Below, one piece after another: positions 1 to 32,225 of a DNA stretch of 32,225 nucleotides. Position numbers and translations under genes: made by a program. This DNA is from Candidatus Saccharimonadota bacterium (lineage in GTDB: Bacteria > Patescibacteriota > Saccharimonadia > Saccharimonadales > Saccharimonadaceae). Location: positions 93,949 through 126,173 of the forward strand of contig JAQBRS010000004.1 in assembly GCA_028286395.1 (NCBI GenBank), written 5' to 3'. The notes beneath the pieces were generated by a model. The model saw nothing but the letters and a program-made list of their open reading frames with translations. It did not search any database and was not told the origin of the DNA. Position 1 is the first letter of the stretch; every line of letters begins with the position of its first letter.

Positions 1-37
1 ATACTACCAGAGATATAACAGATAAGGAGAAGATAGG

Positions 38-1252
38 ATGCGACTTTCCGAAGAACTGCAGTGGCGTGGCTTTGTCAATCAGATGACGTACGCGGATATT
101 ACCGAACTTGATAACGGACCTATCTCTTTCTATTGGGGCGTGGACCCCTCTGCGGATAGCATGACTATCGGTAACTTTGCCGCGGCGATGATGGTGCGAC
201 ACTTCATTGAAGCTGGGCATAAAGCATATTTGCTTGTCGGTGGTGCAACCGGTATGATCGGTGATCCTGATGGTAAAAAAGATGAACGCAATCTTTTGAC
301 GGTTGAACAGATTGCTCGAAATAAAGCAGCAATTGCCGAGCAATACAAAACTGTCTTTGCAGGTAAAGACTTTCAGATTGTCGATAACTACGACTGGTTT
401 AGAAATATTAACTATCTCGATTTCCTTCGTACGGTTGGAAAGAATGTTCCTTTGAGCCAAATGCTTGGTCGCGAGTTTGTCCAATCTCGTCTTGGTGAGG
501 ATGGTTCTGGCATTAGTTATGCAGAATTTAGCTACTCTTTGATTCAAGGGTACGACTTCCTTCATCTTAGCCGTGAATACGGTGTCAGTCTGCAAGTATG
601 TGGCGCAGACCAATGGGGCAATTCGATTGCAGGTGTTGATTTGATTCGACGGCTTGATCAAAAGGAGGCGAATGTTTACTCCACGCCACTTGTCATGAAT
701 AAAGCAACGGGTATGAAATTCGGCAAATCAGAAGAAGGCGCTATCTGGCTTGATGCAAACAAGACCAGCGTCTTTAAGTTCTACCAATTCTGGTTGAATG
801 CTGACGATGAGGGAACGGCTGATTACGCGCGAGTCTTTACGATGCTTCCTCGTGATGAAATTCTCGAAATGGAACGACAAGTAGCTGATAACCCGAGCGG
901 ACGCGAAGCCCAGAAGAAACTCGCGCATGAAGTGACTGCGATTGTTCATGGTGAAGAACGAACGGCGAGTGTTGAGCGTGTGACGAACGCTTTGTTCGGT
1001 GGAACCGACTTCCACGAATTATCGTCTGAGGATCTTGATGTCCTGGCTGGCGAAATTCCAACGGCGCACCTTGGAACGGGAATCATTGAACTACTTGTGG
1101 GTACCGAGAATGCGTCAAGCAATGGTGATGCTCGCCGTCTGATCGAAGGGGGAGCGGTTTCCGTTAACGGCGAAAAGGTCGATGAAGACTTTCTTATTAA
1201 CGAACCTGCGCTTATCAAAAAAGGTAAGAATAGCTTCATACTTGTTCGTTAA
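38..1252 (+). CDS. tyrS: tyrosyl-tRNA synthetase
   Basis: Class I aminoacyl-tRNA synthetase that charges tRNA-Tyr with tyrosine in the cytosol. The 404 residues match the usual bacterial length and order: the N-terminal LSEELQWRGF block, the Rossmann catalytic domain with GGATGMIGDP, the tyrosine pocket region (NYDWF, then QGYDF and GADQWGN), a KFGKS form of the KMSKS loop at residues 227-231, and a C-terminal S4 RNA-binding domain (about 340-404). An AAGGAG Shine-Dalgarno lies about ten bases before the ATG. The oddity is the HIGH signature: where E. coli has H-L-G-H, residues 43-46 here read T-I-G-N, so both histidines are replaced. recG follows 14 bases later with its own -10 box. The family call is secure. 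Confidence 0.97.
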   Translation: MRLSEELQWRGFVNQMTYADITELDNGPISFYWGVDPSADSMTIGNFAAAMMVRHFIEAGHKAYLLVGGATGMIGDPDGKKDERNLLTVEQIARNKAAIAEQYKTVFAGKDFQIVDNYDWFRNINYLDFLRTVGKNVPLSQMLGREFVQSRLGEDGSGISYAEFSYSLIQGYDFLHLSREYGVSLQVCGADQWGNSIAGVDLIRRLDQKEANVYSTPLVMNKATGMKFGKSEEGAIWLDANKTSVFKFYQFWLNADDEGTADYARVFTMLPRDEILEMERQVADNPSGREAQKKLAHEVTAIVHGEERTASVERVTNALFGGTDFHELSSEDLDVLAGEIPTAHLGTGIIELLVGTENASSNGDARRLIEGGAVSVNGEKVDEDFLINEPALIKKGKNSFILVR

Positions 1253-1254
1253 GC

Positions 1255-1260
1255 TATCAT
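1255..1260 (+). promoter_or_regulatory. -10 box, likely leaderless promoter of recG
   Basis: TATCAT starts right after the tyrS stop and ends six bases before the recG ATG, with no Shine-Dalgarno between them. The spacing would put the first transcribed base at or next to the start codon. No convincing -35 box is visible, so this one rests mainly on the recurrent pattern in the window. Confidence 0.45.
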
Positions 1261-1266
1261 AAGTAT

Positions 1267-3297
1267 ATGAATGTTAGTGCGCCACTTGATCAAGTCAAAG
1301 GCGTGGGGGAAAAGACCGGTGCCCAATTCGAGGCAGCGGGTATCCATTCGGTTAATGACTTGATAACATTTTTGCCTCGGGCCTATGAGGATTTTTCTCA
1401 CGTCACGTCAATTGCAGACGTAAAGCCCGGCAAGCAAACGATTAAAGCTCGTTGTGAAAAGATTGCGACACGGCCGGTAAGACGAGGGCTTCGCATCACG
1501 ACTGCAACCCTTGCTGATGAAACAGGGAAGTTGCAGGCTGTCTGGTTCAATCAACCATATCGTGAGACACAGTTAAAGACAGGCGAGGAGTTCTATTTCT
1601 CGGGTGAGTTTGAATTTAACTACAATAAATACCAGTTGACGAACCCCAGTGCCGAGAAGGTCAGTGAGATGCCAGTTCAGACTGACCGCATCTTGCCTAT
1701 CTATCGAGCGATCCACGGATTAAAAACTCCTTTGGTCAGAAAAATCTTGAACGAACTCCGTCCATTAATGACAATGCTCCCTGAGACACTGCCAATTTCT
1801 TTGGTAAAGTCTGAAAAACTGGCCAGTCATAGCGAAGCACTGCTAGGGATGCACTTTCCTGAAACGATAGATGACATCTCGAAGGCGAAGGAACGGATAG
1901 GATTCGAAGAGTTATTCGCGTTACTTCTCGCAAGCCAGTTGAATCGAATTGAAAATGCAAAGCTCAAAGGTTGGCTCATTCCGTTCGAGCAATCAATTGT
2001 TAAGGCATTCGTTGCTCAGCTACCCTTTGAATTGACTGGAGCGCAGCGTATCGCCGCTTGGGACATCCTGCAAGATTTTGAAAAAGAGATCCCGATGAAC
2101 CGACTGCTTCAAGGCGACGTTGGATCCGGAAAGACTGTTGTGGCAGGACTTGCTGCAAGGCAGGCAGCACACGAAGGCTTTCAGACAGCGATTATGGCAC
2201 CGACCGAAATATTGGCGTCACAGCACGCTGAGACACTTAATAAGTTGCTTTCTCCGTTTGGAGTGAAGGTTGGTTTACTGACGGGAAGTGTTAAAGGCAA
2301 AGCACGCGAGACATTATATGCAGCCATTGCGAATGGCGACGTTGATGTTGTCGTCGGAACACACGCATTGATTCAGTCGACCGTTCACTTCCATCGACTG
2401 GGCTTCGTCGTGATTGACGAACAGCATCGGTTTGGAGTGAACCAACGCCAAGCATTACTCAGTAAGTCTGAACACATGCCGCACCTGCTGGCGATGACGG
2501 CGACACCGATTCCCCGGAGCTTGGCATTAACCGTCTACGGCGAACTGGATGTATCTGTTTTGAATGAACTCCCGAAGAATCGTAAACCAATTGCCACAAA
2601 AATCTGGTCACCGAATAGTCGGCCGCAACTGTACGGGCTTATTGATGAACAGTTATCACAGGGACGACAAGCCTATGTCATCTGTAGCTTGATTGATAAT
2701 AATCCGGATAATGAGCTGAAAAGCGTTGAAGCGGAATTTAAGCGCCTCAATCAAAAAGAATTTAAGCACCGACGCATCGGTCTACTTCACGGAAAGTTAA
2801 AATCGGCTGAAAAAGAAGCGGTCATGGGGCAGTTTGCTGCTGGTGGGTTGGACATTCTCGTGAGTACAACAGTCGTTGAAGTCGGTGTCGATGTTCCGAA
2901 TGCAACCGTGATCCTCATTGAAGACGCAGATCACTTTGGATTGGCGCAACTGCACCAACTTCGCGGTCGTGTCGGGCGAAGTTCGTTTCAAAGCTATTGT
3001 TACTTGATGGTCAGTTCATCAAAAGCACCAAGCCAACGCCTCAAAGAGGTTGAAAAAAGTAACGATGGCTTTTATCTAGCAGAAGTTGATCTTCGTCTTC
3101 GCGGTCCTGGTGAAATTTACGGACGAGCACAACACGGGGAGCTCAACCTGCAAGTAGCGAGTCTGGCCGATACAAAATTAATTGCTCGGGCGCAAAAGGC
3201 GGCAAAGGATTTTGTGTCATCTGGAAGCGATTTGCTACAATATAAGCAGTTACACAGAGACGTCGAGCATTATCAGCGTCTGACCACATTAAATTAA
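1267..3297 (+). CDS. recG: ATP-dependent DNA helicase RecG
   Basis: Double-stranded DNA translocase that remodels stalled forks and Holliday junctions. The 676 residues are close to the family norm. The N-terminal third is the OB-fold wedge domain (about 1-230). The helicase core has Walker A GDVGSGKT at 283-290, the RecG-type Walker B DEQH at 384-387, the TATPIPR motif III region shortly after, and the motif VI region QLRGRVGR from about residue 564. It ends in the usual C-terminal hook region after RLRGPGEIYG. There is no Shine-Dalgarno; a TATCAT box six bases upstream suggests a leaderless mRNA. The next gene starts 14 bases after the stop, so recG, the PLC-like gene and rsmD probably form one operon. 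Confidence 0.97.
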   Translation: MNVSAPLDQVKGVGEKTGAQFEAAGIHSVNDLITFLPRAYEDFSHVTSIADVKPGKQTIKARCEKIATRPVRRGLRITTATLADETGKLQAVWFNQPYRETQLKTGEEFYFSGEFEFNYNKYQLTNPSAEKVSEMPVQTDRILPIYRAIHGLKTPLVRKILNELRPLMTMLPETLPISLVKSEKLASHSEALLGMHFPETIDDISKAKERIGFEELFALLLASQLNRIENAKLKGWLIPFEQSIVKAFVAQLPFELTGAQRIAAWDILQDFEKEIPMNRLLQGDVGSGKTVVAGLAARQAAHEGFQTAIMAPTEILASQHAETLNKLLSPFGVKVGLLTGSVKGKARETLYAAIANGDVDVVVGTHALIQSTVHFHRLGFVVIDEQHRFGVNQRQALLSKSEHMPHLLAMTATPIPRSLALTVYGELDVSVLNELPKNRKPIATKIWSPNSRPQLYGLIDEQLSQGRQAYVICSLIDNNPDNELKSVEAEFKRLNQKEFKHRRIGLLHGKLKSAEKEAVMGQFAAGGLDILVSTTVVEVGVDVPNATVILIEDADHFGLAQLHQLRGRVGRSSFQSYCYLMVSSSKAPSQRLKEVEKSNDGFYLAEVDLRLRGPGEIYGRAQHGELNLQVASLADTKLIARAQKAAKDFVSSGSDLLQYKQLHRDVEHYQRLTTLN

Positions 3298-3311
3298 AAC
3301 CGAAACCATAT

Positions 3312-4124
3312 ATGTACGCAGGAACAACCTACGGTAAAAAATCTGGTCAACTCATCGGCGTTCACCAACGTATTGATAAACTTGCCCGTTTGAATCTCAA
3401 GAAGTTCCTTGAAGCAGGAGAGACTTTTCCTAATACGCCGCAGATCCTCCACTTTGAAGGTAACAATGGTCCAGACGGCATTAAACGCAAGAGTCCTTCT
3501 ATCGATGAGCCGTGGCATTTTATCGATCCTGATAAGCCTGAGGATACGACAGTGATGACGATGATTACCGATCATCAATTCAACCTAGCCGAAGCACTTA
3601 GAAAGAACAACGTCGAACGAGCTGCATTTGAAGCAGCCTGGATGGCGCATGCCATTGTTGATGGATTAACCCCGGCCCACCACTTTCCTTTAGCCGATAA
3701 AATTGAAGAGTTATTCGGGATGCCACACCATGAACGAAGCAGTGTTAAGGAAAAGAACATTATTAAAGGCGACAATAGACGTGATACCTTATCTAAGAAC
3801 TGGCAGTATTGGGGCAAGCGTGGTATTTTTATGAACCACTTTATGTATGAGTTCGGTGTTGCTACTGCGATTGTTGGCAAGGGTGTTGGTAAGGTAGTAA
3901 TTAGCAAGGATGAGCTGGAAAGTCTTATTCGAGACGGGTATCCAAAAACATTCGAAACGCTTATGAAGCAGGTGATCGGACTCGGTACCTATGAGACCTA
4001 CACTAAAAAAGGCTGGAATAGACAGCTTGGCGAGGTTGTTCGGCTTGAACTAGTGCCACTTATCGTTCGTGCCGTCGTGCTTGGCTGGTATACTTCTCTG
4101 TATATGAACAGGACCAGCAAGTGA
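3312..4124 (+). CDS. zinc-dependent phospholipase C / P1 nuclease-like fold protein
   Basis: Not a named gene I recognise. The 270-residue product is mostly helical and carries an H-x3-D...P-x-HH pattern at residues 113-124 (HAIVDGLTPAHH), which resembles the metal-binding helix of the zinc-dependent phospholipase C / P1 nuclease superfamily; other ligand candidates are H47, H69 and H88. There is no signal peptide, whereas characterised family members are exported, so a cytosolic or non-classical role is possible and the substrate is unknown. The ATG has no clear Shine-Dalgarno or -10 box; it probably relies on readthrough from recG 14 bases upstream. Its TGA overlaps the GTG of rsmD by four bases, which suggests translational coupling. 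The fold assignment is an inference from one motif. Confidence 0.5.
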   Translation: MYAGTTYGKKSGQLIGVHQRIDKLARLNLKKFLEAGETFPNTPQILHFEGNNGPDGIKRKSPSIDEPWHFIDPDKPEDTTVMTMITDHQFNLAEALRKNNVERAAFEAAWMAHAIVDGLTPAHHFPLADKIEELFGMPHHERSSVKEKNIIKGDNRRDTLSKNWQYWGKRGIFMNHFMYEFGVATAIVGKGVGKVVISKDELESLIRDGYPKTFETLMKQVIGLGTYETYTKKGWNRQLGEVVRLELVPLIVRAVVLGWYTSLYMNRTSK

Positions 4125-4666
4125 ACGTTCGCATCATTGCAGGTCGATTTGGTGGTCGAATTATTGAAGGGTCCGGCACGACTCGTACGCATCCAATGAG
4201 CGAACGTATTCGAAATGCCTTATTTAACAAGATTGCAACTGAAATCAAAGGCGCGGAGGTGTTGGATGCGTTTGCGGGTAGTGGCGCACTTGGTCTTGAA
4301 TCGCTCAGTCGTGGTGCGCACCATGTAACATTCGTTGAAAAAGATCGAATCGCTCAAAAAATTATCGATAATAACATTGCTGTATTGAATGTTTCTGGTC
4401 AGTCAACACATATAAAGGCCAATGTTTCCAGCTGGCTGAATAAGACGAATGAGCACTATGATCTCATATTTGCTGATCCTCCATTCCATGATCCACAGTT
4501 ATCCACAGTTTCCGATTTGTTTGCACTATTAAAACCAAATGGGCTTATGGTATTATCATATCCAGGTAGGGGTGAGATGCCGACCGAAACGGGAGTTGTT
4601 GTGGTGGACAATCGTAGTTACGGAAATGCGGCCCTCGCGTTTTACCGAAAAGAAGAAGACGCTTAG
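4121..4666 (+). CDS. rsmD: 16S rRNA (guanine966-N2)-methyltransferase
   Basis: SAM-dependent methyltransferase that modifies G966 of 16S rRNA in the small ribosomal subunit. The 181 residues show the family landmarks: the N-terminal RIIAGRFGGR block, the SAM-binding glycine loop LDAFAGSGALGLE at about 48-60, and the catalytic DPPF motif at 119-122. GTG is the start, overlapping the upstream stop by four bases, with AGGA about eight bases before it. The stop codon sits in the loop of the terminator hairpin, so the gene ends its operon exactly. Confidence 0.93.
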   Translation: MNVRIIAGRFGGRIIEGSGTTRTHPMSERIRNALFNKIATEIKGAEVLDAFAGSGALGLESLSRGAHHVTFVEKDRIAQKIIDNNIAVLNVSGQSTHIKANVSSWLNKTNEHYDLIFADPPFHDPQLSTVSDLFALLKPNGLMVLSYPGRGEMPTETGVVVVDNRSYGNAALAFYRKEEDA

Positions 4667-4677
4667 GCGTCTTTTTC
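4656..4677 (+). terminator. intrinsic terminator overlapping the rsmD stop
   Basis: Seven-base-pair stem (AAGACGC with GCGTCTT), four-base loop containing the rsmD TAG, and a T run. It closes the recG-rsmD transcription unit. Confidence 0.88.
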
Positions 4678-4750
4678 TATGTACATTTCACCATAAGCTT
4701 GATGTAGAATAGAATTAAATCAATCAGACCACATAATGAGGAGATACAAA

Positions 4751-5143
4751 ATGAACCCAGACACACAACCAACACCAGTCCCAACTCCAGAAACACCAGT
4801 CACGCCAGTTGCAGAACCAACTCCGGTACCCGAATTTAGCGCTGTACCTGCGCCTGCGCCCGATCTAGCTCCAACGCCCGCATTTGCTCAGCAACCAATA
4901 CAGGTAACGATCAATAATCAGACCGCTGCTGTTGCCGTCCCTGGAACGAAGTCAAAGAACTTTATCGTTGCTTTGTTGCTCTCTATCTTTCTGGGCGGAC
5001 TTGGTATTGACCGATTCTACCTTGGCAGTATCGGCCTTGGCGTCTTGAAGCTTCTCACCGGCGGTGTCTTCGGTATTCTTTACATTATCGACATTATTCT
5101 TATCGCGACGAAGAATGTTAAGGGTATTAACTGGGTCGAATAA
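4751..5143 (+). CDS. TM2-domain membrane protein with Pro-rich N-terminus
   Basis: A 130-residue membrane protein. Residues 1-50 are a low-complexity Pro/Thr/Ala-rich tail with repeated PTP, PAP and PVP units. Residues about 69-125 form a TM2 domain: a first hydrophobic helix, the signature GGLGIDRFYLG at 82-92, and a second helix with IIDIILIA. TM2 proteins are widespread but the biochemical role is unknown. I chose the ATG at 4751 over the in-frame ATG at 4736 because a GAGGAG Shine-Dalgarno lies about eight bases before 4751 and overlaps the codons after 4736. A weak TAGAAT -10 box is at 4705-4710. It is a single-gene unit closed by the strong inverted repeat downstream. Confidence 0.85.
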   Translation: MNPDTQPTPVPTPETPVTPVAEPTPVPEFSAVPAPAPDLAPTPAFAQQPIQVTINNQTAAVAVPGTKSKNFIVALLLSIFLGGLGIDRFYLGSIGLGVLKLLTGGVFGILYIIDIILIATKNVKGINWVE

Positions 5144-5161
5144 AGCCCAACTAAAAACGAA

Positions 5162-5205
5162 ACCAAATGAAAAAGTAGGCCAGCCGACCTACTTTTTCAT
5201 TTGGT
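5162..5205. terminator. bidirectional terminator, 18-bp perfect inverted repeat
   Basis: The left arm at 5162-5179 and right arm at 5188-5205 are perfect reverse complements, with an 8-base loop. T runs in the right arm serve the TM2 gene; T-rich sequence past the left arm on the other strand serves the tRNA-Leu. The right arm ends on bases encoding the tRNA discriminator and CCA, so the hairpin invades the tRNA 3' end. Confidence 0.85.
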
Positions 5206-5286
5206 GCGCGCGAAAGGACTTGAACCTTCACGCCCGAAAGCACTAGCTCCTAAGGCTAGCGTGTCTACCAATTCCACCACGCGCGC
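5202..5286 (-). tRNA. tRNA-Leu (anticodon TAG)
   Basis: On the minus strand the 7-bp acceptor stem is GCGCGCG with CGCGCGC, discriminator A, and an encoded CCA. The D arm has GGAATTGGTAGAC, the anticodon arm is CTAGC-CTTAGGA-GCTAG with anticodon TAG (reads CUA and probably other CUN codons), a long class II variable arm follows, and the T arm contains GGTTCAAGTCC. Length is 85 bases with CCA. It is a close inverted relative of the tRNA-Leu at 7041. Confidence 0.97.
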
Positions 5287-5297
5287 ACAATAGAGAC

Positions 5298-5326
5298 ATT
5301 GTAACAGAGATGAGATTGTTTGTCAC
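5298..5326 (-). promoter_or_regulatory. promoter of tRNA-Leu(TAG)
   Basis: On the minus strand GTGACA, 17 bases, then TACAAT preceded by TGT (extended -10). It ends 11 bases before the mature tRNA 5' end. Its -35 box overlaps that of the divergent plus-strand promoter. Confidence 0.8.
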
Positions 5327-5350
5327 GACCTAACTTGCTTGTGCTATCAT
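5320..5350 (+). promoter_or_regulatory. promoter of the FAD-linked oxidase gene
   Basis: TATCAT at 5345-5350 preceded by TGC makes an extended -10. TTGTCA at 5320-5325 is a possible -35 but is 19 bases away. The -35 overlaps that of the divergent tRNA promoter, so the two polymerases may compete. Confidence 0.6.
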
Positions 5351-5391
5351 AGAGGCAAAGCATACGAATGTTATAGAGGACGGACGGGGAA

Positions 5392-6993
5392 ATGAATAAG
5401 ATTGCAGTGTACTTGAATGAGCATTTACTGGGTGAGGTTACCAGCTCAAAAGCTATGCGTCGACGATATAGTCGTGACGGAAGCGTTCTATCGATTACTC
5501 CGGAGATCATTGTCTTTCCTCGGATTACCAATGACATCCGTAAAGTCGCTCGTTTTACGTGGCAACTGGCCGAAAAAGGTCACCCAATGGGTGTCACCGT
5601 TCGAGGCGCGGGAAGCGACCCGACAGGGGGTGCAATTGGTAAAGGAATGATCCTAAGCACCACGACACACATGAATAACATTATTACGATTGCTCCAAAA
5701 AATCGCCTTGTCCACGTTCAGCCTGGCGTTACCTTCGATACACTTGGCAATGCATTGAAATGGCAGGGTCTGAGCATTCTTAATGCGCCGAAGAATGGTC
5801 GTTATGGTACTGTCGGTGGTGCGATTGCGACCAACAGCCTTGGTGATAGTGGTGAAGTCAGTAATGCGATCGAAAAGCTCGAAGTTGTACTCGCCAACGG
5901 CGACCTTATTGAAACAGGCAAGCTGAATAAACATGATTTGAGTAAGAAACTTGGACTCCAAACCTTTGAAGGTGAAATCTATCGGAAACTCGAAGGGCTT
6001 ATTGAAGATAACGAAGAGACGATCAAGCAACTCGCTGCTGATTCAACACCCGACAATGTCGGATACAAGGCAATTTCTACTATTAAAGCGAAGGATGGTT
6101 CATTTGATCTGACGCCACTCTTTATTGGAAGCCAAGGAACGCTTGGCATCATATCGGAAGTTGTGCTCAAGGCTGAATTCTATAGCGAAGCACGCACTGT
6201 CGCTGTCGCGGTTGCAAATGATCCCGCACTTGCTCGTGATATTACCGATCGTTTGCTAGAGCTTGACCCCGCAGTCCTTAAGACGATTGACGGTGATCTT
6301 TTCCGTCGTGCGTCGAAGCTTGGTGCACAAGCGAGCCTACTTGGTCCTGTTGAATCAGTCGGAACGGTTATTTTCGTTGAGTTTAACGACTTTAATAATC
6401 ATGCACGACTTGGAAAGCTCAAGAAAATGAAGAAACTTATGACGAAGCTGAATGTTGGGATGGTTGATTCAACTGATCACCAACTCGATGAGTTCGATAC
6501 GGTTCTCACTGTGGCCGACTCGCTTCGTCGTGCGGGTAACGATGACGAGATTGCTCTGCCGATTCTGGATGGTGCCTATGTTCCTTCTGACCGTCGTGAA
6601 GAGTTTACTGAAGCCTTGCACGAACTTGCCGCAAAGCATCACACGCAGCTGCCATTAGCAATCAATGTGTTAACGAGAACATTTGACGTGTTCCCCATAC
6701 TGAAGCTAGACGTGATTGGCGACAAGCAGAAGCTCTTCCGTCTGTTGACTGATTACGCTGATCTTGTTCAAAAGAGTGGTGGAGCATTCGTTAGTGATGG
6801 CGCAGAGGGACGATTGAAAGCAAATGCCGCCTGGGCAACACTTGATGAGGCCGAGGTGGCTTTGTACGAGCAACTTCGTGCTATCTTTGATCCATTTTCA
6901 ACACTCAATCCAGACGTCAAGCAGAAGAACGATATTCGTGGACTTGTTGCAGCACTGCGAACTTCGTACGACGCAGCCGATTTCGTCGCTTAG
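5392..6993 (+). CDS. FAD-linked oxidase / dehydrogenase (GlcD / D-lactate dehydrogenase-like)
   Basis: A 533-residue flavoprotein of the vanillyl-alcohol oxidase superfamily. The N-terminal FAD-binding domain has the pyrophosphate-contacting loop RGAGSDPTGG from residue 71 and the flavin-site segment YGTVGGAIATNSLGDSGEV at about 138-156; the GSQGTLGI element that usually closes this domain lies near 246. The C-terminal half is the substrate cap domain and ends in LNPDVKQ, like the LNPGK ending of glycolate and D-lactate dehydrogenases. The acceptor and substrate cannot be read from sequence. There is no signal peptide or membrane helix. A GGGG element precedes the ATG, after a leader of about 35 bases. 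It is a monocistronic unit between two tRNA-Leu genes and the only obvious redox enzyme in the window. Confidence 0.85.
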   Translation: MNKIAVYLNEHLLGEVTSSKAMRRRYSRDGSVLSITPEIIVFPRITNDIRKVARFTWQLAEKGHPMGVTVRGAGSDPTGGAIGKGMILSTTTHMNNIITIAPKNRLVHVQPGVTFDTLGNALKWQGLSILNAPKNGRYGTVGGAIATNSLGDSGEVSNAIEKLEVVLANGDLIETGKLNKHDLSKKLGLQTFEGEIYRKLEGLIEDNEETIKQLAADSTPDNVGYKAISTIKAKDGSFDLTPLFIGSQGTLGIISEVVLKAEFYSEARTVAVAVANDPALARDITDRLLELDPAVLKTIDGDLFRRASKLGAQASLLGPVESVGTVIFVEFNDFNNHARLGKLKKMKKLMTKLNVGMVDSTDHQLDEFDTVLTVADSLRRAGNDDEIALPILDGAYVPSDRREEFTEALHELAAKHHTQLPLAINVLTRTFDVFPILKLDVIGDKQKLFRLLTDYADLVQKSGGAFVSDGAEGRLKANAAWATLDEAEVALYEQLRAIFDPFSTLNPDVKQKNDIRGLVAALRTSYDAADFVA

Positions 6994-6995
6994 TC

Positions 6996-7004
6996 TGATA
7001 TAAT
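6996..7004 (+). promoter_or_regulatory. extended -10 promoter of tRNA-Leu(CAG)
   Basis: TATAAT at 6999-7004 preceded by TGA. The -35 region is weak. Transcription would start about 30 bases before the tRNA, and that precursor leader contains a small TGCGC/GCGCA hairpin at 7017-7031. Confidence 0.65.
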
Positions 7005-7040
7005 TTGTCATGCGTATGCGCGTTCGGCGCAGGTAAATAT

Positions 7041-7127
7041 GCGCGCGTGGCGGAATTGGTAGACGCGCTAGCTTCAGGTGCTAGTGTCAGCAATGACGTG
7101 GAGGTTCAAGTCCTCTCGCGCGCACCA
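7041..7127 (+). tRNA. tRNA-Leu (anticodon CAG)
   Basis: Acceptor stem GCGCGCG with CGCGCGC, discriminator A, encoded CCA. Anticodon arm CTAGC-TTCAGGT-GCTAG gives anticodon CAG (codon CUG). A long variable arm (TGTCAGCAATGACG) and T arm GAGGTTCAAGTCCTC follow. A strong terminator lies nine bases downstream. Acceptor, D and anticodon arms are nearly identical to the inverted tRNA-Leu at 5202-5286. Confidence 0.97.
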
Positions 7128-7135
7128 GATTAAGG

Positions 7136-7160
7136 AACAGACTTGCAGAGTCTGTTTTTT
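7136..7160 (+). terminator. intrinsic terminator of tRNA-Leu(CAG)
   Basis: Eight-base-pair perfect stem AACAGACT with AGTCTGTT, 5-base loop, and a T run. Confidence 0.92.
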
Positions 7161-7182
7161 AATTTTCTTTCCCCCGACACGG

Positions 7183-7188
7183 TATACT
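7183..7188 (+). promoter_or_regulatory. -10 box, leaderless promoter of the guanylate-kinase-like gene
   Basis: TATACT ends eight bases before the ATG at 7197 and no Shine-Dalgarno is present. The -35 region is not recognisable. Confidence 0.55.
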
Positions 7189-7196
7189 ATGAGTAT

Positions 7197-7739
7197 ATGC
7201 AGGGAAAACTCATCTTCATCTCAGGGTTAACGGGTTCGGGTAAGACAACACTCGTGCAAAAGGCGCTTGAATCTATCGAAAATCTGGAAATACTTTTGAC
7301 CTACACAACGCGCCCACGACGAGACGGCGAGAAAGACTCTTACGAATACGTATTCGTTACTGATGACGAGTATATATGGATGAAGAGTGCCTCATTGAAA
7401 TGGGACGAAACAATTTTTGGTGAGTATAAATACGCTTCTGATGCCAATAAATACATTGAAGACTTACATAATGGCGTAAATGTCATTGTTTCCGTTACTC
7501 CAGATCTTGATGACATCCAAGAAATGACTGATATATATGGCGTGAAACCTGTAAGTGTATGGATCAATACCCCTAAAGACGTTGCGATGGATCGAATCAA
7601 AGATGATCCACGACGCGTCGGAAGACAAGAAGACGAGGCAGTGAAGGATCATTTTGATATCCTTTTTGATCCAATTGGCGTCTTAGAAAAAGATAGCGAG
7701 TCTTTCATCGGTCTTATCCGTAAAATTACTTTGACATAA
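7197..7739 (+). CDS. guanylate kinase-like P-loop protein
   Basis: A 180-residue P-loop kinase resembling guanylate kinase, which phosphorylates GMP to GDP. Walker A is G-LTGSGKT at residues 10-17. The GMP-binding segment TYTTRPRRDGE (about 35-45) followed by YEYVFVTDDEY matches the conserved TTRxxRxGE...DYxFV block, and FGEYKY at 74-79 corresponds to the YG-containing nucleotide-site strand. A lid-like DRIKDDPRRVGRQ stretch lies near 139-151. It is about 20-25 residues shorter than typical Gmk, and the G-x-Y of the GMP loop is changed to S-Y, so it could be a diverged kinase. I chose the ATG at 7197 because the -10 box sits eight bases upstream; an in-frame ATG at 7143 lies inside the tRNA terminator. 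Confidence 0.72.
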   Translation: MQGKLIFISGLTGSGKTTLVQKALESIENLEILLTYTTRPRRDGEKDSYEYVFVTDDEYIWMKSASLKWDETIFGEYKYASDANKYIEDLHNGVNVIVSVTPDLDDIQEMTDIYGVKPVSVWINTPKDVAMDRIKDDPRRVGRQEDEAVKDHFDILFDPIGVLEKDSESFIGLIRKITLT

Positions 7740-7759
7740 TGACTACCTCACGTCACACT
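7731..7759 (+). promoter_or_regulatory. leaderless promoter of the TrmH-family gene
   Basis: Consensus TTGACA at 7731-7736, 17-base spacer, CACACT at 7754-7759, then six bases to the ATG. The -35 overlaps the last codons of the kinase-like gene. Confidence 0.7.
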
Positions 7760-7765
7760 AGCTAG

Positions 7766-8377
7766 ATGCAAGAAGAAATTATTGGTGTTGGTCCACACCC
7801 CGAACCCTGGCCAACTGATGCAAAATACGATCGTATGCTCCTTAAAGAAGGCGATAAACGAAACGTTATTGATACATATCACTACTGGACTGTCCCAGCA
7901 ATTAAAGCCGATCTCGACGAACATCGCATTGATCTTGAAATTGCGATCGAAAATCTGCAACGTGATTACAACATGGGGACGATTGTCCGTGCTGCTAATG
8001 CGTTTAACATCAAGAAGGTCCATATTATCGGGCGCAAGCAGTGGAATAAGCGTGGCGCGATGGTCACCGATCTTTACATGAACATTCAGTATCATGACGA
8101 CGTGAACGCTTTTATGGCTGATATGGCAAAAACAAAACGTGAAGTCATTGCGATGGATATCGTAAAAGGCGCGAAGAACCTCTCTGAAACAAAGCTTCCT
8201 TTGAATGCGGTGCTTGTTTTTGGTGCGGAAGGACCAGGTTTGAGTAAAGAAATGCTCTCAAAGGCCAAGGAGGTCGTCATGATTGAGCAATTCGGCTCAA
8301 CACGATCCGTAAATGTCGGTGTTGCCGCCGGTATTACGATGTATGCCTGGTTGCAACAACACTCGTTGACCCGCTAG
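7766..8377 (+). CDS. TrmH/SpoU-family RNA 2'-O-methyltransferase
   Basis: SPOUT-class enzyme expected to methylate a ribose 2'-OH in tRNA or rRNA using SAM bound in a trefoil knot. All three family motifs are present: motif 1 N-MGTIVRAANAF at 69-80 with the catalytic Arg at 75, motif 2 LVFGAEGPGLS at 150-160, and motif 3 STRSVNVGVAAGI at 178-190. The 203-residue length fits a minimal SpoU domain with a short N-terminal extension of about 55 residues. The target nucleoside cannot be told from sequence. There is no Shine-Dalgarno; a TTGACA/CACACT promoter ends six bases before the ATG, so the mRNA is probably leaderless. Confidence 0.9.
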   Translation: MQEEIIGVGPHPEPWPTDAKYDRMLLKEGDKRNVIDTYHYWTVPAIKADLDEHRIDLEIAIENLQRDYNMGTIVRAANAFNIKKVHIIGRKQWNKRGAMVTDLYMNIQYHDDVNAFMADMAKTKREVIAMDIVKGAKNLSETKLPLNAVLVFGAEGPGLSKEMLSKAKEVVMIEQFGSTRSVNVGVAAGITMYAWLQQHSLTR

Positions 8378-8394
8378 ATCTAGCGTGTCATACT
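8366..8394 (+). promoter_or_regulatory. leaderless promoter of the gene at 8401
   Basis: TTGACC at 8366-8371, 17-base spacer, then CATACT at 8389-8394 preceded by TGT (extended -10), and six bases to the ATG. It lies across the end of the methyltransferase gene. Confidence 0.8.
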
Positions 8395-8400
8395 GTAAGT

Positions 8401-9186
8401 ATGAGCGATGTGCGCCCTCAGTCACTACCTGAGAAGCCACAGCAAGAGCTGAGGTTTACTGCGCGTGAACCGATACTTGATGAAGCACTCGCAATGCTTG
8501 AAAAAGATGGAGAACGAAAGAGTGAGTATCTTCCGGGTAATCTTTTTCTCTATGCGATGAAACGGATCAGTATCGATCTGAGTGATACGTATGACGGGCA
8601 TAGCCTTAATCACTCGACCTTTACGCAGTATCGGCAAGCCGTCGACAGTATTTCGATGAGAGGGCGAAAAACATTTAAACTCGATTCTTGGATGAAACCA
8701 CTTCATGCCGGTGGACCCGACGGAAGTCTGATAGGTGTTGGACTGAGAGTGAGAGTCGATCCGACCAATGTTGATAGATTGATCGCTCCACCTTTGTACG
8801 GACCCAATCACTACAACACGCCATTAACCGCCGAACAACTTGCTCGGGTTGAAGCAGGCAAAAATATACTGGGAACCGCGCGTGAGGCTCAATACATTCC
8901 AGTTCGTTACGAAATAGGAAGCACCGTTGATAATCCGACTGAAGCCCTTGAGAGACTCCAGGGCATTCTTGAACTGGGCACCTGGGTGTCTCAATTGACG
9001 ATTGTTCCAGCATATCCACGATCTGCTCGTCACGCTGACATTTATCGAGAAGGACGGATGGATCGTACCTATGAGCGTATTGATCAACGATTCGCCGCTG
9101 AATTACTGCCCCCAACCGCGCCTATTAACATCGTCCAGAGTGAAGAGCTTCCAAAAGAAGATGAAAACTTGCGTGACGTTTCTTAA
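8401..9186 (+). CDS. hypothetical protein, 261 aa
   Basis: I do not recognise this protein. It is soluble, with no signal peptide or membrane segment, and mixes charged stretches with short hydrophobic strands. An acidic, Pro-rich tail (about residues 235-261) looks disordered. The central part has a Gly-rich segment (HAGGPDGSLIGVGLRVRVD, about 102-120) that could be a strand-turn-strand. The start is supported by a strong promoter six bases upstream and the absence of any Shine-Dalgarno. It is monocistronic: a new promoter for the 17-codon ORF begins inside its last codons. Probably lineage-specific. Confidence 0.75.
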   Translation: MSDVRPQSLPEKPQQELRFTAREPILDEALAMLEKDGERKSEYLPGNLFLYAMKRISIDLSDTYDGHSLNHSTFTQYRQAVDSISMRGRKTFKLDSWMKPLHAGGPDGSLIGVGLRVRVDPTNVDRLIAPPLYGPNHYNTPLTAEQLARVEAGKNILGTAREAQYIPVRYEIGSTVDNPTEALERLQGILELGTWVSQLTIVPAYPRSARHADIYREGRMDRTYERIDQRFAAELLPPTAPINIVQSEELPKEDENLRDVS

Positions 9187-9197
9187 TATTATATAGT
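9169..9197 (+). promoter_or_regulatory. promoter of the tiny unit before hisS
   Basis: TTGCGT at 9169-9174, 17-base spacer containing the upstream stop codon, TATAGT at 9192-9197. The same -35 and spacer recur at the tig promoter. An ATG lies six bases downstream, the leaderless arrangement seen elsewhere here. Confidence 0.65.
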
Positions 9198-9203
9198 TAT
9201 CAT

Positions 9204-9257
9204 ATGGTTACGTACCGAACTCAACATCTACATATGTCGCCGGAGCGAGTCGGTTAG
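9204..9257 (+). CDS. possible leaderless 17-aa leader peptide upstream of hisS
   Basis: ORF of 17 codons, MVTYRTQHLHMSPERVG, whose ATG is six bases after a good promoter and whose TAG is 23 bases before a strong terminator. It has two His codons (8 and 10) and lies directly upstream of hisS, so a His-sensing attenuator is possible. The transcript can also fold: ACCG-A-ACTC at 9213-9221 pairs with GAGTCGGT at 9247-9254, with the His codons in the loop. The alternative is a small RNA of about 100 bases with a chance ORF. Confidence 0.4.
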   Translation: MVTYRTQHLHMSPERVG

Positions 9258-9280
9258 TTTTCTCTCTTTTTCGAATTTAG

Positions 9281-9309
9281 AAACGCCGAACATCGCTTCG
9301 GCGTTTTTT
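9281..9309 (+). terminator. intrinsic terminator (possible attenuator) before hisS
   Basis: Ten-base-pair perfect stem AAACGCCGAA with TTCGGCGTTT, six-base loop, T run. GTTT and CGG in 9251-9260 could pair with its left arm instead, which would be an antiterminator form. Confidence 0.9.
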
Positions 9310-9318
9310 GTGCGTCAA

Positions 9319-9327
9319 TGATACAAT
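9319..9327 (+). promoter_or_regulatory. extended -10 promoter of hisS
   Basis: TACAAT at 9322-9327 preceded by TGA, with no clear -35. It would give a leader of about 13 bases carrying the AAAGGA Shine-Dalgarno, so hisS need not depend on readthrough of the upstream terminator. Confidence 0.5.
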
Positions 9328-9346
9328 TTAAGAAAGGAATAAACGT

Positions 9347-10642
9347 ATGACACTTTCAGCACAACCCTATAAAGGCACTCGGGATTATTATCCTGAAGAT
9401 AAGCGTACCCAAAATTACATTTTCAACACGTGGCGTACGGTTGTTGAGCGGTTTGGGTATGAAGAATATGGCGCGCCGATTCTCGAGCCAATCGATATCT
9501 ATGTCGCCAAGAGCGGGCAAGAGCTTGTGAATGATCAAACCTACGTCTTTACGGACCGCGGTGGGCGCAACGTGGCGATTCGTCCAGAAATGACACCAAC
9601 GATCAGCCGTATGGTCGCTGCTCGACGTCAAGAACTAGCGTATCCTGCACGTCTTTACTCAATTGCGAACTTCATGCGTTACGAGCGTCCTCAGCGTGGT
9701 CGTGAGCGTGAGTTTTGGCAATTGAATGTTGACGTCTTTGGCGTTGACGAAGTGACGGCTGATATTGAAATCATTACGATCTCGGATACGATTTTAAAAG
9801 AATTTGGCGCAAAAGATGGCGACTATATTATCCGAGTGAATAATCGTAGGTTCATTAGCTTCATGATGTCACAGTATCTTGGACTCGACGAAGTGCAAGC
9901 ACAACAAATGACAAAATTGTTTGACCGTCGAAATAAGATTACGGAACAAGATTTCAAGGAACAAGCGGGACTCATCTATGGTTTCGATGAAAATGCACAG
10001 CTCCCCGATGAACGATTCGAAAAGATCGAGCAACTGGTAAAGGCGACAACACTTGATGAACTTCCTGAGGAGTTAAAGGAAAGTACTGCACTTGAAGAAC
10101 TGCGTACAGTATTTGAAGGCCTGAAGAAGGCCGGCGTCACTGCGGCAGTCTTTGATGCCAGCCTCATGCGTGGCCTCGATTACTACACGGGTACGGTTTT
10201 TGAAGTATTTGATACGCACCCAGATAATAATCGCTCACTGTTTGGTGGCGGACGTTACGATGGACTCGTGGGACTGTTTGGCGCTGAACCTATTTCTGCT
10301 GTTGGCGTTGCACCAGGTAACACGATGATCGAGAACTTCTTGTCAGTTCGTGGACTTATCCCTGCGCAAAAATCACTCACAAAAGTCTACATTGTCGTGA
10401 TTGATGACGCACTCGACAAGGCGAATGACATTGCGACGACGCTGCGTGCAGCAGGCGTCAACACGGAAGTTGATATCACGAATCGCAAGATTGATAAGAA
10501 GATTAAAACAGCAACGAAAAAGAATATCGACTACGTGCTTTTTGTCGGTGCAAACGATACCGACACCTTCTCATTCAAGAATCTTTCGACAGAACAAGAG
10601 CAGAAACTCTCTGTTGACGACATCGCCCGACTATTTGCGTAG
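9347..10642 (+). CDS. hisS: histidyl-tRNA synthetase
   Basis: Class II synthetase that charges tRNA-His. The 431 residues have the N-terminal GTRDYYPED block, motif 1 region, the ATP-binding motif 2 (FMRYERPQRGREREFWQ near 107-123), the HisRS-specific RGLDYYTGTVFE element near 274-285, GGGRYDGL near 303-310, and a C-terminal anticodon-binding alpha/beta domain (about 340-431). Motif 3 is unusual: residues near 319-329 read VGVAPGNTMIE instead of the common GFAxGxER, so the class II motif 3 Arg is absent. An AAAGGA Shine-Dalgarno sits about nine bases before the ATG. A possible His leader peptide and terminator precede it. Confidence 0.96.
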   Translation: MTLSAQPYKGTRDYYPEDKRTQNYIFNTWRTVVERFGYEEYGAPILEPIDIYVAKSGQELVNDQTYVFTDRGGRNVAIRPEMTPTISRMVAARRQELAYPARLYSIANFMRYERPQRGREREFWQLNVDVFGVDEVTADIEIITISDTILKEFGAKDGDYIIRVNNRRFISFMMSQYLGLDEVQAQQMTKLFDRRNKITEQDFKEQAGLIYGFDENAQLPDERFEKIEQLVKATTLDELPEELKESTALEELRTVFEGLKKAGVTAAVFDASLMRGLDYYTGTVFEVFDTHPDNNRSLFGGGRYDGLVGLFGAEPISAVGVAPGNTMIENFLSVRGLIPAQKSLTKVYIVVIDDALDKANDIATTLRAAGVNTEVDITNRKIDKKIKTATKKNIDYVLFVGANDTDTFSFKNLSTEQEQKLSVDDIARLFA

Positions 10643-10663
10643 TCTTCTCACCTCTGTTATAAT
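10635..10663 (+). promoter_or_regulatory. leaderless promoter of tig
   Basis: TTGCGT at 10635-10640, 17-base spacer, TATAAT at 10658-10663 preceded by TGT, then seven bases to the ATG. The predicted first transcribed base is the A of the start codon. Confidence 0.85.
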
Positions 10664-10670
10664 TATGTGA

Positions 10671-11975
10671 ATGGAGACTACACTTAAATACCTATCCGAC
10701 ACGAAAGTGTCACTAACGATTACCGTTGGTGCGCTTGAACTTGGTGAAGCAGAGCAAGTTGCACTGGCGAAACTAAGTAAAACAACTAAAGTTCCCGGCT
10801 TCCGTGCGGGCAAAGTGCCTGCAAGTATCGTTGCAAAACACGTTGATCCGAACGCACTGCAAGAACAATCGCTTGATGCTGCATTGAACCGTGCGGTGGC
10901 TGAGGCATTCGCTTCTGAAAAGCTACAACCGCTCGACCGTCCCGAAGTCGAAGTAAAGAAATTCGTTCCTGGCGAAATTCTTGAATTCACTGCTGATGTC
11001 GAAGTGCTTCCTAAGGTTGAACTTGGCGATTATAAAAAGCTTTCAACGAAGAAAGAAAAAGTAACGGTTACTGCGAAAGAAGTCGATGAAACGATTGAAC
11101 GTATGCGCGCTGGACTTGCAGAGAAAAAAGAAGTCAAACGTGCAGCGAAAGACGGCGACGAAGTCGTTATCGATTTCGTTGGTAAGAACGACGGTGTTGC
11201 ATTTGACGGTGGTACGGCAACTGACTATACACTCAAGCTTGGTGCTGGCCAATTTATTCCTGGATTTGAAGAGGGGATTGTCGGACACAAGCTTGGGGAG
11301 ACATTTGATATCAATCTGACATTCCCTAAAGACTATCACTCGACAGATCTTGCTGGCACGGCTGTTACTTTTACGGTAACACTTAACAAGATTCTTGAAG
11401 CTGAACTTCCTGAAGTGAACGATGCTTTTGCTGAAAAAGCAGGCCCATTCAAGACGGTTGCTGAACTCAAAGATGACATTAAGCGTGAACTGACGAGTCA
11501 AAAAGACCGTGAGTCAAACGACAAGTATAAAGACGCGCTTATTACTGAACTCGTTGAAAAGAGTAAGGTACCGGTGCCTGACGTGCTTATTGATGATCAA
11601 ATGCGTGCTATTGAGCGCGACTTTGAACAGAACCTTCTGTATCAAGGCCTGACGATCGATTCTTACCTAACAAACAACAAGTTCAAAGATATTGAAGAAT
11701 GGCGCGAAAAAGAAGTTCGTCCAACTGCTTTGAAGCGCGTAAAAGCTGGACTTGTCCTTGCAGAACTCACGAATGTTGAGAAAGTCAGTGCAACTGACGC
11801 TGAAGTTGACGAGCACGTTGAGGTGCACAAGCAACAGTATTTGAACAATCCTGAAGTATTGAAGCAATTCGAAACGGAAGAGGTCCGTCGTGATATCGGA
11901 AACCACTTTGTGACCGAAAAGACAATTGAACACCTAGTCGCTTTAAATGGTGGCACATCAGACTCTACCCACTAA
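10671..11975 (+). CDS. tig: trigger factor (ribosome-associated chaperone)
   Basis: Chaperone that binds near the ribosome exit tunnel and shelters nascent chains. The 434 residues show the three domains: an N-terminal ribosome-binding domain with the signature PGFRAGKVP near 42-50, a central FKBP-type peptidyl-prolyl isomerase domain (about 150-245, with GFEEGIVGHKLGE), and an elongated helical C-terminal domain. There is no Shine-Dalgarno and a near-consensus extended -10 promoter seven bases before the ATG. clpP follows, as in many bacteria, but under its own heat-shock operator, and clpX is not next to it. Confidence 0.95.
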   Translation: METTLKYLSDTKVSLTITVGALELGEAEQVALAKLSKTTKVPGFRAGKVPASIVAKHVDPNALQEQSLDAALNRAVAEAFASEKLQPLDRPEVEVKKFVPGEILEFTADVEVLPKVELGDYKKLSTKKEKVTVTAKEVDETIERMRAGLAEKKEVKRAAKDGDEVVIDFVGKNDGVAFDGGTATDYTLKLGAGQFIPGFEEGIVGHKLGETFDINLTFPKDYHSTDLAGTAVTFTVTLNKILEAELPEVNDAFAEKAGPFKTVAELKDDIKRELTSQKDRESNDKYKDALITELVEKSKVPVPDVLIDDQMRAIERDFEQNLLYQGLTIDSYLTNNKFKDIEEWREKEVRPTALKRVKAGLVLAELTNVEKVSATDAEVDEHVEVHKQQYLNNPEVLKQFETEEVRRDIGNHFVTEKTIEHLVALNGGTSDSTH

Positions 11976-11995
11976 CATTGGCCAGGTACTTTTAA

Positions 11996-12022
11996 TTAGC
12001 ACTCTATTGCAACGAGTGCTAA
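11996..12022 (+). promoter_or_regulatory. CIRCE operator (HrcA binding site) upstream of clpP
   Basis: Perfect 9-9-9 inverted repeat: TTAGCACTC, nine bases, GAGTGCTAA. This is the canonical CIRCE sequence bound by the heat-shock repressor HrcA. The -35 box of the clpP promoter (12007-12012) lies in the spacer, so bound HrcA would block polymerase directly. Confidence 0.96.
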
Positions 12023-12035
12023 TTTTATATACAAT
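12007..12035 (+). promoter_or_regulatory. leaderless promoter of clpP
   Basis: TTGCAA at 12007-12012, 17-base spacer, TACAAT at 12030-12035, six bases to the ATG. Its -35 sits inside the CIRCE element. Confidence 0.85.
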
Positions 12036-12041
12036 GGATAT

Positions 12042-12635
12042 ATGAAACCATCGAATTATCTTGTACCAACAGTGATCGAAAAATCTTATGACGGGGAGAG
12101 GGCTTTTGATATCTACTCTCGTCTTCTTAAGGAGCGAATTATCTTCTTGGGCGAAGACGTCAACGAACACACTGCCAACGTCGTTGTGGCACAACTGCTT
12201 CACCTCGCATACGAAGATCCAAAAAAGGATATCAAGCTCTATATTAATAGTCCTGGCGGAAGCGTGTACGACGGACTTGCAATCTACGACACAATCCAAC
12301 ACATCAAGCCGGACGTTCAAACTATCGGTATTGGCCTTCAGGCAAGTATGGGTGCCTTCCTCTTATCGAGTGGTACGAAAGGCAAGCGATTTGCTTTACC
12401 GAGTAGCCGTATTATGATTCACCAGCCATCAAGTGGTACTCAGGGAAAGATTACTGACCAAGAGATCACGCTGAAGGAAGGCATTTTTCTGAAGAAGATG
12501 TTGAATGAGATCTTGGCGAAGAACACGGGTCAGAAACTGACGAAGATCGAAAAAGACGTTGAACGTGATTATTGGATGAGCGCAAAAGAAGCAAAAGAGT
12601 ACGGTCTTATCGACGAAGTGATTACAAAAGCTTAG
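12042..12635 (+). CDS. clpP: ATP-dependent Clp protease proteolytic subunit
   Basis: Serine protease subunit that assembles into the tetradecameric Clp chamber fed by ClpX or ClpC. The 197 residues contain the full triad: Ser102 in QASMGAFL, His127 in IMIHQPS and Asp172 in KDVERDYW, plus the INSPGGSV strand near 68-75 that binds substrate. There is no propeptide beyond a few residues before the usual N-terminal loops. The start is set by a -10 box six bases upstream and the lack of a Shine-Dalgarno. Expression should be heat-shock controlled through the CIRCE operator. Confidence 0.97.
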
Positions 12636-12642
12636 TTTATCG

Positions 12643-12648
12643 TATAAT
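12643..12648 (+). promoter_or_regulatory. -10 box, leaderless promoter of the gene at 12657
   Basis: Consensus TATAAT ends eight bases before the ATG. The -35 region is weak and no Shine-Dalgarno is present. Confidence 0.6.
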
Positions 12649-12656
12649 AGCTGACT

Positions 12657-13301
12657 ATGAGCTCGTCATTTGAATTTGGAGAAATTGACCCAACGACCGC
12701 ACATGCGAAGCACGTTCAATACTTAACATTGCTTGATTTAGATGCAGGGAACCACCCTGATCCCATTAAAGAAGCAAACCCTAATAACGACGGATTAATT
12801 GAACGTCAAGCATCAAAGCTAAAAAATAACCCCGAGAACTATAGGGGCGCCTATGACTTGATGGGTGATCTTGTTGGCTATATCAAGGTTGATAATTGGT
12901 ATTACGGATTGCAAGAACCGTTTGAGCATGGACTTGAAAAGAAATTGTTATTTGCCCGTAAGTTTATCACTCGAAGCAACACGTTGCCCGGAAACCCACT
13001 TGGTATTATGGGTCTCGTGGCTGATCCACGACTTGAAGCGTTTTACGGAGAACAAGCGGTGACGAATATGCTTGGTAACTTGGTTGATTATGCTGTTGAA
13101 GTTGCTGAAGAGGGTCATACGCCTCGCGCGATATATGCTCCTCATCACATAGCCGACAAGGCGATTGATGCGACGCGTTCCCGCCAATTTTTCTTTACTG
13201 GCAAATCGGGTGAATTATTCGATATGCAGCAAAACCTCTATGTTCGTCCCGCAGGTACGGCAATCCTTAATAGGCGGATAGAAATTGACAAACTTCGTTA
13301 A
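12657..13301 (+). CDS. hypothetical protein, 214 aa (possible acetyltransferase-like fold)
   Basis: Not recognised with certainty. The order of elements, a GDLVGYIKVDNWYY strand pair, a strand ending PLGIMGLVADPRL, a helix (EQAVTNMLGNLVDYAVEVAEE) and a further strand PRAIYAPH, loosely resembles a GNAT acetyltransferase, but I see no clear acetyl-CoA loop (Q/R-x-x-G-x-G/A). It is soluble and acidic with no membrane segment. It takes the place often held by clpX, yet has its own -10 box, so there is no evidence that it works with ClpP. The gene ends before the rpoB promoter with no terminator between them. Confidence 0.7.
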   Translation: MSSSFEFGEIDPTTAHAKHVQYLTLLDLDAGNHPDPIKEANPNNDGLIERQASKLKNNPENYRGAYDLMGDLVGYIKVDNWYYGLQEPFEHGLEKKLLFARKFITRSNTLPGNPLGIMGLVADPRLEAFYGEQAVTNMLGNLVDYAVEVAEEGHTPRAIYAPHHIADKAIDATRSRQFFFTGKSGELFDMQQNLYVRPAGTAILNRRIEIDKLR

Positions 13302-13319
13302 TTTCGTTGTCAAAACGTA

Positions 13320-13348
13320 TTGACTTCAGCGGCATTCAACGACATAAT
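13320..13348 (+). promoter_or_regulatory. promoter of the rpoBC operon
   Basis: TTGACT at 13320-13325, 17-base spacer, CATAAT at 13343-13348. Transcription should start near 13355, giving a leader of about 188 bases. Confidence 0.85.
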
Positions 13349-13354
13349 AGGTAC

Positions 13355-13542
13355 TAAGAAGTAGTGTAGCCGTGGTTACTTATGTCTAAACTTTGGGATG
13401 TGGCAGTCCCCCTTAGACGAGAATACAACCAGAGGTTAAGGGAATCTTCGGCGCCAAAGAACCCTTCTCGTTTTACCATTTCCTGACAGGAATAATGGGG
13501 AACGGGTCTAAAATAATTTAACTGCGAGGATCACATACGCCT
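13355..13542 (+). promoter_or_regulatory. structured 5' leader of rpoB with attenuator-like hairpin
   Basis: Consecutive foldable elements: GTAGC/GTTAC (13366-13379); GTCTAA/TTAGAC (13384-13389 with 13413-13418) with GGGA/TCCC inside; and a branched element closed by CGAGAA/TTCTCG (13418-13423 with 13465-13470) that contains AACC/GGTT and a UCUU/AAGA hairpin and is followed by TTTT. The last resembles a terminator, so attenuation is possible. A 34-codon ORF (ATG 13382, TGA 13484-13486) and an 8-codon ORF with AGGA before it (13495-13521) also lie here. I do not recognise a known leader family. GAGGA lies 12 bases before the rpoB ATG. Confidence 0.6.
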
Positions 13543-16500
13543 ATGGCAACAGTCAAACGTGCGAACGACGCGAAGCGTGTTTTCTTTACCAAAGATGACA
13601 CTGCGTTAGCATTACCAAACCTAATTGATCACCAGCGATCTTCATGGCAAGAATTTGTCGAGACCGGACTCGGTGAAATTTTTGCGGAGCTTAACCCAAT
13701 TGACGACTACACTGGACAGAAGTTAGCGCTTCGTTTCGGTAAGTATGCTTTTGAGGAACCAAAGCACTCAGAGCTTCACGCTAAAGAAAACAACCTTACC
13801 TTTGACGCACCACTTAAAGCGGTTGTTGAACTCACCAATAAAGTAACGGGTGAAGTAAAAGAACAAGAAATCTACTTGGGTGACTACCCATGGATGACTG
13901 AACGCGGAACATTCATTATCAACGGTACTGAACGTGTCGTTGTTTCTCAGCTTATCCGTTCAGCTGGTGTCTTCTTTACTGCAGACCGTCTTGCAACTCG
14001 CAACAACTATGGTGCGAAACTGATTCCAGGCCGTGGTGCTTGGCTTGAATTTGAGACTGCTTCAAATGGAGCAATCTATGTTAAAATCGACCGCCGTCGT
14101 AAACTACCTGTCACAACCCTTTTCCGAGCTCTTGGCTACAACAAGACAACCGACATCAAAGCGCTCTTCGCCGATGTTGATACTGGAGAAGTTAAATACA
14201 TTGATGCCACTCTTGATAAAGATCCAGCACGTGGAACAAACGAAGCCCTCATCGAGGTGTATCGCCGTCTTCGTCCAGGTGACCTCGCAACCGTTGATAA
14301 CGCACGTTCAATGATCGAACGTATGTTCTTTGACTTCAAGCGATTCGACTACAGCCGTGTCGGACGTTACAAGTTGAACCAACGTCTTAACATCACTGTG
14401 CCGAACACAACTGAAAACCGCGTCTTTATGGTAAAAGACCTTGAAGCTATCGTTAAGGAAATCATTCGCCTTAATAACACTCAGGAACTTCCTGACGACA
14501 TCGATGCGCTTTCAAATCGTCGTGTCAAATTAGTTGGTGAGCTTGTTGCTCGTCAGTTCCGCGTTGGTATGCTTCGTATGCAACGAAACGCTATGGACCG
14601 TATGTCTATGTCTGACATCGAGAACGTTTCTCCAAACCAATTGATCAACGCCCGTCCTGTTGTTGCAGCTGTTCGCGAATTTTTCGCGAGTTCACAACTT
14701 TCACAACTAATGGATGAGACAAACCCACTCGCAGAACTTGCCCACAAGCGACGTCTTTCATCAATGGGGCCTGGTGGACTATCTCGTGAGCGTGCCGGAT
14801 TTGATGTCCGTGACGCCCACCCAACTCACTACGGACGCCTTTGTGCCGTTGAAACACCAGAAGGTGCCAATATTGGACTTGTATTGAACCTTGCGGCTTA
14901 TGCTCGTATTAACGAGTACGGTTTCATTGAAACTCCTTACCTTAAGGTTGTTAACGGTAAGGTGACCGACAAGGTTGTCTACCTCGACGCTTCGGAAGAA
15001 GCAGTTGAAGTGATCGCCGACGCCGGTGCTGAGCTAAACAAAGATGGTAGTTTCGCAGAAGAGCGCCTTAGTGCTCGTAACGGACTCCTCCCAGAGCAAG
15101 TTGACGCAAGTGAAGTGACCTACATGGACGCTGCACACAAGCAGATTCTTGGATCAACCGCATCACTCGTGCCTTTCGTTGAAAAGAACCGTGTTGACCG
15201 TTCGCTGATGGCCGCAAGCATGCAGAAGCAAGCTGTGCCACTACTGCAACCTGAATCTCCAGTCGTTGGAACAGGTATTGAACATGAAATCGCAATGAAC
15301 ACAAGTCAACTCGTCATCGCTGATGCTGCTGGTGAAGTGATTCGTGCCGATGGTGACGAAGTACATGTTAAGTACGCTGCTGGAACCAAGATTTACAAGC
15401 CAATTCACTTTACGAAGTCTAACGACGACCGTTCAATCAACCAGAAGGTTCGTGTTGAACGTGGTCAAAAGCTAAAAGCTGGCGACATCATCATTGAAGG
15501 TGCGTCTGTTGATCAAGGTGAGATCGCCCTCGGACGTGACCTACTTGTGGCATACATGCCATGGTCTGGTTACAACATGGACGACGCGATCGTGCTTTCA
15601 CAGCGCCTCGTACAAGATGACACATTGACGAGCATTAACATCAAGGACTACACGGTTGAAGTTCGTGAGACAAAGCTAGGTCCTGAGATCGTTACTCGCG
15701 ACATTCCAAACGTTTCTGAAGAATCACTTCGTCACCTTGACGAGAACGGTATCGTTCAACTTGGTTCAGAGGTTAAGTCTGGTGATGTCCTTGTCGGTAA
15801 GATTACTCCTAAGGGTGAGCAAGAGCTTTCTTCTGAAGAGCGACTTCTTCGTGCAATCTTCGGTGAAAAAGCCAAAGACGTTCGTGATACATCACAACGC
15901 ATGAACAATGCAGGTGGCGGTAAAGTCGTCGGTGTTAAGATCTTCAGCCGTGAAAACGGTCACGAACTTAAGGCTGGTGTCCTTATGCAGATTCAAATCT
16001 TCGTTGCTCAGTTCCGTAAGATCTCAGTAGGTGACAAGCTTGCTGGACGTCACGGTAACAAGGGTGTCGTTGCGCGAATCCTTCCTATGGAAGACATGCC
16101 ATTCATGGAAGACGGAACTCCCGTTGATGTCGTCTTGAACCCACTCGGTGTGCCATCACGTATGAACATCGGACAGCTCTTTGAAGCGCACCTTGGTATG
16201 GCTGCACGTGCCCTTGGGTACAAAGTTGCAACCCCTCCATTCAACGGTGTTGCTGACGAGACTATCTCTGACGAACTCGAAAAAGCTGGCTTTGCCCGCG
16301 ACGGAAAGAGTCAACTCTTTGACGGTCGTAACGGTGAGCCATTCGAAGAGCGCACCACTGTCGGTGTCATGCACATGTTGAAGCTTCACCACATGGTAAG
16401 CGACAAGATTCACGCCCGTTCAACTGGTCCTTACACTATGGTCACGCAGCAACCACTTGGTGGTAAAGCGCAAAATGGTGGTCAACGATTCGGAGAGATG

Positions 16501-16902
16501 GAAGTCTGGGCCCTTGAAGCGTACGGTGCTGCCGCAACCCTTCAAGAAATGCTCACGATTAAGTCTGACGACGTTTACGGACGCGCAAAGGCGTACGAGT
16601 CTATCATTAAGGACGAACCAATTGTTGGTCCAAAGCTTCCAGAAAGCTTTAACGTCCTCGTGAAAGAACTTCAGGGTCTTGGCCTTCGTGTTGATCTTCT
16701 TGATGAGACCGAAGATGCAGTGGTTGATGCGGAACAAGTCATCGGAAGTGTCATTAACGGCCAACCAGTTTCTGTTGCAGATGTTGATCTTGCAGAAGAA
16801 GTTGAAACAATCCTCGACGAAGCTGATGAAATCGGTGAAATCGAAGACGGTATGACAATCCAGGACATTGATGAAATAGAAACAATTAAGGAGGAGGTGT
16901 AA
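13543..16902 (+). CDS. rpoB: RNA polymerase beta subunit
   Basis: Catalytic beta subunit of RNA polymerase. The 1119 residues are shorter than in E. coli (1342), as in other bacteria without the large beta insertions. Recognisable blocks are the N-terminal lobe ([16 protein letters not shown]), the rifampicin-pocket cluster near residues 380-412, [10 protein letters not shown], the [15 protein letters not shown] segment, the [17 protein letters not shown] catalytic-site loop, and the C-terminal [27 protein letters not shown] clamp contact. Residues after about 1070 form an acidic tail. In the rifampicin cluster the E. coli Phe514 position is Leu, and the A-L after the conserved Ser is S-M. 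rplJ-rplL, the usual upstream neighbours, are absent. rpoC starts one base after the stop. Confidence 0.98.
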   Translation: [1119 protein letters not shown]

Positions 16903-16903
16903 T

Positions 16904-19900
16904 ATGTCACGCGTACTAGTGAACAACGGCATCGCCGACTTTGACGCTATCCGACTTTCAGTCGCTAGTCCAGAAGACATCATGAAGTGGAGTTATGGTG
17001 AGGTCACAAAACCTGAAACTATTAACTACCGTACTCAGAAACCTGAGCGTGATGGTCTTTTCTGTGAACGAATTTTCGGTCCAGTCAAAGACATTAACCC
17101 ACACGATAACAAACTAAAGGGTGTTCGTTCTCGCGAAGCTGCCGTCGACAAGAATGGTGACCTTGTTACTAAGTCTATCGTCCGTCGTGAGCGAATGGGA
17201 CACATCCAACTTGCAAGTCCTGTTGCGCACATCTGGTTTATGCGTGGTACTCCATCAGCAATGTCATTGCTGCTTGGAATTACTGTTCGTAACCTCGAGC
17301 GTATCGCATACTTTGCAACCTACGTTATCTTGAAATCAGACGAAGCAACTCGCGACAAGTTTCTTGCCGACCTAGAAGCTGAAACTGAAGCTGGCCGTAT
17401 GGCTATCAAGATGCGTTACGAAAAAGAAGCAGAAGTTGAAACCGCTGACGTCAAAGTCCTTGCGGAAGGTCAGACACGTGAGATCGAAGAACTCAACGAA
17501 GCTTACGCAGTGAAGAAAGCTCAGCTTGAGAGTCTCGTAAAGAATGCTCTTATCTCTGAAGTTGACTACCGTAACCTTCCTGAAGAGTACCAAGACCTTG
17601 CTGAAGTTGGCATGGGTGGAATTGCGCTCAAGGCACTTCTTGATGGCATTAAGCTTCCTGAGCTTATCGCTGAACTGACTGAAGAAGTCGCCGGTGCTAA
17701 GGGTCAACGTGAGAAGAAGCTATTGAAGCGCCTCAAGGTTCTTGAAGGTATGCAATCAGCTGGTATCAAGCCATCAAGCTTGACCCTGACTGTGCTTCCT
17801 GTGATCCCACCGGACCTACGTCCAATGGTGCAGCTTACTGGTGGTCGTTTTGCGACATCAGACCTTAACGACCTTTACCGTCGTGTCATTAACCGTAACA
17901 ACCGTTTGAAGAAACTAATGGAACTTAACGCTCCTGAAGTAATCCGTCGAAACGAAATGCGTATGTTGCAAGAAGCAGTTGATGCTTTGATCGACAACTC
18001 AGCAGCTCGTGGCGGTCGTGCAGTGAATGCAACCGGTGGTCGTCGCCGTCTTAAGTCTATCTCTGACATGCTTAAGGGTAAACAGGGACGATTCCGCCAG
18101 AACCTTCTAGGTAAGCGTGTCGACTACTCTGGACGTTCAGTCATCGTGGTTGGTCCAAAGCTAAAGATCTCAGAATGTGGTCTGCCAAAGCAGATGGCAC
18201 TCGAACTCTTTAAGCCTTTCGTCATCCACTGGTTGATCGCAGGTGAGTATGCACACAACATTCGTTCAGCAACACGTCTGATCGACGCTGGTGAAGCAGT
18301 TGTCTGGGATGCCCTCGACGCAGTGATTGCTGGTAAGTATGTTCTTTTGAACCGTGCTCCATCACTTCACCGTCTTTCAATCCAGGCCTTCATGCCTAAG
18401 CTCGTTGAAGGTAAGGCAATCCAATTGCACCCACTCGTCGCGAACGGTTTCAACGCCGACTACGACGGTGACCAAATGGCAGTCCACCTTCCATTGTCAC
18501 GCCAAGCGCAACAAGAAGCTCGTGAGCTCATGAGCGCAACAGCGAACCTCTTGAAACCAGCCGATGGTGCGCCAGTGCTTTCAATTGCACAGGACATCGT
18601 GCTCGGTAACTACTACCTGACCTACGACAAGCCATCAGCACAAACTGATGTCCGGAAGTCATACAGTTCTGTTTACGAAGCTGAAATGGCCTACGACAGC
18701 AAGAAGATTCAACTTCAGACACCAATCCGAGTCTTCGCTAAGGGCGAAATGCGTGAGACAACACTAGGACGAGTATTCTTCAACGAAATTCTTCCTAAGG
18801 ATCTCGCATTTGATGACAACATTCAGACTAAGAAGCAACTCAAGAAGGTGCTTAACACCATCTTCGAGAAGTATGGTGCTGAACAAACTGCTGCAACTGC
18901 TGACCGCATGAAGGGACTCGCGTTCCGATTTGCGACAATCGCAGCTGTATCAACAAGCAAGGATGACTATGTTGTCTTCCCTGAAACTGACGAGTTCATC
19001 GCAGAAGGCGACGCAAAGACAACGCTCATTAGTGAACAGTTCAACCAAGGTCTTATCACCGAAGAAGAGCGATACACATTGACCGTTGCAACCTGGCGTG
19101 GCGTTGTTCGTACGATTACAGAGTTCCTTACCGAACGTCTTAAGAATATGGATACTAGCGTTTCTGTCATGGTCAACTCAGGTGCTCGTGGTGATATCTC
19201 GAACATCCAGCTTGCAAGCGCGATGATCGGTATCATGGTTGATGCAACTAACCGCGAAATTGAGCTTCCAATCCGTTCTAGCTACAAAAAGGGGCTGTCA
19301 TCACTTGAGCAATTCGTTGCGACTCGTGGTTCACGTAAGGGTCTGATTGACACCGCGCTAAAGACGGCCGACTCAGGGTACCTCACTCGTCGTCTCGTTG
19401 ACGTGTCTCAAGACGTATTTACCGTTGAAGATACCCCTGGTGACGATGACGGATTCGCGATCTACCGTGCTGAAACTGAACAGACAATGATCGACTTCGG
19501 TAACCGTCTTTACGGACGATTTGCCGCAGTAGACATTGATGGTCACATCAAGGGTGGAGAGCTCATTACTCGTGAAATCGCGAAGGCTATCGAAGCTGAC
19601 CGAGAAATTAGCGAAGTAAAGATCCGTTCAGTCCTTTCAACGAAGAACCTTCGTGGTGTGCCACAATCAAGCTACGGTATCGACATGTCGACCAACCTGC
19701 TTGTTGCGAAAGCACAACCAGTTGGAGTTATCGCAGCGCAATCTGTCGGTGAGCCTGGTACACAGCTAACGCTTCGTACTTTCCACGCCGGTGGTGTGCA
19801 AGAAAGTGACATCACCCAGGGTCTCCCTCGTGTTGAAGAGCTCTTCGAAGCTCGTTCTCCAAAGGGTCAAGCTCACGTTACTGAAGTAACTGGACTTGTT

Positions 19901-20749
19901 GAGCAATGGGAAGATGGCAAGAAGTACATCGTTCAGGTGACTCCAGAAGCTGGCCACGTAGAGCAAATCGCTCTTGAAGGTCGTACTGCTGGCGTTAAAT
20001 CTGGTGCGAATGTAAAGGTTGGTGACGTTCTTGCCTCTGGTGAGAGTGAGTCTAAGCCACTCGTTGCTCCATTCGACGGTGTCGTTGAAGTCACGGATGA
20101 GTTCCTTATCCTTGCTGCAAATGCTAGTTCTCCAGTACGTTACGAAATCCCTGGTAACTACCAGTTGACCGTAAAGTCTGGTGACGTTGTTGAAGCAGGT
20201 GACCGCCTTACTGGTGGATCACTCAACCTTCACGACATCATGCGCCTCAAGGGCATTGAAGCCACACAGCGATACATTATCAACGAAGTGCTTCGTATCT
20301 ACGCGGCACAGGGTCAAGACGTTGCCGACAAGCACCTCGAGATCATCGTTCGACAGATGTTTAGCCGTGTCCAGGTTGAAGATCCAGGTGACTCTGCATT
20401 TGTGACTGGTGATATCGTTTCTCGTGCTGCCGTTATGGAAGCAAACGAGAAGCTTACCGAAGAAGGTAAAGAAGTTGTTGCGTTTACACAACTGCTCCTC
20501 GGTATCACAAAGGTCTCAATCTGGTCTGACAGCTTCCTCTCTGCTGCATCGTTCCAAGATACTACTCGTGTCTTGATCAACGCCGCAGTCAGTGGCCGTA
20601 TCGACCGATTGAATGGTTTGAAAGAAAACGTGATCATTGGACGCAAGATTCCTGTCGGAACCGGTGTTGATAGTGCAACTGCACTTGATACTATCGACGA
20701 AGACGTTGTTGCGGCTGATATTCTCGAAGACGTCGAACTCGCTGCTTAG
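16904..20749 (+). CDS. rpoC: RNA polymerase beta' subunit lacking both zinc sites
   Basis: Catalytic beta' subunit, 1281 residues. It has the lid/rudder region, the RQNLLGKRVDYSGRSVIVVGP block, the Mg-binding active-site loop at 517-523, bridge helix and trigger-loop regions, and the IAAQSVGEPGTQLTLRTFH segment. Three features are odd. The N-terminal zinc ribbon between GPVKD and VRRERMGHI (about 63-93) has no cysteine. The second zinc site is also gone: the usual GVCxxCYG reads GVPQSSYG near residue 914, and the other two Cys are replaced. The active-site NADFDGD reads NADYDGD with Tyr520. Only two Cys remain in the whole protein, near 54 and 426. A GGAGGAGGTG Shine-Dalgarno lies in the end of rpoB. 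Confidence 0.98.
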   Translation: MSRVLVNNGIADFDAIRLSVASPEDIMKWSYGEVTKPETINYRTQKPERDGLFCERIFGPVKDINPHDNKLKGVRSREAAVDKNGDLVTKSIVRRERMGHIQLASPVAHIWFMRGTPSAMSLLLGITVRNLERIAYFATYVILKSDEATRDKFLADLEAETEAGRMAIKMRYEKEAEVETADVKVLAEGQTREIEELNEAYAVKKAQLESLVKNALISEVDYRNLPEEYQDLAEVGMGGIALKALLDGIKLPELIAELTEEVAGAKGQREKKLLKRLKVLEGMQSAGIKPSSLTLTVLPVIPPDLRPMVQLTGGRFATSDLNDLYRRVINRNNRLKKLMELNAPEVIRRNEMRMLQEAVDALIDNSAARGGRAVNATGGRRRLKSISDMLKGKQGRFRQNLLGKRVDYSGRSVIVVGPKLKISECGLPKQMALELFKPFVIHWLIAGEYAHNIRSATRLIDAGEAVVWDALDAVIAGKYVLLNRAPSLHRLSIQAFMPKLVEGKAIQLHPLVANGFNADYDGDQMAVHLPLSRQAQQEARELMSATANLLKPADGAPVLSIAQDIVLGNYYLTYDKPSAQTDVRKSYSSVYEAEMAYDSKKIQLQTPIRVFAKGEMRETTLGRVFFNEILPKDLAFDDNIQTKKQLKKVLNTIFEKYGAEQTAATADRMKGLAFRFATIAAVSTSKDDYVVFPETDEFIAEGDAKTTLISEQFNQGLITEEERYTLTVATWRGVVRTITEFLTERLKNMDTSVSVMVNSGARGDISNIQLASAMIGIMVDATNREIELPIRSSYKKGLSSLEQFVATRGSRKGLIDTALKTADSGYLTRRLVDVSQDVFTVEDTPGDDDGFAIYRAETEQTMIDFGNRLYGRFAAVDIDGHIKGGELITREIAKAIEADREISEVKIRSVLSTKNLRGVPQSSYGIDMSTNLLVAKAQPVGVIAAQSVGEPGTQLTLRTFHAGGVQESDITQGLPRVEELFEARSPKGQAHVTEVTGLVEQWEDGKKYIVQVTPEAGHVEQIALEGRTAGVKSGANVKVGDVLASGESESKPLVAPFDGVVEVTDEFLILAANASSPVRYEIPGNYQLTVKSGDVVEAGDRLTGGSLNLHDIMRLKGIEATQRYIINEVLRIYAAQGQDVADKHLEIIVRQMFSRVQVEDPGDSAFVTGDIVSRAAVMEANEKLTEEGKEVVAFTQLLLGITKVSIWSDSFLSAASFQDTTRVLINAAVSGRIDRLNGLKENVIIGRKIPVGTGVDSATALDTIDEDVVAADILEDVELAA

Positions 20750-20770
20750 TTCTTACTGGGCAGACATTGA

Positions 20771-20795
20771 AGCACTCCGAAAGGGGTGCTTTTTT
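20771..20795 (+). terminator. intrinsic terminator of rpoBC
   Basis: Eight-base-pair stem AGCACTCC with GGGGTGCT (one T.G pair), GAAA tetraloop, then a run of Ts. Confidence 0.93.
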
Positions 20796-20803
20796 GTTGT
20801 CTA

Positions 20804-20832
20804 TTTACTTTTCATGCCACTTATGCTATAAT
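20804..20832 (+). promoter_or_regulatory. promoter of the 42-aa gene
   Basis: TTTACT at 20804-20809, 17-base spacer, consensus TATAAT at 20827-20832. Start of transcription near 20839. Confidence 0.88.
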
Positions 20833-20871
20833 AGTAGTCAAGCCCATCGTCTATGCCTTTGGAGGTCAATT

Positions 20872-21000
20872 ATGGGAAAGCACGAGAGCGATGCCCCCGC
20901 GGACATCACCAGTGAAGCACAAGCAGCCCTCGACGCTGCAAGCAAAGTGACCCCGGTCACCGACGCACAGAGGGATGCTATCCGGATCAAGGGCGATTAG
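20872..21000 (+). CDS. small hypothetical protein, 42 aa
   Basis: A small gene with complete signals: strong promoter, a GGAGG Shine-Dalgarno six bases before the ATG, and a large hairpin after the stop. The product begins MGKHESDAPADITSEAQAAL and is hydrophilic and acidic, with an Ala-rich central helix candidate (EAQAALDAASK) and the ending IRIKGD. There is no signal peptide or membrane segment. Codons are more GC-rich than in the neighbours (GCC, CCC, ATC, CGG). I do not recognise it. It occupies a private transcription unit between rpoC and rpsL. Confidence 0.75.
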   Translation: MGKHESDAPADITSEAQAALDAASKVTPVTDAQRDAIRIKGD

Positions 21001-21020
21001 TCGCAACAAGATCCGGGCAC

Positions 21021-21077
21021 AGCCCGCTGAGAGAGCCTGTCCGAGAAATCGGGCGCATGCTCCTCGGCGGGCTCTTT
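21021..21077 (+). terminator. long GC-rich hairpin after the 42-aa gene
   Basis: Outer stem AGCCCGCTGAG (21021-21031) with CTCGGCGGGCT (21063-21073), continuing through GAGC/GCTC to a TCCGA/TCGGG stem with a GAAA tetraloop. The U tract (TCTTTC) is weak for a stem this strong, so it may act as a terminator, an mRNA 3' stabiliser, or part of a structured RNA. Confidence 0.7.
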
Positions 21078-21084
21078 CATATCC

Positions 21085-21113
21085 TTGATATATAAGCGCT
21101 TATCTGTTACTAT
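21085..21113 (+). promoter_or_regulatory. promoter of rpsL-rpsG
   Basis: TTGATA at 21085-21090, 17-base spacer, TACTAT at 21108-21113 preceded by TGT (extended -10). Start near 21120. Confidence 0.7.
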
Positions 21114-21119
21114 TATTAA

Positions 21120-21261
21120 CGAGTTTCCGTTTATCTATTACAAAGCAGTGTACAAGTTTTGTAACGCGATAAACATTGTTCCTAGAGGATGCTGACCTCT
21201 TAGAACCACCCAGCAGAATTCTTTCTGCAAACAATCAATTTAAACGAAAGTTTTATTTTTA
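21120..21261 (+). promoter_or_regulatory. structured 5' leader of rpsL
   Basis: Leader of about 142 bases. One hairpin spans about 21178-21206 (GTT-CTA-GAGG pairing with CCTC-TAG-AAC, with single-base bulges). Next is GCAGAA/TTCTGC with a TTCT loop (21214-21229). An A/T-rich stretch without a Shine-Dalgarno then leads to the ATG. The str operon is classically autoregulated by S7, so this could be its binding site, but the fold is not one I recognise. Confidence 0.5.
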
Positions 21262-21675
21262 ATGCCAACAATCAACCAATTAGTGCGCAAGCCACGAAAG
21301 ACTGCCAACCAGAAGAGTAAATCTCCTGCGCTTGGTCGTATTCACAATGCGCTCAAAACTCGTTACTACGAGCAAAACGCTCCACTTAAGCGTGGTGTTT
21401 GTATCAAAGTAACAACCAAGACACCAAAAAAGCCTAACTCAGCACTCCGTAAGGTTGCTCGTGTTCGTTTGACCAACGGTCAAGAAGTCTGGGCTTACAT
21501 CGGTGGTGAAGGTCACAACCTCCAGGAACACGCAGTTGTGCTCGTTCGTGGCGGACGCGTACCAGACCTTCCAGGTGTTCGTTACCACATCGTTCGTGGT
21601 GCGCTCGACCTTCAAGGTGTCGCTAACCGTAAGCAAGGCCGTAGCAAGTACGGTACAAAGATGGAGACTAAGTAA
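21262..21675 (+). CDS. rpsL: 30S ribosomal protein S12
   Basis: Decoding-site protein of the 30S subunit. The 137 residues include the [13 protein letters not shown] start, the streptomycin-region loop [20 protein letters not shown], the second conserved loop [10 protein letters not shown], and [19 protein letters not shown] segment of about a dozen residues between KSPALG and RGVCIKV is longer than in E. coli, as in several other phyla. No Shine-Dalgarno is visible before the ATG, which follows an A/T-rich stretch, so initiation may rely on an unstructured leader. Its TAA overlaps the ATG of rpsG by one base. Confidence 0.98.
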
Positions 21676-22154
21676 TGCCACGTAAAACGACTGCTAGCCT
21701 ACAACGCATACTAAACCCAGACCGCCGTTACCAAAGTGTTTTGGTACAACGCCTTATTAACAAGTCTATGCTTGATGGTAAGAAGCTTGTTGCTGAAAAA
21801 GCTGTCTACACTGCACTTGAAACTGCAGCCAAGAAGCTTGACAGCGAAAACCCACTTGAAGTGTTCGAACGAGCACTCAAGAACGTATCACCTAACTTCG
21901 AAGTTAAATCTCGTCGTGTCGGTGGTGCTAACTACCAGATTCCATTCCCAGTTGCTGGACACCGTCAGTTGCACTACTCATTCACATGGTTAGTACAAGC
22001 TGCACGTGGTCGTAAGGGGATTCCTTACAGCCAACGTCTTGCGCTTGAGATTGTTGACGCGTACAACGAAACTGGTGCTGCCTTCAAGAAAAAAGAAGAC
22101 ACCCACAAAATGGCAGAAGCAAATCGAGCTTTTGCGCACTTCGCTCGCGGGTAA
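21675..22154 (+). CDS. rpsG: 30S ribosomal protein S7
   Basis: Primary 16S rRNA-binding protein that organises the 30S head. The 159 residues match the family: NPDRRY, NKSMLDGKK, the hairpin SRRVGGANYQIPFPV, RGRKGIPYSQRLALEI and a C-terminal helix ending AFAHFARG. The ATG overlaps the rpsL stop, so translation is coupled. A strong terminator follows 16 bases after the stop, separating it from fusA, which is usually next in the operon. Confidence 0.98.
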   Translation: MPRKTTASLQRILNPDRRYQSVLVQRLINKSMLDGKKLVAEKAVYTALETAAKKLDSENPLEVFERALKNVSPNFEVKSRRVGGANYQIPFPVAGHRQLHYSFTWLVQAARGRKGIPYSQRLALEIVDAYNETGAAFKKKEDTHKMAEANRAFAHFARG

Positions 22155-22170
22155 TACACCCAAGAGTAGT

Positions 22171-22202
22171 AAAATACCCGGCTGGCATGCCGGGTATTTT
22201 AT
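22171..22202 (+). terminator. intrinsic terminator of rpsL-rpsG
   Basis: Twelve-base-pair perfect stem AAAATACCCGGC with GCCGGGTATTTT, six-base loop. Confidence 0.92.
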
Positions 22203-22221
22203 TTGGTTTTTGCTTTAGGGG

Positions 22222-22251
22222 TTTACAAGACCTATTCCGCTCATGTATAAC
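22222..22251 (+). promoter_or_regulatory. promoter of the 22300-23673 gene pair
   Basis: TTTACA at 22222-22227, 18-base spacer, TATAAC at 22246-22251. The leader is about 40 bases. Confidence 0.7.
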
Positions 22252-22299
22252 AAAGGCAAATGGGAATGAAAACAAACATAAAGGAACTGGTTTACTAGT

Positions 22300-23001
22300 A
22301 TGAGCGAGCGGGCAGAGCACGGCTTCACGTCTGCTCTCCCCCCACGCGAACTTTGGTTGTACAATCCCGACATTGAAGGCCTTATGGAAACGTCTCTTGA
22401 CGGAAGGGGACTTGTCGACCTTGATCAGCTTGTTACTGATATAAAGGCAACAATTGATAAGAGCTTTGACTGGACGTCACAGTTTAACGATGTCCATCAT
22501 CTACAGTGGTTTGCGCATAAATATCCTCCTCTTGAACTTATTAAACTTCCTGCAAAAGTGGACGATATCCTTCCGGTCGACATGATTGCGTTCCGAGAGC
22601 TTGCGAATCGAAAAGCATATGTACCCAGGGTGTTTCATAACTGGGTTCATCGAGTCACACGTGATCCACCAGTCCCATCCGAAGAGGTCATGAGGTATAG
22701 CATAGACGCCCAAAGGGTTGCGATGTCATTATCACGTACGGCAAGTCTGGCTGTTCGTTTGACGAGAATGAGTAAGATTCCTGAAAAGCGACTTGCGATG
22801 CGCCTTGATCAGGAGTTCGAGAATTACAATATTTATCTTGATAACGCCCGACTGGTACCGAAGGAATATAGTTTGCTCGCAATCGAGTCGTTAGAAATCG
22901 CATCACCTGATGACATTCCTATTGTTAATAGGCGACTCGCGAGATTAGCTTTGGATAAGATACCGCTTCGAAATAAGGCAGTCCTTGGGCAGGCGGCATA
23001 G
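22300..23001 (+). CDS. hypothetical protein, 233 aa
   Basis: Not recognised. A soluble protein rich in charged helices, with a Trp/His-rich middle (VHHLQWFAHKYPPLELIKLP, then FHNWVHRVTRDPP) and a Leu/Arg-rich C-terminal half. No membrane segment, signal peptide or catalytic motif stands out. AAAGGAA lies roughly 15 bases before the ATG, too far for a standard Shine-Dalgarno. The following gene begins three bases after the stop, so the two are co-translated and may form a complex. Both sit between rpsG and fusA, inside what is normally one operon. Confidence 0.75.
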   Translation: MSERAEHGFTSALPPRELWLYNPDIEGLMETSLDGRGLVDLDQLVTDIKATIDKSFDWTSQFNDVHHLQWFAHKYPPLELIKLPAKVDDILPVDMIAFRELANRKAYVPRVFHNWVHRVTRDPPVPSEEVMRYSIDAQRVAMSLSRTASLAVRLTRMSKIPEKRLAMRLDQEFENYNIYLDNARLVPKEYSLLAIESLEIASPDDIPIVNRRLARLALDKIPLRNKAVLGQAA

Positions 23002-23004
23002 CAT

Positions 23005-23673
23005 ATGTCTGAACTTCGGATATTCTCAGTACCAAAAGAAGATGACTATCTGGTGGCGACCTTAGCGCTTGCAAGTGAAGCGGAGCAATCTGGTGGTATG
23101 AAAGAATACCTCAGAGAGTATGAATTTCGAGGTGCCAGTAATCAGTCCGAGGTCATTCAACGACACATTAGACTGGCAGGGGAAATTGGGCTTCGATTAG
23201 AGCCAAAGAATAGCCGTGGTATTGCGACAGACCGCATGTTTATGACGATTACCCATGCATTTAAAAGGGGACTTATAACGGGGACAAAGATCACTGATAT
23301 CGTCCATGAAGGAGTACTCTCGGGTGGCTATATACTACAGCGACTTGATCAAGGGGTACCAAAACACGTGGTTCTTGAGGATCCTGACTCTGACACAGAG
23401 GAATTTGTTGACGGACTAGGCATGATTGAATGGGGCGGTATAGGACTTGAGGTCATGGGTGATGATGCGAAATCGTTTGTCGGTGATATGGCGAGTAATG
23501 TCTACGAGCGACCTGAGCATCAAGCTCTCTATAAAATGGGAGTTGGCGCAGCGATTTTGACTGCGTATGGCCTGATTGTCGATGAAAATGTGACTTCCGC
23601 AAATCAGTATTTTAAACATGCGGACCCTTCGGAAGAATTAAGGGAATTAATCAACTCGACCACTGGTGAATAA
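23005..23673 (+). CDS. hypothetical protein, 222 aa
   Basis: Not recognised. An acidic, soluble protein with an N-terminal helical region, a basic patch near 60-95 and a Gly-rich segment (GLGMIEWGGIGLEVMGDD, about 136-153). The C-terminal third has a hydrophobic helix (MGVGAAILTAYGLIVDE) that is short for a membrane span. The start lies three bases after the upstream stop. It probably acts with its partner gene; the fusA promoter follows 13 bases after its stop. Confidence 0.75.
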   Translation: MSELRIFSVPKEDDYLVATLALASEAEQSGGMKEYLREYEFRGASNQSEVIQRHIRLAGEIGLRLEPKNSRGIATDRMFMTITHAFKRGLITGTKITDIVHEGVLSGGYILQRLDQGVPKHVVLEDPDSDTEEFVDGLGMIEWGGIGLEVMGDDAKSFVGDMASNVYERPEHQALYKMGVGAAILTAYGLIVDENVTSANQYFKHADPSEELRELINSTTGE

Positions 23674-23683
23674 TAAATAAATC

Positions 23684-23692
23684 TGCTATAAT
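23684..23692 (+). promoter_or_regulatory. extended -10 promoter of fusA
   Basis: Consensus TATAAT at 23687-23692 preceded by TGC, with a weak TGGTGA -35 at 23664-23669 (17-base spacer). The leader is about 64 bases, A/T-rich, with only a weak GAGAAAG purine stretch before the start. Confidence 0.75.
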
Positions 23693-23762
23693 AGGTCTAA
23701 AGCGCTATTTTTTATGGCAAAAAATAATTCAGATCATTTAATAGAGAAAGAAATCACCTACT

Positions 23763-25862
23763 ATGGCCCAGAAAACTGTCCCACTTGAGAACTTCCGTAA
23801 TGTCGGTATTATTGCCCATATTGACGCAGGTAAGACAACTACTACTGAAGGTATTTTGTACCGTACTGGTATTAACCACAAAATCGGTGTCGTGAAGGGT
23901 ACTGGCGCCGAGGACGGTACAACGACTGACTGGATGGCTCAAGAAAAAGAACGTGGAATTACCATTACTTCTGCTGCAGTGACTGCACAGTGGAAGGGTC
24001 ACACGATCAATATTATTGACACCCCAGGGCACATCGACTTTACCGTTGAGGTAGAGCGTTCTCTTCGCGTCCTCGACGGCGCCGTTACTATCTTCGACGG
24101 CAAGATGGGCGTTGAAGCTCAGTCTGAAACTGTCTGGCGTCAAGCCAACAAGTATGGCGTGCCTCGTATTTGTTTCATCAACAAGATCAACCAAATCGGT
24201 GGTGACTTTTATAAGTCTCTCGACTCCATTCACCTTCGTCTTTCAAAGCATGCACTTCCTGTACACCTTCCTATTGGCTTTGAAAAAGAAATTAATGGTG
24301 TTGTTGACCTTATCGACATGAAATCATACACATACAAAGACTACACCGACCACGAACTAGTTGTTGGTGAAATTCCTGCTGATATGCTGGAAAAAGCAAA
24401 GAACGCTCGTAGCCTTCTTGTTGAAGCAGCCGTTGAAGCTGAAGATGAACTATTCGAACGTTTCCTAAACGAAGGTGAAGAATCAATCACTATCGAAGAA
24501 CTAAAGCGTGCACTTCGTAAGCGAGTGCTTGCTGGTGACTTCTTCCTCGTTACTGGTGGTGACGGTCGTGGTGTGATTGTTGAAAAGGTTCTTGACCTTA
24601 TTAACGACTATCTCCCATCTCCTCTTGATAAGGGTGCAACACAAGCAACAAATCCTAAGACTGGTGACATTGTTGAACGTCAGCCATCTGATGAAGCCCC
24701 ACTTTCTGCACTTGCTTTCAAGATCGCGACTGACCCATTTGTTGGTCGCCTCATCTTTGTTCGTGTTTACAGTGGTAAGTTGACAGCGGGTAGCTACGTG
24801 CTTAACACCACTACTGGTGACAAAGAGCGTATCGGACGTGTTGTTCGTATGCATGCCGACAAACGTGAAGATATCGATATGATCGGTGCTGGTGACATTG
24901 CTGCAGTTGTTGGTCTTAAGGGTACATTTACCGGTCATACACTTGCTGACCCTGCAAACCCTGTGCTTCTCGAATCAATCGAATTCCCAGAACCACCTGT
25001 TTCGATTGCCGTTGAGCCAAAGACAAAGGCTGACCAAGAAAAAATGGGTATTGCTCTCCAGCGTCTCGCTGAAGAAGACCCAACGTTCCGTATTCACACT
25101 GACGACGAAACTGGCCAGACAATTATGTCAGGAATGGGTGAGCTTCACCTTGAAATCCTTGTAGACCGCATGAAACGTGAATTTAACGTTGAAGCAAATG
25201 TTGGTGAACCACAAGTTGCCTTCCGTGAGACTATTCGTGGTACCGCTGAAGCACAAGGTAAACACGCCAAGCAATCCGGTGGACGTGGTCAATATGGTGA
25301 CGTTTGGGTTCGTTTCGAGCCGACAGAAAGTGGTGTTGGATTTGAATTCGTTGATGCCATCAAGGGTGGTGTCGTTCCTAAGGAATATATCAAGCCTGTT
25401 GAAAAGGGTATCCGGGATACACTTGAAAGCGGTGTTCTTGCTGGATACCCAATGATTGGCGTGAAGGCTACTCTTTATGATGGTAGCTACCACGACGTGG
25501 ACTCAAGTGAACTCGCCTTCAACCTTGCCGGTGTCCTTTCTGTAAAAGAAGGTATCCCTAAGGCACGACCAGTAATCCTTGAACCTGTCATGAAAGTTGA
25601 AGTCTCAACTCCTGAAGACTTCATGGGCGATATCATCGGTGACCTTAACGGCCGTCGTGGCCGTATCGATGCAATGGAAGACATCCCTGGCGGTGCGAAG
25701 TTGATCCGTGCGTTCGTACCTCTCTCGAACCTTTTCGGTTACACGAACGATATTCGTTCAATGAGCCAAGGTCGCGCCGCATCAACAATGGAGGTCGCTC
25801 AATATGAGGAAGTACCACCAAACGTTCAGGCAGAGATCATCGCCAAGCGAGCAAGCAAGTAA
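23763..25862 (+). CDS. fusA: elongation factor G with altered guanine-recognition motifs
   Basis: Translational GTPase that drives translocation and, with RRF, ribosome recycling. The 699 residues cover domains I-V. G1 (AHIDAGKTT), G2 (RGITITSAA) and G3 (DTPGHIDF) are canonical. G4, normally NKMD, reads NKIN at 140-143. The G5 area, normally GSAFKNKG, reads VTGGDGRG at about 263-270. Domain II (FVGRLIFVRVYSG), domain III (SGMGELHLEI), domain IV (GGRGQYGDVWVRFEP; the tip GYPMIGVKATLYDGSYHDVDSS) and domain V are normal. No second copy is visible in the window. It sits alone between its promoter and terminator, split from rpsG by two unknown genes. Confidence 0.97.
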   Translation: MAQKTVPLENFRNVGIIAHIDAGKTTTTEGILYRTGINHKIGVVKGTGAEDGTTTDWMAQEKERGITITSAAVTAQWKGHTINIIDTPGHIDFTVEVERSLRVLDGAVTIFDGKMGVEAQSETVWRQANKYGVPRICFINKINQIGGDFYKSLDSIHLRLSKHALPVHLPIGFEKEINGVVDLIDMKSYTYKDYTDHELVVGEIPADMLEKAKNARSLLVEAAVEAEDELFERFLNEGEESITIEELKRALRKRVLAGDFFLVTGGDGRGVIVEKVLDLINDYLPSPLDKGATQATNPKTGDIVERQPSDEAPLSALAFKIATDPFVGRLIFVRVYSGKLTAGSYVLNTTTGDKERIGRVVRMHADKREDIDMIGAGDIAAVVGLKGTFTGHTLADPANPVLLESIEFPEPPVSIAVEPKTKADQEKMGIALQRLAEEDPTFRIHTDDETGQTIMSGMGELHLEILVDRMKREFNVEANVGEPQVAFRETIRGTAEAQGKHAKQSGGRGQYGDVWVRFEPTESGVGFEFVDAIKGGVVPKEYIKPVEKGIRDTLESGVLAGYPMIGVKATLYDGSYHDVDSSELAFNLAGVLSVKEGIPKARPVILEPVMKVEVSTPEDFMGDIIGDLNGRRGRIDAMEDIPGGAKLIRAFVPLSNLFGYTNDIRSMSQGRAASTMEVAQYEEVPPNVQAEIIAKRASK

Positions 25863-25869
25863 CAATATG

Positions 25870-25901
25870 AATAACCGTGCACCAAGCGCGGTTATTTTTT
25901 T
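25870..25901 (+). terminator. intrinsic terminator of fusA
   Basis: Eleven-base-pair stem AATAACCGTGC with GCGCGGTTATT (one T.G pair), five-base loop, T run. Confidence 0.93.
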
Positions 25902-25912
25902 ATACGTATGAA

Positions 25913-25918
25913 TATAGT
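25913..25918 (+). promoter_or_regulatory. -10 box, leaderless promoter of the gene at 25926
   Basis: TATAGT ends seven bases before the ATG at 25926. This decides the start: the ATG at 25908 would lie upstream of the predicted first transcribed base. Confidence 0.5.
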
Positions 25919-25925
25919 AGAATCA

Positions 25926-26516
25926 ATGATTGCGAAACAAGTTGAACGGTACGCAGATGTATCGTACTTCCCATCTGTGCGATTACCAGCCATGGATAGC
26001 TATGTTGTTGACGCTGCGTTTGAACATGCACTAATTGATCGACGTGTCGACGAGCTTCACGATAGGATTGATGCTGATCGGTCACGAAATATGGCTATTG
26101 AGGTATGCGGTGACTATTTGGAGGAAGAGGGCGTGCGAGGTATCGCACTCGGTGTCTTCGCCAGTGCAAGCTTAAGTACTGGCGAGCATGTACTGATACT
26201 GCCTTGGGTAATGTCGAGAGAGTTAGCCAGGAAACCGATGGAGCTTCAGCATGCGCCAGTTGCCTCGGAGGTGCTTTCAGAGTTAGCTAATCTCAATATG
26301 GTGACGTCGGGGCGTCCCGAGGGCGCTGGATATGTACTGGATATCCCCGATAAAAAAACGCTTTTCGTCCTTGATTCAGCAAGGGACAAACGACTGCTTT
26401 TTTCACCACTTGTAAGAAGGGGGCTACAAGCTGCGCTTCGGATCTTGCCGAACCTTGAAGTCGCCTATGGGGGCGAAATTATTACTGCACCAGGTAGACC
26501 TTCACGACGCCCATAG
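25926..26516 (+). CDS. hypothetical protein, 196 aa
   Basis: Not recognised. A soluble, mixed alpha/beta protein. A strand-rich middle (GVRGIALGVFASASLSTGEHVLILPWVMS) is followed by a helix and a segment GAGYVLDIPDKKTLFVLDSARDK. The C-terminus is basic (PGRPSRRP). The ATG at 25926 is preferred over the in-frame ATG at 25908 because of the -10 box seven bases before it. radC begins 40 bases after its stop with its own -10 box. The gene is part of a lineage-specific block between fusA and tuf. Confidence 0.68.
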   Translation: MIAKQVERYADVSYFPSVRLPAMDSYVVDAAFEHALIDRRVDELHDRIDADRSRNMAIEVCGDYLEEEGVRGIALGVFASASLSTGEHVLILPWVMSRELARKPMELQHAPVASEVLSELANLNMVTSGRPEGAGYVLDIPDKKTLFVLDSARDKRLLFSPLVRRGLQAALRILPNLEVAYGGEIITAPGRPSRRP

Positions 26517-26544
26517 ATTTAATCCCATCTTTATATTTGGTCAG

Positions 26545-26550
26545 TAGACT
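26545..26550 (+). promoter_or_regulatory. -10 box, leaderless promoter of the radC-HEPN pair
   Basis: TAGACT ends six bases before the radC-like ATG with no Shine-Dalgarno. The -35 is not recognisable. Confidence 0.45.
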
Positions 26551-26556
26551 AAGAGT

Positions 26557-27207
26557 ATGGAACAAGGGATTAGCTACGACAGGCCACGCGAAAAACTGCA
26601 AAAGAAGGGGTCGGCGGCGCTGACAAATGCTGAATTACTACAAATCCTCATAGGTAGTGGCACGGCGCAAGCCAGCGTGACAAAGATTGCTCGAAAAGTC
26701 GTGAAACGCCTCGCAAAACACGGGAATTCGATTTCCTATGATGTTCTACTTGAGGTGGTGGGACTAGGCCCCGCCAGGGCTTCGCAGATTATTGCAGCAT
26801 TTGAGCTGTCGAGTCGGTACCCCCTCACCAATAAACAGCTCACCATAGATACGGAAGAGAAGGCGAGGGGATTGTTCATCGAATTAACCTTATCGACGTC
26901 ACCGAAGCTGGTCTACCTGACGCTGGACGGCGCAAAGAGACTCATTGCAAAACGGTCAGTTCGAATCAGTGATTCAACGCATCCATCGGCATTGTTGCGT
27001 GGCATATTCTCAAACGTCGTAACTGATCAGGCAGCGGGAATTATGATTGCAATCGGTTGCGCTGATCATACCCTTGATCCATCCATGTTTGAGCTTAGCC
27101 TTGCGAGGGATCTCAACGGAATGGCGCAACTATTTATTGTGACGATCCACGGACTATCTTTGATGAACAAAACGGCTGATAGGTCATTACGGAGTGAATC
27201 ATGGTAA
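26557..27207 (+). CDS. RadC-like protein with degenerate JAMM domain
   Basis: RadC/UPF0758-related, 216 residues. The N-terminal helix-hairpin-helix region is well kept: DRPREKLQKKGSAALTNAELLQILIGSG (8-35) and GLGPARASQIIAAFELSSRY (69-88). The C-terminal domain aligns with the RadC MPN/JAMM fold (KLVYLTLDGAKRLIA at 117-131; AGIMIAIGCADHTLDPS at 160-176), but the metal-binding HNHPSG is replaced by residues IGCADH and the downstream Asp is not conserved. It should therefore lack metalloprotease chemistry and may act as a DNA- or protein-binding module. RadC function is unsettled in general. It overlaps the HEPN gene by seven bases, so the two are translationally coupled. Confidence 0.82.
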   Translation: MEQGISYDRPREKLQKKGSAALTNAELLQILIGSGTAQASVTKIARKVVKRLAKHGNSISYDVLLEVVGLGPARASQIIAAFELSSRYPLTNKQLTIDTEEKARGLFIELTLSTSPKLVYLTLDGAKRLIAKRSVRISDSTHPSALLRGIFSNVVTDQAAGIMIAIGCADHTLDPSMFELSLARDLNGMAQLFIVTIHGLSLMNKTADRSLRSESW

Positions 27208-27791
27208 ACGAGGACAGAGTGCTAACGCGCCAGTTGATGCGCACATGGTTTGATCGTGCGCAGGTTGATTATAGTGACCTGTTCGCAAGGCTATATATCA
27301 CTTATAATGTCTGGTTTCGTAAAGTGACAGGGTGCTCAGAAGATCACGAAGCAATCAAACGGATGACCGAGCGGTTTGTCATTTGGGATGACTATGTACA
27401 TGGTCATACTCTTTGTGAGCTTGTTCCTGTCGTCGAGGAAGTAGCTCATCTCAGTGACTTAGTCAAAGATACCTATGATTGGAAGGGGCTGATCGCTTTT
27501 TGGTATCAGACACGTTGTGATCTGTTTCATGGGCTCACAATGCCCGGTAAGAAACAACATGATGCCAGAATACGGCTTGCGTACGAATCACTCAACATCT
27601 TCATGTGTGAAATTATGCGACGAATGAGATTTTGCTTCACCGATGCAGACTATGCACGATTAACGGAGGTCAGGGCGCTACTGGGGTCTGAGGATGGTCC
27701 AACGCAAACACTGAAAACAATTGAGACCCGATTACACCAAAAATTCATCCATTCAGCCGACTTGTGGAATGTGGATATGGAAAGGGTCTGA
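27201..27791 (+). CDS. Apea-like HEPN domain protein
   Basis: A 196-residue all-helical protein with the hallmarks of Apea-like HEPN domains. The first helix reads LFARLYITYNVWFRKVTG (27-44), a middle helical stretch has FVIWDDYVHG (59-68), and the R-x4-H motif is in YQTRCDLFHG (102-111, Arg105 and His110), followed by a helix from about 121. HEPN domains with R-x4-6-H are commonly metal-independent RNases, frequent in toxin-antitoxin, abortive infection and RNA-processing systems; catalytic activity here is an inference. GGAG sits about eight bases before the ATG, which lies inside the end of the radC-like gene. The tuf promoter begins 27 bases after the stop. Confidence 0.72.
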   Translation: MVNEDRVLTRQLMRTWFDRAQVDYSDLFARLYITYNVWFRKVTGCSEDHEAIKRMTERFVIWDDYVHGHTLCELVPVVEEVAHLSDLVKDTYDWKGLIAFWYQTRCDLFHGLTMPGKKQHDARIRLAYESLNIFMCEIMRRMRFCFTDADYARLTEVRALLGSEDGPTQTLKTIETRLHQKFIHSADLWNVDMERV

Positions 27792-27818
27792 AATACGTAA
27801 ACTAAAGTGTAATATCTA

Positions 27819-27847
27819 TTTACGTATGCTTAAAAAACCTGTATAAT
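27819..27847 (+). promoter_or_regulatory. promoter of tuf
   Basis: TTTACG at 27819-27824, 17-base spacer, consensus TATAAT at 27842-27847. Start near 27854; leader of about 60 bases with an AGAGGAGAA Shine-Dalgarno roughly 12 bases before the ATG, a long spacing. Confidence 0.85.
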
Positions 27848-27914
27848 TGTCCCTATACGTCATGAGATGGCTATATTCTTATGCGAAAATAATTAAGAGG
27901 AGAATTAATTTAAA

Positions 27915-29096
27915 ATGGCAGATTTCGATCGAACCAAGCCACACGTTAACGTTGGAACCATGGGTCACGTTGACCACGGGAAAACAACACTAACAGCTGC
28001 TATTACTACTGTACTTGCAAAGCGTCTTCCAAGCGACGTTAACAAGAAGGTTGACTACGCACAAATAGACAACGCCCCTGAAGAGCGTGCACGTGGTATT
28101 ACTATCGCGACATCTCACCAGGAATACGAATCAAAAGATCGTCACTACGCTCACGTCGACATGCCTGGACACGCTGACTATGTTAAGAACATGATCACCG
28201 GTGCTGCGCAAATCGATGGTGCAATCCTCGTGGTTGCTGCTAACGATGGTCCACTTCCTCAGACTCGTGAGCACGTTCTACTTGCTCACCAAGTTGGTGT
28301 GCCAAAGATCCTTGTTTTCCTAAACAAGATGGACCTCGCTGATCCCGAGCTCGTTGAACTCGTTGAAATGGACATCCGTGAACTACTCGCTAAAAACGGG
28401 TATGACGAAGACGCTCCTATTATCAAGGGCTCAGCAACAAAGGCTCTCGAAGGCGACGAAGCTTCAGAAGACGCGATTATGGAACTTGTTGCAGCTCTTG
28501 ATAGCTACTTCCCAGAACCTGTTCGTGACCTCGACAAGCCTTTCCTTATGCCAATTGAAGACGTTTTCTCTATTAAGGGACGTGGAACAGTTGCAACAGG
28601 ACGAATCGAAACTGGTGTTATCAACATTAACGACCCAGTTGAAATCGTTGGTGTGAAAGCTACTCAAAACTCAGTTGTTACCGGTATTGAAGCATTCAAG
28701 AAGAACCTCGACCGTGGACAAGCTGGTGACAACGCCGGACTCCTCCTTCGTGGTATTGAGCGCGAACAAATTGAACGTGGTCAAGTTATCGTAAAGCCAG
28801 GTTCAATTACTCCACACACTGAATTCGAAGCTGAAGTCTACATCCTCAAGAAAGAGGAAGGTGGTCGTCACACTCCATTCAGCAAGGGTTACAAACCTCA
28901 GTTTTACTTCCGTACGACTGACGTTACTGGTGAAGTTGAACTTCCAGCTGACAAGGAACTTGTTATCCCTGGTGACACACTTACCTTTAAGGTTAAGCTT
29001 CTTGCGCCTATCGCTATGGAGCAAGGTCTTAACTTCGCAATCCGCGAAGGTGGTAAGACTGTTGGTGCCGGTGTGGTAACCAAGATTGTTAAATAG
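27915..29096 (+). CDS. tuf: elongation factor Tu
   Basis: GTPase that delivers aminoacyl-tRNA to the ribosomal A site. The 393 residues match the family length. G1 is [10 protein letters not shown]2 [11 protein letters not shown]3 DMPGHADY (Met replacing the usual Cys of DCPGH), G4 NKMD and G5 [10 protein letters not shown], all compatible with ordinary GTP binding, in contrast to the EF-G of this window. Domains II ([13 protein letters not shown]) and III ([13 protein letters not shown], ending [14 protein letters not shown]) are normal. It forms a single-gene unit with its own promoter and terminator, displaced from fusA by three lineage-specific genes. Confidence 0.98.
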
Positions 29097-29115
29097 TTAG
29101 ATCTTTCTAATAAAG

Positions 29116-29144
29116 AAAAACCTCCGAGTGATCGGAGGTTTTTT
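29116..29144 (+). terminator. intrinsic terminator of tuf
   Basis: Twelve-base-pair perfect stem AAAAACCTCCGA with TCGGAGGTTTTT, GTGA loop, T run. The A-rich left arm could also terminate the convergent minus-strand gene that ends at 29158. Confidence 0.94.
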
Positions 29145-29157
29145 GATTGGAGATAAT

Positions 29158-29595
29158 TTATTTGGGGGTTTTGAGGCTAAGCCAGACACCGCTTGTGCCT
29201 TCGAGCGCTCGCACGCCTCGAATATGTATCTCTGGTTGAAAGGAGGTCGCAGCGACTGCGTCCCAGTACTCACGAGCTTCTGGGGTTAATATTCTTGGAG
29301 AAGTATTAATGGTATCAACGTCTTGTTGATTTAGCGCAGTAATAACTGAGCGGTCAAATTCATGCAGAGCGAGTCGTGCAGTGTGAATAACCATTCGTTC
29401 TTTCAGCTCGGGTTTATGGGCTTTTAAAAGGTTGTGACGGTGGAAACTTTCGACGTACGAGGAAATAGTATCTGTAGAAGCAATAACAAAATCGTGCAAC
29501 TCTGAGGCGCTGATCGTTTCTGCTTCAATAATTTCTCCGTCCACTCGAAGAAGTGATGTTGGTTTAAAGCTAATTTCTCCGTGAGGGACCGGCAT
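29158..29595 (-). CDS. hypothetical protein, 145 aa
   Basis: Not recognised. A soluble protein with a strand-rich N-terminus (GEISFKPTSLLRVDGEIIEAETI), a long central helix pair containing several His residues (SYVESFHRHNLLKAHKPELKERMVIHTARLALHEFD) and a strand-rich end. No catalytic motif is clear. On the minus strand a TATCCT box preceded by TGC ends six bases before the ATG, so it appears leaderless. It converges with tuf. Confidence 0.68.
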   Translation of the reverse strand: MPVPHGEISFKPTSLLRVDGEIIEAETISASELHDFVIASTDTISSYVESFHRHNLLKAHKPELKERMVIHTARLALHEFDRSVITALNQQDVDTINTSPRILTPEAREYWDAVAATSFQPEIHIRGVRALEGTSGVWLSLKTPK

Positions 29596-29601
29596 TCATA
29601 C

Positions 29602-29610
29602 AGGATAGCA
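29602..29610 (-). promoter_or_regulatory. extended -10, leaderless promoter of the gene ending at 29158
   Basis: On the minus strand TGC-TATCCT, then six bases to the ATG, with a TTCGCA -35-like hexamer 18 bases upstream. Confidence 0.5.
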
Positions 29611-29632
29611 AATTATGTCTGGAAATGCGAAA

Positions 29633-29669
29633 CCCCGCCGACTCCCGGGGGGGAGCCGGGTAGGGCTCC
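29633..29669 (-). terminator. GC-rich hairpin after the gene at 29673
   Basis: CTCCC/GGGAG with a GGGG loop, extended by CCG/CGG, and an alternative GGAGCC/GGCTCC hairpin. It follows the stop of the minus-strand gene, but the U tract is short, so termination may be weak. Confidence 0.4.
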
Positions 29670-29672
29670 GCG

Positions 29673-30095
29673 TCAACGGGAGGCGACGGGGGATTTGATG
29701 GCGATTTCGAAACGATAGCCACCGTTTTGTCCGTAGGCTTCGTACTTGGTGAGTACAAGGCCACTATCCTCGAGGAGTTGTGAGCTGAAGTAGTCGACGA
29801 CTTGCTCCTGCTGGGACGCAGCGAGAGTGTCGAACCACATACCTGGAATCATGAATTGACCCAAGGGGTTGTTCTCCACGACCTCCGGGAGATCAAAGAT
29901 GAGATAGTCTAGGACCGTCTCGATCTCAGATCGGCTGAGCTTGTCGAGCACATCTTCCAATCGGAAGGTTGGGATGGGTATTACCGGCTCGATGTAGTTA
30001 GCTATTTCGTGTCTTACTGTTTCAAGCTGACCTTGAGCTTGTGACACTCTTGCGTAAGCGCTCATGTTCGAGCTCATAAATCTCATTTCTCTCAT
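29673..30095 (-). CDS. hypothetical protein, 140 aa
   Basis: Not recognised. After a Met- and Ser-rich start (MREMRFMSSNMSAYARVSQ) the protein has helix-rich sequence with RLEDVLDKLSRSEIETVLDYLIFDLPEVV and FDTLAASQQEQVVDYFSSQLLE, then a strand-rich end GGYRFEIAIKSP. There is no membrane segment. The reading frame is open further upstream, but a consensus promoter ends at 30117, so the first ATG inside the transcript is at 30095, about 15 bases from the predicted start; in-frame ATGs at 30086, 30077 and 30065 are alternatives. It is divergent from rpsJ. Confidence 0.65.
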   Translation of the reverse strand: MREMRFMSSNMSAYARVSQAQGQLETVRHEIANYIEPVIPIPTFRLEDVLDKLSRSEIETVLDYLIFDLPEVVENNPLGQFMIPGMWFDTLAASQQEQVVDYFSSQLLEDSGLVLTKYEAYGQNGGYRFEIAIKSPVASR

Positions 30096-30116
30096 GTACG
30101 AATAGGACAGCGTATA

Positions 30117-30145
30117 ACTATAGCGTTTTAGAGCGTATATGTCAA
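30117..30145 (-). promoter_or_regulatory. promoter of the gene at 29673-30095
   Basis: On the minus strand consensus TTGACA, 17 bases, TATAGT. It is one of the best promoters in the window and is divergent from the rpsJ promoter, with 11 bases between the two -35 boxes. Confidence 0.85.
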
Positions 30146-30156
30146 TCCGTACAGCA

Positions 30157-30185
30157 TTTACATCTGTTAGGAAAACTGTTACAGT
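30157..30185 (+). promoter_or_regulatory. promoter of rpsJ
   Basis: TTTACA at 30157-30162, 17-base spacer, TACAGT at 30180-30185 preceded by TGT. Leader about 92 bases. A second -10-like TACAAT at 30251-30256 lacks a -35. Confidence 0.7.
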
Positions 30186-30283
30186 ACTAAGGTATATTAA
30201 TCCGTATTGAGAACTCGGCCAGACGTAATAAAAGCGATTCGAGCAGAGGTTACAATACACCAACAAAGAAAGGTTTCTTCCTC

Positions 30284-30610
30284 ATGGCAGAAGCAGCAAA
30301 AGACCAAGGCCTACGTATTCGTATTCGCCTAAAGGCATATGATCACAAAGTCATCGATCAATCAGCAAAGCAAATTATTGACACAGCTATTCGTAGCGGT
30401 GCAAACATTGCAGGACCGGTACCACTTCCTACGCGTCGTAGTACTTTCACTGTCGTGAAAAGCCCACACGTCTACAAAAAGGGTGGTGAAGCTTTTGAAA
30501 TGCGTATTCACAAACGTCTTATCGACATTACGAACGCAACCCCAAAGACTATCGATAGTCTTCAGAACCTCAGCCTTCCAGCTGGTGTTGACGCCGAAAT
30601 TCGTATGTAA
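30284..30610 (+). CDS. rpsJ: 30S ribosomal protein S10
   Basis: 30S head protein that also binds NusB in antitermination. The 108 residues show the family core: [59 protein letters not shown], and the C-terminal [17 protein letters not shown] lies about ten bases before the ATG. In most bacteria rplC follows directly; here an 18-bp bidirectional terminator and two minus-strand genes separate them, so S10 is made from its own monocistronic unit. Confidence 0.98.
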
Positions 30611-30618
30611 CTGATGCG

Positions 30619-30658
30619 CAATAAAAATAACTCCCGTTTCCGGGAGTTATTTTTATTG
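30619..30658. terminator. bidirectional terminator between rpsJ and a convergent gene
   Basis: Perfect 18-bp inverted repeat (30619-30636 with 30641-30658) around a TTTC loop, with A and T runs on both flanks so that it serves either strand. Confidence 0.94.
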
Positions 30659-30666
30659 GAAAAGAA

Positions 30667-30918
30667 TTAATTACTGAGTAATGCGTTGGTAAGATTAGAA
30701 ATATCTAATTGCACTTTAAGTATCCAAAGTTGTGTAATGATGATGAAGATCAACAAGATTGACCAGTAGACAGTTTGTTTCGTGATGCGGAAGGTCGTGA
30801 ATGGTTTATCATCTTTGTACAGTTTGAATGACTTCATCCGTGATGACTTCTTTGAAGCAACACGTTTATGAGTCGTTTTCTTCGCGGGTTTCTTTGCTGT
30901 TGTCTTCTTGGCGACCAT
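30667..30918 (-). CDS. small Lys-rich single-pass membrane protein, 83 aa
   Basis: The first 35 residues are very basic with AKK/TKK-type repeats like histone H1 tails (TTAKKPAKKTTHKR), followed by a short hydrophilic stretch and one strong membrane helix (VYWSILLIFIIITQLWIL, about 50-67), then a short polar tail. With a positive N-terminus it should sit N-in. A DNA- or RNA-tethering role at the membrane is possible but only inferred. AAGGA lies six bases before the ATG on the minus strand. It follows the carboxypeptidase gene on the same strand by 69 bases. Confidence 0.8.
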   Translation of the reverse strand: MVAKKTTAKKPAKKTTHKRVASKKSSRMKSFKLYKDDKPFTTFRITKQTVYWSILLIFIIITQLWILKVQLDISNLTNALLSN

Positions 30919-30987
30919 ATAGTTCCTTATGTAGTTATGAACCTAGTGATAGTATTATTGCGCATTACTTCTTTAAGCACAAGCTCG

Positions 30988-31902
30988 TTAATAGTAGTCA
31001 CCACCAGTAATGCCCCAGTATTGCTCGAGCGTTTTGATGCCTTTTGCTTGCATATCTTTGGCGATCGTCACACCAACGTAACGATAGTGCCATTCTTCGG
31101 CCTCGTAGCCCGTGATTGATTCATACCCGACATAATACCGCTGAATAAAGCCATAGTCGGCTGCGTGAGCTTGTAGCCAGGTATACTGCGATGTTTTATG
31201 AAACTCGCTCAATACGTAGTTCGTGCCATTTACCGTTGCTGCAACGTCAAAGGCGAGGCCAGTTTGATGCTCGCTATACCCTGGACGAGCGCTGTAGGTA
31301 TCAGCGCCAGTCTTTCCGCTCGTATTCACCCAGTAGGCATAGGTTGAGACTTGATCACTATATGATCGGTAGCTACTTGTCAGATAAAAGCTTTGTCCAT
31401 CCGCTGTTGCTGCATCTGACATTGCCTTGAAGCCAGGTGCTACTTTGGCGCTTAACAGGTAACTACTCCCCTTTGAGTCAATGACGGACGTAAGGTCGCC
31501 CGGCGCATAGGTAACGGGTTGGATACAGTGCTTCTTATTGACGACCACATCAATAGAGTTGGGGTCATTATGTGCTTTAGAAGTATTGCAAGTGGAAGAA
31601 TCGACGGTTGTAGCAGTCGAACTATTGGCCGTTTGAGCTTGGTCAGCCGCAGCCTTTGCGGCGGCTTCTTGTTGTGCTTTCAGTTCAGCGGCTTTTTTAG
31701 CCTTGAGGTCGGCAATAGTCTTGTCTAATTTAACATTAGCAGTAAAAGCATCGAGCGTCATTTTATTCATTTCGGCGTTTTTAGTATCGTTATACCAATA
31801 CAGAAAGCCTCCAGCTGCGCCAATTGCAACGACGATAGCGACGATGCTGATGAGGTATCGTTTTAGTAAGCCTTTAAGCCCCCGCTTGGTGTGTATTCGC
31901 AT
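30988..31902 (-). CDS. VanY-family D-alanyl-D-alanine carboxypeptidase, membrane-anchored
   Basis: Zinc carboxypeptidase that trims the terminal D-Ala from peptidoglycan stem peptides outside the membrane. The 304 residues have a basic N-terminus, one membrane anchor (about 15-37), an Ala/Lys/Gln-rich coiled stalk (about 55-92), and a VanY/peptidase M15 domain from about 120. Metal and catalytic residues are visible: His212 and Asp219 in SEHQTGLAFD, and His272 with Glu269/270 in EEWHYRY. TSSYRSYSDQ (175-184) is the substrate-side motif. Cys105 and Cys126 could pair in a disulfide. On the minus strand a TATAGT box ends seven bases before the ATG, so the mRNA is probably leaderless. Confidence 0.93.
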   Translation of the reverse strand: MRIHTKRGLKGLLKRYLISIVAIVVAIGAAGGFLYWYNDTKNAEMNKMTLDAFTANVKLDKTIADLKAKKAAELKAQQEAAAKAAADQAQTANSSTATTVDSSTCNTSKAHNDPNSIDVVVNKKHCIQPVTYAPGDLTSVIDSKGSSYLLSAKVAPGFKAMSDAATADGQSFYLTSSYRSYSDQVSTYAYWVNTSGKTGADTYSARPGYSEHQTGLAFDVAATVNGTNYVLSEFHKTSQYTWLQAHAADYGFIQRYYVGYESITGYEAEEWHYRYVGVTIAKDMQAKGIKTLEQYWGITGGDYY

Positions 31903-31909
31903 ATCATTT

Positions 31910-31915
31910 ACTATA
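31910..31915 (-). promoter_or_regulatory. -10 box, leaderless promoter of the VanY-like gene
   Basis: On the minus strand TATAGT, then seven bases to the ATG. The -35 is weak. Confidence 0.55.
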
Positions 31916-31962
31916 CAGTACGACTCGCTCTTAGCTCAGCTGATTGTAAGAGGTCAAACACC

Positions 31963-31991
31963 TTGACGATGACACTGTTTTTTGCTATATT
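31963..31991 (+). promoter_or_regulatory. promoter of the rplC (S10-type) operon
   Basis: TTGACG at 31963-31968, 17-base spacer, TATATT at 31986-31991 preceded by TGC (extended -10). Start near 31998. Confidence 0.88.
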
Positions 31992-31997
31992 AAGTCG

Positions 31998-32132
31998 GTA
32001 ACATTACGAAGATATTAAACCGTTCTTGGTGAATTGGTAAGTCCGACCCCCGTTATAGTACGTAGCAAAGCTGCGACTTGGGGCAAAGATACTGCCTTCC
32101 ACCAAGAATTTTAAGTGGGAGTTAAGAAGTCT
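31998..32132 (+). promoter_or_regulatory. structured 5' leader of rplC
   Basis: A perfect nine-base-pair stem, TTCTTGGTG (32023-32031) with CACCAAGAA (32100-32108), encloses a further hairpin CGTAGC/GCTGCG (32061-32075, AAA loop). AAGTC/GACTT (32039-32043 with 32075-32079) and CCCC/GGGG (32047-32051 with 32080-32083) cross each other, so they would form a pseudoknot or alternate. The S10 operon leader of E. coli is regulated by L4; this fold is not one I recognise. A GGGAG lies 13 bases before the rplC ATG. Confidence 0.6.
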
Positions 32133-32225
32133 ATGAAAGCACTTCTCGGTACCAAAATTGGTATGACCCAAATCATCAGTGAAGATGGCAAGGCAGTTCC
32201 TGTCACGCTTATTCAAGCTGGTCCT
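32133..32225 (+). CDS. rplC: 50S ribosomal protein L3 (5' part, runs off the window)
   Basis: The first 31 codons of L3, a 23S rRNA-binding protein near the peptidyl transferase centre. The product starts [19 protein letters not shown], the standard L3 N-terminus (GxKxGMTqxf), followed by [10 protein letters not shown]. The rest is outside the window. It probably starts the main ribosomal protein cluster, with its own promoter and structured leader. Confidence 0.93.

Follow-up and report, generated by a model that had tools for sequence, protein, structure and literature searches.

The locus described here raises the question of why, in the genome of a Saccharibacterium, a gene for a RadC-like protein runs into a gene for a small helical protein between fusA and tuf, and what the two products might do together. 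The window (the whole 32,225-nt stretch of DNA analyzed) is the end of a contig from an 851 kb genome, whose relatives are named Candidatus Saccharibacteria (UBA6040, TM7i, Microsaccharimonas sossegonensis, and others). One related record, L087 (SEAL01000019.1), is titled 'Chloroflexi bacterium PMG_070', yet the genome collection puts it in the same family as the window Saccharibacterium, and the title looks wrong. The gene order is fusA (23763–25862), a 202-amino acid ORF (25908–26516) without any Pfam match, the RadC-like ORF (26557–27207, plus strand, 216 amino acids), an ORF for a HEPN-like, all-helical protein (27201–27791, plus strand, 196 amino acids), and tuf (27915–29096). The two middle frames share seven bases (27201–27207, plus strand), exactly as an original prediction for this locus had described. 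We propose, with a probability of about 0.5, that the RadC-derived domain may restrain a HEPN-type RNase within a toxin-antitoxin-like or defence module encoded by one small operon.

That the two genes belong together is nearly certain. The HEPN-like family was detected in 13 of the 17 genomes searched of the genus and, outside it, in one clear case, G054, from another genus of the same family; 380 searched genomes of the phylum yielded no further clear case. The family was likewise absent from the viral contigs and the phage and plasmid collections searched, and a mobile-element origin is accordingly not supported. In all 14 copies the pair is adjacent and overlapping, with a start codon available that gives 1–11 nt of overlap with the RadC frame, so that separated homologs, which would have spoken against a coupled pair, were not encountered. 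Within the genus, the pair lies between fusA and tuf wherever the contig allows a view, while in G054 it lies at a different site, among ordinary genes; the two genes therefore travel together, as expected of a toxin-antitoxin-like module. Because the HEPN and RadC trees share their groupings (G002 with G009, G012 with G006, and the window with G015 and G054, with G001 and G010 near) while the fusA tree puts G054 outside the genus, beside G023 and G003, the history of the pair fits vertical descent within the genus and a transfer involving G054, several branches being weak. Both genes are under purifying selection, with approximate dN/dS values between G000 and G015 of 0.031 for RadC and 0.054 for HEPN, compared to 0.020 for fusA (dS about 1). 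Recurrence in 14 genomes and this selection show that the overlap is not due to chance.

The arrangement of the pair also points to joint expression. A terminator-like stem-loop (25869–25897, plus strand; a consensus match of a kind for which 1.8 are expected by chance per region) follows fusA, and tuf has a promoter-like site of its own (27819–27847); the two genes are therefore likely to be transcribed as a unit of their own, separate from fusA. A possible −10 box, TAGACT (26545–26550, plus strand), lies 6 nt before the RadC start and reads TACAAT in G001, and four relatives have in common the pattern TAnAnTAA(A/G)nnTATGG immediately 5' of the RadC start, which suggests that the mRNA is possibly leaderless. 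Within the RadC frame, a GGAG (27191–27194, plus strand), read directly from the sequence, is the likely ribosome-binding site of the HEPN gene, seven bases upstream of its start. The RadC-like protein would be made first, and translation of the HEPN gene would be coupled to it. An order of inhibitor then toxin, with overlapping frames in 14/14 copies, is one reason for the toxin-antitoxin reading, and as in type II modules the adjacent genes are kept together, here at two sites, and are predicted to be co-transcribed.

A further reason comes from the way in which the pair decays. In G007, the HEPN gene is deleted, its first bases being fused to its last in a clean scar (GTGGTAAACGCTGAAAAGGGTCTGA), and the RadC gene is retained (84% identity; dN/dS of 0.04 versus G015). 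A frameshift breaks the HEPN frame of G013 before the motif, and that of G014 is interrupted, again before the motif, by a TGA where the closest relative encodes Trp; the loss cases come from MAGs, and the G013 and G014 lesions could be assembly errors. HEPN copies in G006 (a run of N) and in G005 and G016 (contig ends) were left out of the count of broken genes. All three species with HEPN losses keep an open RadC frame, in its short form in G014, and a HEPN gene without its RadC partner was never seen among the genomes searched. This 3:0 asymmetry suggests a pairing of toxin and inhibitor, although the number is small and two of the cases rest on metagenome assemblies.

The same losses bear on a quite different explanation. 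Since the pair lies between fusA and tuf, it had originally been proposed as a housekeeping factor in translation-linked RNA decay, a role with which its stable position in the genus and the purifying selection on it agree. However, the gap between fusA and tuf in other genera holds unrelated genes or none of this family, the G054 pair is elsewhere, the HEPN gene has been lost in three congeners and is dispensable in G007, and the terminator-like element and the separate tuf promoter-like site set the pair apart from its neighbors. Both genes also diverge fast relative to fusA and tuf, to the point that HEPN proteins are 40–44% identical where tuf is 98% identical. Given the restricted distribution, the repeated HEPN loss, and this divergence beside tuf, we rejected a housekeeping role as very improbable.

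The gap itself looks like a site of gene gain and loss, since different genomes hold different genes there. The 202-amino acid ORF of the window is missing at the same place in the closest relative, G015, and other contents include pilin-like genes (G010, G003) and a gene for a 472-amino acid protein (G012). Between tuf and rpsJ, two fast-evolving ORFs without significant Pfam match (29158–29595 and 29673–30266, minus strand) keep their position in the closest relatives at identities of 27–32% for the first and 45–92% for the second. Upstream of fusA, the ORFs at 22300–23001 and 23005–23673 have homologs in relatives that are ~24–33% identical, except for a 77% identical counterpart of the latter in G015, and the adjoining ribosomal proteins are 86–100% identical.

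The first protein keeps the helix-hairpin-helix region of RadC, as originally claimed, in an N-terminal UPF0758_N domain (26575–26781, plus strand; residues 7–75; Pfam E 3.7e-17). The remainder matches the RadC JAB model of Pfam weakly (residues 114–199, E 5e-5), and at 87 bits the protein does not reach the NCBIfam RadC cut-offs of 133.85 and 180. In an AlphaFold2 model (mean pLDDT 84), residues 94–216 superpose on 2qlc, a crystal structure of RadC (Z 16.4, rmsd 2.0 across 117 residues), and the modeled fold of the C-terminal half is that of RadC. The JAMM site has nonetheless gone, again in agreement with the earlier claim: in an alignment by eye with lone RadCs, the HNHPSG position reads IGCADH (residues 166–171; 27052–27069, plus strand), consistent with an inactive JAB domain in a protein predicted to be an inhibitor or regulator.

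This loss is a property of the whole lineage. The 16 RadCs of the pair clade form one group in the tree (support 100/100), apart from 16 lone RadCs, and none of them has HNHP, whereas all 40 lone RadCs inspected elsewhere (23, then 17 more) do, showing that the metal site was lost before the clade diversified; we count this clean division in favor of the toxin-antitoxin reading. Among paired RadCs, every invariant column other than the start Met falls within residues 10–87 (P10, R11, E12, K13, L22, E26, Q29, G33, G35, L64, G69, G71, E83, and R87). Moreover, in G004 and G014 the RadC frame ends after the N-terminal domain, at 88 and 96 residues, and the HEPN frame comes directly next, so that two species (loci L090 and L092) have this domain as their sole remnant of RadC. 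The C-terminal domain has thus diverged or been deleted in the clade, and only the N-terminal domain is conserved. From this pattern, the N-terminal domain appears to be the part that matters for pairing with HEPN, and its survival alone next to a HEPN frame again favors the toxin-antitoxin reading.

The second protein is more difficult to assign. HEPN domains comprise two helical hairpins with an insert between them and carry the RNase motif R-x4-6-H at the end of helix 3 or the start of the loop to helix 4 (PMC3710099). In a moderate-confidence AlphaFold2 model of the HEPN-like protein (mean pLDDT 79.5, pTM 0.73), helices are predicted at residues 3–20, 24–43, 94–110, and 117–144, with an insert at 48–84, and the motif R105-C-D-L-F-H110 (27513–27530, plus strand) closes the third long helix and precedes the loop that leads to helix 117–144, in agreement with that layout. 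Y24, W38, D93, W94, W101, Y102, R105, C106, and H110 are invariant across ten homologs even though identity drops to 22%, and the R, C, and H of the motif are invariant wherever readable among the 14 pair copies. The predicted R-x4-H motif was therefore present and conserved, and the persistence of R105, C106, H110, and D93-W94 while most of the protein diverges to 21% identity is a further argument for the toxin-antitoxin reading. The HEPN label itself rests on the motif and the predicted helix layout: neither the protein nor any aligned member matched Pfam, NCBIfam, or PADLOC, a PDB sequence search with the protein gave no match to HEPN, and a PDB fold search with its model gave unrelated helical bundles only, none above Z 4.4. 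A HEPN assignment is consequently likely but not proven. Its further description as Apea-like did not hold, as there is no PF18739 match in the genome and a profile comparison with the true ApeA HEPN of another genome gave a probability of 0.7%.

If the second protein were instead a helical partner that binds RNA or DNA, has its R-x4-H by coincidence, and lacks RNase activity, the pair serving in DNA processing such as natural transformation, this would explain why no database recognizes a HEPN domain. Such a reading would also suit two departures from the family, namely the invariant Cys106 in place of the polar residue, mostly N, D, or H, that typically, if not obligatorily, follows the R (PMC3710099), and the lack of a conserved acidic residue in helix 2 of the aligned proteins. 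On the other hand, few columns are invariant in this family, whose members are otherwise 21–44% identical, and these include R, C, H, and the DW before them; in the predicted model they occupy the position of the HEPN active site. A profile comparison (hhalign) also linked the family weakly (64% probability, 102 columns) to a small R-NNLF-HG protein of G665, itself without annotation or Pfam match and with no close relatives found, whose discovery E of 0.0013 per genome is not significant after 380 genomes. We regard a non-RNase partner as quite unlikely, and an RNase as the probable identity of the R-x4-H protein. Elsewhere, in G202 (L132:3703–4194), a 164-amino acid protein with an RCNYIHG motif gave a weak match to the HEPN profile (E 3e-4); it adjoins a predicted membrane protein, not RadC, and is a possible distant HEPN with another partner.

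Where might such a RadC have come from? Among sister lone RadCs, three lie directly upstream of HsdM (L064, L065, and L066) and a fourth (L055) does so with one gene between, and other lone RadCs directly precede an HsdR-like protein (L063), a SNF2-type helicase (L067), or an AAA_15 ATPase (L078). These RadCs (L055, L063–L067, and L078) keep HNHP and are spread over several Saccharibacteria genera. In this family, RadC genes thus stand repeatedly ahead of a defence effector, an order that is possibly general and that upholds the suggested link between RadC and defence contexts. The RNase-paired RadC probably derives from the RadC of a restriction or defence operon, and the location of sister RadCs is also among our reasons for the toxin-antitoxin reading.

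The same neighbors are compatible with an anti-phage or anti-plasmid, abortive-infection unit in which the RadC-like protein, instead of acting as an antitoxin, would sense abnormal DNA by binding it with its helix-hairpin-helix and would in response activate the HEPN RNase. Abortive infection and restriction-linked systems often employ HEPN RNases as effectors (PMC3710099), and the fast divergence of both genes and the loss of the effector in some species would be in keeping with such a function. Yet the pair occupies a chromosomal site that is fixed throughout a genus, not a mobile island, has no PADLOC match, and in G007 keeps its RadC after the loss of HEPN, which fits an inhibitor or a second role better than a sensor. 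We consider this unit rather unlikely; a defence switch, in which a DNA-sensing partner releases the RNase, is nevertheless the main rival to the toxin-antitoxin account, and sequence alone cannot separate the two.

Under the toxin-antitoxin reading, the R-x4-H protein would cut RNA independently of metal, like other HEPN RNases, and would be harmful when free. The RadC-like protein would bind it through the helix-hairpin-helix domain and hold it inactive, the pair working like a type II toxin-antitoxin module in which RadC catalytic activity has no part. The module, now fixed at one chromosomal site, might release its RNase upon infection or stress. That the partner acts as an inhibitor we rate as an even call. 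Several features sit uneasily with the toxin-antitoxin reading, including the Cys after R and the missing library and PDB matches of the HEPN-like protein, and vertical inheritance at a fixed site with no defence island and no trace of the locus in the plasmid and viral collections searched, unlike most toxin-antitoxin and defence systems. In addition, the proteins are 196–216 amino acids each, and the RadC exceeds most antitoxins in size. Of the original suggestion of a toxin-antitoxin or anti-phage module, the coupled two-gene structure, the dead RadC, and the intact R-x4-H have stood, while PADLOC offered no matching system.

Few bacterial proteins that lack an agreed function are as common as RadC. 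In this lineage, evolution has stripped it of its enzyme site and, twice, of the whole JAB domain, while the N-terminal domain has stayed tied to an RNase-like partner. The pairing isolates what that domain may do, namely control an effector encoded alongside. If true, the long-unexplained N-terminal domain of RadC would gain a concrete job in controlling a neighboring effector, and intact RadCs upstream of restriction operons might do likewise, such that the role may be general. TM7i (CP075337.1, locus L089), whose genome is complete, carries the pair, so that tests of the idea may be feasible both in a Saccharibacterium and in E. coli. We tentatively suggest that the pair may represent a novel class of HEPN toxin modules, with a RadC devoid of catalytic activity serving, via its helix-hairpin-helix domain, as the inhibitor or DNA-responsive switch of an RNase.

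Among known systems, the type VII toxin-antitoxin HEPN-MNT (HepT-MntA; PMC7641770, PMC11586414) resembles this one in being a two-gene module, with an R-x4-H protein of HEPN type and a partner encoded by an overlapping or adjacent gene. Its partner, however, is a minimal nucleotidyltransferase, whereas here the partner is RadC-derived with a helix-hairpin-helix, matches UPF0758_N and RadC only, and leaves the locus without an enzyme capable of AMPylating the HEPN protein. RadC (UPF0758) proteins such as 2qlc share both the N-terminal domain and the C-terminal JAB fold, but the paired form is without JAMM metal ligands, is below the NCBIfam cut-offs, has a diverged or deleted C-terminal domain, and has an obligate HEPN-like partner. 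Closest by sequence (41–44%) are the RadCs of other Saccharibacteria upstream of type I restriction operons, likewise immediately 5' of an effector; unlike the paired form, these retain HNHPSG and have as effector not an RNase but a restriction enzyme, helicase, or ATPase. The HEPN families of the 2013 survey (PMC3710099) have the R-x4-H at the end of the third helix and two helical hairpins with an insert, but none listed there is paired with RadC or JAB, neither of which the survey mentions, and the Cys after R sets the present family apart. A full-text literature search for HEPN with RadC found no such pair described, in a scope that leaves out most subscription journals and in which absence is not proof. 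HEPN two-gene modules as such are already known, and what would be new here is the RadC-derived partner within one.
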